Assembly: GCA_017532155.1 (NCBI GenBank)
Contig: JAFXJP010000059.1
Coordinates: 1-59,874 of the forward strand
Origin: Clostridia bacterium
GTDB taxonomy: Bacteria; Bacillota; Clostridia; Christensenellales; Aristaeellaceae
Reading direction: 5' to 3'
Length of the DNA: 59,874 nucleotides
This document shows positions 1 to 59,874 of this stretch, one piece after another. Position 1 is the stretch's first letter, and every line of letters begins with the position of its first letter. Below the pieces are notes generated by a model. It saw only the letters and a program-made list of their open reading frames with translations, searched no databases and was not told the DNA's origin. A program made the position numbers and the translations under genes.

Positions 1-1050
1 ACAGCAATACCTGGCAGTATGACAGCGAGAACCATGCTGACGGCGGCTACACCGTGACCTACGGTGATGAAACCTACACTGTGGCTGCTGGCGAAAGCGC
101 GACGCTGTCCACTGGCGATAAGGTGACTGCGACGATTACCAAGGTTGTCAAGAATGTGGCTGATACTGCTGAAGGCAACAACGAAATCGTAACGCTGGTT
201 GTCGAAAATGAAGACCAGTATGCGAACATCGTAAAGGAAGCCGGTACGCTGGAAATCACTGCGAAGCCTGTGACCATCACTGCTGATTCTGCCAGCAAGG
301 AGTACGATGGCACTGCGATGACGAAGAATTCTTACACCAACACTGAGCTGGCGACCAATGACGTGATCGAGTCTGTGACTATTACTGGTTCTATCATCGA
401 AGTTGGTACTGCGGATAACGTACCTTCCGCTGCGAAGATCGTAGACGGCGATGAAGACGTCACTGCGAACTACGCCATCACCTACGTGAACGGCGAACTG
501 GAAATCGTCAAGTCTACCAAGGAGCTGAAGGTTGTTGCCAACAGCAATACCTGGCAGTATGACAGTGAGAATCATGCTGACGGCGGCTACACCGTGACCT
601 ACGGTGATGAAACCTACACCGTGGCTGCTGGCGAAAGCGTAACGCTGAAGAGCGGCGACAAGGTGACTGCGACGATTACCAAGGTTGTCAAGAATGTGGC
701 TGATACCGCTGAAGACAACAACGAAATCGTAACGCTGGTTGTCGAAAACGAAGATCAGTATGAAACCATCACCAAGGTTGCTGGTACGCTGACCATCACT
801 GCGAAGCCTGTGACCATCACTGCTGACAGCAATGAAAAGGTTTACGATGCGACCGCACTGACCGATGATGGCTTCACCAGCGAAGGCCTTGCTACGGGCG
901 ATGTGGCCGAATATGTCAAGGTAGTTGGTTCTCAGACGCTGGTTGGCAGCAGCAAGAATGTTGCCAGCGACGCAAAGATTGTTGACGGCGAGGAAGACGT
1001 CACTGCTAACTACACCATCACCTATGTTGACGGCACTCTGACTGTCACCG
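1..1050 (+). repeat. 540-bp tandem repeat encoding MBG-type units
   Basis: The sequence starting at base 1 (ACAGCAATACCTGGCAGTAT) recurs exactly at base 541, and the two copies stay near identical for about 240 bp, with a more divergent second half. The period of exactly 540 bp equals 180 codons, so the repeat is in frame. A further copy may lie upstream of the window. Confidence 0.9.
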
Positions 1051-4000
1051 GCGAGCTGATCGATCCTCCTGTGAAGGAAGAAGACGTCCAGAGCGGCGAA
1101 TACAAGTCTGATGAATATCAGCTGGGCGACAAGATTCCGTTCACGATCACTGTTCACAATATCACCGTTGAACCGATTGAAAACATCATCGTGATTGATG
1201 AGACCGCTGAAATCGTTACTTACGAAGGCTGCGGCTACACGGTCAGCGAGGATAAGCACACTGCGACGATCGCGCTGCTCGAAAGCGATGCGACTGTGAT
1301 TGTCAAGGCGCTGCATACCGTAACGAGCGATGACATCCTCAAGGGCGATTACGAGAACAAGGTTACTGTCAAGACGCCTGACAAGAACTTCGAGGCAAAT
1401 AAGACTGTTGATAATATCGACGAGGTTAACACTGCGCTGAAGGTTGTCAAGGCATCTAATGTGGCTGAGAACACTACGGTTGCTCTGGGTCAGGAGGTAA
1501 CCTACACCATTACTGTTACCAACGAAGGTAACGTACCGTTCTACAACGTAACTGTTGATGAAGACCTCAAGGGCCTGAAGATCACTGAGGTGACCGGCAA
1601 TTCCTATGAGTACACCATTGACAACGAGCTGCGCAGAGTCATTCTGGAACAGCTGCCTGTGGGCGAGACGGTGACCATCACCGCGACCTATGTGGCGACC
1701 TCCGATGACATTCTGGCTGGCAAGATCACGAACCATGCTACGGCTACGGCTGATCCTGTTAAGGATCCTGAGAATCCGCCGACTGACACCGATAAGGAAG
1801 AGGACTGGACGGATGACGTCGACTCTACGCTGACGGTTGTCAAGAGCACCATCGATCAGCAGGATAAGTACGAGCTGGGTGAAACCATCGAATACAAGAT
1901 CACTGTTACGAACAACGGTAACGTTCCCTTCTACAACGTGGTTGTTGAAGACCTGCTGGAAGGCGCCGTGATTACGGAAGACGCAGCGTACGTCCTCAAG
2001 GACGGCAAGGCTGTCATCGCCGATCTGCTGGTTGGCGAGACCGTGGTTGTGTACGCTGAGTACACTGTCGTTGAAAAGGATATCCTCGCGGGCGAAGTGT
2101 TGAACGAAGTGACGGCCAAGGCCGATCCTATCGACGATCCCAAGAAGCCTGAGGATAAGATTCCTGAAGACGATGACGACGAAAAGAACGAGACCGGCGA
2201 TCTGAATACGACGCTGTCTGTGATCAAGGAAACCACCAATGCGGGCACTGGCGAAAATGGCATGTATAAGCTGGGTGAAGTAATCACCTACGATATCACT
2301 GTCAAGAATGAGGGTAACGTACCGTTCCTGAATGTAATCGTCACCGATACGCTGGTGGATGCGAAGATCGTTGCGGGCGAAGGCTATGAGATCAACGAAC
2401 TGGGTCAGGCGACGATTGATGAGCTGCCTGTGGGAGAGAGCGTTGTGGTCAAGGCTGAATACACCGTGACCAGCAACGATATCCTCAAGGGTTATGTGAA
2501 CAACAACGTCACTGCTGAGGCCGATCCGATCGAAGATCCCAAGAAGCCTGGCGAAGATCCCAAGAAGCCTGGCGATGAAGATGACGAAGAGAACAAAACC
2601 GACGACGTCATCGACACGCTGACGGTTATCAAGGAAACCACGAACGCTGGCACTGGCGAGAACGGCATGTTCCTGCTGGGCGAAACCATCAAGTATGACA
2701 TCACTGTCAAGAACGATGGTAACGTGCCTTACTACAATGTGGTTGTGACCGACGAACTCGAGGATGCTGAAATCGTAGCCGGCGAAGGCTATGAAATCAA
2801 CGAAAACGGTCAGGCGGTTATCGCCGTGCTGGCTGTGGGCAAGAGCGTAGTGGTTAAGGCGCAGTACACTGTGACCAGCGACGATATCCTGGCGGGCAAG
2901 GTGATCAACGATGCGACGGCAGAAGCCGACGAGATCAATGATCCCAAGAATCCTGACGAACCCAAGAAGCCTGAAGGCGAAGATGATGCTGAAGATAAAA
3001 CCGACGACATCATCGACAAGCTGACGGTGACCAAGGAAACCACGAACGCCGGCACTGGCGAGAACGGCGCGTTCAAGCTGGGTGAAACCATCGAATACAT
3101 CATTACCGTGAAGAACGATGGTAACGTGCCTTACTACAATGTAGTAGTCACCGATGATCTGGAAGGCGCTGCGCTGGTTGAAGGCGAGGGCTATGTCCTC
3201 AACGAAAACGGCCAGGCTGAGATTGAGGTGCTGGGCGTTGGCGAAGCGGTATCTGTCAAGGCTGAGTACACTGTGAGCAGCGATGATATCCTCAATGGCA
3301 AGGTCACGAACGTTGCCACGGCCAAGGCAGACCCGATTGATGATCCGAAGAATCCTGAAGAACCCAAGAAGCCTGAAGGCGATGATGACAAGGAAGATAA
3401 GACGGACGATGTTGACGCATCCATGAGCCTGGTGAAGGAGACCACCAGCACTGCGGCGCATGAGGATGGCGACTATCGACTGGGCGAAGTCATCACCTAC
3501 GATATCACTGTTACCAACAACGGTAACGTACCTTACTACAATGTAGTTGTAACGGATGAACTGATTGATGCGACCATCCTCGCGGGCGAAGGCTATGCCA
3601 TCAACGACGAGGGCAAGGCGGTCATCGATGTTCTGGCTGTGGGCGCGAGCGTCACTGTGAAGGCCGAATACGAAGTCGTCGCGGACGACATCCTGGCCGG
3701 CACTGTGGTGAACAACGCGACGGCTGTGGGCGATCCCATCGACGATCCCAAGAATCCTGACGAACCCAAGGTTCCCACGGACGAGGACGACGAAGAGAAT
3801 CCCACGCATACGCACTACGACTACAAGGTAGAGCACTACCTGGAGACTGAGGTCATCGGCGTATTCGAAGAGACTCCCTATGAGACCGACGAATACAAGG
3901 ACGTCAAGTTCATGGATCCCGCTACCTACGAATCCAACGATTACGAGGCGATGGGCTTCCATTACGAGGCTGAGCTGGACGATGTGCCTTCTGCCACCGT

Positions 4001-4838
4001 TCCTGCCAACAACGAGCTGGTGATCAAGCTCTACTACCTGCGCAGAACTGACCTGAACTACACGATCGAATTCTGGTACGAAGAGTCTATCGGCGAAGAA
4101 GAAAAGACCTACGTGAAGAAGGCAGATCATCCCGATGTAGTGGTTGAGAACGTTCGCTACAGCACCGTGATTGACGAAGCGACGGCCGAAGTAGCAAAGG
4201 CTGCCAAGGATAACGTCATCTACGATTACGAGCTGGAGAAGATCGTAGGCACGACGATTGATGTTGAAAACAACATCGTGTCTATCTACTACGATCGTCA
4301 GACGACCTCCTACACCGTGGAATACTACTACGACGGCTACCTGTATGAGCGACTCACCGAAACCTTCGAAGGCCTGTACTGCGGCGACGTGATCAACGGC
4401 GCGGCTGAGAAGGATAGAGCGGGCTTCCTGCTTGAAAAGGTCACGCCCAATGCTCTGGGCCATACCGGCGCTTACGAAGGCGCATCCGGCGCTCATGCTC
4501 AGCTGACGCTGTGTGAAGAGGAAGATAAGAACGTTATCCGCCTCTACTACCGCCAGCTGTGGACGACGTATCGTGTGTACTACTACTACGATGGCGTACG
4601 CGACGACAGCCGCACCTACGTATCCGCTGCGCGTCCGCAGGCTACGGTCATCTCGGAATATCCCGATCAGATGCTGCCCGGCTACAAGCTGGATAAGGTG
4701 GTCGGAATCCCGATGACGCTGGTTGAAGATCAGTTCGAGAATGCGATCCACGTGTACTACGTAAGCGACGAACCGACAGAAATGGTAACTGGTTCCGGTA
4801 TCGGAATGGGCCTGAACGTCGGCGAATGCTGCGAGTAA
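1..4838 (+). CDS. Giant repeat-built surface/secreted protein, 5'-truncated by window edge
   Basis: The reading frame is open from base 3, so the start lies outside the window; 1611 residues are visible. Modules in order: two MBG-type (YDG-like) beta-sandwich units in a 180-residue repeat (to about nt 1050); seven DUF11/DUF7507-like units (nt 1050-3790), each with GNVPFYNV or GNVPYYNV and a DDIL motif, joined by acidic Pro-Lys linkers such as DDPKKPED; then four MucBP-like units (about nt 3815, 4050, 4305, 4560), each opening with a Tyr-rich strand such as YTVEYYYDG. These families form extracellular adhesin stalks. The C-terminus (ending NVGECCE) shows no LPXTG, no transmembrane helix and no charged tail, so the attachment mode is unclear. 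The N-terminal binding head, if any, is not seen. Function as an adhesin is inference; the repeat architecture is directly visible. Confidence 0.9.
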   Translation, partial: SNTWQYDSENHADGGYTVTYGDETYTVAAGESATLSTGDKVTATITKVVKNVADTAEGNNEIVTLVVENEDQYANIVKEAGTLEITAKPVTITADSASKEYDGTAMTKNSYTNTELATNDVIESVTITGSIIEVGTADNVPSAAKIVDGDEDVTANYAITYVNGELEIVKSTKELKVVANSNTWQYDSENHADGGYTVTYGDETYTVAAGESVTLKSGDKVTATITKVVKNVADTAEDNNEIVTLVVENEDQYETITKVAGTLTITAKPVTITADSNEKVYDATALTDDGFTSEGLATGDVAEYVKVVGSQTLVGSSKNVASDAKIVDGEEDVTANYTITYVDGTLTVTGELIDPPVKEEDVQSGEYKSDEYQLGDKIPFTITVHNITVEPIENIIVIDETAEIVTYEGCGYTVSEDKHTATIALLESDATVIVKALHTVTSDDILKGDYENKVTVKTPDKNFEANKTVDNIDEVNTALKVVKASNVAENTTVALGQEVTYTITVTNEGNVPFYNVTVDEDLKGLKITEVTGNSYEYTIDNELRRVILEQLPVGETVTITATYVATSDDILAGKITNHATATADPVKDPENPPTDTDKEEDWTDDVDSTLTVVKSTIDQQDKYELGETIEYKITVTNNGNVPFYNVVVEDLLEGAVITEDAAYVLKDGKAVIADLLVGETVVVYAEYTVVEKDILAGEVLNEVTAKADPIDDPKKPEDKIPEDDDDEKNETGDLNTTLSVIKETTNAGTGENGMYKLGEVITYDITVKNEGNVPFLNVIVTDTLVDAKIVAGEGYEINELGQATIDELPVGESVVVKAEYTVTSNDILKGYVNNNVTAEADPIEDPKKPGEDPKKPGDEDDEENKTDDVIDTLTVIKETTNAGTGENGMFLLGETIKYDITVKNDGNVPYYNVVVTDELEDAEIVAGEGYEINENGQAVIAVLAVGKSVVVKAQYTVTSDDILAGKVINDATAEADEINDPKNPDEPKKPEGEDDAEDKTDDIIDKLTVTKETTNAGTGENGAFKLGETIEYIITVKNDGNVPYYNVVVTDDLEGAALVEGEGYVLNENGQAEIEVLGVGEAVSVKAEYTVSSDDILNGKVTNVATAKADPIDDPKNPEEPKKPEGDDDKEDKTDDVDASMSLVKETTSTAAHEDGDYRLGEVITYDITVTNNGNVPYYNVVVTDELIDATILAGEGYAINDEGKAVIDVLAVGASVTVKAEYEVVADDILAGTVVNNATAVGDPIDDPKNPDEPKVPTDEDDEENPTHTHYDYKVEHYLETEVIGVFEETPYETDEYKDVKFMDPATYESNDYEAMGFHYEAELDDVPSATVPANNELVIKLYYLRRTDLNYTIEFWYEESIGEEEKTYVKKADHPDVVVENVRYSTVIDEATAEVAKAAKDNVIYDYELEKIVGTTIDVENNIVSIYYDRQTTSYTVEYYYDGYLYERLTETFEGLYCGDVINGAAEKDRAGFLLEKVTPNALGHTGAYEGASGAHAQLTLCEEEDKNVIRLYYRQLWTTYRVYYYYDGVRDDSRTYVSAARPQATVISEYPDQMLPGYKLDKVVGIPMTLVEDQFENAIHVYYVSDEPTEMVTGSGIGMGLNVGECCE
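1051..3790 (+). repeat. Seven DUF11/DUF7507-like coding repeats, about 400 bp period in the last four
   Basis: Units are recognised by the DDIL-type motif near the end of each (SDDILKG, SDDILAG, EKDILAG, SNDILKG, SDDILAG, SSDDILNG, ADDILAG). The phrase encoding TTNAGTGENG occurs near nt 2231, 2637 and 3039 and a degenerate copy near 3440, giving a period of about 400-406 bp. Neighbouring copies share long nearly identical DNA stretches, so they could recombine in frame. Confidence 0.85.
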
Positions 4839-4852
4839 CGCGCACATCACCT

Positions 4853-4882
4853 CCCTGCGGTGGGGGAAACCTCACCGCAGGG
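4853..4882. other. Intergenic hairpin without U-tract
   Basis: A perfect 10-bp stem (CCCTGCGGTG / CACCGCAGGG) with a 10-base loop lies between the surface protein and the solute-binding protein gene. It is followed by A-rich sequence (GCAACAAGAAAAA), not a T-run, so it is a poor intrinsic terminator. It may act in mRNA processing or stability. Confidence 0.5.
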
Positions 4883-4911
4883 GCAACAAGAAAAACAGGA
4901 GGTTGAATGTG

Positions 4912-6711
4912 ATGAAGAAAATGCTTGCCTGGCTGCTCGCTGCGGTCATGATGCTGAGCATCAGCGTGCCCGCATTTGCCGAGGAAACGAATGCTGTGGT
5001 GGTAGGCGCTACCACGCAGATGAGCGGGCACTTTTTTACGGACCTGTGGGGCAACAACACGTCGGATATGGACGTGCGCGGCCTGATTCATGGCTATGCG
5101 ACGATTGCCTGGGTAGCACAGGGCGCTTATGAAATGGATCCTGTTGCTGTGGAAGAAATCACCTTTGAGGATGATGAAAACGGCAACCGCACCTATACCA
5201 TTAAGATCCAGAAGGATCTTTGCTACAATGACGGCACGCAGATCACTGCGAAGGATTATGTCTTCTCTGTGCTGCTGCAGTCCTCTGATGAAATTGCTGA
5301 AATCGGCGCGACCAACATGAATTATGGTCATCTGCTGGGCCATGCGGCCTACGCTGCCGGTGAAAGCGATGTGCTGAAGGGCGTTCGCCTGGTGGATGAT
5401 TACACCTTCCAGCTGACGGTGGACGCCGGCAACCTGCCTTATTATTACGAGCTGGCGCTGGTAAATGTCATGCCTTATCCCGCTGCGGTGATTGCTCCCG
5501 GCTGCGAAGTGAAGGATGACGGCGAAGGCGCGTATCTGGCGGGTGAATTCACTGCTGAAGTGCTGAATAACACCATCCTGGGCGAGAATGGCTATCTGTC
5601 TCATCCCAGTGTGAGCTGCGGCGCTTACAAGCTGGTTTCCTTCAACAGTGACGCCAAGGTGGCGGAGTTTGAAGTGAATCCTTACTTCAAGGGAAATAAG
5701 GACGGCGTGAAGCCCTCTATCGCGAAGATCACCTTCAAGCAGGTCGATAACGATACGATGCTGGACGAGCTTGAGAACGGCACGGTAGACCTGATCAATA
5801 AGGTAACGAGCGGCACGGTTCTCACTGCTGCTGAGCAAGCGGGCGTCAAGATGGACGGTTATGGCCGTGCGGGTCTGGCGATGCTGGCCTTCAGCTGCGA
5901 AAACAAGCTGACGTCCTCTCCGCTGCTGCGTCAGGCAATGGCGTACCTGGTAGACAGAAACGCGCTGTGCGAAGAATTCCTCAAGGGCTATGGTCAGCCG
6001 GTATACAGCTACTATGGCCTGGGCCAGTGGATGGCGGCGGAAGGCAAAGCGGCGCTGAACAATCTGAAGAAGTTTGAATACAGCGAACAGAACGCGGCCT
6101 TCCTGCTGTATGAAGACGGCTGGACCCGCGATGCGACGTATGAGCGCTACACGCTGCGCAACGGCACGCGTGCGAAGGTATTTGAAGGCGATGAAACGGC
6201 GACCAGCCTGAAGCTGCACTTTGCGCGTCCTGCCAATAATCAGGCGGCGGACATTGTGGAAGCGCAGCTGCTTGCGGCCGGCAAGGCGGTAGGCTTTGAA
6301 CTGGAAGTAACAGAAATGAGCATGAGCGAGCTGCTGAGCTACTACTATCGCCAGCAGGACCGCAGCGAATACGATCTGTTCTTCCTGGCGACGAACTTCT
6401 CGCAGGTATTCGATCCGTATTACAACTATCATACGGATGAGGCGTATCAGGGCGTGTACAACCGCAGCGGCCTGAAGGATGAGAAGCTGATGGAGCTGGC
6501 CAAGGCGATGCGCGAAACGGCGCCTGGCGACAAGGCTGCGTACCTGGCTGCCTGGGAAGCGTTCATCACCTACTGGCAGGAAGCGATGCCTGCGGTACCG
6601 TTGTACTCCAACAACTATTACGATCTGTACACCGAGAAGCTGACCGGCTACGAAATTGCTCCCACCTGGAGCTGGAGCCAGGCGATTATCGGCGCCAAGA
6701 TCGCGGAATAA
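4912..6711 (+). CDS. Extracellular solute-binding protein, family 5 (oligopeptide/dipeptide type)
   Basis: 599 residues. AGGAGG (4897-4902) abuts a TTG at 4903 but sits 9 bases before ATG 4912, so I choose 4912. The protein opens with a signal peptide (MKKMLAWLLAAVMMLSIS, cleavage after VPAFA) and then has the long SBP_bac_5 fold: an early YTIKIQKDLCYNDGTQITAKD segment typical of the family, and SCGAYKLVSF in the middle. The family captures peptides or similar solutes for ABC importers. Odd points: there is no lipobox cysteine, although Gram-positive binding proteins are normally lipoproteins, and no permease or ATPase gene is adjacent. It could therefore be released, or serve a transporter encoded elsewhere. 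A strong terminator follows. Substrate is unknown. Confidence 0.88.
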   Translation: MKKMLAWLLAAVMMLSISVPAFAEETNAVVVGATTQMSGHFFTDLWGNNTSDMDVRGLIHGYATIAWVAQGAYEMDPVAVEEITFEDDENGNRTYTIKIQKDLCYNDGTQITAKDYVFSVLLQSSDEIAEIGATNMNYGHLLGHAAYAAGESDVLKGVRLVDDYTFQLTVDAGNLPYYYELALVNVMPYPAAVIAPGCEVKDDGEGAYLAGEFTAEVLNNTILGENGYLSHPSVSCGAYKLVSFNSDAKVAEFEVNPYFKGNKDGVKPSIAKITFKQVDNDTMLDELENGTVDLINKVTSGTVLTAAEQAGVKMDGYGRAGLAMLAFSCENKLTSSPLLRQAMAYLVDRNALCEEFLKGYGQPVYSYYGLGQWMAAEGKAALNNLKKFEYSEQNAAFLLYEDGWTRDATYERYTLRNGTRAKVFEGDETATSLKLHFARPANNQAADIVEAQLLAAGKAVGFELEVTEMSMSELLSYYYRQQDRSEYDLFFLATNFSQVFDPYYNYHTDEAYQGVYNRSGLKDEKLMELAKAMRETAPGDKAAYLAAWEAFITYWQEAMPAVPLYSNNYYDLYTEKLTGYEIAPTWSWSQAIIGAKIAE

Positions 6712-6723
6712 CGAAAACACAAA

Positions 6724-6752
6724 AAACACCGGGATGATTTCCCGGTGTTTTT
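6724..6752 (+). terminator. Rho-independent terminator of the solute-binding protein gene
   Basis: Stem AAACACCGGG / CCCGGTGTTT with loop ATGATTT, followed by TT and G; 12 bases after the stop codon. Confidence 0.9.
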
Positions 6753-6773
6753 GCGTTATATAGGAAAGAAGAA

Positions 6774-6801
6774 TTGACGAGAAAAGAAGGAACATGATAA
6801 G
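6774..6801 (+). promoter_or_regulatory. Putative sigma-A promoter for the SH3-like protein gene
   Basis: TTGACG at 6774-6779, 16-base spacer, GATAAG at 6796-6801. The -35 is strong and the -10 moderate (4 of 6). It leaves a leader of about 20 bases before ATG 6828. Confidence 0.45.
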
Positions 6802-6827
6802 ATAAAATGCAAGGGAGTGTGCAGAAG

Positions 6828-7631
6828 ATGAAAAGATTGATTTCTATTGCGTTGTTTTGGGTGCTATTGTTTACATTTGTGCCTGCGCAGGCAGCTTACG
6901 GCACGCTGTATATGGTGGTGGATTGTGTCAGCGCGCCGATGTATGCGGGGTACAGTGATCATTCTGCCATCCTGCGCTATGTAAATGCAGGGGAGATTGT
7001 CTATTGTTTTGCGGCCCTGGATGACTGCCTGTGCGTGATTTACGGTAATCATGTGGGATACATTGATGAGCAGTACCTTATGGGCGTGGATGATGCGCAA
7101 TACAATTATTTTTTGCCCAATGGCGAAGATTATGCGGCAATGGGCGGGAATCAGTATGTGGAATATCGCGGCACGCCGTATTTCAGTTTCAGGGCTGTTT
7201 CTGCTGCGGCCAATCAGAAGCTGGCCACGCGCTCGGGCCCGGGAACGGATTATACCGATACGCTGACCTACCCGCAAAGCACGGCGATTACGGCTTATTA
7301 TACGACCAAGGGCAGCGGTACCAGCTGGACGTGCATTGGATTTACCTACCGCAGTGAAAAATACCTGCTGTATACTGGCAGCAAGCGCGTGGACGCATAT
7401 GGCGCTTTGACCGGCGTGGAAAATGAGGAGGAATTCAGCGCTTATATCACGCAGGATCTGACGCCTTATTATGGCCCGGGATATGATTATGCGTATGCCA
7501 AGCACTCTGTGCCTGCAGGAAGCGCTGTAACGGGCGTTTATCAGGCGGACGGAGGATGGCTGATGTTTGATTATCAGGTGCCTGGAGGCAAAATTCAGCG
7601 CGCCTGGGCGCCTCAGGATGCATGGAAATGA
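6828..7631 (+). CDS. Secreted protein with SH3-like repeats
   Basis: 267 residues from ATG 6828, chosen over ATG 6807 because AGGGAG (6812-6817) lies 10 bases upstream of it and because the protein then starts with a clean signal peptide (MKRLISIALFWVLLFTFV, cleavage near AQA). The mature part looks like three bacterial SH3-type segments: residues about 25-85 (YIDEQYL at the end), about 120-190 (ATRSGPGTDY) and about 195-265 (TPYYGPGYDY). Such domains bind cell-wall peptides or glycans; no catalytic domain accompanies them here. Role in the envelope is inference. Base composition is slightly more AT-rich than the upstream gene. No convincing terminator separates it from asp23, but that gene has its own strong promoter. 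Confidence 0.75.
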   Translation: MKRLISIALFWVLLFTFVPAQAAYGTLYMVVDCVSAPMYAGYSDHSAILRYVNAGEIVYCFAALDDCLCVIYGNHVGYIDEQYLMGVDDAQYNYFLPNGEDYAAMGGNQYVEYRGTPYFSFRAVSAAANQKLATRSGPGTDYTDTLTYPQSTAITAYYTTKGSGTSWTCIGFTYRSEKYLLYTGSKRVDAYGALTGVENEEEFSAYITQDLTPYYGPGYDYAYAKHSVPAGSAVTGVYQADGGWLMFDYQVPGGKIQRAWAPQDAWK

Positions 7632-7661
7632 ACGAAAAAATGTCGGGTTTGCATTGGAGTG

Positions 7662-7690
7662 TTGCCAAATCCCGGCGTATCTGTTATAAT
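7662..7690 (+). promoter_or_regulatory. Strong sigma-A promoter of the asp23-amaP-nusB operon
   Basis: TTGCCA (7662-7667), 17-base spacer, perfect TATAAT (7685-7690). A GGAGGTG ribosome site at 7708-7714 precedes ATG 7722. Confidence 0.85.
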
Positions 7691-7721
7691 AAAACGAACA
7701 TCGTAAAGGAGGTGCATTGAT

Positions 7722-8321
7722 ATGCCCAGTAAGAAAGACAACCTGCCCGTAAGCGTGGATGTCGATCTGGATAACGGCGGCACCATTAAATATGCAAACG
7801 AAGTCATTGCCATCATCGCAGGCGTTGCAGCCAGCGAGGTTGAAGGCATTGCCGGTATGTGCACCAGCGGCGGTATTTCCGATATTATCGGCCGTAACCG
7901 CAATATCACCCGCGGCGTGAAGGTGGAGATCGGCAGCGAAGAAGCCAGCGTTGATCTGTACATTATCGTCGAGTATGGCTCGCCCATTCAGAAGGTTGCT
8001 GCCGAAGTGCAGGAGAATGTGCGCAAGGCCATCGAAACGATGACGGGTCTGCGTGTGGTTTGCGTGGACGTTCACGTGCAGGGCGTCAGTTTTGAAAAGG
8101 AAAAGAAGGACGCGCAGAGCGTGTTGGAATCCGCGCATCTTGGCATGGACACTGAGAAGCTGACCGAAAAGACGGAAGAAGCGCCTGCTGAGCCGGTAGC
8201 CGAGGAAGCGCCCGCCGTGGAAGAAACGGTGGAAGAGGAACCTGCTGCGGAAGCGGATGCGGAAGCCGTAGAAGAAGCTGCCGAGGAAACTGCTGAAGAA
8301 GCGGAAAAAGACGCTGAATAA
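7722..8321 (+). CDS. Asp23/Gls24 family envelope stress response protein
   Basis: 199 residues, cytoplasmic. The Asp23 domain occupies residues about 15-130, with the typical opening (YANEVIAIIAGVAASEVEGI), GRNRNITRGVKVEI and the C-terminal strand pair ending VDVHVQGVSF. Asp23 of Staphylococcus is held at the membrane by AmaP and supports cell-envelope homeostasis; the amaP homologue is the next gene. Residues 135-199 form a low-complexity Glu/Ala/Val tail that is not part of the family core and resembles the tail of AmaP. It is the first gene of an operon running through nusB and probably further, with the best promoter in this region. Confidence 0.92.
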   Translation: MPSKKDNLPVSVDVDLDNGGTIKYANEVIAIIAGVAASEVEGIAGMCTSGGISDIIGRNRNITRGVKVEIGSEEASVDLYIIVEYGSPIQKVAAEVQENVRKAIETMTGLRVVCVDVHVQGVSFEKEKKDAQSVLESAHLGMDTEKLTEKTEEAPAEPVAEEAPAVEETVEEEPAAEADAEAVEEAAEETAEEAEKDAE

Positions 8322-8322
8322 G

Positions 8323-8399
8323 GCATAGAATATGCCTGAATAAGCGGCGCGCAGGTCGCGTGCCGCTTGTTTAACGTTCATCAGCTAAGCGGATGAACG
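8323..8399 (+). other. Three hairpins between asp23 and amaP (possible attenuator)
   Basis: Small stem GGCATA/TATGCC (8323-8337); an 11-bp stem built on AAGCGGC/GCCGCTT (8342-8368) followed by GTTTAA; and CGTTCAT/ATGAACG (8375-8399) just before the amaP ribosome site. The T-run after the large stem is short, so at best it is a partial terminator that would lower downstream expression relative to asp23. Confidence 0.45.
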
Positions 8400-8416
8400 C
8401 GAAAGGAGCCTGAAAA

Positions 8417-9316
8417 ATGAAAATGAAATTGTGGGATCGTCTGATCCTGCGTTTGGGCGCGCTGCTTACGCTCGTTACGGGTGCACTGGCTATCGCTGCC
8501 GGCATTCTGCTGTGGAATGCGCAGATTACGCCTGCAAAATGGTGGCCTGCCGGTAATAATGCTTCGGTTGTGCTGGTTGCTGCCGGCGTGCTGGCGGTGC
8601 TGGTCAGCCTTTATGACATTGCGCTGCCGCGTCGCTACAATCCGCGTCGCCGCACCTTTGTCACTCAGCCGACGGAGCACGGCGAACTGCGCATTGCTGT
8701 GAGCGCGATTGAAAATCTGATTCTGCGCTGCGTGGAAACGCATAAGGAAGTAAAGGTACTGGCGATGCAGATTGCCAACCGTCGCGGTGCGGTCAATGTA
8801 AACCTGCGCGTAGCCGTGAACAGCAATATCTCTATCCCGCACGCCGTTGAGCAGCTGCAGACGCAGATCAAGCGTTATCTGGCGGCATCCTCCGGCATTG
8901 ATGTGCGCGAGATCAGCGTATCGGTGGAACGTGCGACGGGTGACGAGAGCGCTCTGCCTGCAGAGCCCTTGCCTGCTGCTGTGGTGGAAGAACAGCCTGA
9001 AGAAAAGGTCAGCGTGCATCAGCGCGTGTTTGGCCGTGATACCAGCAAATCCGTTGCTGAGCAGGTAGCCGAGGCGGAAGTGATCGCGCCTCCCGCACAA
9101 GAGGCTAAGCAGGAAGAAGTGAAGGCTGAAGAGCCTGCAGAAGAGGTGCAGACTGCTGAGGCGACTGAGGCTGAAGCGGTGGAAGAACAAGCTGAGGCCG
9201 TTGCTGAAGCAGCGGAAGAAGCGGAGGAAACGGTTGCCGAGACGGCGGAGGCTGTTGAAGAGGCGATCGAAGCGGTTGCCGAAGAAAAGGCGGACGAAAC
9301 GGAGGCACAGGCATGA
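8417..9316 (+). CDS. amaP: AmaP-like alkaline shock response membrane anchor protein
   Basis: 299 residues. GGAG at 8405-8408 is 8 bases before ATG. Two transmembrane helices at about residues 8-30 and 48-66 (first one GALLTLVTGALAIAAGILLW) form the hairpin anchor of the family; the cytoplasmic domain (about 85-180) has the ESPIPH-like pattern seen here as NISIPHAVEQLQTQIKRYLA. AmaP tethers Asp23 to the membrane. From residue about 185 the protein is a long Glu/Ala/Val-rich tail reaching the C-terminus, much longer than usual and similar in composition to the Asp23 tail. Its stop overlaps the next start as ATGA. Assignment rests on topology, length of the core and the asp23-DUF2273 context. 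Confidence 0.8.
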   Translation: MKMKLWDRLILRLGALLTLVTGALAIAAGILLWNAQITPAKWWPAGNNASVVLVAAGVLAVLVSLYDIALPRRYNPRRRTFVTQPTEHGELRIAVSAIENLILRCVETHKEVKVLAMQIANRRGAVNVNLRVAVNSNISIPHAVEQLQTQIKRYLAASSGIDVREISVSVERATGDESALPAEPLPAAVVEEQPEEKVSVHQRVFGRDTSKSVAEQVAEAEVIAPPAQEAKQEEVKAEEPAEEVQTAEATEAEAVEEQAEAVAEAAEEAEETVAETAEAVEEAIEAVAEEKADETEAQA

Positions 9317-9579
9317 GCAAGGAAAACCTCAATCGCATGCTGACGATCGGCACGCCTCAGTGCGGCGCATTTTGCGCGGTATGCGGCGTGGTGCTGGCTG
9401 TGCTGCTGCTGACCATCGGCCTGTGGAAGACGCTGTTCATTTTTGCCTTTGCTGCGCTTGGTTTGTTTATCGGCCTGTGCAAGGATAAAAAGGGCGCTGT
9501 TCGCCGCGTGATCAACCGCGGATATCATGGCAGCGAGCCCAAAATCGACAGCTACGAAGACCTGAAAAATAAAGATTAA
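9313..9579 (+). CDS. DUF2273 family small membrane protein
   Basis: 88 residues, translationally coupled to amaP by a 4-base overlap. Two close hydrophobic helices (about residues 20-38 and 42-58), then a short basic stretch CKDKKGAVRRVINRG. DUF2273 proteins are found next to Asp23 and AmaP in many Firmicutes and are thought to belong to the same envelope-stress complex; biochemical function is not established. Confidence 0.82.
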   Translation: MSKENLNRMLTIGTPQCGAFCAVCGVVLAVLLLTIGLWKTLFIFAFAALGLFIGLCKDKKGAVRRVINRGYHGSEPKIDSYEDLKNKD

Positions 9580-9600
9580 AAGATACGGGGGATACCTACT

Positions 9601-10113
9601 ATGGCTCGTTCAACCGCGCGTGTGGCGGCTATGCAGCTTGTGTATGAAAATCTGATGGGCGGCAGCGGCGATGATACGCTCTGCCAGCTGATCGCCTTTA
9701 CGCCTGAAGGCGACGACCAGCATTATATCGACCGCACGGTAGCGGGCATCAAGGAGCACGCGGAGGAGCTTGACCAGCTTATTGCCAAGTACAGCCCTTC
9801 CCGCGGTCTGGAGCGTATTGCGCGTGTAGATCTGTGCATCCTGCGCGTGGCGCTGTACGAAATGCAGCACAGCGACGATACGCCTGAATCCGTTGTGATC
9901 AACGAGGCGGTTGAGCTGGCCAAGCGCTTCAGCGAGCCTTCCAGCGTGCGCTTTATCAACGGCGTGCTGGGCGCGGTATCCCGCGGTGAAAATCCCGAGG
10001 ATAAGGTGGTTGAACCCGTCCGCGTCAAGCAGCAGGTGCGCATTGAGAAAGTGGATCGCATCGTGCTGGATGACGAAAAGAATAAGTCTACTGAGGAAAC
10101 GCCTGAAGCATGA
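9601..10113 (+). CDS. nusB: Transcription antitermination factor NusB
   Basis: 170 residues; the family is usually 130-150, and the excess is a charged C-terminal extension. The all-helical fold is recognised by the opening ARVAAMQLVYENLMGG, the central IARVDLCILRVALYEM and the closing FSEPSSVRFINGVLGAV. NusB binds boxA RNA with NusE (S10) and promotes antitermination on rRNA operons. It sits 21 bases after the DUF2273 gene, a standard Clostridia arrangement, and its stop overlaps the next start (ATGA). Confidence 0.95.
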   Translation: MARSTARVAAMQLVYENLMGGSGDDTLCQLIAFTPEGDDQHYIDRTVAGIKEHAEELDQLIAKYSPSRGLERIARVDLCILRVALYEMQHSDDTPESVVINEAVELAKRFSEPSSVRFINGVLGAVSRGENPEDKVVEPVRVKQQVRIEKVDRIVLDDEKNKSTEETPEA

Positions 10114-11051
10114 TCGTACTTGGAATCGATACAAGCTGCTATACGACGTCTGTCGCAGCGGCGGATGAACATGGCGTTCTTTGCTCCAATCGCCAGCTTT
10201 TGCCTGTGGCGGCTGGCGCGCGCGGCCTTCGCCAAAGCGAGGCCGTTTTTGCGCATATAAGACAGCTGCCGCCCTTGTTTGAAAAGACGATGGAAACGCT
10301 GCGCGCTGCTGGCAAAGTGGACGCTGTATGCGTATCTGCCAAGCCGCGCGATGATGAGGAATCGTACATGCCGGTGTTTTTGTCCGGGCTTTCCTTTGCG
10401 CGGGTAACGGCGGCGGCGTTGCAGGTGCCCCTGATGGAAACCACGCATCAGCGCGGTCATGTGCGTGCGGCGCTGCAGGACAGCGGATTGCATGCGGAAA
10501 AATATCTGGCGGTGCATCTCTCCGGCGGCACGACGGAGGTATTGCTGATGGACGGCAATCGCCTGCAGCTGCTTTCGGGCACAAAGGATCTGCATGCCGG
10601 ACAGTTTCTGGATCGCGTAGGCGTCAGGATGGGGTTACAGTTTCCGGCCGGGCCGTATATGGAGGCGCTGGCCAGGGAAGGGGCTGCGCAGTCGCGCATC
10701 CCGGTGAGCATGCAGGAGGGCTGCTGCCATTTTTCCGGCGCGGAGAATCGCTGCATGCAATGGATAGAGAAAAATGCGCTTGCGCGCGAAGAAATTGCGG
10801 CAGAGGTTTTCAGCGTGATTGAGCGCACAGTGCTGCGCATGCTGACAAGCGCTGCGGAAAAGACAGGCGTTGATGCTGTGCTGCTGACGGGCGGCGTGGC
10901 GTCCTCGCAGCTTTTGCGCGATCAGATGATTGAAATCAACCGCAAGCGCCGACTGGGCCTGAAATTGCATTTCGGACAGCGGCAATATGCAGGAGATAAT
11001 GCGGCGGGCGTGGCGCTGATTGGCTGCGACAGGCTGCAGGAGGGAAAGTAA
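10110..11051 (+). CDS. Peptidase M22 / TsaD-like paralogue
   Basis: 313 residues, ASKHA-fold. It shares with TsaD/Gcp the N-terminal phosphate loop (GIDTSCYTTSVA), a metal-binding HxxxH (THQRGHVRA, about residues 112-116 region) and the glycine-rich LHLSGGTTE/LTGGVASS loops. True TsaD makes the threonylcarbamoyl group of tRNA t6A37; this shorter, divergent copy is the one habitually placed between nusB and folD in Clostridia, and its activity is unknown. I do not name it tsaD because the HxEGH motif of that enzyme is altered to HQRGH and the gene context is that of the paralogue. Confidence 0.8.
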   Translation: MIVLGIDTSCYTTSVAAADEHGVLCSNRQLLPVAAGARGLRQSEAVFAHIRQLPPLFEKTMETLRAAGKVDAVCVSAKPRDDEESYMPVFLSGLSFARVTAAALQVPLMETTHQRGHVRAALQDSGLHAEKYLAVHLSGGTTEVLLMDGNRLQLLSGTKDLHAGQFLDRVGVRMGLQFPAGPYMEALAREGAAQSRIPVSMQEGCCHFSGAENRCMQWIEKNALAREEIAAEVFSVIERTVLRMLTSAAEKTGVDAVLLTGGVASSQLLRDQMIEINRKRRLGLKLHFGQRQYAGDNAAGVALIGCDRLQEGK

Positions 11052-11894
11052 ATGAGCGCAATTTTGCTAAGCGGCAAGGAAATGGAAAAGGAACTGCTCA
11101 CTTCGCAGATTGAGCGCTGTCAGGCGCTGAAGGAGAAAGGCATTCACCCGCTGCTGGCGGTGATTGTGGTGGGCGAGGATCCGGCCAGTGCGATTTATGT
11201 GCGCAACAAGGGCCGTATGTGCGATGCCATTGGCATTCTGCAAAGAACCATCGAGCTGCCTGAAAGCATTTCTCAGGAAGAGCTGGAGGCGCATATTGAA
11301 GCGCTGAATACAGATCCGGCGGTGACGGGCATTCTGGTGCAGCTGCCGCTGCCTGATCATCTGGATGAAAATCGGGCGCTGGCCTGCGTTTTGGCGGAAA
11401 AGGACGTGGACGGCTTCCATGTGGTCAATACCGGCAAGCTCATGCGCGGAGAAAAAAGCGCGCTGCCCTGTACGCCGCGCGGCATTTTGCATATGCTTAA
11501 AAAGGCCAATGTGCCGCTGGAAGGCAAGCATGCGGTAGTGATCGGGCGATCCAATATTGTCGGCAAGCCTGTGGCGATGATGCTTTTGCAGGAAAACTGC
11601 ACGGTGACGATCTGCCACAGCCGCACGCAGAACCTCAAGGAAATGACCCGTCAGGCGGATATTCTGGTGGCGGCGGTCGGTAAGCCGCACTTTGTAACGG
11701 CGGATATGGTCAAGGAAGGCGCTGCGGTGATTGACGTGGGCGTCAACCGCGTGGACGGCAAGGTGGTCGGAGACGTTGATTTTGATCATGTTGCGCCTAT
11801 TGCCGGCTGGATTTCGCCTGTTCCCGGCGGCGTTGGCCGCATGACGGTCAGCATGCTGATGGAAAACACGCTGGAGGCTGCATGCAGGGCGTAA
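11052..11894 (+). CDS. folD: FolD bifunctional methylene-THF dehydrogenase / methenyl-THF cyclohydrolase
   Basis: 280 residues, full length. Visible hallmarks: the catalytic YVRNK segment (YVxxK), PLPDHLDE, GRSNIVGKPVAMML for NADP binding, and the closing PVPGGVGRMTVSML. It interconverts 5,10-methylene- and 10-formyl-tetrahydrofolate in the cytoplasm, feeding purine and methionine synthesis. AGGAGGG overlaps the end of the M22 gene, and ATG follows its stop directly. The 3' end overlaps xseA by 13 bases. Confidence 0.97.
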   Translation: MSAILLSGKEMEKELLTSQIERCQALKEKGIHPLLAVIVVGEDPASAIYVRNKGRMCDAIGILQRTIELPESISQEELEAHIEALNTDPAVTGILVQLPLPDHLDENRALACVLAEKDVDGFHVVNTGKLMRGEKSALPCTPRGILHMLKKANVPLEGKHAVVIGRSNIVGKPVAMMLLQENCTVTICHSRTQNLKEMTRQADILVAAVGKPHFVTADMVKEGAAVIDVGVNRVDGKVVGDVDFDHVAPIAGWISPVPGGVGRMTVSMLMENTLEAACRA

Positions 11895-13111
11895 CGCTGA
11901 CGGTATCGGAACTCAATGATTATGTGCGCAGGTCTTTGGCCAGCGATCCGATATTGCATAACATTACCATCAGCGGAGAGATCAGCAATTTTAAGGCGTA
12001 CACCTCGGGTCACTGGTATTTTACGCTCAAGGATGATTTGAGCCGCATTGACTGCGCGATGTTCCGTCAGCATAACTATAATGTGCAATTCCTCCCGCGG
12101 GACGGCATGAAGGTGCTGGTAAAGGGTTCGGCAGGGCTGTATGTGCAAAGCGGCAAATATCAGTTTTACGCTGAGAGCATGCAGCAAAGCGGATTGGGCG
12201 AGCTGTATCAGAGATACATGGAGCTGAAGGATAAATTGACGCGCGAGGGGCTGTTTGATGCTGCCCGCAAGCGTCCGCTGCCGCTGCTGCCCAGAAAAGT
12301 GGGCATTGTGACCTCTGCTTCCGGTGCGGTATTGCATGATATCAGGACGGTGGCGGGCAGAAGATTTCCCGGTCTTGAGTTGGTGCTCAGGCCTGCTCAG
12401 GTGCAGGGCGAGGGCTCGGCGCAGGATATTGCGCGGGGCGTGATGGAAGTGAGTGCTGTGCCGGGCGTGGATGTGGTAATCGTCGGGCGCGGCGGCGGCT
12501 CCATGGAGGATTTGTGGTCTTTCAACGAAGAGGTGGTAGTCCGTGCGGTAGCGGCCTGCCCGGTGCCGGTGATCTCGGCTGTCGGTCATGAGACGGACCA
12601 TACGCTGTGTGATCTGGCGGCGGATATGCGCGCGCCAACGCCTTCAGCTGCGGCTGAATTGGCTGTGCCTGAGCGGGAAGCGCTGATAAATGAAGTGGAC
12701 GGCATGGTCTTTGATCTGCGCCGGGCAGCGGAAAATGCGGTGCTTGTGCGCCAAAACAGCCTGAGCGCAATGGAAAAGCGCCTGACGCAGCGTGATCCGC
12801 GCAATGTGCTGAAGCAAATGCTTTTGCATTGCGGACATTTATCGGATAAGCTGCAGATGGAAATGCAGCGGCAGCTGACAATGCGCGAAAGCCGGCTGGA
12901 CAGCCTGATTGGCAAGATTGATGCTGTGGGTCCGGCCAAGGTGCTGCGGCGCGGCTATACCATTGCGATGAAAAAGAATACGCCGGTCACCAGCGTAGAG
13001 GCGGCGACAGGCGATATGACGCTTTTATTCAGCGACGGACGCGCGAGCGTGCGCGTAATGTCGACTGAGAGGGGGAAGATGTTTGGCAGCCAGGAAGAAA
13101 CAGACGTTTGA
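11882..13111 (+). CDS. xseA: Exodeoxyribonuclease VII large subunit
   Basis: 409 residues. An N-terminal OB-fold (residues about 5-100, SGEISNFKAYTSGHWYFTLKD) is followed by the catalytic domain with GRGGGSMEDLWSFNEE and AVGHETDHTLCDLAADMRAPTPSAAAE, then a long helical region. With XseB it degrades single-stranded DNA in both directions to short oligonucleotides, in repair and recombination. GGAGG inside the end of folD lies 4 bases before the ATG, so the two genes are coupled. The helical part is a little shorter than in Escherichia coli (456 residues), as usual in Firmicutes. Confidence 0.97.
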   Translation: MQGVTLTVSELNDYVRRSLASDPILHNITISGEISNFKAYTSGHWYFTLKDDLSRIDCAMFRQHNYNVQFLPRDGMKVLVKGSAGLYVQSGKYQFYAESMQQSGLGELYQRYMELKDKLTREGLFDAARKRPLPLLPRKVGIVTSASGAVLHDIRTVAGRRFPGLELVLRPAQVQGEGSAQDIARGVMEVSAVPGVDVVIVGRGGGSMEDLWSFNEEVVVRAVAACPVPVISAVGHETDHTLCDLAADMRAPTPSAAAELAVPEREALINEVDGMVFDLRRAAENAVLVRQNSLSAMEKRLTQRDPRNVLKQMLLHCGHLSDKLQMEMQRQLTMRESRLDSLIGKIDAVGPAKVLRRGYTIAMKKNTPVTSVEAATGDMTLLFSDGRASVRVMSTERGKMFGSQEETDV

Positions 13112-13292
13112 AGAGAAAATTGCGCAGCTGGATGCGCTTGTCAGGCAGATGGAAGAAGGCGGCATGACGCTGGATGAAACGCTGAGCCATTACGAAAAAG
13201 GCGTGAAGCTGGCTGCCGAACTGAAAAAAGAGCTTGCAGCCGCGCAGGAAAAGCTGACGGTGCTGGGCGAAGAGCCGGCGGAGGAAGCATGA
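13083..13292 (+). CDS. xseB: Exodeoxyribonuclease VII small subunit
   Basis: 69 residues, TTG start at 13083 with GAGGGGGA about 7 bases upstream inside xseA; the genes overlap by 29 bases in different frames. The pattern TFEEKIAQLDALVRQMEEGG...LDETLSHYEKGVKL is diagnostic for XseB, a two-helix protein that binds the XseA helical arms. The stop overlaps ispA (ATGA). Confidence 0.95.
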   Translation: MAARKKQTFEEKIAQLDALVRQMEEGGMTLDETLSHYEKGVKLAAELKKELAAAQEKLTVLGEEPAEEA

Positions 13293-14155
13293 ACTATAAC
13301 GAGCAATATGATTTTTATCGCCGCGCAATAGAAGAAACACTGCAGGCGATTGTGCCTTGCGACGTGCCGCAGCCCCTGCAGGATGCGATGCGATACAGCT
13401 TGCTGGCGGGCGGCAAGCGCTTGCGTCCCGTGCTGCTGATCGCCTCCTATGCGATGCTGAAGGAGGATTTCACCGAGGCGCTGCCCTTTGCTGCCGCGCT
13501 TGAGATGGTGCATACCTACTCGCTGATTCACGATGATCTGCCGGCGATGGATAACGATGATCTGCGCCGCGGACGGCCGACTTGCCATAAGGTATATGGC
13601 GAGGGGATGGCGGTGCTGGCGGGCGACGGGCTTTTGTCCTTGGCCTTTGAAACGATGGCGGATAGCGCGCATCCCAAAGCATTTGACGCCATGAAGGAGC
13701 TGGCGATGCGCTGTGGCACGCGGGGTATGATCGCCGGGCAGTGCAAGGATTTGCAGGCAGAGGAGACGGGCGGCGATGAAGAGACGCTGCATTATATTCA
13801 TCTGCACAAGACGGCGGATCTGCTGACGGCGCCCATTGTGATGGGATTGACGCTGGCAGGGGCTGATGAAAAGCAGCTGGCTGCAGGTCGGGAATACGGC
13901 AGGAATCTGGGCATGGCATTCCAGATCATTGACGACATTCTGGATGTGATCGGCGATGAAAAAACGCTGGGCAAGTCCATCGGCAAGGATCAGGAAGAAA
14001 ACAAATGCACCTGGACGCGCATCTACGGTCTGGAAAAAGCGCGTGAGGACGCGCAGAAATACACGGATATGGCGGCGGAAAGCCTGAAAATTTTCCAAAA
14101 CCAGGGGAATTTCTTAAAAATACTTGCGCAGCGTGCGCTTGTTCGCGTACAATAA
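13289..14155 (+). CDS. ispA: Farnesyl/geranylgeranyl-type polyprenyl diphosphate synthase
   Basis: 288 residues. First Asp-rich motif HDDLPAMDNDDLRRG (the bacterial DDx4D form) and second DDILD (IIDDILDVIGD), plus LLAGGKRLRPVL for isopentenyl diphosphate binding. It condenses isopentenyl diphosphate with allylic primers, giving precursors for undecaprenyl phosphate and quinones. The position directly after xseB is the usual one in Firmicutes. The chain length of the product cannot be settled from sequence alone; farnesyl diphosphate is the default. No terminator is visible before the next gene 30 bases on. Confidence 0.93.
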   Translation: MNYNEQYDFYRRAIEETLQAIVPCDVPQPLQDAMRYSLLAGGKRLRPVLLIASYAMLKEDFTEALPFAAALEMVHTYSLIHDDLPAMDNDDLRRGRPTCHKVYGEGMAVLAGDGLLSLAFETMADSAHPKAFDAMKELAMRCGTRGMIAGQCKDLQAEETGGDEETLHYIHLHKTADLLTAPIVMGLTLAGADEKQLAAGREYGRNLGMAFQIIDDILDVIGDEKTLGKSIGKDQEENKCTWTRIYGLEKAREDAQKYTDMAAESLKIFQNQGNFLKILAQRALVRVQ

Positions 14156-14185
14156 TATACAGTCCATTTTGAGGAGGTACTATTT

Positions 14186-14758
14186 ATGATTACTGATAAT
14201 TTCCTGGAAGAAGTAGCAACTAAACGCAACCGCGGCATGCAGTCCATTTTGATGGGTGTTTCCGTTGTACTGATGGTTGTGATGGCGCTGTACGGCATGA
14301 TGGGCCTTAATACTGTCATTTATATGTTCAGCGGCGCTTTTGGCGATATTCCGCTGGGCACGAAGCTGTTTGCGGCGGCTGAGGTGCTTTTGTCTCTGGG
14401 TGTTGCGGTGGTGCTGTTCCTGTTCCGCGACCGTATCCGCACGGAATACGAATATACCTTCACCAATGGCCAGATGGACTTTGCGCAGGTGTTCAATAAC
14501 AAAAAGCGCAAGAACCTGGGCACCATGAACATCCGCAATGTGGAAGCCATGGGCCTGGTTGCTTCCGGCAGCTTTAACCGCTACCTGAACATGAAGGACG
14601 TGAAGCGCAGCAACTGGTTTGTCAACCGCGATGCGCAGCTGTTCTATTTCTACTTTAGCAAGGATAATCAAAAGCGCATGATTATCATCGAGGTCAGCGA
14701 TGAGATGCTGGCGCTCATCAAGCGCTATGCTGCGCAGGGTACCTATCAGGTGAACTAA
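14186..14758 (+). CDS. Membrane protein of unknown function (DUF6106-like)
   Basis: 190 residues, preceded by GAGGAGGT. After a charged start (TDNFLEEVATKRNRGMQS) two transmembrane helices run from about residues 25-47 and 58-78; the rest is a soluble domain with a positively charged segment (FNNKKRKNLGTMNIRNVEAM). The start and topology recall DUF6106 proteins of Clostridia, which are uncharacterised; that match is from memory and not certain. It is followed after 3 bases by the cysteine desulfurase gene, so co-transcription is likely, but I see no functional link. Confidence 0.7.
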   Translation: MITDNFLEEVATKRNRGMQSILMGVSVVLMVVMALYGMMGLNTVIYMFSGAFGDIPLGTKLFAAAEVLLSLGVAVVLFLFRDRIRTEYEYTFTNGQMDFAQVFNNKKRKNLGTMNIRNVEAMGLVASGSFNRYLNMKDVKRSNWFVNRDAQLFYFYFSKDNQKRMIIIEVSDEMLALIKRYAAQGTYQVN

Positions 14759-14761
14759 ATC

Positions 14762-15898
14762 ATGCAGTGCTATCTTGACAACAGCGCAACGACCCGGCCG
14801 ACGGAATATGTGGCTGAGGCTGTGCGCAAGTGCATGCTGGAGGGGTTTTATAACCCCTCTGCGCTGTATGCGCCGGCGCTGACGAGTGAAAAGCAGATGG
14901 CGGCCTGCCGCGAAGCGATTGCCAGAGAATTGCATGCCGATGCGCGCAATGTGATTTTTACCTCCGGCGGTACGGAAGCGGATAATCTGGCGATTCTGGG
15001 CAGCTTGTCTTTCTTCCGCGGCGGCAGGGTGCTGTTCTCTGCCGGCGAGCATCCGGCGGTGCGTGCGGCGTGTGAGAGCGTACGCAATCAGTTTGACGTG
15101 CAGGAGATTCCCTACGACGAAAAGGGCGTGGTTGATCTCAATGCGCTCAGGGAGCTGCTCACACCCGATACGCGTCTGATCTGCGTGATGCAGGTGAATA
15201 ACGAAACCGGCGCGATTATGCCGCTGCAAGAGGTGGCTGCGCTGCGTGATCAGCTGGCTCCGGAGGCGCTTTTGCATGTGGATGGCGTACAGGCCTTTAT
15301 GCGGCTGCCGGTTGATATGCGCAAAATGGGGATTGATTCTTACGCGCTTTCCGGTCATAAAATCCATGCGCCCAAAGGCATTGGCGCGCTGGTGACTGGC
15401 GGCCGCGTGAAGCTGGCACCCCGTGCGCTGAGCGGCGGACAGGAAAAGACGCTGCGCTCCGGCACGGAAAATACCCCTGGTATCGCCGGCCTTATGGCGG
15501 CGATTGAAAGCTATCCCAGAGAAAACAATATGATGCAGGTAAAGCTGCATCTGTATGAGCAGCTCAAGGAGATTGCGGGGGACAAGTTCTTTGTAAACGG
15601 TCCCAAGCCGGAAGAGGGCGCGGCGCATATTCTCAATTGCTCGCTGGTGCCTGTGCGCTCAGAAACCATGCTCTATGCGCTGGAGGGCGATCAGGTGTAT
15701 GTAGCCAACGGCTCTGCCTGCTCTTCGCGCAAGCAGAAGATATCGACCGTGCTGGCAGCCATGAATACCCCGCGCAAGCAGGCGGAATCGGCGATCCGTT
15801 TTTCGCTGTCGCCTTATACGACGATGGAGGAAATTGACTACGCCCTTTCCTGCATCCGCCGTCATTACGATATGTTCAAACGCTATGAAAGAAGGTAA
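14762..15898 (+). CDS. Cysteine desulfurase (IscS/NifS family)
   Basis: 378 residues, class V aminotransferase fold. It starts with the family pattern YLDNSATTRPTEYVAEAV; the PLP-binding lysine is K200 in SGHKIHAPKG, and the persulfide-carrying cysteine is C320 in NGSACSSRK. It removes sulfur from L-cysteine to give alanine and an enzyme persulfide. The directly following thiI gene (3-base gap) indicates that the sulfur goes to tRNA 4-thiouridine, as with NifZ of Bacillus subtilis. No scaffold gene for iron-sulfur clusters lies nearby. The AGGTGA ribosome site lies in the end of the upstream gene. Confidence 0.94.
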   Translation: MQCYLDNSATTRPTEYVAEAVRKCMLEGFYNPSALYAPALTSEKQMAACREAIARELHADARNVIFTSGGTEADNLAILGSLSFFRGGRVLFSAGEHPAVRAACESVRNQFDVQEIPYDEKGVVDLNALRELLTPDTRLICVMQVNNETGAIMPLQEVAALRDQLAPEALLHVDGVQAFMRLPVDMRKMGIDSYALSGHKIHAPKGIGALVTGGRVKLAPRALSGGQEKTLRSGTENTPGIAGLMAAIESYPRENNMMQVKLHLYEQLKEIAGDKFFVNGPKPEEGAAHILNCSLVPVRSETMLYALEGDQVYVANGSACSSRKQKISTVLAAMNTPRKQAESAIRFSLSPYTTMEEIDYALSCIRRHYDMFKRYERR

Positions 15899-15901
15899 TT
15901 T

Positions 15902-17047
15902 ATGCGCCAGCTGATTCTCGTGCGCTATGGCGAAATCTATCTGAAGGGCCTCAACCGCCCCTATTTTATCCGTACGCTGGTCAACCGCATCAAGCAGGCC
16001 GTGCGCCCCTTTGGCGGCAAGGTATGGCTGAATGACTCGCGTATTTTCGTCAGCGATATGACGGATATGGAAGCGTGCATGGAGAAGGTGCGCAAGGTGT
16101 TTGGCGTGCATTCGCTGTGTCCTGCCATTGAAATGGATAAGAGCGACTTTAACGCTGTGTGCGAACAGGCGGCCGAAATGATGAAGGATATCCGCGGCAC
16201 GTTCAAGGTGGATTCCCGCCGCTCGGATAAGCGCTATCCCATGACTTCGCCTGAAATCAACATGCAGCTGGGCGGCTATGTGCTCAGCCGCTGCCCTGAT
16301 CTGAAGGTGGATATTCACAAGCCCGAGTACGTCATGAACGTTGAAATCCGCGATCATGCGTATCTGTATGTGCGCGTGATTGAGGCTGTTGGCGGCATGC
16401 CGGTGGGCACGGGCGGCAAGGCGACGCTGCTGCTTTCCGGCGGCATTGACAGCCCGGTGGCCGGTTACTGCATTGCCAAGCGCGGCGTGGAAATCAGCGC
16501 GGTGCATTTCCATTCCTATCCCTATACCAGCGAGCGCGCCAAGGAAAAGGTGCTGACGCTGGCAAAGCAGCTTTCCGAATACTGCTGCGGCATCAAGGTG
16601 TACGTGGTGCCCTTTACCGAGCCGCAGCTGCAGATTCATGAAAAGTGTCCCGAGGAATATGGCACGCTGATCATGCGCCGCTTCATGATGCGCATTGCGG
16701 CGCGCATTGCCCGGAATGAAGGCTCCAAGGCGCTGATTACCGGCGAAAGCCTGGGTCAGGTTGCCAGCCAGACCATCGAGGCGCTGTGCTGCACGGACGC
16801 GGTAGCAGACATGCCTGTATTTCGTCCGCTGATTGGCAATGATAAGATTGAAATCATCCGCATTGCCGAAAAGATTGGCACGTATGAGACTTCCTGTGAG
16901 CCTTATGAAGACTGCTGCACGGTGTTTACGCCCCGTCATCCTGCCACGCATCCCAAAATGGATCATGTGGAGCGCGCCGAAGCCTGCCTGGATATCGAGG
17001 CGCTGGTCAGCGCTGCGGTGGAAGGCACAGAAGTTATTGAGCTGTAA
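15902..17047 (+). CDS. thiI: tRNA 4-thiouridine sulfurtransferase ThiI
   Basis: 381 residues: ferredoxin-like/THUMP region (about 1-165) and PP-loop ATPase domain with LLLSGGIDSPVAGY near residue 180. It adenylates U8 of tRNA and transfers sulfur from the partner desulfurase. The C-terminal rhodanese domain of the E. coli protein is absent, which is normal in Firmicutes. It ends with the typical ECFP-like region seen here as CCTVFTPRHPATHP. Coupled closely to the desulfurase upstream. Confidence 0.96.
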   Translation: MRQLILVRYGEIYLKGLNRPYFIRTLVNRIKQAVRPFGGKVWLNDSRIFVSDMTDMEACMEKVRKVFGVHSLCPAIEMDKSDFNAVCEQAAEMMKDIRGTFKVDSRRSDKRYPMTSPEINMQLGGYVLSRCPDLKVDIHKPEYVMNVEIRDHAYLYVRVIEAVGGMPVGTGGKATLLLSGGIDSPVAGYCIAKRGVEISAVHFHSYPYTSERAKEKVLTLAKQLSEYCCGIKVYVVPFTEPQLQIHEKCPEEYGTLIMRRFMMRIAARIARNEGSKALITGESLGQVASQTIEALCCTDAVADMPVFRPLIGNDKIEIIRIAEKIGTYETSCEPYEDCCTVFTPRHPATHPKMDHVERAEACLDIEALVSAAVEGTEVIEL

Positions 17048-17071
17048 AGCCTGTACGAGGAGAGGAAAAGA

Positions 17072-18280
17072 ATGATCATTCGCTCTGACAGAATGGAAAT
17101 GGTGCACTCGGATATTCGCGGCCCGCTGTATGAGGAAGCGCTGCGCATGCAGGCCGAAGGCACTGAAGTATTGAAGCTCAACACCGGCAATCCCGCCAGC
17201 TTTGGCTTTAAGCTGCCCAACAGCGTGCGCCAGGCGCTGTCGCGTCATATTGATGAGGCGGTGCCTTACTGCGATATGCGCGGCATGCCCAATGCACGCG
17301 ACGTCATTTGCAGCTATCACATCGGCCGCGGCATCAAGGGTATTACGCCGGATGATATCTTCATCTGCAACGGCGTGAGCGAGGCTGCGTCCATGGCGAT
17401 GACGGCGCTGGTGAGCGTAGGGGATGAGATCCTGATGCCCTCGCCCTGCTATTCTCTGTGGAGCAACAACGCCTACATCTGCGCTGGCAAGCCTGTCTTC
17501 TATCGCTGCGATCCCGACAATGAATGGAATCCTGATCCGGAGGACATTGCCCGCAAGGTTACGCCGCGCACCAAGGCGATTGTCGTTATCAATCCCAACA
17601 ACCCCACCGGCGCTGTATACAGCCGCGAAACGCTGCTGGCCATTGCCGATATCGCCCGTAAAAACCATCTGGTTCTTCTGGCGGATGAGATTTACGACCG
17701 TCTGATCATGGATGGCTTGGATCATTATTCCGTGGCGGCGCTGGCGCCCGACGTGCCTTGCATTACTTTCAATGGCCTTTCCAAGTCTCATATCATCTGC
17801 GGCTTCCGTTGCGGCTGGATGGTGCTCTCCGGCCCGAAGGGCGAATTGGATGATATCAAGAGTGCCATTACGCAATTGGCCTCCATGCGCCTGTGCGGCA
17901 ATGCGCTGACGCAGCTGGTGATTCCTGCCGCGCTGGTGGACAGCGAAAGCACCCGCGCCATGCTGGTGCCTGGCGGCCGTCTGTATGAGCAGCGCCGCGC
18001 CACCGTGGAAACGCTGAGCAAGTTTGAAGGCGTGAACCTTGTGCCCAACAAGGCGGCGTTCTATCTCTTCCCGGGCTTTGACAAGGAAATGTACGATTTC
18101 AAAGACGGTCACGACCTGGCGATGCAGTTCCTGCATGAAAAGCACGTGCTGGTGATCCCCGGCGGCGGCTTTGACTGGACGGAAGATCTGCGCGTGCGCA
18201 TTGTCATGCTGCCTGAAGCTGAGCGTCTGGCCCGCGCGATGGAAGACCTGGGCGATTTCCTCAAGCATCATAAGCGCTGA
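17072..18280 (+). CDS. Pyridoxal-phosphate aminotransferase, AlaA/AlaT-like (class I)
   Basis: 402 residues. The opening RMEMVHSDIRGPLYEEA matches the AlaA/AlaT group (alanine:pyruvate-linked transaminases). PLP-site features: NPNNPTGAVYSRE, LLADEIYDRL, K238 in FNGLSKSH, and GFRCGW; the C-terminal substrate-carboxylate Arg is in LRVRIVMLPE. Likely alanine-glutamate transamination, cytoplasmic. GGAGAGG precedes the ATG, 24 bases after thiI, so it can be the last gene of the unit; a strong terminator follows. Substrate is assigned by family resemblance only. Confidence 0.88.
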   Translation: MIIRSDRMEMVHSDIRGPLYEEALRMQAEGTEVLKLNTGNPASFGFKLPNSVRQALSRHIDEAVPYCDMRGMPNARDVICSYHIGRGIKGITPDDIFICNGVSEAASMAMTALVSVGDEILMPSPCYSLWSNNAYICAGKPVFYRCDPDNEWNPDPEDIARKVTPRTKAIVVINPNNPTGAVYSRETLLAIADIARKNHLVLLADEIYDRLIMDGLDHYSVAALAPDVPCITFNGLSKSHIICGFRCGWMVLSGPKGELDDIKSAITQLASMRLCGNALTQLVIPAALVDSESTRAMLVPGGRLYEQRRATVETLSKFEGVNLVPNKAAFYLFPGFDKEMYDFKDGHDLAMQFLHEKHVLVIPGGGFDWTEDLRVRIVMLPEAERLARAMEDLGDFLKHHKR

Positions 18281-18306
18281 GCCATTAAGGTTTATAATCA
18301 AAGCAT

Positions 18307-18345
18307 AAAAACCCCCGGTCAGGAGTTTCCTGATCGGGGGTTTTT
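18307..18345 (+). terminator. Rho-independent terminator after the aminotransferase gene
   Basis: A 17-bp stem from AAAAACCCCCGGTCAGG to CCTGATCGGGGGTTTTT (one G-T pair), loop AGTTT, ending in five T. Its symmetry lets it also work on the minus strand, where the XRE gene ends. Confidence 0.93.
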
Positions 18346-18391
18346 ATAACGCTTTGTTAAGAATCAAAACGATTGGTTGAACTGACGGTTA

Positions 18392-19195
18392 CTATGCCAG
18401 TCGCGGCCAGACATCTTCCTCCAGCCATTCCCTGCGCAGACCGGCGCTGTAATCAAAGGTATCCGTGCGGCCTTCAAAAAGCGCAAAGATTTTGTGTGTC
18501 AGATCGGCATAATCCTTGGCTTTGGCATGATCTCCTGCTTCACGGAACAGTTGTGACATGCGTGCGGTCATCAGCAGTAAATCATCCCGGCAAATACCGG
18601 CGTGCATGGCGGCGGCCTGCAGGGCTTCATCACCGGTCAGGTAATTTGCAGCCAACTCCAATTTTGAAAAATAGAGCTCGGGAATTTGCTCCAGCGTGGG
18701 CTTGACCAGCGCCTGCTGGCCCATTTCATGATATGTTTTTGCCAGAATGCGCAGCACGTCGTATTTGACTTCGTCATCCTTTGTGACTTCGAGGATGGAT
18801 TTGCAGACAGTGACGACTTCTTCGCTGCGATCGGGGGATTGCATGGCGTAGAGCAGGTTGTTGAGGATGATATCGTTGCCGGGAAATTGCTTGAGGCCTT
18901 CGCGCAGCATGCTTTCGGATTTTGCAGGATCGCTATAACGGTATGCCGCAGCATCTTCGCAGATTTTCATCACTTTGCGCTCCTGCTCGATCAGATTGAA
19001 ATCGAACAGCTCGTCGGTGGATACCTCAAAAAAACCGGCGATCACTGGAATCATTGCGACGTCGGGCAATGCTGCGCCCGTTTCCCATTTACTGACGGCC
19101 TGAAAAGTAACGCCAAGCGCCTGGGCGAGCACTTCCTGGGAAATGTTTTTTTGCTTGCGCAGGGTTTTGATTTTGCGTCCAAGACGGATTTCCAT
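18392..19195 (-). CDS. XRE-family regulator with helical (TPR-like) C-terminal domain
   Basis: 267 residues from the ATG at 19195, which has AAGGA about 11 bases upstream and begins directly with the DNA-binding domain. Residues 1-65 are a helix-turn-helix of the Cro/CI type (ISQEVLAQALGVTFQAVSKWE). The remainder (about 80-265) is helical with short repeated segments, such as RYSDPAKSESMLREGLKQFPGND, and looks like TPR units that often sense a peptide or protein partner. Monocistronic; no obvious target gene. The closest possible target is the SGNH hydrolase gene immediately upstream on the same strand. Confidence 0.8.
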   Translation of the reverse strand: MEIRLGRKIKTLRKQKNISQEVLAQALGVTFQAVSKWETGAALPDVAMIPVIAGFFEVSTDELFDFNLIEQERKVMKICEDAAAYRYSDPAKSESMLREGLKQFPGNDIILNNLLYAMQSPDRSEEVVTVCKSILEVTKDDEVKYDVLRILAKTYHEMGQQALVKPTLEQIPELYFSKLELAANYLTGDEALQAAAMHAGICRDDLLLMTARMSQLFREAGDHAKAKDYADLTHKIFALFEGRTDTFDYSAGLRREWLEEDVWPRLA

Positions 19196-19305
19196 GTTTT
19201 TGTCTTCCTTGCATGTAAGTCGGTTGGCCAACCGCACATATAGCATAGCATAAATTAGGCGCAAAACAATAACCTGTTTGTTGAGAAAAAATCAAAGGAT
19301 GGTTG

Positions 19306-19336
19306 AAAAAAGCACTGCCGGAGGGCAGTGCTTTTT
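19306..19336 (-). terminator. Rho-independent terminator of the SGNH hydrolase gene
   Basis: AAAAAGCACTGCC / GGCAGTGCTTTTT stem with a 3-5 base loop; on the minus strand it ends in six T and lies 11 bases after the stop codon at 19348. Confidence 0.9.
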
Positions 19337-19347
19337 GTATGTTGTTT

Positions 19348-20472
19348 TTAATCGAGATATTCAGCGGGCACGCTTTCTGCCATGTTTTCGGCGCCGGGCC
19401 AGCTGGGATGCAGATGGTCGCCCTTGTCAAAGGAGGGGAACAGCTGCAGCGGATCGGCGGGATCCTGGTTGGCTTTGTCAAAGTCCACTACGCCGTCGGC
19501 TTCTTTCTGCGTGCGGATCCAGTTGTTCACGGCCATGCGGATTTCATTGCGCTGCTCGTTGTAGGTGGTCCAGCCCTTGATCGGCATGATGGTGGCCAGA
19601 TACACTTTCTTGCCCAGCTCATGCGCCTTGTTTACATACCAGCGCAGGCCTTCGATCAGCTCCTCCGCCGTGGGCAGATCGCTCCAGGGGCGATACGTGG
19701 TGCCGACGGGATGAATGATATCGTTGACGCCGTGCAGGATGACCACGCGGTCAACGCCGGCGGCGGAGATTTCGCGCGCAAAGCGGTCGTGGCCCCTGGA
19801 GCCGTAGTGGCGGTTGAGCAGCGTTTCATACTGGCGCAGCACGCGGCTGCCGCCGATGCCGCGACGGATGACGGACAGCTTTTCGCGCTCTTCGCGCAGT
19901 ACGCGCAGCATCAGATAATCCGGCCAGGCCTGGGCGGTGATGCTGTCGCCAAAGCAAACCAGCGCGTGCGCATCGGCATCGTCCGTCAGCACATCAATGG
20001 TATCCAGGAAGAAGGCGGTTTCCATTGTGGCGGTATGGAATTCGGGCATCACGGTATCCTTTGCGTGATCGCCCTCGGCATAGGTGAAGCGGCACAGCGG
20101 GCCGGTGTCATTGGTGCCGCAGTACAGATGCGTAAGATCGGCAAAATACATGCTGACGAAATAATCTTCGCCGCGGACAAGCGAAAAGTCGATTTCATCG
20201 CTGACAACCTGCGCGCCAAGGGGCAATTCGCAGGCGGTCTTGCCGCCGAAGGTGACGGGCTTGGGCTCTTTGCCTTCAGCGCCTACGAACATGTGGGTAA
20301 TCACGGCGTTTTCTTTGCCGTACAGATTGTTCAAATGCAGGCGGATGCGCTTGCCGCTGAGCATGGCGCGAAGGTTGTAATGAAGCGTAATATCCTTGGC
20401 ATACTGACGGGGAGACGGCGCGGTATACGAGGGCGAGGAGCCCCATACAGCAACCCACTTGGCATTGTCCAT
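19348..20472 (-). CDS. SGNH/GDSL hydrolase with N-terminal beta domain
   Basis: 374 residues. Of the two adjacent ATGs (20475, 20472) the second is 7 bases from AAGGAG. The first 145 residues form a beta-rich carbohydrate-esterase-type domain (MLSGKRIRLHLNNLYGKE), followed by the catalytic SGNH domain: block I CFGDSITAQ (nucleophile Ser), block III GVNDIIHP and block V GDHLHPSWPGA (Asp and His). There is no signal peptide, so it acts in the cytoplasm unless exported otherwise. Related proteins deacylate sugars or rhamnogalacturonan; the substrate here is unknown. A TATAAT at 20517-20522 on this strand is a plausible -10 but lacks a good -35. Confidence 0.88.
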   Translation of the reverse strand: MDNAKWVAVWGSSPSYTAPSPRQYAKDITLHYNLRAMLSGKRIRLHLNNLYGKENAVITHMFVGAEGKEPKPVTFGGKTACELPLGAQVVSDEIDFSLVRGEDYFVSMYFADLTHLYCGTNDTGPLCRFTYAEGDHAKDTVMPEFHTATMETAFFLDTIDVLTDDADAHALVCFGDSITAQAWPDYLMLRVLREEREKLSVIRRGIGGSRVLRQYETLLNRHYGSRGHDRFAREISAAGVDRVVILHGVNDIIHPVGTTYRPWSDLPTAEELIEGLRWYVNKAHELGKKVYLATIMPIKGWTTYNEQRNEIRMAVNNWIRTQKEADGVVDFDKANQDPADPLQLFPSFDKGDHLHPSWPGAENMAESVPAEYLD

Positions 20473-20596
20473 CATGAATCTCCTTTGCAAAATGAAAAAA
20501 TTGGGATGTTATGCTGATTATAGCACAGCTGGCAAAAGAAATAAAGCGAGAAAATCCTTCTCTTTTGTGCAAAGATGTGGCAATCGTTGCCTGCTG

Positions 20597-20625
20597 GTAT
20601 AAATCCTGCTTTTTAACCCACAATA
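20597..20625 (+). promoter_or_regulatory. Putative sigma-G (forespore) type promoter of spoVT
   Basis: GTATA (20597-20601), 17-base gap, CACAATA (20619-20625). It fits the Bacillus sigma-G consensus GHATR and CATWHTA with one mismatch. spoVT of B. subtilis is a sigma-G gene, which supports the reading. No good sigma-A pair was found in the same stretch. Confidence 0.45.
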
Positions 20626-20668
20626 GATGCTGTGAAAACAACGCGGCATTGAAGGAGAGTTGGTTTGC

Positions 20669-21223
20669 ATGAAAGCAACGGGAATTGTGCGTAGAATTGA
20701 CGAGCTCGGAAGAGTTGTTATTCCAAAAGAAATCAGACGAACGCTGAGAATCCGCGAGGGCGACCCGCTGGAGATTTATACTGACCGGGACGGCGAGGTG
20801 ATCCTCAAAAAGTATTCGCCTATTGGTGAAATGTCCTCCTTTGCCAGGGATTATACTGAGTCGATTTTTCGCTCGACGGGGCACATTGCCTGTATTGTGG
20901 ATCGCGATCAGGTGGTGGCAGCCAGCGGCGTGAATAAGAAGGAATTGTGGGATAAGCCCATCAGCCATGATCTGGAGCAGGTAATTGCCAGCCGCCAGAC
21001 GCAGACATACAGCCGGATGGCGGGCGGAAAGATGATGAGCGTGACCAATGAAGAGGATAATAATGGCTATACGGCGCAGGTGGTATCGCCGATTATTGCC
21101 GATGGCGAAGCGATTGGCGCGGTGCTGCTGCTGTCCCGTGAGCAGGGCGCGCGGATGGGGGATATTGAAGTGAAGGTGGCGGAAACTGCTGCCGGCATTG
21201 TGGGCCGACAGATGGAGCAATGA
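20669..21223 (+). CDS. spoVT: Stage V sporulation protein T (AbrB-family regulator)
   Basis: 184 residues from ATG 20669; GAAGGAGAG (20651-20659) is 9 bases upstream and the family start MKATGIVRRIDELGR is intact. Residues 1-50 are the swapped-hairpin AbrB DNA-binding domain (VVIPKEIRRTLRIREGDPLE), the rest a GAF-like domain (about 60-180). SpoVT tunes forespore gene expression late in sporulation. It is monocistronic, flanked by a terminator, and usually sits near mazG/yabN-type genes in Bacillus, which are not here. Its presence indicates an endospore-forming ancestry, although many gut Clostridia keep spoVT without known spores. Confidence 0.93.
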   Translation: MKATGIVRRIDELGRVVIPKEIRRTLRIREGDPLEIYTDRDGEVILKKYSPIGEMSSFARDYTESIFRSTGHIACIVDRDQVVAASGVNKKELWDKPISHDLEQVIASRQTQTYSRMAGGKMMSVTNEEDNNGYTAQVVSPIIADGEAIGAVLLLSREQGARMGDIEVKVAETAAGIVGRQMEQ

Positions 21224-21274
21224 GTAGCATTTGGGTTACATGGATTACGAAGGACGCGTAACCTGAGTAACCGG

Positions 21275-21310
21275 AAAAAGGCCTGCTGCATGATGCAACG
21301 GGCCTTTTTT
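21275..21310 (+). terminator. Rho-independent terminator of spoVT
   Basis: AAAAAGGCC / GGCCTTTTT outer stem with an inner GCAT/ATGC stem, ending in six T. Confidence 0.88.
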
Positions 21311-21356
21311 GCTCTTGAAAAATCGATATTTATTTATAAAAATAGCGAAAAAAGTA

Positions 21357-21385
21357 TTGACAAATAGATGAGAAGGCGGTATGAT
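21357..21385 (+). promoter_or_regulatory. Sigma-A promoter of feoA
   Basis: Perfect TTGACA (21357-21362), 17-base spacer, TATGAT (21380-21385). A metal-regulator-like dyad starts 9 bases downstream. Confidence 0.88.
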
Positions 21386-21394
21386 ATACCAGCA

Positions 21395-21410
21395 GTTAGA
21401 TGACTCTAAC
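21395..21410 (+). promoter_or_regulatory. Operator dyad of feoA (iron-regulator-like)
   Basis: GTTAGA-TGAC-TCTAAC, a perfect 6-bp dyad placed at about +2 to +18 of the feoA transcript, where bound repressor would block initiation. The same core recurs upstream of feoB at 21712-21727. The TTAG/CTAA half-sites recall DtxR/IdeR-family iron boxes; the regulator itself is not in the window. Confidence 0.65.
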
Positions 21411-21452
21411 GGTAAAAGATAAACCGGCACGACGCCGCAGCAGGGGGAAATT

Positions 21453-21665
21453 ATGAATTTGACGATGGCGGAAGTGGGCAAGGAGTACATCGTCCGACAG
21501 ATTGAAACGGATGATGAGGAGCTCAATTCCTTTCTGTTCTCTCTGGGCTGCTACAGCGGTGAACCGATCACTGTTGTCGCCCGCAGGAAGAGCAGCTGCA
21601 CGGTTTCTATCAAGGACGGCAGATACAACATCGACAGCCAGTTAGCGCAGGCTATTATCGTTTGA
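21453..21665 (+). CDS. feoA: Ferrous iron transport protein A
   Basis: 70 residues, an SH3-like small cytoplasmic protein. The pattern AEVGKEYIVRQIE...FLFSLGCYSGEPITVVARRKSSCTVSIKDGRYNID...LAQAIIV covers the whole FeoA domain. It is thought to modulate FeoB. The gene has a GGGGGAA ribosome site and lies 113 bases upstream of feoB; that gap contains a second copy of the operator dyad. Confidence 0.93.
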   Translation: MNLTMAEVGKEYIVRQIETDDEELNSFLFSLGCYSGEPITVVARRKSSCTVSIKDGRYNIDSQLAQAIIV

Positions 21666-21705
21666 TTTTGCAGGCGGAATAAGCATACGCTAATTGTTTT
21701 TTTGC

Positions 21706-21733
21706 ATTATAGTTAGACCTATCTAACTATAAT
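21706..21733 (+). promoter_or_regulatory. Operator/promoter dyad of feoB
   Basis: Perfect 12-bp inverted repeat ATTATAGTTAGA / TCTAACTATAAT around CCTA. It contains the same GTTAGA-N4-TCTAAC core as the feoA site and ends in a TATAAT that could be a -10 (TTGCAT at 21703 as -35, spacer 19, not ideal). No T-run follows on either strand, so it is not a terminator. Confidence 0.65.
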
Positions 21734-21778
21734 GGAATCATACAGGAAGACCTGTTGAAATAAAGGGAGGAACACAGA

Positions 21779-23782
21779 ATGAGAATTGCTTTTGCAGGCA
21801 ATCCCAACAGCGGTAAGACCACCATGTACAATGCTTTGACCGGACGTAACGAGAAGGTTGGCAACTGGGCTGGCGTTACCATCGACAAGAAAGAAGCGGC
21901 TATCAAGAAGGTGTATGCGGCGGGCAAGGACCTGATCGCAGTTGACCTGCCCGGCGCGTATTCGATGTCTCCCTTCACTTCGGAGGAGAGCATCACCAGC
22001 GCTTATGTGAAAAATGAGCAGCCCGATGTGATCATCAATATCGTGGACGCAACCAATCTGAGCCGCAGCCTCTTCTTTACCACACAGCTGCTGGAGCTGG
22101 GTATTCCTGTGGTTGTTGCGCTGAATAAGACGGACATCAACCAGAAGAAAGAAACGAAAATCAATGTGAAGGCCCTGTCTGAAAAGCTGGGCTGTCCGGT
22201 GGTAGAAACAGCTTCCACGGCTGGCGAAGGCCTGAGTGAGGTTGTCAAGACAGCCGCCTCGCTGATGGGTAAGGAGCAGAAAGCGCCTTATGTGCAGGGG
22301 GATATTGACCTGACGAATAAGGCGGCGGTGGAAGCGGCAGACCGTAAGCGTTTTGAATTTGTGAACAAGACGGTTGCCAAAGTGGAAAGCCGCAAGGTGT
22401 TTACCCGTGACAAGAACCGGCAGGATAGCATCGACGCGGTGCTGACCAATCCTGTAGGCGGCCTTGTGATCTTTGCTGCGGTGATGTTCCTGGTGTTCCA
22501 GATTTCTCAGGCCTGGGTGGGCCCGTGGATTGCCGACTGGATGGTAGGCTGGATTGACGCCTTTAAGGAATGGGTGGGCGGCCTGCTGGAGGGCGGCAAT
22601 GATTTCCTTGTGTCTCTGCTGACTGAAGGCATTATCGGCGGTGTGAGCGCGGTGATCGGCTTCCTGCCGCTGGTGATGGTGATGTACTTCCTGATTTCTC
22701 TGCTGGAAGACTGCGGCTATATGGCGCGCGCGACGGTGGTGCTGGATCCCATCTTCAAAAAGGTGGGCCTCAACGGCAAGTCTGTGATTCCCTTTGTAGT
22801 GGGCACGGGCTGCGCGATTCCCGGCGTTATGGCTGCGCGTACCATCCGCAATGAGCGTGAACGCAATGTGACGGCGATGCTGACGCCCTTCATGCCCTGC
22901 GGCGCCAAACTGCCGGTGATTGCCCTGTTTGCCGGCGCGTTCTTTGCGGACGCCAGCTGGGTGGGCACGCTGATGTATTTTGTTGGCATTGCGCTGATTC
23001 TGGTGTGCGCGCTGCTGGTGAACAGGATTGTGGGCTACAAGCACCGTAAGTCCTTCTTCATCATCGAGCTGCCCGAGTATAAGCTGCCTTCTCTCAAGCG
23101 CGCCTGCATGGATATGCTCAGCCGCGGCTGGGCGTACATCGTCAAGGCTGGTACGATTATCCTGGTGTGCAACGCGGTTGTATTCGTAATGCAGTCCTTC
23201 AACTGGAGCTTCCAGCTGGTGGAGGAAGGTGCGGAAAGCACGTCGATCCTCGCATCCATTGCTAATCCCATTGCGGTGCTGCTGGTGCCCGTTGTGGGCG
23301 TTGCGGCCTGGCAGCTGGCGGCTGCGGCTGTGACGGGCTTTATCGCCAAGGAAAATGTCGTTGGCACCCTGGCTGTGTGCTTTGGCATCTCCAATCTGAT
23401 TGATACCGACGAGCTGGCGCTGATGGAAGGCGCCGGTGCGGAAGTAGCGGCAATCTTTGGCATTACCAAGGTGGCGGCGCTGGCATATCTGATGTTCAAT
23501 CTCTTTACGCCTCCCTGCTTTGCGGCGATGGGCGCGATGAACAGCGAAATTACCAACAAGAAATGGTTCTGGGGCGGGATTGCCCTGCAGCTGGGCGTGG
23601 GTTATACGCTGGGCTATGTGATCTACACGGTGGGTACGCTGTTGACCAATCCGGCTGCGCTGAGTGTACCGGCGGCTGTTCTTGGCGGCATTGCGGTGCT
23701 GCTGATGGCGGCGGTTGTAGCGTACCTGTGCGTAAAGGCGGATCGAAAGCTCAAGGCTGAGTATGTACTGGAAGGAAAATAA
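21779..23782 (+). CDS. feoB: Ferrous iron transporter FeoB (first copy)
   Basis: 667 residues. N-terminal G-protein domain: G1 GNPNSGKTT (residues 7-15), G3 DLPGAYSM, G4 NKTD. A cytoplasmic linker follows, then the membrane domain (from about residue 220) with two Gate segments, including LEDCGYMARATVVLD and TPFMPCGAKLPV. It imports Fe2+ across the cytoplasmic membrane. AAAGGGAGG precedes the ATG. A tiny Cys-rich gene follows after 3 bases. Regulated most likely by iron through the dyads at 21395 and 21706. Confidence 0.96.
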   Translation: MRIAFAGNPNSGKTTMYNALTGRNEKVGNWAGVTIDKKEAAIKKVYAAGKDLIAVDLPGAYSMSPFTSEESITSAYVKNEQPDVIINIVDATNLSRSLFFTTQLLELGIPVVVALNKTDINQKKETKINVKALSEKLGCPVVETASTAGEGLSEVVKTAASLMGKEQKAPYVQGDIDLTNKAAVEAADRKRFEFVNKTVAKVESRKVFTRDKNRQDSIDAVLTNPVGGLVIFAAVMFLVFQISQAWVGPWIADWMVGWIDAFKEWVGGLLEGGNDFLVSLLTEGIIGGVSAVIGFLPLVMVMYFLISLLEDCGYMARATVVLDPIFKKVGLNGKSVIPFVVGTGCAIPGVMAARTIRNERERNVTAMLTPFMPCGAKLPVIALFAGAFFADASWVGTLMYFVGIALILVCALLVNRIVGYKHRKSFFIIELPEYKLPSLKRACMDMLSRGWAYIVKAGTIILVCNAVVFVMQSFNWSFQLVEEGAESTSILASIANPIAVLLVPVVGVAAWQLAAAAVTGFIAKENVVGTLAVCFGISNLIDTDELALMEGAGAEVAAIFGITKVAALAYLMFNLFTPPCFAAMGAMNSEITNKKWFWGGIALQLGVGYTLGYVIYTVGTLLTNPAALSVPAAVLGGIAVLLMAAVVAYLCVKADRKLKAEYVLEGK

Positions 23783-23785
23783 GAA

Positions 23786-23947
23786 ATGGAAACGATCATT
23801 GTTATTGTGATATTGGCACTGATTCTGGGCGGCGCGGTGCGATATATTTACAAGGCAAAGAAAAGCGGCGTAAAATGCATCGGCTGTCCGTCCGGCGGCA
23901 AGTGCGCGGGAAACTGCTCCTGCTGCACAGCAGAAAAGTGTGAATAA
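23786..23947 (+). CDS. FeoB-associated Cys-rich membrane protein
   Basis: 53 residues, 3 bases after feoB with GGAAAATAAG before the ATG. One transmembrane helix (residues about 3-22, METIIVIVILALILGGAVRY), a basic segment KAKKSG, then seven cysteines within 22 residues (pattern C-x2-C-x5-C-x3-C-x-CC-x4-C, in CIGCPSGGKCAGNCSCC). Short proteins of exactly this design commonly follow feoB in Clostridia. The cysteines suggest metal or cluster binding; a role in Feo assembly or iron handover is inference. Confidence 0.85.
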   Translation: METIIVIVILALILGGAVRYIYKAKKSGVKCIGCPSGGKCAGNCSCCTAEKCE

Positions 23948-23958
23948 AACCTGATTTG

Positions 23959-23997
23959 GGAATGCGGCTTGATTTCAGGCCGCATTCCGATTTTATT
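23959..23997 (+). terminator. Rho-independent terminator of the feoAB operon
   Basis: GGAATGCGGC / GCCGCATTCC 10-bp stem with a 10-base loop, then GATTTTATTT. Confidence 0.88.
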
Positions 23998-24006
23998 TGC
24001 GCGCTC

Positions 24007-24035
24007 TTGTCAAATGCTGCGCGGGGTGATACACT
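24007..24035 (+). promoter_or_regulatory. Sigma-A promoter of the MFS transporter gene
   Basis: TTGTCA (24007-24012), 17-base spacer, TACACT (24030-24035); GGAGGGGAT ribosome site follows at 24043. Confidence 0.7.
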
Positions 24036-24054
24036 GCTGTACGGAGGGGATAAA

Positions 24055-25239
24055 ATGAAGAAACTAACGTACAAGCATACCATGCTGTGCTGCTATACAG
24101 GCACTGTATCTCAGGCGATTGTCAGCAATTTTGTGCCGCTTCTGTTTTTAACATTTCAGGCGCAGTTTGGCTTTTCGCTGGAGCAGATTGGTTTGCTGGT
24201 GAGCATGAACTTTGTCACGCAATTGATCGTGGACGCTCTGGCGGCGCGCTATGCGGACAGGATTGGCTATCGCCGGGCCATTATTGCCGGGCAGATTTCC
24301 ATCACTGTTGGATTGATTTTGCTGAGCATTTTGCCGTATGTGCTGGAGCATGCGTATGTGGGCGTTGCGCTGGCAACGATTATATATGCGATTGGCGGCG
24401 GATTGAATGAGGTGCTGATTAGCCCGATTGCTGAAGCCTGTCCGACGGACGGAAATAGCGCGCAGCTGAGCCTGCTGCATTCTTTTTATTGCTGGGGCTC
24501 GGTGGCGGTCGTGCTGATGAGTACGGCGATATTTGGCGTGTTTGGCGTGGATTGCTGGCGCGTGGTGGCCTGGCTGTGGGTGCTGATTCCGGCGGTGAAT
24601 GCCATTGCCTTTAGCAAAGTGCCCATTGCGCCGCTGGTGGCTGAAGGGAAGAGCCTGCGAATTTCCGAATTGTTTTCGCTGCGGATTTTCTGGCTGTTTA
24701 TGCTGCTGATGCTGTGCGCTGGCGCGGCAGAGCTTTCGATGGCGCAGTGGGCGTCCGCCTTTGCAGAAAGCGGCCTGAAGGTGAGCAAGGCTGTGGGCGA
24801 TCTGGCGGGACCGTGCTTCTTTGCGCTGATGATGGGCGTTGGCCGTGTGGTGGAATATAAGATCAGCGCGAAAATTCCCATGAAAAAGTATTTGCTGATT
24901 TGTGCGCTTTTGTGTGTGCTCAGCTATCTGATTTCTTCGCTTGCGCCGCATCCCGTGCTGGCGCTGATGGGCTTTGGCCTGGGCGGCTTTGCGGTATCGG
25001 CCATGTGGCCCGGTACGCTGACGCTGGCGCAGGAAACCTGCCCGCGCGGCGGAACGGCGATGTTTGCGATTCTTGCGCTGTGTGGCGATGTAGGATGCTC
25101 GGCCGGCCCTGCACTGGTGGGCTTTGTTTCCGGCGTACTGCAGGATAATCTGCATATGGGGCTGCTTTCTGCCGTTATATTCCCGATTGTGATGGCGCTT
25201 GGCCTTTTTGCACGCGGAAAAGGAAAAGCACATGAATAA
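24055..25239 (+). CDS. MFS transporter
   Basis: 394 residues from ATG 24055 (GGAGGGGAT 5 bases upstream; no useful site for earlier starts). Twelve hydrophobic helices in two halves with a charged centre near residue 200 (APLVAEGKSLRIS). The loop after helix 2 reads LAARYADRIGYRRAI, the MFS signature. Symmetry and length resemble the FucP/YttB-like sugar or drug group; the substrate is unknown. The last 8 bases overlap the GNAT gene, so the two are co-translated. Confidence 0.88.
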   Translation: MKKLTYKHTMLCCYTGTVSQAIVSNFVPLLFLTFQAQFGFSLEQIGLLVSMNFVTQLIVDALAARYADRIGYRRAIIAGQISITVGLILLSILPYVLEHAYVGVALATIIYAIGGGLNEVLISPIAEACPTDGNSAQLSLLHSFYCWGSVAVVLMSTAIFGVFGVDCWRVVAWLWVLIPAVNAIAFSKVPIAPLVAEGKSLRISELFSLRIFWLFMLLMLCAGAAELSMAQWASAFAESGLKVSKAVGDLAGPCFFALMMGVGRVVEYKISAKIPMKKYLLICALLCVLSYLISSLAPHPVLALMGFGLGGFAVSAMWPGTLTLAQETCPRGGTAMFAILALCGDVGCSAGPALVGFVSGVLQDNLHMGLLSAVIFPIVMALGLFARGKGKAHE

Positions 25240-25732
25240 AAATGGGTGCGTTTTTCGCCGTCTTGCTGAAATGGAAGCGCCGCAGATGTTTGATTTGATT
25301 GTTCAGCGCATTCGCTGGATGGATGAAAAGGGGATCAGGCAATGGAATGTGACGGGGTATGATACGGCCTATCCGCTTGAAAGCAAAAAAGAAGCCTGCC
25401 GAAAGGGACAGGCCTTTGGACTGGTGGATGCAGAGGGACGCATTCTCTGCGCGGCGATCTTGCTGGAGGAGGATGAATACTGGCCCCGGGATGGCGTGAA
25501 TGCGCTGTATGTGCATTCCCTGGCGTCCAGGAGCGATTGTCCCGGCGCCGGTGCAGCCTTCTTGCGCGCGGCGGAGAATTATGCACGGGAGATGGGAAAA
25601 GAATATCTGCGCCTTGATTCTCAGACGAATAACGAAAAACTCTCGCGCTATTATATAGAGCAGGGCTTCAGAGAGGCTGGCGCATGCGTGGACGGCCCGT
25701 ACAGCGGCACGCTTCGGCAGAAAAAACTGTAA
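25232..25732 (+). CDS. GNAT family N-acetyltransferase
   Basis: 166 residues from ATG 25232, which overlaps the end of the MFS gene. The fold runs from the N-terminal strand (CVFRRLAEMEAPQMFDLIV) through ALYVHSLASRSDCPGAGAAFL (acetyl-CoA loop, degenerate: GAGAAF in place of Q/RxxGxG/A) to YYIEQGFREAG (the usual YxxxGF). The acyl acceptor is unknown. Coupling to the MFS transporter may mean the pair exports and modifies one compound, for example an antibiotic; this is inference. Confidence 0.85.
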   Translation: MNKNGCVFRRLAEMEAPQMFDLIVQRIRWMDEKGIRQWNVTGYDTAYPLESKKEACRKGQAFGLVDAEGRILCAAILLEEDEYWPRDGVNALYVHSLASRSDCPGAGAAFLRAAENYAREMGKEYLRLDSQTNNEKLSRYYIEQGFREAGACVDGPYSGTLRQKKL

Positions 25733-25734
25733 CA

Positions 25735-25762
25735 AAAAAGGCAAGGTGACTTGCCTTTTTTG
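25735..25762. terminator. Bidirectional terminator between convergent genes
   Basis: AAAAAAGGCAAG / CTTGCCTTTTTT perfect 12-bp stem with loop GTGA, serving GNAT (+) and the Gx transporter gene (-). Confidence 0.93.
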
Positions 25763-25770
25763 TATATTGC

Positions 25771-26280
25771 TTATTTGCGCAGTTTTTTGATGTGCTTGAT
25801 GGTAGCGTTGGCAGCCACGCCTGTAACAGCGCCGGTGGCCAGACCTACGAACATCAGAATAGCCATATAATACATGAGCTTAGGCGTTTGCAGAACCAGC
25901 ATGGCCATCAGCACCTGACCGACATTGTGCATCACAGCGCCGAACATGCTGATGATCACCAGATGGAAATGGAACTTTTTGAGCAGCATCATCGTCAGCA
26001 TGCTCATCACGCCGCCGGCCATGGCATACATCATGGCGGAGACGCCGCCAAACATAAGACCGGAGAGCACGACCTTGACGATCATCAGCACAAAGGCGGT
26101 TGGCGCATCGAGCATATACAGGGCGAAGATCAGCACGCCGTTGGACAGGCCCAGCTTGATACCAGGCACGCCTGCGGCCACGGGAATCAGGCTTTCGATA
26201 AAGCCCAGCACCAGCATCATGGCGGTGAGCAGACCGCACAGGGCGGTACGCTGGACGTTGAAACGATTATTTCTGCGCAT
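25771..26280 (-). CDS. Gx transporter family protein (Hpre_diP_synt_I type)
   Basis: 169 residues, with five or six hydrophobic helices. After a short basic start (MRRNNRFNVQRTALCGLL) the conserved segment IESLIPVAAGVPGIKLGLSN identifies the family formerly labelled heptaprenyl diphosphate synthase component I, now regarded as an ECF-type/Gx membrane transporter. It often sits beside FMN-binding or Rnf genes; here it stands alone. It has a GGAGGT site, its own near-consensus promoter (26312-26340) and a terminator. Substrate is unknown. Confidence 0.87.
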   Translation of the reverse strand: MRRNNRFNVQRTALCGLLTAMMLVLGFIESLIPVAAGVPGIKLGLSNGVLIFALYMLDAPTAFVLMIVKVVLSGLMFGGVSAMMYAMAGGVMSMLTMMLLKKFHFHLVIISMFGAVMHNVGQVLMAMLVLQTPKLMYYMAILMFVGLATGAVTGVAANATIKHIKKLRK

Positions 26281-26311
26281 GGAAACCTCCGTGAAAAATC
26301 ATGCAGTATTT

Positions 26312-26340
26312 ATTATAACGGATTTTCTGCTGCCTGACAA
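26312..26340 (-). promoter_or_regulatory. Sigma-A promoter of the Gx transporter gene
   Basis: On the minus strand TTGTCA (26340-26335), 17-base spacer, TATAAT (26317-26312). Confidence 0.82.
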
Positions 26341-26396
26341 GGGAAATAATTCCATGACAATTCAGACACGAAAATGTATGATTCATCCGATTAGGG

Positions 26397-26425
26397 TTGT
26401 TTGTCGGTGATATGCATGCTACAAT
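26397..26425 (+). promoter_or_regulatory. Sigma-A promoter of the ABC exporter operon
   Basis: TTGTTT (26397-26402), 17-base spacer, TACAAT (26420-26425), then AAGGAGGAG ribosome site and ATG 26451. Confidence 0.65.
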
Positions 26426-26450
26426 GCTATCATAAGGAGGAGAGGAAACT

Positions 26451-27164
26451 ATGCTGAAAATAGAGCATCTGACCAAAAACTACGGAACGAAAAAAGCGGT
26501 GGACGATCTGTCGCTGCGCATTCAGCCGGGTGAAATATTTGGCTTTATTGGTCATAACGGCGCGGGAAAAACCACCACGCTCAAGGCCTGCTGCGGCATA
26601 CTGCAGTTTGACGAAGGCGAAATACTGGTGGACGGCGTGAGCATCAAAAAAGATCCCATCGCCTGCAAGGGAAAGATTGCTTATATTCCGGACAATCCCG
26701 ATCTGTACGAATTCCTGACGGGCGTTCAGTATTTGAATTTTGTTGCCGACGTATACGGCGTATCGGCATCTGACCGTGAGGCGCGCATTGATCGCTATGC
26801 CAGGGCGCTGGGGTTGTATGATGATCTGGCGACCAAAATTCAGGCGTATTCGCACGGCATGAAGCAAAAGCTGGCGGTGATCGCAGCGCTCATTCATGCG
26901 CCCAAGCTGTTGATCATGGATGAGCCCTTCGTGGGCCTTGATCCCAAGGCTTCGCATACGCTCAAGGAGATTATGCGTGAAATGTGCGATCAGGGCGGGG
27001 CGATTTTCTTTTCTACGCATGTGCTGGAGGTTGCCGAAAAGCTGTGCGACAAGATTGCCATCATTCGGGACGGCAAACTGGTGATTGCAGGCGACACCGA
27101 AACAGTGCGCGGCGATACCTCGCTTGAAAACGTGTTCCTGGAGCTGGTGGAGGATGACAAATGA
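26451..27164 (+). CDS. ABC transporter ATP-binding protein
   Basis: 237 residues. Walker A GHNGAGKTT (about residues 35-43), signature YSHGMKQK (an SxGxKQ variant common in ABC-2 exporters), Walker B LLIMDEPFVGLDP, and the switch His in FFSTHVLEV. The closing part is short, as in export ATPases of the CcmA/NatA type. Translationally coupled (ATGA) to the permease that follows, with which it should form the exporter. Substrate not known. Confidence 0.94.
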   Translation: MLKIEHLTKNYGTKKAVDDLSLRIQPGEIFGFIGHNGAGKTTTLKACCGILQFDEGEILVDGVSIKKDPIACKGKIAYIPDNPDLYEFLTGVQYLNFVADVYGVSASDREARIDRYARALGLYDDLATKIQAYSHGMKQKLAVIAALIHAPKLLIMDEPFVGLDPKASHTLKEIMREMCDQGGAIFFSTHVLEVAEKLCDKIAIIRDGKLVIAGDTETVRGDTSLENVFLELVEDDK

Positions 27165-28777
27165 TTAAGACGCTGATCGGGCTGCGCATGCGGGAATTGC
27201 TCCATTCGCTGATGCGCCGTACGCGCGGCGGCGGCAAGGGGCGCGGGATGAAAATCCTGATGGGCTTTTTGCTGGTATACTGCGTGGTGGTGTTTGGCTT
27301 TCTCTTTGGCGGCATGTTCTTTTTGCTGTGCGAACCCTTTGCGCAGATGGGGCTTTCCTGGCTGTACTTTGCCTTTGCGGGCGCGATGAGCGCCATGCTG
27401 TGCTTTTTCGGATCCATCTTTTACACGCAGTCGGTGATCTTTGAAGCCAAGGATAACGAGCTGCTGCTGAGCATGCCCATCAAGCCTGCGGCGATATTAT
27501 TCAGCCGCGTGGGGACGATTTTTCTGCTCAATCTGGGGTATTCGCTGATCATTGCTATTCCCTGTATGGTTGTATGGGTGTGGCAGATGGGCTTTGATGC
27601 GCTGCTGCTTTTGCGCATGATTGTGTTTATGCTGCTGATGCCGCTGCTGCCTACCTGCCTTTCCTGCCTGGCGGGCTGGGGAATTGCGCTGATATCCAGC
27701 CGCATGCGCAGCAAGAATATCATTTCGCTGGTGCTTTCCGCCGTGCTGCTGGCAGCGTATTTCTATGTATGCTTTAATACGCAGGCACTGCTGACCAAGC
27801 TGATGGAAAACGGCGAAGCGCTGGCTGCGGCAATTCGGAAGGTGCTGCCGCCCTTCTATGCGCTGGGCGTGGCGACGGCAGAGGGGAATATTCTGCAGTC
27901 GCTTTTGTGGATTCTCTGGTGCGTTGTGCCGATGGCGGCGGTGTATGCGCTTTTGTCCAAATCCTTTGTGCGGATCGCGACGATGAAGCGCGGCGCTAAA
28001 AAGATGAAGTACAAAGCGCAGCGCATGGTTGCTTCCTCTGCGCGCAGCGCGCTGGTGCGCAAGGAGCTCAGAAGAGTAACGAGCAATGCCATGTACATCA
28101 TGAACGGCGCGATTGGCGCGATCATGGCCGTCATTCTGGCGGTTGTAATGCTCTTTAAGCGCGATTTGATCGATACCCTGCTTGCGCAGTTTGTCATGAC
28201 GGGCCTGAATCTGGATGGCTGGATCGGCGGCATTGCCTGCGCGATGCTGTGCATGCTGATGAGCATGAATGTGCTTTCTGCGCCGTCGCTGTCGGTGGAG
28301 GGAAAGAACCTGTGGCTGATGCAGTCGCTGCCGCTGCCGGCGGGAGAAATTTTGCTGGCCAAGGTGATGATGCATATGATCATTTGCGTGCCGTGCGGAT
28401 TGGTGGCAGGCGCGGTGATGGGCATTGCGCTGCGCGCGGATGCAATCACATGGCTGGCGCTGATGGTGCTGCCCGCGCTTCTGACGTGCTTTATGGCGTT
28501 TATCGGCGTTGTGATCAATCTGCATTTGCCGCGGTTTGATTACGCCAATGATCTGATTGCTGTGAAGCAGAGCGCAGCAACGGGAATTACGATGTTTGTC
28601 GGCATGGGTATTGTGGCGCTGCCGGTGATTGTCTATGCGGTGATCTTCAAGGGGAAGATTCCGCTTGGCGGCGTGTATCTTTGCTATGGAATTTTGCTTG
28701 CCTTGGGATGTCTGATGATGTATTATTATCTTAGCCGCAGTGCGCAGAAACGCTTTGACGCGCTGGGACAGGGATAA
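27161..28777 (+). CDS. ABC-2 type transporter permease
   Basis: 538 residues with about twelve hydrophobic helices in two sets separated by a basic cytoplasmic segment (MKRGAKKMKYKAQRMVASSA, about residues 280-300). It is the membrane partner of the preceding ATPase. The size and pattern match the large putative ABC exporter permeases of Clostridia rather than the small ABC-2 domain. Nothing nearby indicates the substrate. The next gene starts 18 bases later with its own GGGAGG site. Confidence 0.85.
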   Translation: MIKTLIGLRMRELLHSLMRRTRGGGKGRGMKILMGFLLVYCVVVFGFLFGGMFFLLCEPFAQMGLSWLYFAFAGAMSAMLCFFGSIFYTQSVIFEAKDNELLLSMPIKPAAILFSRVGTIFLLNLGYSLIIAIPCMVVWVWQMGFDALLLLRMIVFMLLMPLLPTCLSCLAGWGIALISSRMRSKNIISLVLSAVLLAAYFYVCFNTQALLTKLMENGEALAAAIRKVLPPFYALGVATAEGNILQSLLWILWCVVPMAAVYALLSKSFVRIATMKRGAKKMKYKAQRMVASSARSALVRKELRRVTSNAMYIMNGAIGAIMAVILAVVMLFKRDLIDTLLAQFVMTGLNLDGWIGGIACAMLCMLMSMNVLSAPSLSVEGKNLWLMQSLPLPAGEILLAKVMMHMIICVPCGLVAGAVMGIALRADAITWLALMVLPALLTCFMAFIGVVINLHLPRFDYANDLIAVKQSAATGITMFVGMGIVALPVIVYAVIFKGKIPLGGVYLCYGILLALGCLMMYYYLSRSAQKRFDALGQG

Positions 28778-28795
28778 TCCCGCAGGGAGGCCTAC

Positions 28796-30718
28796 ATGGC
28801 AAAACAGGTAATGCAATTATCGGCAGAGGCGCTTTCGCGGCGCATGCTGCCTGTGACAAAAGAAGAATGCATCCGGCGCGGTTGGGCCGCGCCGGACTTT
28901 GTGTACGTTGTGGGCGAGGCGTATGTCGACCATCCGTCGTTCGGGCATGCGATTATTTCGCGCGTGCTGGAAAAGGCGGGCTACAAGGTGGCGATGCTGT
29001 GCCTGCCGGACTGGCATACATGCGAGGATTTTAAGCGCTTTGGGCAGCCGAAGATCGGCTTTCTGGTGACGGCGGGCGTGATTGACAGCATGGTCAATCA
29101 CTATACTGCCGCGCGCCGCCGCCGCAATCAGGACGCCTATGCGCCGGGCGGCAAGGGCGGCATGCGCCCCGACCGCGCGCTGACGGTGTATTGCAATCGC
29201 ATCCATGAGGCGTATCCCAAAGTGCCCATTCTGATCGGCGGCGTGGAGGCATCGCTCCGCCGTTTTTCACATTACGATTACTGGGATGACAAGGTGCGCC
29301 GCAGCGTGCTGGTGGATACGTCGGCCACGCTTTTGATGTACGGCATGGGGGAAAAGAGCATCCTCGAGTGTGTGCAGTGGCTTGAGGACGGTATGCCGCA
29401 GGAGCGCCTTGCCGACATGCGCGGCGTGTGCTATCTTGCCAAAACGCCGCCCAAGGGCATTGAAATGCTGCCCTCGCACGCTGATATCGCAGCGGATAAA
29501 AAGATGTACGCCAGGGCATTCCTGCAGGAATACAACCAGCAGGATCCTGTGCGCGGGCGTGCGCTGTGCCAGATGCAGGATGCAAACCGCTATCTCGTGC
29601 AAAATCCGCCCGTCATGCCCATGACAGCGGAGGAACTGGACGAAGTGTATGCGTTGCCGTACACCCGTCAGTATCATCCCTCCTATGAGGCGGAAGGCGG
29701 CGTGCCGGCGCTGAGCGAGGTGAAATTCTCCATCAGTGCGGTGCGCGGGTGCTTTGGCGCGTGCAATTTCTGCGCGCTGACCTTCCATCAGGGCCGCATT
29801 GTGCAGTCAAGAAGCGAGCAATCGCTTTTGCATGAGGCGGAAGAGCTGACAAAATATCCGGATTTTAAGGGGTATATTCATGACGTGGGCGGCCCGACGG
29901 CCAATTTCCGCGCCCCAGCCTGCAAAAAGCAGATGCAGAAGGGCTGCTGCGAAAAGCGGCAGTGCCTTTTCCCGACGCCCTGTCCCAATATGGAGGTCAG
30001 CCATAAGGAATTTTTGCAGACGCTGCGCAAAATGCGCCGCATTCCCGGCATTAAGAAGGTGTTTATCCGCTCGGGCCTGCGCTTTGACTATATCATGGCG
30101 GATAAGAATGCGGACGAGGTGCTGCAGGAATTGTGCCGTCATCATATCAGCGGGCAGCTGAAGGTGGCGCCGGAGCATATCTCCGATGACGTGCTCAAGG
30201 TAATGGGCAAGCCCTGCCATCAGGTGTATGAGGGCTTTGGTGAAAAGTATCGCCGCATGAACGAGAAACTGGGCATGAAGCAGTATCTGGTGCCGTATCT
30301 GATGAGCAGTCATCCCGGCAGTACGATGGAAGATGCGGTGAAGCTGGCGCTGTATCTGAAAGAGCATCACGTGCAGCCTGAGCAGGTGCAGGATTTTTAT
30401 CCCACGCCCGGCACGCTGAGCACCTGCATGTACTATACCGGCATTGATCCGCGCACGATGAAGGAAGTGTATGTGCCGCGCACACAGAAGGAAAAAGACA
30501 TGCAGCGCGCGCTGCTGCAGTGGAAAAAGCCCGAAAACCACGCGCTCATCCGTCAGGCGCTGCGCCAGTGCGGGAGAGAGGATTTGATCGGCTTTTCGCC
30601 CAAATGCCTGGTGCCGCCGGCCAGAGAGCGCGAAATGCATCGCACGGCTGCGCGCGCCGGGGCTGACAGGCGCTCCCGCGATCGCAAACCGGTTGATCGA
30701 AAAATGAGAAAATTCTAA
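28796..30718 (+). CDS. YgiQ family radical SAM protein
   Basis: 640 residues. The N-terminal B12-binding-like/UPF0313 domain (FVYVVGEAYVDHPSFGHAII) is followed by the radical SAM core with the cluster motif GCFGACNFC (CxxxCxxC) near residue 320 and, later, a Cys-rich stretch (CKKQMQKGCCEKRQCLFP) characteristic of YgiQ that may hold a second cluster. The last 40 residues are basic and probably disordered. The family is conserved in anaerobes, but its reaction is not established. It may be co-transcribed with the ABC genes. No terminator is visible after it. Confidence 0.93.
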   Translation: MAKQVMQLSAEALSRRMLPVTKEECIRRGWAAPDFVYVVGEAYVDHPSFGHAIISRVLEKAGYKVAMLCLPDWHTCEDFKRFGQPKIGFLVTAGVIDSMVNHYTAARRRRNQDAYAPGGKGGMRPDRALTVYCNRIHEAYPKVPILIGGVEASLRRFSHYDYWDDKVRRSVLVDTSATLLMYGMGEKSILECVQWLEDGMPQERLADMRGVCYLAKTPPKGIEMLPSHADIAADKKMYARAFLQEYNQQDPVRGRALCQMQDANRYLVQNPPVMPMTAEELDEVYALPYTRQYHPSYEAEGGVPALSEVKFSISAVRGCFGACNFCALTFHQGRIVQSRSEQSLLHEAEELTKYPDFKGYIHDVGGPTANFRAPACKKQMQKGCCEKRQCLFPTPCPNMEVSHKEFLQTLRKMRRIPGIKKVFIRSGLRFDYIMADKNADEVLQELCRHHISGQLKVAPEHISDDVLKVMGKPCHQVYEGFGEKYRRMNEKLGMKQYLVPYLMSSHPGSTMEDAVKLALYLKEHHVQPEQVQDFYPTPGTLSTCMYYTGIDPRTMKEVYVPRTQKEKDMQRALLQWKKPENHALIRQALRQCGREDLIGFSPKCLVPPAREREMHRTAARAGADRRSRDRKPVDRKMRKF

Positions 30719-30741
30719 TATTACGCGAAACAAAATACCTC

Positions 30742-30770
30742 TTGACGCAGCATACTATGCGTGATATAGT
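30742..30770 (+). promoter_or_regulatory. Sigma-A promoter of the padR operon
   Basis: TTGACG (30742-30747), 17-base spacer, TATAGT (30765-30770). The promoter is wrapped in the dyad at 30744-30780. Confidence 0.82.
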
Positions 30771-30780
30771 ATTATGCGTC
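30744..30780 (+). promoter_or_regulatory. Long dyad over the padR promoter (probable PadR operator)
   Basis: Two 15-base arms (GACGCAGCATACTAT and, inverted, GACGCATAATACTAT) match at 13 of 15 positions around a 7-base centre. The inner ATACTAT/ATAGTAT halves resemble the ATAC/GTAT half-sites of PadR proteins. Covering -35 to just past -10, it would allow autorepression. Confidence 0.65.
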
Positions 30781-30843
30781 AGGAGGGTTTTTTATATAAG
30801 GGAAATCTTCCGGATAATCTGTCTGAACAGGAGGGATTGCACG

Positions 30844-31155
30844 ATGGATGCGCAGATGAAACGCGGATTGATTGAAGGGTGCATTCTCAAATTGCTATTG
30901 CGCGGGGATTCGTACGGCTATCAGCTGGTGCGGGATGCTCAGGAGGTGCTGACGCTCTCCGAGTCTACGTTGTATCCCGTTTTGCGCCGACTGGAAAATC
31001 AGCAGGCGCTGTCGGTTTATACGATGGAGCATAACGGCAGGCTTCGCAAATACTACGCCATTACGGATGTCGGCCGCCAAAGGATAAAAGAATTTCTCAC
31101 AGAATGGGAAGCGGTCATGAAAGTCTATGATTTTATCAGGAGGGATGAAGAATGA
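30844..31155 (+). CDS. PadR family transcriptional regulator
   Basis: 103 residues from ATG 30844; AGGAGG (30829-30834) is correctly spaced and the upstream in-frame region contains the promoter, so earlier starts are excluded. The winged-helix domain fills the protein (GLIEGCILKLLLRGDSYGYQLV, then SESTLYPVLRRLENQQAL and a wing ending RLRKYYAITDVG). Short PadR proteins of this kind typically control the DUF1700/DUF4097 gene that follows, here coupled by an ATGA overlap. The dyad over its own promoter fits autoregulation. Confidence 0.94.
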   Translation: MDAQMKRGLIEGCILKLLLRGDSYGYQLVRDAQEVLTLSESTLYPVLRRLENQQALSVYTMEHNGRLRKYYAITDVGRQRIKEFLTEWEAVMKVYDFIRRDEE

Positions 31156-32225
31156 CGCGCGAAGTATTTTTGAAGGATCTGAATTGCGCGCTTTCCGGCC
31201 TTGAAGCGGAGGAAGTGGACAGCATTCTGGCCTATTACAGCGAAATGATTGACGACCGTATGGAGGCCGGCATGACGGAAGAGGACGCCGTCAATGCCAT
31301 GGAGCCGGTGGATACGATTGCCTCCCGTGTGCTCAGCGAAGCGGAAGGGGAGAAGGATGCGCCTGCTGCGGAGCAGAAAAACGAGCCCAACGAAGCGGAA
31401 AAGGAAATTCGCCGTCCGGCATCGGAAGTAAAGGAACTGGTTATCAGTGCTGAGAATCAGCGCGTGCATTTAACCTCCGGCGACACCGAAGAAATTGTGC
31501 TGCGCTATCGCATTGAGGACGGCGATATTTATCAGCTGCATGAGGAAAACGGCGTTCTGACGCTGGAGCATAAGCATCGTCCGGTGAGCAGCTACAAGCT
31601 GGATCCCAAAAAGCTGACGGCAGACAATTTCTTTGATGAGATCGGAAAGTTTATTGGCTCGATCAATCTGGGCAATCTGATTCAGCTGGGCGGTATTACC
31701 GGGGAGACGCGCTGCATTGAAGTGATGCTGCCGCGCATTTTCAAAGGCAAGGTCACGGTTAAGACAAGCAATGCGCGCATCATGGCAGAGGAAGTAACGT
31801 GCCTTGATGAAATGAAGCTGCACACCAGCAACGCCCGTGCGATGCTGTCTCATATCGTGGCGCATCAGCTGAATATCGTAAGCAGCAACGCCCGCATTGT
31901 GCTGGAGGACGTTTATGCGCGCCAGCAGCTGGATGCCGTAACAAGCAACGGACGCATTGTGGCAACCAAGGTGGTAAGCGATAACGGCATGCATCTGCGC
32001 ACCAGCAACGGCTCTGTGCGCGTGGAAGAAGTGGACGCCAAAGCGCTGGCGATCAAGACGAGCAACGGAAGCATCAGCGGAACCGTCAAGGGACGCAGTG
32101 AAGATTATGCGATTCGAAGCGGCACCAGCAACGGTAAGAATAATCTGGTAGACTGCGCAGAAGGCGAAAAGCAGCTGGTGGTCAAAACCAGCAACGCCAA
32201 CATTGCGCTGGAGTTCATGGGCTGA
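31152..32225 (+). CDS. DUF1700 and DUF4097 domain protein
   Basis: 357 residues. Residues 1-60 are a DUF1700-type helical domain (TREVFLKDLNCALSGLEAEEVDSIL), followed by an acidic linker (to about 95) and a DUF4097 beta region. In the C-terminal half eight short repeats carry a (T/S)SN(A/G) turn roughly every 17-22 residues (TSNARIM, TSNARAM, SSNARIV, TSNGRIV, TSNGSVR, TSNGSIS, TSNGKNN, TSNANIA), indicating a beta-helix. There is no transmembrane segment, unlike many relatives. Such proteins accompany PadR regulators in envelope-stress-like operons, but their function is unknown. The 3' end overlaps the convergent second feoB by 11 bases. Confidence 0.87.
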   Translation: MTREVFLKDLNCALSGLEAEEVDSILAYYSEMIDDRMEAGMTEEDAVNAMEPVDTIASRVLSEAEGEKDAPAAEQKNEPNEAEKEIRRPASEVKELVISAENQRVHLTSGDTEEIVLRYRIEDGDIYQLHEENGVLTLEHKHRPVSSYKLDPKKLTADNFFDEIGKFIGSINLGNLIQLGGITGETRCIEVMLPRIFKGKVTVKTSNARIMAEEVTCLDEMKLHTSNARAMLSHIVAHQLNIVSSNARIVLEDVYARQQLDAVTSNGRIVATKVVSDNGMHLRTSNGSVRVEEVDAKALAIKTSNGSISGTVKGRSEDYAIRSGTSNGKNNLVDCAEGEKQLVVKTSNANIALEFMG

Positions 32226-33954
32226 ATAGACAATAAATGATACAGGCCGCAAGCCATGCGAAGGCTGTCTGCAACAGGACGGCGCAGAGCATGCGCTTGC
32301 GGCTTTTCAGTATCTGCGTCAGCGCGGCGCAGGCGGAGGCGCAGGGCGCATACAGCAGACTGAAGGTGAGAAAGGAGAGGGCGCAAGCCCGCGTAGGAAA
32401 GAGTGCGCCGGAAGGTGCAAGCGCCAGCACGGACAGGATATTTTCCTTGGCAAGCAGGCCGCACAGCAGCGCGGCGGCGCATTCAGGCGAAGACAGGCCA
32501 AGCGGCTGGAGCCAGGGGAGGACGCGCTTGCTCAAAGAAAAGAGCAGGCTGTTTTCTGCAGATGCGGTATACTGCAGCGCGGGGGTAAAGGATTTCAAAA
32601 GCCAGACGATTACAGAGGTAAAAAAGATGAGCGTAAAGGCGCGGACGATGAAATCACGCGTTTTGCTGTGCATGGCCCGCAGTGCGCCGCGCAGCGTAGG
32701 CAAGCGCAGGGGCGGAAAATCCATGATCAGCGGCGGCGCTTTTTGCTCTGGCAGGCATAATGAAACAAGGAGCAGCAGCATAAGGCAGCTGCCATAGCAA
32801 AGGAGAACAAGCCAGAAGGGCTGCCCATCAAAGCAATAGGCGGATAGATAGAGGATAACAGGCAGCTTGGCGCTGCAGGGCAGCAAGGGAATCAGCACGG
32901 CGGCGCGGCGTCGTTCACGGCTGGAGGCAAGCGCTTGCGTGGATAAAATAGCCGGCACGCTGCAGCCAAGGCCGGTGATCAATGAAAAAAAGCTGCGTCC
33001 GGATAAATGAAAACGCATGAGCGGCGCATCCAGCAAAAAGGCGGCGCGGGAGAGATAGCCGCTGTCTTCCAACAGCGCGGTGCAGAAAAAGAAGATCAGC
33101 AGCACCGGCAAAAAGGTCAATACGCTGGTCAGGCTTCGCATCAGGCCATCGGTAAGCAATGCATGCAATAGCCTGGGCGTGTTTGCGTTTGTCATTACTT
33201 GAGAAATGGCTGAAAGGGTGCTGTCGAAAAAGCGGCTAAGCAGTTGCGAAAGTCCGCGTCCCGGCGCGCCAAATGCGAAGAAGAAGAGGCAAATCAACAC
33301 AAAAATCAATATAGGATAAGAAAACAGCGGATGCAGCAGGACTTTGTCCGGGCGTGAAAGCGCGCTGCGCTCTGGCAGAAGAAAGCAGCTGTCTAAAAGA
33401 CGATCGACGGTTTTCCAGCGGGCGGCGGGAGGAGTGATTGCTGGCTGCAGGGGCGGCGCTTTTGTTTGCAGCGCTGTATGCACAAGCGCGGCAATTCCGG
33501 TGCTTTCCCGTGCGCTGATCAGCAAACAGGGCAGCTGCATGAGGCTGGACAAACGTTCTAACCGTATACGTCCGCCCAGCGCATGCATACGGTCGCTCAT
33601 ATTGAAGGCGATGACCAATGGCAGGCGCAGCGCGCGCAGCTGCAGCGCAAGAGATAGCCCCTGCGCGGGGTCGCAGCTGTCAATGAGAAGGATGACGGCG
33701 TCTGGCGGATTGTGGCGCAGAAATTGAATCGGCACCGCTTCGTCGGGCGAAAGAGGCGCGAGAGACAGCGTGCCCGGCAAATCAACGATGCGCACGGGCG
33801 TGCTGGGATCCAGCAAAAAAGCAGGGGAGAGCATGCCTGATGCTAATTGCACGGTGACGCCGGGCCAGTTGCCGGTGCGCTGTGCTTCGCCGGTGAGAAG
33901 ATTGAAAAGCGTTGTTTTGCCGCAGTTGGGACATCCGCACAGCGCCAGCGTCAT
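32215..33954 (-). CDS. feoB: Ferrous iron transporter FeoB (second copy)
   Basis: 579 residues, about 90 shorter than the first copy, mainly in the linker and C-terminus. G1 is GCPNCGKTT, G3 DLPGTLSL, and the G4 position reads NMSD. The membrane domain has LEDSGYLSRAAFLLD and LIPLLPCSAKLPVI, the two Gate segments. The shorter, divergent form suggests a different regulation or metal preference (Fe2+ or Mn2+), but that is inference. Coupled to feoA upstream by an ATGA overlap. No GTTAGA-type operator is found here, unlike the first feo locus. Confidence 0.92.
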   Translation of the reverse strand: MTLALCGCPNCGKTTLFNLLTGEAQRTGNWPGVTVQLASGMLSPAFLLDPSTPVRIVDLPGTLSLAPLSPDEAVPIQFLRHNPPDAVILLIDSCDPAQGLSLALQLRALRLPLVIAFNMSDRMHALGGRIRLERLSSLMQLPCLLISARESTGIAALVHTALQTKAPPLQPAITPPAARWKTVDRLLDSCFLLPERSALSRPDKVLLHPLFSYPILIFVLICLFFFAFGAPGRGLSQLLSRFFDSTLSAISQVMTNANTPRLLHALLTDGLMRSLTSVLTFLPVLLIFFFCTALLEDSGYLSRAAFLLDAPLMRFHLSGRSFFSLITGLGCSVPAILSTQALASSRERRRAAVLIPLLPCSAKLPVILYLSAYCFDGQPFWLVLLCYGSCLMLLLLVSLCLPEQKAPPLIMDFPPLRLPTLRGALRAMHSKTRDFIVRAFTLIFFTSVIVWLLKSFTPALQYTASAENSLLFSLSKRVLPWLQPLGLSSPECAAALLCGLLAKENILSVLALAPSGALFPTRACALSFLTFSLLYAPCASACAALTQILKSRKRMLCAVLLQTAFAWLAACIIYCLFSP

Positions 33955-34181
33955 AGATGCTTTTCCTCCAGCAGTACAGACTGCGCTTCGCTTTTGCGCA
34001 GCATCAGCGTGTGACGGCGCAATTGCAGCAGCAGCGGCTCACCCAGCGGCGCGCGGGCAAGCAGCGTTATTTCCGTGCCGGGTACAAAGCCTATTTCCAG
34101 CAGGCGCGGCGCATGCGGGCTTAATAGATCAATGCGCGCAATCTGCGCGGAATGGCCGACGGCAAGGTCGTTGATTGTCAT
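33951..34181 (-). CDS. feoA: FeoA domain protein (second copy)
   Basis: 76 residues from ATG 34181, chosen because AGGAGG lies 8 bases upstream (an earlier ATG at 34202 has none). The FeoA fold is seen in TINDLAVGHSAQIARID...RLLEIGFVPGTEITLLARAPLGEPLLLQLRRHTLMLRKSEA. It is closer to the classical FeoA pattern (LLEIGFVPGTEI) than the first copy. A TTGACA with TATAGT after a short 15-base spacer on this strand (34241-34267) could drive it. Confidence 0.9.
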   Translation of the reverse strand: MTINDLAVGHSAQIARIDLLSPHAPRLLEIGFVPGTEITLLARAPLGEPLLLQLRRHTLMLRKSEAQSVLLEEKHL

Positions 34182-34216
34182 TTTGTGAACCTCCTGTAAC
34201 ACTTTATCAAGAATGA

Positions 34217-34245
34217 TTGCTCAAAAGAAGAATTTGTGATACTAT
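34217..34245 (+). promoter_or_regulatory. Sigma-A promoter of the secreted protein gene at 34288
   Basis: TTGCTC (34217-34222), 17-base spacer, TACTAT (34240-34245). It overlaps, on the opposite strand, the possible feoA -10, so the two divergent units share this short region. Confidence 0.6.
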
Positions 34246-34287
34246 ATGCAATGAGTTAATCTGTCAATCCATCGGGAGGATAGAAAT

Positions 34288-35829
34288 ATGCGAAAACTTT
34301 GCGTGCTGCTGTTTTTGACGGCGATTTTGCTGATGGGCTCTGCCTGCGCGGAGGCGTATTCCTTTCACAACATTTTTATGACGCTGTCGGTGCCAAACGA
34401 TTATGAAGTGATCCTGACGCCTGAATCGCTGGACGCAAACAGCGATGCTGTTCAGGCGCGCGGTTATACGCTGGAGGGGCTCAGACAGCAGTTTGCCGAT
34501 GAAGGCATTTTGCTGATGGCCTTTGACGATGACAAGGATCGTGTGTTTGTGGTAACGGCGGTGCAGGACGAGCAGTCGCAGTCGCTCTACGATATCAACG
34601 AGCAGACTGCAAACGTGCGCGCGACTTACCGTACCAACCATTCCAACGGCACATACTGCGGCGCGCAGGGCTACAAATTTGAAACCTGCGAATGGAAGAA
34701 CTTCGGCGATGATCAGGGCCGTTTCCTGATGCTCAAGTATGTGCTGCGCAAGGATGGCGCGGTGGCTTACAAGGGCCTGTGGCGTCGCACCATCCGCAAT
34801 GGCTATACTATTACGCTGGATATGCGCGCAATGGGCCGCAATGTAACCAGCGGCGATATCAATGCGCTCAATAAGATTCAGAATACGGTTTCCTTTACGG
34901 AGGTGACAGGCGCGCCTGAGGCGCCGCTGACCATGGCCTTTACCGCGCCGCCGCCCTCTGTGAGCAATACCGATACCTTTAAAATCAAGGGTGCGACACG
35001 CGCCGGCGCCAGCGTATATGCGGCTTTCTATTCTTTCCGTCAGTCGGATAAGGCGACGGTGGTGACGACCACGGCGGACAGCAAGGGCGCCTTTACGCTG
35101 GAGGTGACGCTGCCTGCGCAGGATCTGTACAACGGCATCGTAACGGCTACGATCAACAAGGGGCTGGAAAACGAGGAGACGGTTGACCAGACCTTCTCTG
35201 TCGAATATGACGAGGGTCTGCTGCCCATCAGCTTTACGTCGGATTTTCCCAGTGAGTTTACGGGCGACAGCTTCAAATATACCGGCACGACGCTGACGGG
35301 CGTGACCATCCAGGTGAACGTGAACGGTGAAAACACCACCAAGAAGACGGGCAATAACCGCACCTTCTCTTTTACCGTGGATACCTCCAAGGAGGGCACA
35401 TATAAGATTCAGGTGACCTTCTCCAAGAAAGACTATGACACGCGCATTCTCGATTATGTGATCGAACGCAAAATGGATGAAGGCGAGCGAAAGGCATATG
35501 TGCATGAGCAGTCTGTCAGTCCGGATTATGCGCTTTTGAGCAGCAAGACGGATAACTATATGGATAAGATTGTGCGCTACAATGGCTATATCACGGCGGT
35601 AGAGGAAGTTGGCGGCGAATGGGTAATTTCCTTTGCTACCAAGAAATCCGGCGAAAAGTATGGCAATGTTGTGATGGTGACAAGCAAGAGCGAAATCGCT
35701 TATCCGGTGGGCACGCAGCTGCTGATGTACGGCACGGTCACTGGCCAGCATTACACCTATGTGGATGAAAAGAATAATCTGATTACGCCGCGTGTGCAGC
35801 TGATCTATTTTGACGAAATGAACAAATAA
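34288..35829 (+). CDS. Secreted protein of unknown function with Ig-like middle
   Basis: 513 residues, GGGAGG before the ATG. Signal peptide MRKLCVLLFLTAILLMGSACA; cleavage after ACA is likely, though C20 leaves a weak lipoprotein option (lipobox GSAC is poor). Residues about 25-205 form an alpha/beta domain, 210-310 and 315-395 look like two beta-sandwich (Ig-like) units, each beginning with a Pro/Gly strand such as APEAPLTMAF or LPISFTSDFPSEFTGDSF, and 400-513 is an OB-like C-terminal domain (IVRYNGYITAVEEVGGEWVIS). No catalytic motif is recognised. Followed by a good promoter for the PRPP synthetase, so probably monocistronic. Confidence 0.72.
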   Translation: MRKLCVLLFLTAILLMGSACAEAYSFHNIFMTLSVPNDYEVILTPESLDANSDAVQARGYTLEGLRQQFADEGILLMAFDDDKDRVFVVTAVQDEQSQSLYDINEQTANVRATYRTNHSNGTYCGAQGYKFETCEWKNFGDDQGRFLMLKYVLRKDGAVAYKGLWRRTIRNGYTITLDMRAMGRNVTSGDINALNKIQNTVSFTEVTGAPEAPLTMAFTAPPPSVSNTDTFKIKGATRAGASVYAAFYSFRQSDKATVVTTTADSKGAFTLEVTLPAQDLYNGIVTATINKGLENEETVDQTFSVEYDEGLLPISFTSDFPSEFTGDSFKYTGTTLTGVTIQVNVNGENTTKKTGNNRTFSFTVDTSKEGTYKIQVTFSKKDYDTRILDYVIERKMDEGERKAYVHEQSVSPDYALLSSKTDNYMDKIVRYNGYITAVEEVGGEWVISFATKKSGEKYGNVVMVTSKSEIAYPVGTQLLMYGTVTGQHYTYVDEKNNLITPRVQLIYFDEMNK

Positions 35830-35872
35830 TCCCGGAAAAATGACAAAATAACCATAAATGTTCACACAGGTC

Positions 35873-35901
35873 TTCACAGAACGCTGGGTTTTGTGTATAA
35901 T
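35873..35901 (+). promoter_or_regulatory. Sigma-A promoter of the PRPP synthetase gene
   Basis: TTCACA (35873-35878), 17-base spacer, perfect TATAAT (35896-35901). Confidence 0.85.
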
Positions 35902-35948
35902 AACAGTGAAATCTTTACATAATGACACGGTGTGGAGGGAATGGATTT

Positions 35949-37160
35949 ATGGCCAGAATCTTGAAAGTATGGGAAAAAGACCCGACAAGCGTGCCTCATG
36001 GCCCCCTTGGCCTGATTGCCATGGCGGGCTGCGAAGAACTGGGCGAAAAGATCAACCGTTGGTTGCTGACCTGGCATGACCTGCAGGAAGTGCAGGACGA
36101 AGAATTTTACACCACCCCCGGCGTTGACCGCGAAACCTTCCTGATGAAAGCATACTGCCCGCGCTTTGGTACAGGTGAAGGCAAGGCTGTGTTGAAGGAA
36201 AGCGTGCGCGGCTATGACGTTTATATTCTCGTTGATGTGTGCGCGCACAACGTGCATTACAATATGTACGGTCAGGAAGTACCGATGTCTCCCGATGATC
36301 ATTATCAGGATCTCAAGCGTGTAATTGCTGCCATTGGCTCCAAGGCCAAGCGCATCACGGTGATCATGCCCATGCTGTATGAAAGCCGTCAGCATCGCCG
36401 CACCACCCGCGAGAGCCTGGACTGCGCTGTGGCGCTGCAGGAACTGGTAGGCCTTGGCATTGACGACATCATCACCTTTGACGCGCATGATCCGCGCATC
36501 TGCAATGCCGTTCCCATGTCTGGTTTTGAAAATGTAATGCCCAACTATCAGATGCTCAAGGCGCTGCTTCGCAATGAAAAGGATCTGCGCATCGATAAGC
36601 AGCATATGATGGTTGTTTCTCCCGACGAAGGCGCTGTGAACCGCAATATTTATTATTCCTCCGTGCTGTCTTTGGACATGGGTATGTTCTATAAGCGCCG
36701 CGACTATACCACCATCGTCAACGGCCGCAATCCCATCGTTGCGCATGAATATCTGGGCGCCGATGTGGAGGGCAAGGATATCATCGTGGCGGACGATATG
36801 CTGGCTTCGGGCGATTCCATCATCGACCTTTGCCGCAATCTGAAGGCACGCGGCGCCAACCGCATTTATGCGATTGTGACGTTCGCGTTCTTCACCTCCG
36901 GTGTTGATATGTTCCGTCAGGCGTATGAGGAAGGCCTGATCACCCGCGTGGTGGCGACCAACCTGACCTATCGCCGTCCTGAACTGGCTGAGGAGCCCTG
37001 GTTTATCGTAGCGGATCTGAGCAAATATATTGCCTATATCGTCGCTACGCTCAACCACAACCGCTCGCTGCACGGCCTGCTCAATCCCTATAACCGCATC
37101 AAGAAGCTGCTGGACGGCTACCGTGAGGAACAGGCTGCCACCGGCATCACCATGGTGTAA
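35949..37160 (+). CDS. prs: Ribose-phosphate pyrophosphokinase (PRPP synthetase), long clostridial form
   Basis: 403 residues from ATG 35949 with GGAGGGA about 9 bases upstream; the family is usually 310-320, and the excess lies in insertions and the C-terminus. Recognised by VVSPDEGAVNR (ATP/ribose-5-phosphate region) and the PRPP loop VADDMLASGDSIIDLC. It makes PRPP from ribose 5-phosphate and ATP for nucleotide, His and Trp synthesis. The mobile lysine-rich catalytic loop of classical Prs is not obvious, so this is the divergent type seen in Clostridia. Two small membrane genes follow closely. Confidence 0.88.
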   Translation: MARILKVWEKDPTSVPHGPLGLIAMAGCEELGEKINRWLLTWHDLQEVQDEEFYTTPGVDRETFLMKAYCPRFGTGEGKAVLKESVRGYDVYILVDVCAHNVHYNMYGQEVPMSPDDHYQDLKRVIAAIGSKAKRITVIMPMLYESRQHRRTTRESLDCAVALQELVGLGIDDIITFDAHDPRICNAVPMSGFENVMPNYQMLKALLRNEKDLRIDKQHMMVVSPDEGAVNRNIYYSSVLSLDMGMFYKRRDYTTIVNGRNPIVAHEYLGADVEGKDIIVADDMLASGDSIIDLCRNLKARGANRIYAIVTFAFFTSGVDMFRQAYEEGLITRVVATNLTYRRPELAEEPWFIVADLSKYIAYIVATLNHNRSLHGLLNPYNRIKKLLDGYREEQAATGITMV

Positions 37161-37171
37161 CAGAAGGAAAT

Positions 37172-37651
37172 ATGGAAGAAAAAAATCTTTCCGCCCCTCA
37201 GGCGGAGATCATGCCCGCCGCGCCGGAGGAACCCGCCAAGAAGACGGGCCTCATGCGCGGCGCGCGCGATTTTATCGAAAATACCTTTAACTCGCTCAAG
37301 GGCAAGGATCTGAATCAGGCTGTGGAAGAGTTCACAAGCGATATGACGCTGGTGATCGAAGGCCTCAGCGAAGATATGAATGCCCTGCAGCGCGCGGAAG
37401 AAAAGCTCAGCGCGCAGATGACGATCCTGGAAGACGACCTCTCTAAGGCTGATGACGCGCAAAAGGCGGAAATTGACGCCCTGCGCCGCGAGCTGAGCGA
37501 TATGAACAAGCGCATGAAAGCGCTCGAAAAACCCGGCAAAAAAGAAATGAAGCCTGGTATTACGGCACTACTGAAGCAGGTGACGTGGATTGTGGGCATT
37601 TTCTGCAGCGCCTGGGTGATCGTCACGCTGCTCAAACTCATCGGAGGGTAA
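37172..37651 (+). CDS. Small membrane-anchored coiled-coil protein, unknown function
   Basis: 159 residues. It starts with a Pro/Ala-rich acidic segment (to about 25), then has heptad-rich charged helices at about 60-120 (LQRAEEKLSAQMTILEDDLS, LRRELSDMNKRMKALE) and one C-terminal transmembrane helix at about 135-156 (VTWIVGIFCSAWVIVTLL). The arrangement is that of a tail-anchored coiled-coil protein with the bulk in the cytoplasm. It begins 11 bases after prs and ends one base before the next gene, so it is part of that operon. No family recognised. Confidence 0.7.
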   Translation: MEEKNLSAPQAEIMPAAPEEPAKKTGLMRGARDFIENTFNSLKGKDLNQAVEEFTSDMTLVIEGLSEDMNALQRAEEKLSAQMTILEDDLSKADDAQKAEIDALRRELSDMNKRMKALEKPGKKEMKPGITALLKQVTWIVGIFCSAWVIVTLLKLIGG

Positions 37652-37652
37652 T

Positions 37653-38126
37653 ATGCCTGCCTATCAGGAACTGGTGGAAAAATATAAAAAGCGCCGCCGC
37701 ACAGACATTGTAGATGCTGTCACGACGGGTTTGTCGCTGGCTGACAATGTGGCGGTTGATCTTGGCGTGCTGGAAGATACCGGCCTTGCTTCGGAAATGG
37801 CCGAGACTGTCGCAGGCGTGCTGCCTTTTGCGGTGATTGCCGTGACCGAGCAGTGCAATGTGCTGCTGGGCAAAAAGACGGCCACCGCCGGTGCGAGCGA
37901 CGCCACCTACCGCATAATCAAAACGGGCGCGGCAATGGGCGCGGGCGCAGCAGCTGTGGCAGCCGGCGCGGGCGCGATGGCTGCACTGCCGGTAGCGGTG
38001 GCGACGCGGCTGATTCTGGATAAATATCGCAACAGGAGCATGACAGGCTTCCGCGTATCGCAGCGCTCGCAGCGGCTGAAGGCGCTGATCAGGCAGCGTC
38101 AGGAAAACCACCTGGCAACAGAATAA
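37653..38126 (+). CDS. Small glycine/alanine-rich membrane protein, unknown function
   Basis: 157 residues, GGAGGG before ATG. A basic N-terminus (EKYKKRRRTDIVDAV) is followed by two hydrophobic stretches, at about 55-72 (TVAGVLPFAVIAVTEQC) and 90-118 (GAAMGAGAAAVAAGAGAMAA), then a basic tail (RVSQRSQRLKALIRQRQ). The Gly/Ala-rich run resembles glycine-zipper helices that pack or insert in membranes. It shares its operon with prs and the coiled-coil protein; a joint membrane role of the two small proteins is plausible but unproven. A good terminator follows. Confidence 0.68.
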   Translation: MPAYQELVEKYKKRRRTDIVDAVTTGLSLADNVAVDLGVLEDTGLASEMAETVAGVLPFAVIAVTEQCNVLLGKKTATAGASDATYRIIKTGAAMGAGAAAVAAGAGAMAALPVAVATRLILDKYRNRSMTGFRVSQRSQRLKALIRQRQENHLATE

Positions 38127-38127
38127 T

Positions 38128-38155
38128 AAAAAGGCTGCCTTCGGGCGGCCTTTTT
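38128..38155 (+). terminator. Rho-independent terminator of the prs operon
   Basis: AAAAAGGCTGCC / GGCGGCCTTTTT stem (one G-T pair) with the stable TTCG tetraloop. Confidence 0.93.
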
Positions 38156-38202
38156 GCAACCTGTGCTTTACATTTCTCCGTCAAAATGCACGCAGTGCTT
38201 TC

Positions 38203-38231
38203 TCGACAGACCGATTTTGAAATGATATGAT
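38203..38231 (+). promoter_or_regulatory. Sigma-A promoter of the XRE/GyrI gene
   Basis: TCGACA (38203-38208), 17-base spacer, TATGAT (38226-38231). Confidence 0.7.
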
Positions 38232-38260
38232 AAAGCCTACACAGGAAAGGCGGCGATGGG

Positions 38261-39010
38261 ATGAAACTTGGCGGTAATCTGCAATATCTGCGCAAGCTCC
38301 ACGGCAATATGACGCAGGAAAAGCTGGCGGAGAAAATGGGCGTATCCCGGCAAACAGTCTCCAAATGGGAAACAGACGAGGCGACGCCTGACATTGATAA
38401 ACTGCTGGAACTGAGCAAGCTGTTTGGCTGTACGATCGATGCGCTCTTAAAGGAGGATCTTTCGCCGCAGGCGGATTATTACTCGCCTGTGACGGTTGTG
38501 ACGGTGCCTGCATTCACGCTGGCGCGGTATGTGATGATCAGCCCGCAGCCGGAAGATGATATAAAAATGTATCTTGATCACTGGGCGCAGCGCAGCGGCC
38601 TTGCCGCCTTACCCGGCGAAAAGCGGCAGATCGGCTGGGATTTTCCCTTTGTGTCGATGGAGCAGCAGAATCGCTTCGGCTTGCGCGGATACGTGGCCGG
38701 ATGGATACTGCCGGAGGGCTTTTTGCCCAAGTGCCCTGGCGTTGAAATCTATCGCCAGGAAACAACACGCTATGCCAAAATCACCGTGCATGATCCTTTC
38801 AGGGCGGCATTTGAGCGCATTCCCAAGGGCTATAAGCGGCTTCTGGAGTATCTGGGCGCGAACGGCTTTAAGGAAAATCATGGCACGGAATTTCTCGGCT
38901 GTTTTGAGGAAGTATATGAAAAAGACGGCGAAACATACATGGATATTTACATGCATGCCGACTGCGTGGGCAAGGGCAACTTGCATACGGATTTTAGCCG
39001 GGACAGATAA
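38261..39010 (+). CDS. XRE-family regulator with GyrI-like effector-binding domain
   Basis: 249 residues. Residues 1-65 are the helix-turn-helix (LAEKMGVSRQTVSKWE), the linker ends near 75, and residues 80-245 form a GyrI-like/SOUL-type domain (YARITVHDPF seen as YAKITVHDPF, and GYKRLLEYLGANGF), which binds small hydrophobic or cationic ligands in regulators of the BmrR/Rob class. The HTH here is XRE rather than MerR or AraC. No efflux gene is adjacent, and its target is unknown. GGAAAGG precedes the start. It has its own promoter and terminator. Confidence 0.85.
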   Translation: MKLGGNLQYLRKLHGNMTQEKLAEKMGVSRQTVSKWETDEATPDIDKLLELSKLFGCTIDALLKEDLSPQADYYSPVTVVTVPAFTLARYVMISPQPEDDIKMYLDHWAQRSGLAALPGEKRQIGWDFPFVSMEQQNRFGLRGYVAGWILPEGFLPKCPGVEIYRQETTRYAKITVHDPFRAAFERIPKGYKRLLEYLGANGFKENHGTEFLGCFEEVYEKDGETYMDIYMHADCVGKGNLHTDFSRDR

Positions 39011-39046
39011 AAAAACGGTGCAGTTCACAGAAACTGCACCGTTTTT
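39011..39046. terminator. Bidirectional terminator between convergent genes
   Basis: Perfect 15-bp stem AAAAACGGTGCAGTT / AACTGCACCGTTTTT with a 6-base loop, between the XRE/GyrI gene (+) and the secreted protein gene (-). Confidence 0.95.
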
Positions 39047-39056
39047 GCGTTTTTGA

Positions 39057-39713
39057 TTATTCAGCAGCAGGAGCGTCGGTCGCTTCCACAGCGGGTTCAG
39101 GCATCGTGCGGGCCAGGTCATTGGGGATGGTTTCCATGCCAAGGGCATTGATCTGGCCGGGCAGGGAGAGGGTCATCACGCCGTTGAAGTGCACGCGCAC
39201 ATGCTCTTCCAGGGTGGGCAGGATGATATCCTCGGGCAGACGAACCATGACGACGCCGTGCAGCTCGGTTTCCATCAGGAAAGCGCTCTCTTCTTCGGTT
39301 TCAATCAGCTCGGTCACGATGCCGTCCATGGAATAGGCATACAGATGATCAGCAGAGATCTGCGGGGGCAGAGAGCGGGTCATCATGCCATTGTAATCGG
39401 CAATGATAAACTGGCCGGGGAGGATTTCTTCAAATTCGTTGATGGTTTCCTCGTGCAGATGGATGACGATTTCCTCGCCCTGATTGGTGAGAATCAGGAT
39501 GCTGCCGTCCTCCATCACTTCCATTACAAAACCGGAGACAAAATAGTTTTCGGGGCAATCAGCGATTTCTTCCGTCATTTCTTCAGCAGATTCACTTTCT
39601 TGCGTTACAACGGTGTCGTTTTCGGGCACGGCGGTGGGCTCGGTCTGCTCAGCGATGGCAAAGCAGGTGACCAGCAGGATCGCGGCGAGCAGGAAAATCA
39701 GGGTCTTTTTCAT
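39057..39713 (-). CDS. Secreted protein with internal repeat, unknown function
   Basis: 218 residues. Signal peptide MKKTLIFLLAAILLVTCFAIA with cleavage before EQTEP, then a Thr/Glu-rich acidic segment to about 55. The folded part (about 56-200) has two related halves: GQFIIADYNGMMTRSLPPQI (first) and HVRVHFNGVMTLSLPGQINA (second), each preceded by a strand pair, such as ILILTNQGEEIVIHLHEET and MVRLPEDIILPTLEEH. This looks like a duplicated small beta domain. No family recognised. GGAGGA precedes the start. The C-terminal tail is again Pro/Ala/Glu-rich. Confidence 0.7.
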   Translation of the reverse strand: MKKTLIFLLAAILLVTCFAIAEQTEPTAVPENDTVVTQESESAEEMTEEIADCPENYFVSGFVMEVMEDGSILILTNQGEEIVIHLHEETINEFEEILPGQFIIADYNGMMTRSLPPQISADHLYAYSMDGIVTELIETEEESAFLMETELHGVVMVRLPEDIILPTLEEHVRVHFNGVMTLSLPGQINALGMETIPNDLARTMPEPAVEATDAPAAE

Positions 39714-39837
39714 GTTTAGGGGTCCTCCGTTTGGGTTGAATTCTTGAGGCGATTTACTGTCCTCACCTATATAAACGAATGATACACGAAAAAGTTCCCG
39801 CGAGGAAGAAATTTTTTTAATATTTTTTTATAGATGC

Positions 39838-39865
39838 AAAAAGCCCGGAAAAAATCCGGGCTTTG
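39838..39865 (-). terminator. Rho-independent terminator of the csoR-copA operon
   Basis: On the minus strand AAAGCCCGGA / TCCGGGCTTT with a 5-base loop, followed by TTG; it lies 14 bases after the copA stop. The 124 bases between this and the start of the secreted protein gene hold no gene; they contain only AT-rich sequence, with no promoter that I can call with confidence. Confidence 0.88.
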
Positions 39866-39878
39866 CGTTAGGGTTTCA

Positions 39879-40091
39879 TTATTCTTCGATGGAAGTGACG
39901 ACGTAGTCTTCATCTTCAACGGCTTTTTTGAGAACGTCGCTGGAAATATTGGCGGCGAGGGTGACCACGGCCTTGTTTTCTTCCAGGCTTACGTTTACTT
40001 CGGCAACGCCGTCCACGGCCTTGAGGGCTTTTTCTACATGCGCCACGCAGCGCATGCACATCATACCGTCGATATGCAGAGTTTTTACCAT
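39879..40091 (-). CDS. Candidate internally initiated CopZ-like copper chaperone (3' end of copA)
   Basis: ATG at 40091 is in frame with copA and is preceded by GGAGG (40104-40100) with 8-base spacing, better than the ribosome site of many genes here. Initiation there would give a free 70-residue HMA protein that starts [15 protein letters not shown] and ends at the copA stop, the exact size of CopZ (69 residues in B. subtilis). A small CCGGCTGAGCCGG hairpin (40112-40124) precedes the site. CopZ delivers Cu+ to CopA and CsoR, and no separate copZ gene is present in the locus. That the ATG is used is inference from sequence; the sites themselves are seen. Confidence 0.5.
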
Positions 40092-42437
40092 TTCAGTTTC
40101 CTCCATTTTTTCCGGCTCAGCCGGTTCGTTTATATCCGTCATGCCAAAGAGAAACTCCGGCAGGGGAAGCGGTTTGCGGTTGCTCTGCGCATGCGGCTTG
40201 CTGGGATCAAAAAGATTGAGGCGCAGGGCGTTGGAGACGACGCAGAAGCTTGAAAGGCTCATGGCGGCGGCGCCCAGCATGGGGCTGAGCTGAATGCCAA
40301 AGAGGGGAATCAGCGCGCCGGCAGCCACGGGAATGCCAATACAATTGTAGAAGAATGCCCAGAAAAGATTCTGGTGGATATTGCGCAGCACCTGACGGGA
40401 GAGGCGAATGGCAGCGGCGACGTCCCGGAGCGAGGATTTCATCAGCACGACATCCGCTGCATCCAGTGCGACGTCCGCGCCGGCGCCGATGGCAATGCCG
40501 GTGTCTGCGCGGGTGAGGGCGGGCGCATCGTTGATGCCGTCGCCAACCATCGCCACCTTGCCAAATTCCGAAAGCCTGCGCACGACGGACTCCTTATCTC
40601 CGGGCAATACATCAGAGACAACGGCCTGAATGCCAACCTGCGCGGCAATGGCCTGGGCGGTGCGGCGGTTATCGCCGGTGAGCATGATGGGTTCAACGCC
40701 CATTTCGCGCAATTCCTGAATGGCTTGGGCGCTGTCTGGCTTGACAGTATCAGCTACGGCGATGACGCCAAGCAGCTGATTGCCCAGGGCGAAATACAGC
40801 GGCGTTTTGCCCTGAGCCGAGAGCGTTTCGCCCTTTTCTTTCCAGGCGGCGGAAAGCAGCTTCTTTTCACGCATCAGCGCGGCGTTGCCGCCCAATGCCG
40901 TCTGGCTGTCCATTTCTCCGCGTACGCCGTGACCGGGCAGGGCGGTGAAGCGGTCAATGGAGGGGATGTCAAGGTTTTCATCCTGCGCCTTTTCGCGGAT
41001 GGCGCGGGCAAGCGGATGTTCGCTGTTTTCCTCCAGTGCGGCCGCCAGCGTCAAAAGCTTTTCCCGGGAAATGCCCTCGGCGGGCAGAATATCCGTAACG
41101 GACGGATGGCCGACGGTGACGGTGCCTGTTTTATCCAGTACGACAAACTGCGTGCGGCCGGCGGCTTCAAGGGAAGCGGCGGTCTTAAAGAGAATGCCGT
41201 GCCTGGCGCCCAGGCCGCTGCCCACCATGATGGCAACGGGCGTAGCAAGGCCCAGCGCGCAGGGGCAGGAGATCACCAGCACGCTGATGGCGCGGGCGAG
41301 GGAATAGCCAAAGTCCTTGCCGGCCAGCAGCCAGACAAACAGGACGATCACGGCAATTGAAATGACCGTGGGGACGAAAATGCCCGATACCCGATCGGCA
41401 ATTTTGGCGATTGGCGCCTTGGTAGCGGCGGCGTTTTCTACCATTTCGATGATCTGATTCAGGGTAGTATCATCGCCAACGCGCGTGGCCTGGCAGGTGA
41501 GCGCGCCGTGCTGATTGATGGTGGCAGCGCTGACGTGGCTGCCGGCAGCTTTATCCACCGGCAGGCTTTCGCCTGTCAGGGCGGATTCGTTCACAGCGCT
41601 TTCGCCGGAAAGCACCACGCCGTCCACCGGAACGCTTTCGCCAGGACGGACGATGAAGGTATCGCCGATGCGCACATCCTCGGCGGCAATGGTTTCTTCT
41701 ACGCCGTCGCGAAGGACATGGGCTGTTTTGGGCGCCAGATCCATCAGGCTTTTGATGGCGTCGGTGGTTTTGCCCTTGCTGCGGGCTTCCAGGGTTTTGC
41801 CCACGGTGATAAGCGTGAGGATCATGGCGGCGGATTCAAAGTAGAGCTCATGCAGATGATGCGCGGCGGAGGCCTGATCGGCGGTCATCATAAAGACGAC
41901 GGCCGTGCTGTATACGAAGGAGGCCAGGCTGCCCATGGCAACGAGCGTGTCCATGTTGGGCGCTTTATTCATCAGGCTTTTAAAGCCGCTGATGAAAAAG
42001 CGCTGGTTAATGATCATAATGATGGCGGAAAGCAGCAATTGATACAGCGCGATGGCAAGCGGATTGCTGGCAAAGGCGGCGGGCACAGGCCAATTCCACA
42101 TCAGATGGCCCATGGAGACGTACATCAGCGGCAGCAAAAGAAGGAGGGAGACAAAGAGCCTTTGCAGAAGCCTGGGCGTTTCGTGATCCTCCAGCGCTGC
42201 GCGGTCGTGCTTTTTGCCGGTGCTTTTTTCTCCTTCAACGGATGCGCCGTAGCCGCCGGCGATGACGGCGTCGCAGATTTTCTGCGCTGTGGCAGGAGCG
42301 GAAAAATCGACGATCATGGAATTGGTCAGCAGGCTGACAGAGACGCTTTCAACGCCCTGAACACCCATGACGGCCTTTTCGACGTGCGCGCTGCAGGCGG
42401 CGCAGGTCATGCCGGTGACGGAAAATTTCTGGTTCAT
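39879..42437 (-). CDS. copA: Copper-exporting P1B-type ATPase with N- and C-terminal HMA domains
   Basis: 852 residues. N-terminal HMA domain with [10 protein letters not shown] (C12, C15); eight transmembrane helices; CPC motif in [12 protein letters not shown]; phosphorylation site [21 protein letters not shown] and [10 protein letters not shown]. It pumps Cu+ out at the cost of ATP. After the last helix and a linker ([18 protein letters not shown]) comes a second HMA domain of 70 residues with [10 protein letters not shown] (C794, C797), which has its own ribosome site and ATG inside the gene (see the entry at 39879-40091). AAGGAAG precedes the start. It lies 12 bases after csoR and is controlled by copper through the CsoR operator at 42798. 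Confidence 0.96.
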
Positions 42438-42449
42438 ATGATGTCTTCC

Positions 42450-42758
42450 TTATTTCAGTTTTTTGATCAGGTCAACCGCTTCGGAAATGATTTCAGTGTT
42501 GCCCTGCTGGATTTCTTCCACCATGCAGGTTTTCATGTGATCCTGCAAAATGATGTAGCCGAAATTCTGCAGCGCGCTTTCCACGGCGGCGATCTGGGTG
42601 AGGATATCGCCGCAATAGCGGTTATCATCCAGCATATTGCCAATGCCTGACAGCTGGCCGATCATGCGGTTTAAGCGGTTTTTGAGCGCCTTTAGCGTTT
42701 CGGCGTCGCGCGGCGTGTGCTTGTGATGGCAGCATGCGGGGGAAAGATTATCAGCCAT
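42450..42758 (-). CDS. csoR: Copper-sensing repressor CsoR (metal-sensitive DUF156 family)
   Basis: 102 residues, four-helix fold without a classical HTH. The Cu+-binding triad Cys-His-Cys is present: C49 (DNRYCGDIL), H74 and C78 (QDHMKTC). The N-terminus has an extra Cys/His cluster (PACCHHKH) that could add metal sites. Cu+ binding releases DNA and opens copA. AGGAGG is 4 bases before the ATG. It is the first gene of csoR-copA, with its operator within its own promoter. Confidence 0.94.
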   Translation of the reverse strand: MADNLSPACCHHKHTPRDAETLKALKNRLNRMIGQLSGIGNMLDDNRYCGDILTQIAAVESALQNFGYIILQDHMKTCMVEEIQQGNTEIISEAVDLIKKLK

Positions 42759-42792
42759 AAATCCTCCTGGAAAGGGAATGAAGTATGTGTTT

Positions 42793-42821
42793 ATTATATA
42801 CCCCTATGGGGTATGTGTCAA
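42793..42821 (-). promoter_or_regulatory. Sigma-A promoter of csoR-copA
   Basis: On the minus strand a perfect TTGACA (42821-42816), 17-base spacer, perfect TATAAT (42798-42793). The spacer is occupied by the CsoR palindrome. Confidence 0.9.
42798..42814 (-). promoter_or_regulatory. CsoR operator
   Basis: ATACCCC-TAT-GGGGTAT, a perfect 7-bp palindrome matching the GC-rich core of known CsoR boxes (TACCC...GGGTA). Its place between -35 and -10 explains repression without copper. Confidence 0.85.
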
Positions 42822-42833
42822 ACGGGAATTGAA

Positions 42834-42868
42834 CAAAAAATATGGCCGCCAGCTCAGCTGGCGGCCAT
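42834..42868 (-). terminator. Rho-independent terminator of the FMN-binding lipoprotein gene
   Basis: Perfect 13-bp stem ATGGCCGCCAGCT / AGCTGGCGGCCAT with a one-base centre; on the minus strand the stem is followed by ATTTTTTG. Confidence 0.9.
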
Positions 42869-42880
42869 GTGGGAGAGGGA

Positions 42881-43414
42881 TCAGATATCAACGGTAACAG
42901 TTTCGGTCTTGCCTTCGCGTGCAGCGCTGAGCACTGCGGCATAGAGCTTGCGGGCAACATTGGAAGACATGGTAGCGCCGGTGACGGTATCCATGGCTTC
43001 GGGCATTTCGGCAGCGCGCAGCGCTTCGTTGATTTTAGGAATCCATTCGCTGGGATGCGGGGTCATGGGGTATTCCTCGGCTGTGGCCTCGCTTTTTTTC
43101 TTGCCATCCTTCAGCGCATCATATTCAATGCTGGCAATCTGCTGATCCTTGACGGTGATCTGCAGGTATTCCTTCCAGCCGTGGCCACTGGATGCGGCAT
43201 AGGCGTCGGAAACCTCGGCGGTATAATCGCCATCCTGCAGGGGAGCGTCGCTCATGGCGGGCTGGGGCGAAGATTCGGGTTCGGTCAATGCGGCGTCAGG
43301 GGTGTTTGTAATTTGCGCAGTAGGCGATGGCAGTGGCTGAGTGGTAGTATCTCGCGTGCAGGCAGAAAGCAGCAGCGCACAGGCAATGAGGAGATAAACG
43401 ATGTTCCTTTTCAT
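42881..43414 (-). CDS. FMN-binding domain lipoprotein
   Basis: 177 residues from ATG 43414 (AAGGAAG 8 bases upstream; an earlier ATG at 43432 lacks a site and breaks the signal peptide). Lipobox LSAC with the cysteine near residue 19, then a Pro/Thr/Ser-rich linker to about 65. The FMN_bind domain follows (KEYLQITVKDQQIASIEYDA) with the flavinylation motif DTVTGAT, whose second threonine would carry covalent FMN attached by ApbE. Such extracellular flavoproteins take part in electron transfer to the outside. ApbE is not in the window. It has its own terminator; the electron partner is unknown. Confidence 0.85.
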   Translation of the reverse strand: MKRNIVYLLIACALLLSACTRDTTTQPLPSPTAQITNTPDAALTEPESSPQPAMSDAPLQDGDYTAEVSDAYAASSGHGWKEYLQITVKDQQIASIEYDALKDGKKKSEATAEEYPMTPHPSEWIPKINEALRAAEMPEAMDTVTGATMSSNVARKLYAAVLSAAREGKTETVTVDI

Positions 43415-43504
43415 GGGATTCTTCCTTTCCATACTGAATGATGCGCAAAGCGCGTGTTCGGATTTAGTGTGGCAGGAAAGAAAGCATTCTATGTATGAAA
43501 CAAT

Positions 43505-43530
43505 AAAAAAAGCCCCGCAGGGCTTTTTTT
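43505..43530 (-). terminator. Rho-independent terminator of hsp20
   Basis: AAAAAAAGCCC / GGGCTTTTTTT perfect 11-bp stem with loop CGCA, directly after the hsp20 stop on the minus strand. Confidence 0.93.
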
Positions 43531-43533
43531 ATG

Positions 43534-44016
43534 TTACTGATTGTCGCAATCACAATGATCCTGGCCGCAGTTGGAGTTGATGGAAATTTTGCGGGCAGTT
43601 TTCTTTTCCTCGGGCTTTTCCTTGGGCAGGGTGATGTAGAGAATGCCGTTTTTGTGACTGGCGACAATATTGTCCTGATCGATCCCCTCCAGACTGAAGG
43701 AGCGGGAGGTATGGCCATAGCGGCGCTCGCTGTAGCAGTTGCGCTCATCCTTGCGCTCTTCATTCAGATTGGCGCTGATGGTGAGTACGTCATTTTCGAC
43801 GGAAAGCTCGATGTCCTTTTCATCGACGCCGGGAAGCTCGGCCTCCATCAGGTAGCTGCAGTCGTTTTCGCGGATATCCACCCGGAAGCCGAAGGAACTC
43901 ATCATATCGTTCATATTGAAGAAAGAGCGAAGGAACTGATCATCAAAGAACGAAGAGAGCATCGAGGTGGGGCGGGAGAGGGAACGGTGCATACGGAAAG
44001 GAACCATGCTGTACAT
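43534..44016 (-). CDS. Small heat-shock protein Hsp20 (alpha-crystallin family)
   Basis: 160 residues. Variable N-terminus (to about 45), then the alpha-crystallin domain (FRVDIRENDCSYLMEAELPGVDEKDIEL) ending with the conserved NGILYITLPK. The C-terminal extension has the IxI motif (ISI) used for oligomer assembly, then an unusual Cys/His tail (NCGQDHCDCDNQ) with three cysteines that could bind metal or form disulfides. It holds unfolded proteins for refolding. AGGAGG precedes the ATG. Controlled by heat through the CtsR boxes at 44107-44146. Confidence 0.94.
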   Translation of the reverse strand: MYSMVPFRMHRSLSRPTSMLSSFFDDQFLRSFFNMNDMMSSFGFRVDIRENDCSYLMEAELPGVDEKDIELSVENDVLTISANLNEERKDERNCYSERRYGHTSRSFSLEGIDQDNIVASHKNGILYITLPKEKPEEKKTARKISINSNCGQDHCDCDNQ

Positions 44017-44093
44017 AAATCATATCCTCCTTGTTTGATGAAAATTGTTTTTGTAATGAGCTTCGTGATGCAGTATGTCCTGATCACGGTGTC

Positions 44094-44122
44094 AGTATAC
44101 AACAAAGGTCAAAGAAAGTCAA
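44094..44122 (-). promoter_or_regulatory. Sigma-A promoter of hsp20
   Basis: On the minus strand TTGACT (44122-44117), 17-base spacer, TATACT (44099-44094). The first CtsR box covers the -35. Confidence 0.82.
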
Positions 44123-44146
44123 TAGCAAAAGTCAAAAATAGTCAAA
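44107..44146. promoter_or_regulatory. Two tandem CtsR operators
   Basis: GGTCAAA-GAA-AGTCAAT (44107-44123) and AGTCAAA-AAT-AGTCAAA (44130-44146). The consensus is (A/G)GTCAAA-NAN-(A/G)GTCAAA; the second box fits all 14 defined positions and the first 13 of 14. They overlap the -35 of hsp20 and extend upstream. Confidence 0.85.
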
Positions 44147-44254
44147 TTTATTTTTTCGATGAATAGATAAGGCAAATGGGGGAGGACATAGGATGGATCA
44201 GACATGAAAAAAGCAAGTCGTGCTTTAGCAATCGGTTTCTTCTTGATTACAGGA

Positions 44255-44283
44255 TATACAGAATGGAAAAAATGTGTTATAAT
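44255..44283 (+). promoter_or_regulatory. Putative sigma-A promoter of the HAD gene
   Basis: TATACA (44255-44260), 17-base spacer, TATAAT (44278-44283). It places transcription start near 44290, favouring the GTG start at 44317. The stretch 44147-44254 between the CtsR boxes and this promoter holds no feature that I can support. Confidence 0.6.
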
Positions 44284-44316
44284 CAATACATGGATCACGT
44301 TAAGGAAGGTGATGAA

Positions 44317-44988
44317 GTGATTCGAGCTGTTATCTTTGACCTGGAGGGCGTGCTGGTATCAACGGAAAAAAGCCATTTCCGGGCGTGGAAACAGATGACG
44401 ATGGAGCAAGGTCTTCCTTTTGATGAAAAGGTGTATCAGAAAATCCGCGGCAGCGGACGCATGGATGCGCTGGACATCATATTAAAGACTGCGCACCGGA
44501 ATTATTCGCCGGCGGAAAAATTTGCACTGACAGCCCGCAAGAATGATCTGTATATGGAAGAGATCGCCCTGCTCTCAAGCGAGCAGATGCTGCCGGGCAC
44601 GCTGGATACCATTCAGCGGCTTAAGGAGATGGATGTGAAAACCGGCGTAGTGTCATCCAGCAAAAATTGCATTGCGATTCTGAAAAAACTGGGTATATAC
44701 AGGATGATGAACGCGGTGGTGGATGGCAACGACGTGACGCATCCTGAGCCTGATCCCGAGGGTTGCCTGCTGTGCGCGCAGATGCTTGGCGTTTCTCCCG
44801 GGGAATGCCTGATGATCGAAGATACGATGAACGGCATTACGGCGGCAAATCAGGCGGGGATGTATACGCTGGCAGTGGGCGAGGCAGCCAATGAAAAGAA
44901 TGCTGGCATGTGCGCTAAAGATCTAAAGCAGTTTGACGTGCCCGGGCTGATCGCCTGCCGCACAATCAAAGACAAATCAAATCATTGA
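44317..44988 (+). CDS. HAD-superfamily hydrolase, beta-phosphoglucomutase-like
   Basis: 223 residues from GTG 44317; AAGGAAGGTGAT directly upstream is an almost perfect ribosome site, and upstream ATGs fall at or before the predicted transcription start. Motif I is FDLEGVLVST: the nucleophile Asp is present but the second position, normally Asp (DxD), is Glu. Motif II is the Ser of GVVSSSKN, with the Lys of motif III in ILKKLG, and motif IV EDTMNGI. A helical cap follows motif I. Phosphatase or mutase activity on a sugar phosphate is expected for the fold. It lies 22 bases before tldD with no terminator between. Confidence 0.85.
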   Translation: MIRAVIFDLEGVLVSTEKSHFRAWKQMTMEQGLPFDEKVYQKIRGSGRMDALDIILKTAHRNYSPAEKFALTARKNDLYMEEIALLSSEQMLPGTLDTIQRLKEMDVKTGVVSSSKNCIAILKKLGIYRMMNAVVDGNDVTHPEPDPEGCLLCAQMLGVSPGECLMIEDTMNGITAANQAGMYTLAVGEAANEKNAGMCAKDLKQFDVPGLIACRTIKDKSNH

Positions 44989-45010
44989 TTTACAATTCAG
45001 GAGGTAACGA

Positions 45011-46390
45011 ATGCTTGACAAGAGAATTGCGCAGGAGGTCATCGACTGCGCGCTGTCTACCGGCGGTGATTTCGCCGAGATTTTCTATGAAGATCGCCTC
45101 AATAACCGGCTGAGCATGCGCGCCGGCAAGGTGGAAGGCGTCAACTCCGGCCGTATTCATGGCGCGGGTGTTCGCGTATACCTGGGCCTGCAGGGCGTGT
45201 ATGTATATACCAATGACACCAGCCGCGAGGGTCTGCTGGCCTGCGCCAAGCGCGCTGCCAGCGCGCTGCATGCCGATAGCTGCATTACAGCTAAGCCCCT
45301 GGCTGCTAACGAGTATGTGAATATCCATCCCATCGATATCCGTCCTTCCGAAGCGAAGGCGGCTGCCAAGATCGAAAAGATGCGCGCGGCGCAGGGCGTG
45401 CTTTCCCAGTATAACGAAGTTGTGCAGGGCATGATCGGCTATACCGACAGCGAGCAGAACGTGTGGATTGCCAACTCTGACGGCCTGTATACCCATGACC
45501 GCCGTACTTATTCCCGTTTTGTGGTGTCTGCTATTGCCAGTAACGGCACGGAAAATCAGACTGGCAGCGCGTCTCCCGGCGCTCTGATGGGCTTTGAGCT
45601 GTTTGACCACCGCGTGGATCCCGAAGCGACGGCGCATATCGCGGCCAAGCAGGCGGTTACCATGCTGCATGCGCCCGTGTGTCCTGCCGGCGTGATGCCC
45701 GTTGTGATCGATAATGGCTTTGGCGGCGTTATTTTCCACGAAGCCTGCGGCCACAGCCTGGAAGCGACGAGCGTTGCGATTGGTACCAGCGAATTTGCCG
45801 GCAAGCTCGGCCAGAAGATCGCGGCGGACTGCGTAACCGCTATTGACGACGGCACCATGCCCAATGAATGGGGCAGCGAGAACATCGACGATGAAGGCAC
45901 GCCCACCACCAAGCTTGTGCTGATCGAAAACGGCGTTCTGAAGAATTACATGATCGACCGCCTTAACGGCCGCCGCATGCAGATGCCTGTCACCGGCAAC
46001 GGCCGCCGTCAGGATTATTCCTTCGCGCCCACCTCCCGCATGCGCAATACCTATATCGCCGCCGGCAACGACGACGAAAACGAGATCATCTCTACCATGG
46101 GCGACGGTCTGTATGCCAAGTCCATGGGCGGCGGCAGCGTCAATCCTGCGACGGGTGAATTCAACTTCTCCGTCAGCGAGGGCTACCTTGTCAAGGGCGG
46201 CAAGATCGTGCATCCCGTGCGCGGCGCTTCTCTGATCGGCCGCGGCAGCGAAATCCTCACCCGCATTGACCGCGTCGGCAAGGATATGCAGATGGCGCAG
46301 GGTATGTGCGGCTCGCTGAGCGGCTCTGTTCCCACCAACGTTGGTCAGCCCATGATCCGCGTGAGCAGCATTACTGTTGGCGGACGCTAA
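45011..46390 (+). CDS. tldD: Metalloprotease TldD
   Basis: 459 residues, AGGAGG 7 bases before ATG. The zinc site HEXXXH is seen in FHEACGHSLEAT (near residue 245-250). N-terminal half: the conserved FAEIFYEDRLNNRLSMRAGKVE. TldD pairs with TldE (next gene) to form the heterodimer that trims peptides, for example in microcin B17 and CcdA handling in E. coli. In the gut-type Firmicutes the substrates are unknown, and no peptide precursor gene is visible here. Confidence 0.95.
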   Translation: MLDKRIAQEVIDCALSTGGDFAEIFYEDRLNNRLSMRAGKVEGVNSGRIHGAGVRVYLGLQGVYVYTNDTSREGLLACAKRAASALHADSCITAKPLAANEYVNIHPIDIRPSEAKAAAKIEKMRAAQGVLSQYNEVVQGMIGYTDSEQNVWIANSDGLYTHDRRTYSRFVVSAIASNGTENQTGSASPGALMGFELFDHRVDPEATAHIAAKQAVTMLHAPVCPAGVMPVVIDNGFGGVIFHEACGHSLEATSVAIGTSEFAGKLGQKIAADCVTAIDDGTMPNEWGSENIDDEGTPTTKLVLIENGVLKNYMIDRLNGRRMQMPVTGNGRRQDYSFAPTSRMRNTYIAAGNDDENEIISTMGDGLYAKSMGGGSVNPATGEFNFSVSEGYLVKGGKIVHPVRGASLIGRGSEILTRIDRVGKDMQMAQGMCGSLSGSVPTNVGQPMIRVSSITVGGR

Positions 46391-46402
46391 GGAGAAACAA
46401 AG

Positions 46403-47749
46403 ATGGAAAAGACTGTTTTTATTCAAAATCTGCTCAAGGCCGCGCTGGACGCCGGCATTGAAGCGGCGGAAGTATTTACTTCCTATCGCGACAGCTTTAA
46501 CGCGATGTGCAATAACGGCGAGGTGACCAGCTATCAGGTAGCTACCAAGGAGGGACTCTCCCTGCGCGGCCTGTATAACGGCAAGATGGGCTACGCCTCC
46601 ACCGAAGCGTACGATGACGAAGCCATTGGCATGCTGGTGAACGGCGTGATCGAGGCTGCTACGCTGATTGAAGACGAAGACGTGCAGGAAATCTACGCCG
46701 GAGATCAGGAATACGTTAAGATCGATAATTACAATCCCGAGCTTGACAAGGTTTCTGAAGACGAAAAGATCAAGTTCATGCTGGAAGTGGAGCAGAAGGT
46801 CAAGAATTGCGGCGATCCCCGCATTGTGCAGGTGGGCCGCACGGCGATTTCCACCTCCTCCAATGCTTCTCAGATTCAGAATACCTACGGCCTGAATCTG
46901 AGCGACCGCGATAACCTGGCCTTCTCTTATGTGATGGCCGTCGCCAAGGAAGGGGACCGCGTTGCCACCGGCATGGGCATGGATTTCGGCCGCGATTTCT
47001 ATAAGCTCTCCACTGACAAGATCGCCAAGGACGCTGTGGAGGAAGCGCTGTTCTATCTGCATGCTTCGCCCGTTCCCAGCGGCAATTATCGCGTGATCTT
47101 TGACAATCACTGCATGCCTGATCTGATGGGCGCGTTCGGCAGCATTTTCTCTGCTGAAGCTGCGCAGAAGGGCATGAGCCTCTTGGCTGGCCAGGAAGGC
47201 CAGATGGTGGCCGCCGAATGCGTGACGCTGATGGATGATCCGCATATGCCCGGCGGGCTCGCCTCCTCCGGCTTTGACGCCGAGGGCGTAGCCACCTATA
47301 CCAAGGCGGTGATTGAAAACGGTAAGCTCAATACCCTGCTGCACAACCTCAAGACCGCGCGCAAGGCGGGCGTTAAGTCTACCGGCAATGCCACCAAGCA
47401 CGGCTATGCCGGCACGATTGACATTGCGCCGACCAACTTCTACTTTAAGCCCGGCGAAAAGACGCTGGCTGAGATGATGGAAGATGTGGGCGAGGGCCTG
47501 GTCATCACCGAGGTTTCCGGCCTGCATGCCGGTGCCAATGCCATCAGCGGCGATTTCTCCCTGCTGAGTAAGGGCTATACCATTGAAGGCGGCAAGAAGG
47601 GCCGCGCGGTAGAGCAGATCACCGTGGCGGGCAATATCTTCACGCTCCTCAAGAATATTCGCGCCGTTGGCTGCGATCTTGAGTTCTTCGGCTCCTCCAT
47701 CGGCAGCCCCAGCATCGATGCGGGCGAAATGACGGTCGCCGGCAAGTAA
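46403..47749 (+). CDS. tldE: TldE/PmbA, partner subunit of TldD
   Basis: 448 residues with the same overall fold as TldD, but no HEXXXH, as expected of TldE; the corresponding region reads FDNHCMPDLMGAFGSIFSAE. It starts 12 bases after tldD with AAGGAG upstream. The C-terminal phrase NATKHGYAGTIDIAPTNFYF is characteristic. It forms the active cleft together with TldD. Strong terminator follows. Confidence 0.94.
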   Translation: MEKTVFIQNLLKAALDAGIEAAEVFTSYRDSFNAMCNNGEVTSYQVATKEGLSLRGLYNGKMGYASTEAYDDEAIGMLVNGVIEAATLIEDEDVQEIYAGDQEYVKIDNYNPELDKVSEDEKIKFMLEVEQKVKNCGDPRIVQVGRTAISTSSNASQIQNTYGLNLSDRDNLAFSYVMAVAKEGDRVATGMGMDFGRDFYKLSTDKIAKDAVEEALFYLHASPVPSGNYRVIFDNHCMPDLMGAFGSIFSAEAAQKGMSLLAGQEGQMVAAECVTLMDDPHMPGGLASSGFDAEGVATYTKAVIENGKLNTLLHNLKTARKAGVKSTGNATKHGYAGTIDIAPTNFYFKPGEKTLAEMMEDVGEGLVITEVSGLHAGANAISGDFSLLSKGYTIEGGKKGRAVEQITVAGNIFTLLKNIRAVGCDLEFFGSSIGSPSIDAGEMTVAGK

Positions 47750-47763
47750 TTTCGTTTTTGATG

Positions 47764-47794
47764 CCCCAGGGGAAGCAATTTCCCTGGGGTTTTT
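47764..47794 (+). terminator. Rho-independent terminator of tldDE
   Basis: Stem CCCCAGGGGAA / TTTCCCTGGGG with loop GCAA, then five T. Confidence 0.92.
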
Positions 47795-47808
47795 GTTTGG
47801 AGGCAATT

Positions 47809-49620
<1,812 letters not shown>

Positions 49621-49625
49621 ATGAA

Positions 49626-49655
49626 AAAAACTCCGGATACTGATCCGGAGTTTTT
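49626..49655. terminator. Bidirectional terminator between convergent genes
   Basis: Perfect 13-bp stem AAAAACTCCGGAT / ATCCGGAGTTTTT with loop ACTG, between GH127 (+) and the sulfatase (-). Confidence 0.94.
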
Positions 49656-49663
49656 GATTTTTA

Positions 49664-51091
49664 TCAGGCGTCCACCGGCGCATCGGGGCTGCCGTATTCC
49701 TGAATGACGGAGGGCTTGAGGCAGCGATTGACGGCAACGGCCTGCATGACCTTGCAAATCAACTGCTTGCTGATTTCCTCCATGCCGGGAGCGGCTGCAA
49801 GGTTTTTCTGCTCGTGCGGGTCATTTTTCATGTCAAAGAGCAGATAGATTTCGCCGTTTTTGTTCAGAACAACCTTCCATTCGTCATCGCAGTACATCAC
49901 TTCGCCGCTCAGCTCGCTGAGAACATAATCACGCGGACGGGGATTGGTGCCATCAATCACGCCGCGCAGGGACAGGCCGAACTGCGGGTAATCGATGACG
50001 CCGCCGGCCAGATCCACCAGCGTCGGGCCGGCGTCGATGAGGTTGACAGGGGCGTCGGTGACCATGCCGCCCTTGCCCACAGTTTCGGGCGTGCGGATGA
50101 TCATGGGTACGTTCAGCGCGCCGTGGAAGAAATTGCGCTTGTTGACAAAGCCCTGATCGCCGTTGAGCTCGCCGTGGTCGGAGGTGAAAAGGACGATCGT
50201 GTTGTCCCATTCGCCGCGGGCCTTGATGGTATCGATTATGCGGCCGATCATTTCGTCAATCAGCGTGCAGGCGCCGCAGTAATCGGCGCGAATCTCCTTG
50301 GCCTGCTCCACATTGCACTGGATCTTTTTCTTTTCCATCAGATTGTCCGTTACGCCGCGGGGACGGTCTGGGTTGACGTCCTGCATGCGGGGATCGGGCA
50401 GGGGCATTTTTTCGGGATCGTAGAGCTTGTTGTAGGGTTCGGGCGTATCCCAGGGCTCATGCGGACCGCCAAAGGAAACATGGCAGAACCAGGGCTTGTC
50501 GCCGTCGTAATTCTTGAGATAATTCACGCCGCAGTTGCCGACATAGACGTCATAAAAATCCTCCAGCGGCACGGGCGAGGGATAGGCCTTGGGCGTTTTG
50601 CCGCGTTTGTGCATGTCTTCCACAAATGCGTCAAAGTGGCCGTGCTCCTTCCACATATCGGTCATATAGGTGCGCGATTCGCAGCTGGCATGCGGGCCGG
50701 TGATTTCATCCACGGTATCAAAGCCGTAGCCGTGCAGATAGCTTTCGCGGGCAATGAAATCGCACTTGCTGCCGTGCAGATGTGTTTTGCCAAAGAGCGA
50801 GGTGGCGTAGCCCAGCTCGCGGAAGGATTTGCTCCAGATATTGGCATGGGGAGAAAGAACGAAGGAGGCGTTATCCCACGCGCCGGTGGTATGGGGATAT
50901 TTGCCGGCAAAAAGACTGACGCGCGCGGGGATGCACAAGGGCGCTACGGTGGCGCACTGCGTAAAGCGGATGCCCTCTTGGGCGATGGCATCAAGATTGG
51001 GCGTGTGCGCAGGGCCGCCGGCACAGCTCATGATATCCGCGCGGAACTGATCGGCCATGATAAACAGAATGTTGGGGCGTTTGGCAGACAT
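49664..51091 (-). CDS. Sulfatase (type I, formylglycine)
   Basis: 475 residues. NILFIMADQFRAD carries the first metal Asp pair; the maturation motif is C53-I-P-A-R (CxPxR), so C53 must become formylglycine, in anaerobes by the radical-SAM enzyme anSME (not in the window). FTSDHGELNGDQG holds further metal ligands, and HVSFGGPHEPWDTPEPYN matches choline/iduronate-type sulfatases. There is no signal peptide, so it acts in the cytoplasm on imported sulfated sugars or esters. Last gene of a four-gene operon; 14 bases after the GNAT gene. Substrate not determined. Confidence 0.9.
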   Translation of the reverse strand: MSAKRPNILFIMADQFRADIMSCAGGPAHTPNLDAIAQEGIRFTQCATVAPLCIPARVSLFAGKYPHTTGAWDNASFVLSPHANIWSKSFRELGYATSLFGKTHLHGSKCDFIARESYLHGYGFDTVDEITGPHASCESRTYMTDMWKEHGHFDAFVEDMHKRGKTPKAYPSPVPLEDFYDVYVGNCGVNYLKNYDGDKPWFCHVSFGGPHEPWDTPEPYNKLYDPEKMPLPDPRMQDVNPDRPRGVTDNLMEKKKIQCNVEQAKEIRADYCGACTLIDEMIGRIIDTIKARGEWDNTIVLFTSDHGELNGDQGFVNKRNFFHGALNVPMIIRTPETVGKGGMVTDAPVNLIDAGPTLVDLAGGVIDYPQFGLSLRGVIDGTNPRPRDYVLSELSGEVMYCDDEWKVVLNKNGEIYLLFDMKNDPHEQKNLAAAPGMEEISKQLICKVMQAVAVNRCLKPSVIQEYGSPDAPVDA

Positions 51092-51105
51092 AATAATTCC
51101 TCCTG

Positions 51106-51657
51106 TTACAGAACTTTGTACATCAGGTAATCATCAGCATATGTGCCGTCTGCATTACGAATGTTGTGGGGATGACAGCCATATACTTTGAAGCCGAACT
51201 TTGTATAGAGATTGATGGCGCGGCGGTTGGCTACGTCAACATCGAGCTCCAATTGCTCATAGCCGAGGGATTTTGCGCAGTCGATGATCGCCTGCATCAT
51301 CTGGCTGCCAAGGCCTACGCCCCAGTATTCCTCGAGGATGGTGATGCCCATACCGCATCGATGCTGAACGCGCTGGCGTGCGCCTGCGCTCCGCAGATCG
51401 GCCGTGCCGATGATCCTGTCGCCGTCAAAGGCGGTGATCATCACAGCACGCTCGGCGGAAAGGGCGTTTTCGATGAAGGCTTCTTCCTTTTCGACGGGCA
51501 TGGCGGCAAATTCTTCAGGCGAAGAGATCAGATACGGCGTTTCGGAAAGCACCTGCACCATATAGCGCAGCATTTCGGCGGCGTCCGCCTTTTCGGCGGA
51601 GCGCAGAACACAGGTGCGGCCGTCCTTTAATGTGAGGGTGCGCGCTTCGTATTTCAT
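51106..51657 (-). CDS. GNAT family N-acetyltransferase
   Basis: 183 residues. N-terminal DGRTCVLRSAEKADAAEMLR, acetyl-CoA loop GMGITILEEYWGVGLGSQMM (the QxxGxG type reads GVGLGSQ), and closing YTKFGFKVYG. This is the RimJ/RimL-like or YhhY-like group. The acceptor is unknown. Overlaps the FRG gene stop (ATGA), so it is co-translated with it. Confidence 0.88.
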   Translation of the reverse strand: MKYEARTLTLKDGRTCVLRSAEKADAAEMLRYMVQVLSETPYLISSPEEFAAMPVEKEEAFIENALSAERAVMITAFDGDRIIGTADLRSAGARQRVQHRCGMGITILEEYWGVGLGSQMMQAIIDCAKSLGYEQLELDVDVANRRAINLYTKFGFKVYGCHPHNIRNADGTYADDYLMYKVL

Positions 51658-52466
51658 TTGTTTTCCTCCCGGGGCTTATTGTAGATCGGCCCCAGCGGCG
51701 CATAGCGGCGGGCAATCCATTTGCAGATGCCGTCCAGGCCGGGGTAGATCATGCGCTCGGAGATGTTGATATAGTCCAGCTTATCACGGATCTCGAGCTT
51801 GGCCTCTTTTTTGATGATCAGGCGCGTAAACGCTGCGCTTTCCGGCAGATCCAGCAGCGTGACGGCGGGATCGGATACGACGGAAAAGAGCGCATATTGA
51901 TTGGCGATGCGGTTCACGGTGGAGGCGGGCTCAAAGAAAAGCGCAAAGGGCTGATCGCAGAGCCTGTGCAGCGCGTCAAAATCCGGCGCGACGTCATCCA
52001 GAATATCGCGGGTGAAGATCAGCGCGTTAAGATCGATGAGCTTTTTCTTCAGCTGCTTGGGCAGGTTATTGTTGACCGCCTGGATATCTGTGCTGAAGAT
52101 CACGCCGTCACGGTCATAGGAGGATACATCCTCCGTGGCAAAGTGCGCGGCAACAAGGGGGGAATACGTCCAGTCCAGCAAGCGCGTGGGCAGGCCAAAC
52201 TGCTGCCCCATGGCGACAATCTCCCAGAAGGAGGAGCAGGACTGAAGCTCGGTGTAGCCGTATTTCTGGAAGGAGCGCAGGATCATTTTTTCAAGGGTAA
52301 TATCCTGCGGGCAGGCGCGGTTGAGCGAGGGCGTCAGCCCCCAGGCGCAGTCCGCCATGCCGCGATAGACGCGGTTGTTGCGATAGCGCATAATGGCGGG
52401 ATCCCATACGTCTTCAAAGACGGCGCTTTGCAGATCATCCCAGTTGTGAATGATGATATCTCGCAT
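51654..52466 (-). CDS. FRG domain protein
   Basis: 270 residues. The FRG domain is seen at residues 33-110: VYRGM (the Phe/Tyr-Arg-Gly motif), LTPSLNR, and GLPTRLLDWTYSPLVAAHFA, the hallmark of the family. The C-terminal half (about 190-260) has ALFSVVSDPAVTLLDLPES. FRG proteins are uncharacterised or appear in phage-defence and toxin-like contexts; the core Arg and Asp residues suggest a nucleotide or ADP-ribose related enzyme, but that is not established. It begins 3 bases after the double SGNH gene and overlaps the GNAT gene, so it is embedded in this metabolic-looking operon. Confidence 0.88.
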   Translation of the reverse strand: MRDIIIHNWDDLQSAVFEDVWDPAIMRYRNNRVYRGMADCAWGLTPSLNRACPQDITLEKMILRSFQKYGYTELQSCSSFWEIVAMGQQFGLPTRLLDWTYSPLVAAHFATEDVSSYDRDGVIFSTDIQAVNNNLPKQLKKKLIDLNALIFTRDILDDVAPDFDALHRLCDQPFALFFEPASTVNRIANQYALFSVVSDPAVTLLDLPESAAFTRLIIKKEAKLEIRDKLDYINISERMIYPGLDGICKWIARRYAPLGPIYNKPREENK

Positions 52467-52469
52467 GCA

Positions 52470-53834
52470 TCAGGCCTCTGTTTCGTTTGGAGTGTTGAGC
52501 GTGTCGTGCGCAATCTGGCGGATGATGGCGGCCAGATTTTCATCGACAGACTCCATGGTTTTGAGATGGAGCGGATTAAGCCCAAGCAGCACGGCGCAGA
52601 GCAGGCAGGCGGCCAAATAGGTGCCGGCGGCTGTAGCGTGAACGCCGTCATGCTGGACGAGCTCATATCTGTTGTACTGATGGGCCATGTGCGCAAAGCC
52701 GTCGCCGGAGGGGATCAGCTTTGCTTCAATCAACGAAGCGGCTTTCAGATAAGCCTGCTTGAGCTTTTCGTGCATTTCGTTATAGGTAAGGCCGGTGGCG
52801 CGGAGCTTGTCGCTGCCACCATGATAAGCATGGGTTTGATAGAGGGCAAAGGCATGGCAGTGATCCTTGAGCAGTTCGCGCAGCGCGCATACGCTGCTGA
52901 GGAAGGTTTCCTCCTCGCTGGTCAGCATCATGGCCTGTTCCTGCAGTACGATGTAATCCCACATTTTCATATCGCGCGCCTTAAGAAGGCTTTGATGCGT
53001 TTCGCCTTGCGGATCGGCGTGCTGACAGAGCTTCCAGCCGCCCTTGACCACACGGCGGGTATAGACGGGCACGCCGGCAGCGTGCGCCATTTCGGTGACC
53101 ATGGCGGGAAGATCGTTGAAATAGGTGTGGCTGTTGCCGATAAAAAGGATGGAGGTAGCCGGAGCATTCGGGAAGCAGGCGTCATGCGCGAGCTTTCGCA
53201 GGGTGTGCGCGTGCTCGGCGGCAACGCCCCTGGGCGTGATGCAGTCCAGCGGGCTTTTGTTGAACAGCGTGCCAAAGAAGGTGCAGGCAATCATATAGCT
53301 GCCCAGAATGCTGGGGTGGAAGGCGTCGGCGCGGTAGAGATCAAACTTGTAGTAATACTGATCGTGCGCCAGACGGAAAGCGTCGCCCGCGGGCACGCAC
53401 AGGGCGTTCATTTCTTTGGCGGCCTGCTGGTAAGCGTCGCGCAGGGATTCGTGCAGCTGCTCGTAGGTCATGCCGGTGCTGCTGAGCTTGGCGCTGCCCT
53501 CTTCATAGGCCCAGGTTTGATAGAACACGAGCTTTTTGCGGCAGGGGAAAAGCTGAGAAAGCTTTCTGGCGCCGCTGAGGAAATCCTCCTGATTGCCGGC
53601 GGGATTGAAGGATTGATCCTGCAGAATGACATAGTCCCATTCTTTTTGCGCGGCTGCCAGAATGGCGGGATGCATTTCGTCCTGCGGATCTGCATAGCGG
53701 CTTAAATACCAGCCGCCCTTGACAACGGATTCCACCTGCACGGGGATACCTGCGCTCTCGCACAATGCGGAAAAGAGGGAAGGCAGATTATTGAAGTAGG
53801 TAAAGCTGTTGCCGATGAAAAGGATACGATCCAT
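52470..53834 (-). CDS. Protein with two tandem SGNH-type hydrolase domains
   Basis: 454 residues. Domain 1 (about 1-215) and domain 2 (about 226-450) are clear duplicates: ILFIGNSFTYFNNLPSLF against ILFIGNSHTYFNDLPAMV; VVKGGWYLSRYADPQ against VVKGGWKLCQHADPQ. Each keeps a block I Ser (S10, S235) and a block V Asp-x-x-His (D170/H173; D396/H399), so both may be active. There is no signal peptide. The GNS variant of GDS is known in DUF4886/SGNH proteins. Likely an esterase on acylated glycans or small molecules; the substrate is unknown. First gene of the operon, with GGTGAT upstream and promoter at 53871-53899. Confidence 0.87.
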   Translation of the reverse strand: MDRILFIGNSFTYFNNLPSLFSALCESAGIPVQVESVVKGGWYLSRYADPQDEMHPAILAAAQKEWDYVILQDQSFNPAGNQEDFLSGARKLSQLFPCRKKLVFYQTWAYEEGSAKLSSTGMTYEQLHESLRDAYQQAAKEMNALCVPAGDAFRLAHDQYYYKFDLYRADAFHPSILGSYMIACTFFGTLFNKSPLDCITPRGVAAEHAHTLRKLAHDACFPNAPATSILFIGNSHTYFNDLPAMVTEMAHAAGVPVYTRRVVKGGWKLCQHADPQGETHQSLLKARDMKMWDYIVLQEQAMMLTSEEETFLSSVCALRELLKDHCHAFALYQTHAYHGGSDKLRATGLTYNEMHEKLKQAYLKAASLIEAKLIPSGDGFAHMAHQYNRYELVQHDGVHATAAGTYLAACLLCAVLLGLNPLHLKTMESVDENLAAIIRQIAHDTLNTPNETEA

Positions 53835-53870
53835 TATGAATCACCTGCTGATCAAAATTTTGTTTTGTTC

Positions 53871-53899
53871 AGTATATCATAAACAGGCTCTTTTCTCAA
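53871..53899 (-). promoter_or_regulatory. Sigma-A promoter of the SGNH-FRG-GNAT-sulfatase operon
   Basis: On the minus strand TTGAGA (53899-53894), 17-base spacer, TATACT (53876-53871). Confidence 0.78.
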
Positions 53900-53963
53900 T
53901 CATTCCGGCTGGAATTGCGCATTTATTGCGCAGTGTAACGCGATGAATTGCAGAATCTGATGC

Positions 53964-53992
53964 TTGACGGTAAAATCTCTGCACATTATAAT
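53964..53992 (+). promoter_or_regulatory. Sigma-A promoter of the deoD operon
   Basis: TTGACG (53964-53969), 17-base spacer, perfect TATAAT (53987-53992). GGAGGTAT ribosome site precedes ATG 54031. Confidence 0.88.
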
Positions 53993-54030
53993 AGAGATAA
54001 CAAAGAATTCATACATGGAGGTATATTTTC

Positions 54031-54738
54031 ATGAGTAATACGCCGACTCCCCATATTGCCTGTAAGCCTGGTGATTTTGCAAAGACCGTGCTGATGCCCG
54101 GCGATCCGCTGCGCGCCAAGTTCATTGCCGAAACGTTCCTAACCAACGTGAAGCTGGTTAACAACGTGCGCGGCATTCAGGGCTATACCGGCGAATACAA
54201 GGGCAAGAAAGTGTCTGTCATGGCCTCTGGTATGGGCATTCCGTCCATTGGCATTTATTCTTATGAGCTGTTCAATTTCTACGGCGTGGAGAATATCATT
54301 CGCATTGGCTCTGCCGGCATGATCAATCAGGATCTGAAGCTGCGCAGCGTCGTGGCAGGCATGAGCGCCTATTCCAATTCCGATTACGGCGCGCAGTTTG
54401 GTTTCAAGGGCAATCTGGCGCCCTGTGCCAGCTGGAAGCTGCTCAAGGCTGCGCACGACAAGGCTGAGGAAATGGGCGTGAATATGCCTGTCGGCCCCAT
54501 TTATTCCTCCGATTGCTTCTATGATGAATCTGCTCCGCTGGGAAAGCTGCAGAAGCTGGGCGTGCTGTGCGTGGAAATGGAAAGCTATGCGCTGTATCTC
54601 AATGCTGCGCGCGCGGGCAAGAATGCGCTGGCGCTGCTGACGATCTCCGACAACCCCTTCACGGGAGAGGGCCTTGACAGCGAGGCGAGGCAGAACACCT
54701 TCACGCAGATGATGGAAATTGCGCTGGAGATTGCATAA
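54031..54738 (+). CDS. deoD: Purine nucleoside phosphorylase DeoD-type
   Basis: 235 residues, full length for the hexameric type. Phosphate-binding GDPLRAKFIAE, GSAGMI (base region), the conserved VEMESYALY for ribose, and LTISDN with the catalytic Asp (D in SDN). It splits purine (deoxy)nucleosides with phosphate to base and (deoxy)ribose 1-phosphate in the cytoplasm, for salvage. Its stop overlaps the ATG of the next gene (TAATG). Confidence 0.97.
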   Translation: MSNTPTPHIACKPGDFAKTVLMPGDPLRAKFIAETFLTNVKLVNNVRGIQGYTGEYKGKKVSVMASGMGIPSIGIYSYELFNFYGVENIIRIGSAGMINQDLKLRSVVAGMSAYSNSDYGAQFGFKGNLAPCASWKLLKAAHDKAEEMGVNMPVGPIYSSDCFYDESAPLGKLQKLGVLCVEMESYALYLNAARAGKNALALLTISDNPFTGEGLDSEARQNTFTQMMEIALEIA

Positions 54739-55169
54739 TGAAAATACTAATCAGTGCCTGTTTGCTGGGCTGCTCCTGCCGCTATGACGGCGGCACGAAG
54801 CCCTGCGAAAAGGCGATTGCACTGAAGGAAAAGCATCAGCTGATTCCCGTTTGCGGCGAGCAGCTGGGCGGCCTGACTACGCCGCGCACCCCATGCGAGC
54901 GTATCAAAGAGCGCGTGATGAGCATCGATGGGGCAGACCGGACAAAGGAATATACGCACGGTGCAGAGGAAGCGCTGAAGCTGTTTGACCTGTTTCAGTG
55001 CGATTGCGCGGTGCTTAAGGCGCGCAGCCCCATGTGCGGCAAGGGCGTGATTTACGACGGCTCGTTTTCGGGAAAATTTCGAGAGGGCGACGGCGTGCTG
55101 GCCGAAATGCTGCAAAAGCGTGGGGTAAAGGTATACACGGAAGAGGAACTGGATGCGCTGGAGGCATAA
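54738..55169 (+). CDS. DUF523 family protein
   Basis: 143 residues. Conserved cysteines appear in the family positions: SACLLGCSCRYDGG (start), CGEQLGGLTTPRTPCE and KARSPMCGKG. Structures of relatives suggest a metal- or cluster-binding fold; the function is not known. It is translationally coupled to deoD, and the FAD oxidoreductase starts right after its stop. Confidence 0.9.
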   Translation: MKILISACLLGCSCRYDGGTKPCEKAIALKEKHQLIPVCGEQLGGLTTPRTPCERIKERVMSIDGADRTKEYTHGAEEALKLFDLFQCDCAVLKARSPMCGKGVIYDGSFSGKFREGDGVLAEMLQKRGVKVYTEEELDALEA

Positions 55170-56498
55170 ATGAAATACGACATCATTGTCGCAGGCGGCG
55201 GTATGAGCGGCGTGGCGGCGGCAGTTGCAGCAGGACGTCAGGGAAAGCGCGTGCTGCTGGTGGAACAGTCCGGCATGCTTGGCGGACTTGGCACCAGCGG
55301 TCTGATGACGATGGTCATGACCAGCCGCAAATGGTTTTACGGCATTGGCAGGGAGATACTGGAGACGCTGCGCGACAGGGGAGAGGCCAGATGGATTGAC
55401 GATTACCCTGTCAAGGATTATGAGCGCATTCCCTTTGATGCAGAAAGCATGAAGCGCAGGCTGGATGAGATTGTTGCAGAAAGCGGCGCGGAGATGCTGC
55501 TGTATACAAAGATCATTGGCGTGAAAAAGGATGGGGCCTGCATCAGCGCGTTGCAGCTCAACGGCCCGACGGGGAATTTTTGGGTAGAGGCAGACGTCTT
55601 TATCGATTCAACAGGCGACGGCATGCTCTCCTTCTATGCGGGCGAGGACTTTGATCTGGGCGATGAAAACGGCAATACCCAGGCGCCGACCATGACGGCC
55701 TATTATGCGGGCATTGATTTTGACAGATATGAGGCGTTCCTCAAGACGTTCGAGGACGGCCCTGCGATTCCGAAGGTGAATATGATTCGTGCCCTGGTGC
55801 CTAAGGCGGTAGAAGACGGCGTGCTGAGTGTGTGCGATCTGCATCATCCGGGGATTTTCCGCATCAGCCCCTGCTTCAATGTGGGGGTAATGAACGCAGG
55901 CCACATTTACGGCGCGGATTGTCTAACGCCGGAAGGGCTGACAAGGGCGACGGTTGCTGGCCGCAAGATGGCCAAGGAATATCTGGACTTCTATCGCAGA
56001 TATGTACCGGGTTTTGAAAAGGCTTATATGACCAATACCTGCAGCTATTTGGGACTGCGCGAAACGCGGCGCATACGCGGTAAGTATATGACAACCTTCG
56101 CCGATAAGGCGGCATATCGCAAATTCCCGGATGCCATCATGCGCTTTGACGGCGGCGCGGTCAGCGATGTGCATGCGTCCTCGGCGGATAAAAAGGCATA
56201 TGAAGCGTATTACCAGCTGTTTACGGCGGCGCGTGCAACGGTGCGCGAGGATGACTGGGCAGAGCTGCCCTACCGCAGTCTGGTGCCGATGAAGACTAAA
56301 AATCTGCTGATTGCAGGTCGCTGCCTGTCTGCTGATCGTCAGGTGCAGGGCCAGCTGCGCATCATGGGCTATTGCTTTATGATGGGACAGGCGGCCGGCA
56401 CGGCGGCGGGCATTGCGATAGACAGCGGCAAAATGCCGCCGGATATTGATGTGGGCGCACTGCAGCAGCAATTGCGAAAAGACGGCGTGGAAATCTGA
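55170..56498 (+). CDS. FAD-dependent oxidoreductase
   Basis: 442 residues. Rossmann start IIVAGGGMSGVAAAVAAG with the Glu of LLVEQSG, GGLGTSGLM (the FAD_oxidored pattern), and a C-terminal FAD segment LLIAGRCLSADRQVQGQLRI. Belongs to the PF12831-type family whose substrates are mostly unknown, with some acting on sugars. There is no gap after DUF523, so it belongs to the deoD operon; the link to purine salvage is unclear. Terminated by the hairpin at 56520. Confidence 0.87.
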   Translation: MKYDIIVAGGGMSGVAAAVAAGRQGKRVLLVEQSGMLGGLGTSGLMTMVMTSRKWFYGIGREILETLRDRGEARWIDDYPVKDYERIPFDAESMKRRLDEIVAESGAEMLLYTKIIGVKKDGACISALQLNGPTGNFWVEADVFIDSTGDGMLSFYAGEDFDLGDENGNTQAPTMTAYYAGIDFDRYEAFLKTFEDGPAIPKVNMIRALVPKAVEDGVLSVCDLHHPGIFRISPCFNVGVMNAGHIYGADCLTPEGLTRATVAGRKMAKEYLDFYRRYVPGFEKAYMTNTCSYLGLRETRRIRGKYMTTFADKAAYRKFPDAIMRFDGGAVSDVHASSADKKAYEAYYQLFTAARATVREDDWAELPYRSLVPMKTKNLLIAGRCLSADRQVQGQLRIMGYCFMMGQAAGTAAGIAIDSGKMPPDIDVGALQQQLRKDGVEI

Positions 56499-56519
56499 AT
56501 TACAGCCAAATATGGAAAC

Positions 56520-56555
56520 AAAGGGGCTTGCACATTTGCTGTGCAGGCCCCTTTT
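56520..56555 (+). terminator. Rho-independent terminator of the deoD operon
   Basis: 15-bp stem AAAGGGGCTTGCACA / TGTGCAGGCCCCTTT (one G-T pair), loop TTTGC, then T-rich bases. Confidence 0.9.
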
Positions 56556-56643
56556 CCCAAAGACTTGACATGTATGCGCGCTCCCCAGATCATACATTTT
56601 TTTGAAAAAAGCAGTTTCTCTTGAAAAAACTCAAAAAATGGCC

Positions 56644-56672
56644 TTGACATTGACTTTTTTGTGTGTTATATT
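56644..56672 (+). promoter_or_regulatory. Sigma-A promoter of rpoB
   Basis: Perfect TTGACA (56644-56649), 17-base spacer, TATATT (56667-56672). Confidence 0.85.
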
Positions 56673-56679
56673 CTAAGAT

Positions 56680-56817
56680 GCACTAGTATTGATAAGATAC
56701 CGGATTGCGACCTTTTTGAAGGGTACTTTTTGAAAAAAGTACAAAAAAAGTACAATTCAAAAAGATCAGAAAGCACGGTCGATACATGCTGCAAGAATAA
56801 AGGGGTGATTGCTTTTT
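56680..56817 (+). other. A/T-rich leader of rpoB
   Basis: About 138 bases from the predicted start of transcription to the ATG. It contains the palindrome GTACTTTTT / AAAAAGTAC (56723-56742) with a third AAAAAGTAC copy at 56745-56753, then a purine-rich GGGGTGAT ribosome site (56802-56809). No ribosomal-protein binding motif is recognised. The whole 56499-56817 gap holds only the terminator, this promoter and the leader. Confidence 0.5.
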
Positions 56818-59800
56818 ATGGTGCACGAGGTTCAATTAGGGAAGCACAGCAAGCGCATGAGCTTCTCGCGCATCGACGAAGTTCTGGAAATGCCCAATCT
56901 GATTGAGGTGCAGAAGAACTCCTACCGCAGATTCCTGGAGGAAGACCTGCGCGAGGTGCTCAACGACGTATCTCCGATCATTGATTACACCGGCAACCTG
57001 ATCCTTGAATTTGTGGATTACTCGCTGGACGTGGCCGCCGCCAAGAACACGGTGGAGCGCTGCCGCGAGCGTGACCTGACCTATGCCGCGCCGCTGAAGG
57101 TCTTTGTTCGCCTGAAGAACAAGGAAACGGGCGAGATCAAAGAGACGGAAGTCTTCATGGGCGACTTCCCCATCATGACCGAACACGGCACGTTCATTAT
57201 TAACGGCGCTGAGCGCGTAATCGTTTCTCAGCTGGTCCGTTCTCCCGGCGCCTACTTCTCCATGCAGATGGACAAGGACGGCAAGCAGCTGTTCTCCTCT
57301 CAGATCATCCCCAACCGCGGTGCGTGGCTGGAGTATGAGACGGACTCCAACGGCGTATTGTGGGTGCGCATTGACCGTGCCCGCAAGCTGCCCATCACGG
57401 TGCTGCTTCGTGCGCTGGGCTACGGCAGCGACAGCGACATCATCGGCCTGCTGGGCGAAGATGAGCGCCTGCTTGCTACCATCGAGCGCGGCGATAACGC
57501 CAAGTCTCAGGCGCAGGGTCTGATCGAAATCTACAAGAGGCAGAAGCCCGGCGAGCCGCCCACGGAAGAGGGCGCCCGCACGCTGCTCAACAACCTCTTC
57601 TTCGATCCCAAGCGCTATGACCTGATGCGCGTTGGCCGCTATAAGTTTAATAAGAAGCTCGGCCTGAACGCCCGCATCACCGGCCAGGTGAGCGCGGAGG
57701 ATGTGATCGATCCCCGCAGCGGCGAAGTGCTGGTCAAGGCGGGGGAGACCATTTCCCGCGAAGTGGCCATCGCCATCCAGAATGCCGGCGTGAACGTCGT
57801 GCATGTGCAGTGCGAGGATCATGTGGTCCGCGTACTGGGCAACAACTTTGTTGACGCCAGCGAGTACCTGCCCTTTGATCCCAAGGAAGCGGGCCTGCTG
57901 GAAATGGCGCATCTGCCCACGCTGCTTAAGACCATCGAAGGCCTGACCGATCCGGATGAAATCAAGCGCGCGGTGATGGAAAATGCCCACAACATCGTGC
58001 CCAAGCACATCATCGTGGACGATATCACTGCTTCCATGAGCTACATGCTGGGCATGCCTTACGGCATCGGCGTGACGGACGATATCGACCATCTGGGCAA
58101 CCGCCGCCTGCGCTCTGTGGGCGAGCTGCTGCAGAACCAGTTCCGCATCGGCCTGACGCGCCTGGAGCGCGTTGTGCGCGAGCGCATGGCCCTGCAGGAC
58201 GCCAATGACGTTAAGCCCAATGACCTGATCAACATCCGTCCTGTCAGCGCGGCCATCAAGGAGTTCTTCGGCTCCTCTCAGCTGTCTCAGTTCATGGACC
58301 AGCCCAACCCCCTGGCTGAACTGACGCACAAGCGCCGCCTGTCCGCTCTGGGCCCCGGCGGTCTGAACCGCGACCGCGCCGGCATGGAAGTGCGCGACGT
58401 GCATTACTCGCACTATTCGCGTATCTGCCCCATTGAAACGCCTGAAGGCCCCAACATCGGTCTGATTTGCTCGCTGGCGACCTACGCCCGCATCAATGAA
58501 TACGGCTTCATCGAAGCGCCTTACCGCAAGGTGGATAAGACCACCGGTCAGGTGACCGACGAAATCGTATACATGACGGCCGATGAAGAAGATAACTACA
58601 ACGTTGGTCAGGCCAAGGAGCCCCTCAACGAGGACGGCACCTTCCAAAATGACCGCGTGATCGTGCGCTGGCGCGACGAGACCATCGAAGTGCCCGCCGA
58701 AAACGTAGATTACATCGACGTTTCTCCCAAGCAGGTTGTATCTGTAGCTACCGCTATGATCCCCTTCCTGGAGAACGACGACGCCAACCGCGCGCTGATG
58801 GGCTCCAACATGCAGCGCCAGGCTGTTCCGCTGCTCGTTCCCGAAGCGCCTATCGTCGGCACCGGTATGGAATACAAGGCCGGTCACGACTCCGGCGTGG
58901 TCATCCTCTCCAAGCATGCCGGTACCGTGCACTTTGTGGATGCCGAGCAGGTTGTAATCAAGGATGACGAAGGCGAACTGCATCAGTACAAGCTGACCAA
59001 GTTTGCCCGTTCCAACCAGGGCACCTGCATCAACCAGCGTCCCCGCGTAAACGCCGGCGACAAGGTTGAGGTGGGCGATCTGCTGGCGGATGGTCCCTCC
59101 ACGGAGAACGGTGAGATCGGCCTTGGCCGCAATATCCTCATCGGCTTCATGACCTGGGAAGGCTACAACTACGAAGACGCCGTTCTGATCAGCGAAAAGC
59201 TGGTGAAGGAAGATAAGTACACCTCCATTCATATTGAGGAGTATGAATCCGAAGCCCGCGAAACCAAGCTCGGACCGGAAGAAATCACCCGCGACATTCC
59301 CAATGTGGGCGATGACGCGATCAAGGATCTGGACGAAGACGGTATCATCCGCATCGGCGCCGAAGTGCGCTCCGGTGATATTCTGGTTGGTAAGGTAACG
59401 CCCAAGGGCGAGACTGAGCTGACCCCCGAAGAGCGCCTGCTGCGCGCCATCTTCGGTGAAAAGGCCCGCGAAGTGCGCGATACTTCCCTGAAGGTACCGC
59501 ACGGCGAAGGCGGCATCATCGTGGACGTCAAGACCTTTACCCGCGAAAACAAGGATGAGCTCAGCCCCGGCGTGAACAAGATGGTTCGCGTGTACATCGC
59601 CCAGAAGCGTAAGATTTCTGTTGGCGACAAGATGGCTGGTCGTCACGGTAACAAGGGTGTTGTTTCCCGCATCATGCGCGAAGAGGATATGCCCTTCATG
59701 CCCGATGGCACGCCCCTTGAAATCGTGCTGAACCCCCTGGGCGTACCTTCCCGTATGAATATCGGTCAGGTTCTGGAAGTGCATCTGGGCATGGCCGCCA

Positions 59801-59874
59801 AGACCCTGGGCTGGAAGGTTGCCACCCCCGTATTTGACGGCGCGACCGAAGAGGACATCGAAGAATGCCTCGCC
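56818..59874 (+). CDS. rpoB: DNA-directed RNA polymerase beta subunit, 3'-truncated by window end
   Basis: 1019 codons are visible of about 1200. ATG 56818 has GGGGTGAT 8 bases upstream. Start region: [20 protein letters not shown]. The rifampicin-binding region [31 protein letters not shown] (residues 485-513) keeps all susceptible residues: Q491, D494, H504, R507 and S509 (E. coli Q513, D516, H526, R529, S531). [14 protein letters not shown] is intact. The catalytic core subunit of transcription. Unusually, the gene just upstream is an oxidoreductase and rpoB has its own promoter, rather than following rplL. Confidence 0.98.

Follow-up and report, generated by a model that had tools for sequence, protein, structure and literature searches.

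The window, by which we mean the whole 59,874-nucleotide stretch of Clostridia DNA that was analyzed, carries a csoR–copA gene pair on its minus strand (Table 1). The copA product has the E1-E2 ATPase and HAD hydrolase domains, two HMA stretches by Pfam, and the CPCALG and DKTGT motifs that together mark a CopA (Cu(I) P1B-1 ATPase), and the CsoR-type repressor gene upstream is suggestive of Cu(I) as the substrate of this predicted pump. The gene that adjoins copA (39057–39713, minus strand) encodes a 218-residue protein that begins with a signal-like stretch and matches DUF3221 below threshold, and a 12-pair terminator-like hairpin (42842–42868, minus strand) lies between an FMN-binding gene and the csoR–copA promoter.

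Table 1. Features of the csoR–copA locus, with positions in the window
Feature	Position	Strand	Basis
copA, predicted Cu(I)-type P1B ATPase, 852 aa, N- and C-terminal HMA, CPC and DKTGT motifs	39879..42437	−	translation, Pfam, HMA matches
N-terminal HMA coding part	42249..42425	−	HMA match
CsoR-type repressor gene (PF02583), 12 nt upstream of copA, same strand	42450..42758	−	Pfam
Perfect consensus sigma-70 promoter TTGACA-17-TATAAT before csoR–copA	42793..42821	−	promoter scan
Intrinsic terminator-like hairpin and T run directly 3′ of copA	39840..39864	−	by eye; absent from the hairpin scan's list
Proposed internal gene 'copZ', 70 codons and stop, in the copA frame, one HMA with CMRC	39879..40091	−	translation; CopZ structure matches
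Putative internal ATG start; the first Cys is 11 codons downstream	40089..40091	−	sequence read
Putative internal Shine-Dalgarno (SD) GGAGG, 8 nt from the ATG	40100..40104	−	sequence read
Stretch before the start, mostly variable linker from last membrane helix to C-terminal HMA	40092..40190	−	tail comparison
Hairpin CCGGCTGAGCCGG upstream of the SD, without counterpart in relatives	40112..40124	−	structure scan, relatives compared

An initial annotation of this DNA had pointed out that copA ends in a second HMA domain, and that GGAGG, a gap of eight nucleotides and ATG 40091 open a run of 70 codons to the copA stop; on re-reading, these coordinates are correct. Translation from this ATG gives 70 residues that end at the copA stop codon (39881–39879), with Cys at positions 12 and 15, and the N-terminal HMA domain has its CxxC at the same positions, as had been claimed. 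The predicted product is thus a single HMA domain of ~70 residues with CxxC, as is typical of CopZ/Atx1-like proteins; it aligns over nearly its full length with CopZ structures (1k0v, E 1.4e-9; 2qif, E 8.7e-9) and also matches 6ff2 and 1cpz, with most of their length covered. The draft genome (82.5% complete) yields only two HMA matches, both in copA, in agreement with the annotation's statement that the locus has no copZ.

By what route might the C-terminal domain be made on its own? A separate transcript for this part of copA was rejected, the minus-strand promoter scan having found no promoter-like site beyond 41887 toward the internal start. A frameshift gene of the E. coli type was also rejected: no X XXY YYZ slippery heptamer was found in the window's stretch after the N-terminal HMA domain, and the commonest heptamer in this region occurs only 17 times in 285 loci, so that there is no shared frameshift site. 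The hairpin CCGGCTGAGCCGG described just upstream of the internal SD is present (40124–40112), but as a control element it was discarded, being absent in the sister locus L004 and different or absent in the eight other loci shown. Taken singly, the SD and ATG of the window's gene could be chance, from which they stand out weakly: given the protein and the gene's own codon use, the probability of an SD at the internal ATG is 0.19, and it is 0.26 for L004.

Comparison across relatives is more telling. A start was scored where an ATG lies 8–16 codons before the first Cys, and an SD where there is a 5-nt match 4–12 nt upstream. A first wider set combined loci of the window's family with named genomes, taken as the best 80 of 568 relatives found. 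Of its 118 tails, 116 carry the domain; among these 116, 87 have the ATG (80 with an SD) and three have GTG or TTG with an SD. For the class sample, 391 genomes were searched and 244 had a match; its loci are the 29 matches listed besides the window and 120 fetched regions (one repeated), mainly with matches reaching the query end fetched first and those that end earlier, or have stops between pump and HMA, fetched later. Because it was drawn only from the matches listed, this sample leans to closer relatives. Rows in which the contig stops before the domain (L091, L097) and exact repeats of tails were dropped.

The class sample holds 115 fused CopA loci in 34 family codes, and the C-terminal placement of the domain can hardly be called uncommon, as had been asserted. 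There are 101 loci with ATG and SD, 2 with GTG and SD, 6 with ATG only and 6 with neither, and 33 of the 34 families have at least one locus with start and SD. Altogether, fused loci at the class-sample stage numbered 227 (178 ATG and SD, 5 alternative start and SD, 15 ATG without a 5-nt SD, 29 neither). The window's family (40 further regions, 36 new rows) has 74 fused loci, namely 53 with ATG and SD, 5 with ATG only and 16 with neither; lack of the start is therefore commoner close to the window than across the class sample. Adding family and plasmid records brings the total to 267 fused loci (206, 5, 19 and 37, respectively). One locus tallied as an alternative start (L099, GTG and SD) is probably accidental, its SD being misplaced for codon −11 and a copZ adjoining it. 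Among named species, ATG and SD are found in Ruminococcus albus 7 (pRUMAL02), Subdoligranulum variabile and Butyrivibrio fibrisolvens D1; Roseburia sp. 831b has an internal ATG with a weaker GAGG, and in Collinsella aerofaciens and Enterococcus faecalis copA and copZ are separate and mutually in frame. Three annotated fused records list the full pump only, in a gene table that is incomplete by its own description.

Across the class, the pattern of SD and start clearly exceeds chance. In a synonymous null, for which codons were resampled from each gene's own usage, an SD would be expected at 83.9 ± 6.0 of all 193 ATG loci and is found at 178; the corresponding figures are 38.8 ± 4.5 and 101 for the 107 ATG loci of the class, and 12.0 ± 2.5 and 33 when the first ATG-bearing locus of each of 33 families is taken, the one count in these conservation tests that does not treat related loci as independent. 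The reverse test gives the same picture: in 203 of the 267 loci an SD is placed to serve a start at codon −11 relative to the Cys, and a start codon is present in 200 of these (at codon −11, 183 ATG and 3 GTG; 14 with ATG or TTG one or two codons off), leaving three with none (L049, L303, L328), whereas the 64 loci without a placed SD have 12 ATG and 2 GTG at codon −11. In some loci the start Met is swapped for Val or Leu with the SD kept (GTG in L116, L168 and L169; TTG in L132). Among controls, an SD precedes 122 of 6485 other in-frame ATGs, 8 of 75 linker ATGs elsewhere and 0 of 51 second Met codons at −7; at copA's own start region it is found in 81 of 136 cases. Additionally, RNA around the internal start is open and A/T-rich (median MFE −3.3 vs −16.8 kcal/mol at 889 control ATGs), an openness due in part to lower G+C (0.34 vs 0.517 at controls). 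In other words, the nucleotides of the SD and start codon are conserved beyond protein constraint, as for a working in-frame internal start.

Could the motif instead be kept for the protein, with a K-E-E-x-x-M linker required by the pump? The commonest peptide over the SD is KE followed by varied residues, but the SD occupies three codon registers (0, 1 and 2 in 146, 30 and 2 of 178 loci), such that it is carried by unlike peptides (KEE, KGE and ERK in the wider set; MEE and TEV in the genus), and Lys-Glu before the start is coded AAGGAG in 108 of 122 cases compared with 173 of 822 elsewhere in the same ORFs; we find a protein motif hardly credible. Very improbable, too, is a role in which the SD merely pauses the ribosome, giving the last membrane helices time to insert ahead of HMA domain synthesis. 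Such a role fits a start that, where measured, lies 12–89 residues (median 33.5) past the last helix, yet this distance varies (sd 12.3 residues) while the SD keeps 8 nt from the start codon in 128 of 178 loci (the start itself is at codon −11 relative to the Cys in 158 of these 178), and pausing needs no start codon. We also judge it improbable, if less starkly so, that the SD and start are inert leftovers of a copZ–copA fusion. In-frame two-gene copA–copZ neighbors do exist, and on the tree the fused rows show no fewer than 11 changes of start state, gain and loss not being distinguished (this tree left out three ORFs without CPC, and L099 and ATG-only rows were recoded or omitted there); decay, however, would be expected of relics in a linker of such variable length, and SD and start persist in all families but one, with the start codon kept in all but three of the placed-SD loci. 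The best reading, and in our estimation a highly probable one, is that internal initiation in copA yields a free CopZ-like protein, as the initial annotation had proposed; the class-wide conservation of SD and start argues for it.

The genus of the window presents a more mixed picture. All 11 genomes have a CopA match, some split over contigs, and the junction between copA and the HMA domain is readable in each: SD and ATG can be made out clearly in the window, L004 (genome G003) and L007 (G006), the ATG of L008 (G005) follows a weak SD, and 7 of the 10 congeners keep the C-terminal domain without SD and ATG. The initial annotation had suggested that relatives be searched for the SD and ATG and had named homologues with the domain but without them as evidence against an internal start; most of the congeners are such homologues, while in the class sample the start is the rule. 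Internal initiation might hold for the class while the window's own site is lost, weak or decaying, as in most of the genus. The site's SD is only 5 nt, and its RNA is more structured than at most loci (−14.9 kcal/mol, close to the control median); the window is one of the weaker examples of an internal start. Against decay, GGAGG-N8-ATG is kept in L004, which is 71% identical, under a different peptide (MEETEM vs TEVPQM), and neither the window's genome nor that of L004 has an HMA match beyond copA's own, whereas the matches of each of the other nine genomes include a stand-alone HMA ORF. We regard loss or decay in the window as unlikely, albeit the most serious of the alternatives.

Do lineages without the internal start have copZ elsewhere? 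Directly 3′ of copA, 0 of 166 loci with ATG and SD have a stand-alone HMA ORF, compared with 12 of 28 loci that have neither and 11 of 19 in which CopA has no C-terminal domain (0 of 189, 12 of 36 and 13 of 21 with later loci included; loci with <300 bases downstream are excluded). The contrast of 0/166 with 12/28 is strong in raw counts that ignore kinship (Fisher 7e-12), but the 12 start-less loci with an adjacent copZ fall in few lineages, and an independent-pairs test gives 11 pairs over all rows (about 3 for, 0 against, p about 0.25) and 6 over fused rows (about 1 for, p 1); complementarity as proof was set aside, its significance being lost once kinship is respected. The window's family adds 8 start-less loci without a neighboring copZ. 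At the level of family genomes, a third HMA match is lacking in 17 of 52 with the start and in 0 of 16 without it (p 0.007), or in 2 of 18 of the latter (p 0.12) if G004 and G010 are counted, in which the contig with the N-terminal domain is missing and the second HMA match is a stand-alone ORF. The other 35 start-bearing genomes have further HMA matches, and a third match is sometimes something other than a stand-alone protein, i.e. tandem C-terminal domains or other ATPases. Thus, complementarity between the internal start and a separate copZ is suggestive.

The HMA proteins 3′ of copA in L099–L101, L106, L107, L111 and L128 form a distinct copZ-like group, mostly with GMMCGMC (GMMCGHC in L106, GMMCNMC in L128) and with a basic tail in common, most ending FSLF-like. 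In L102 and L105, just 5′ of copA, lies an ORF of ~130 residues whose product combines an HMA domain with a CCGGGG stretch and has a hydrophobic N-terminus. CopA has tandem C-terminal HMA domains in L038, L101, L114 and L133, and in L101 and L133 the last of these has a start-like NNM/NM stretch of its own ahead of it. In L240–L243, L286 and L287, a separate copZ lies in the reading frame of the upstream copA; the first four came from a search that favored in-frame copA–copZ pairs.

The mechanism that we propose is one csoR–copA transcript read twice. Ribosomes from the copA start would make the whole pump including its C-terminal HMA domain, whereas others would bind the internal SD and begin at ATG 40091, giving a free 70-residue HMA protein that would carry Cu(I) to the pump as CopZ does. 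From sequence comparison we infer that the cell produces this small protein, that it binds Cu(I) and acts in the service of CopA, and that the arrangement arose when a downstream copZ was fused to copA with its ribosome-binding site retained. It is probable that copA encodes two proteins across most of the class by virtue of a fused copZ with its own ribosome-binding site, independent of the E. coli frameshift, and that start-less lineages use a copZ elsewhere.

In E. coli, copA gives rise to CopA(Z) by a programmed −1 frameshift in its 5′ part (Meydan 2017, Drees 2017, via portions of PMC7558416, PMC5009743 and PMC13178939), and the product is given as 70 residues in PMC5009743. As described there, that system resembles the one proposed here in drawing pump and free chaperone from one copA, with small products of 70 residues in both cases (predicted in the window), and differs in that a C-terminal domain and an internal start take the place of the 5′ frameshift. 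The two-gene copA–copZ operons (Enterococcus, Collinsella, L240–L243) likewise have a pump followed by a small HMA protein, same strand and in frame (six loci), but with a stop codon between the genes where the window has one continuous ORF. In-frame internal starts make C-terminal isoforms of several bacterial proteins, e.g. from E. coli infB and clpB; the window's gene is like these in having an internal SD and start within a translated ORF and unlike them in that it is predicted to yield an entire domain belonging to a different protein family, apparently from a fused neighbor gene. No CopZ made by internal initiation appears in the titles or abstract openings of the open-licence PMC matches listed, and since the literature covered is limited to those matches, we provisionally consider the fused internal-start copA a new, further form of the one-gene pump-and-chaperone theme.

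If the proposal is true, there would be two unrelated routes from pump gene to chaperone, which would hint that coupling the chaperone to the pump in a fixed manner is favored. The apparent absence of copZ in some anaerobes may reflect annotation that omits a gene inside a gene. Additionally, a conserved SD and start at a domain border within an ORF could serve as a general test for hidden domain-isoform genes after fusion.
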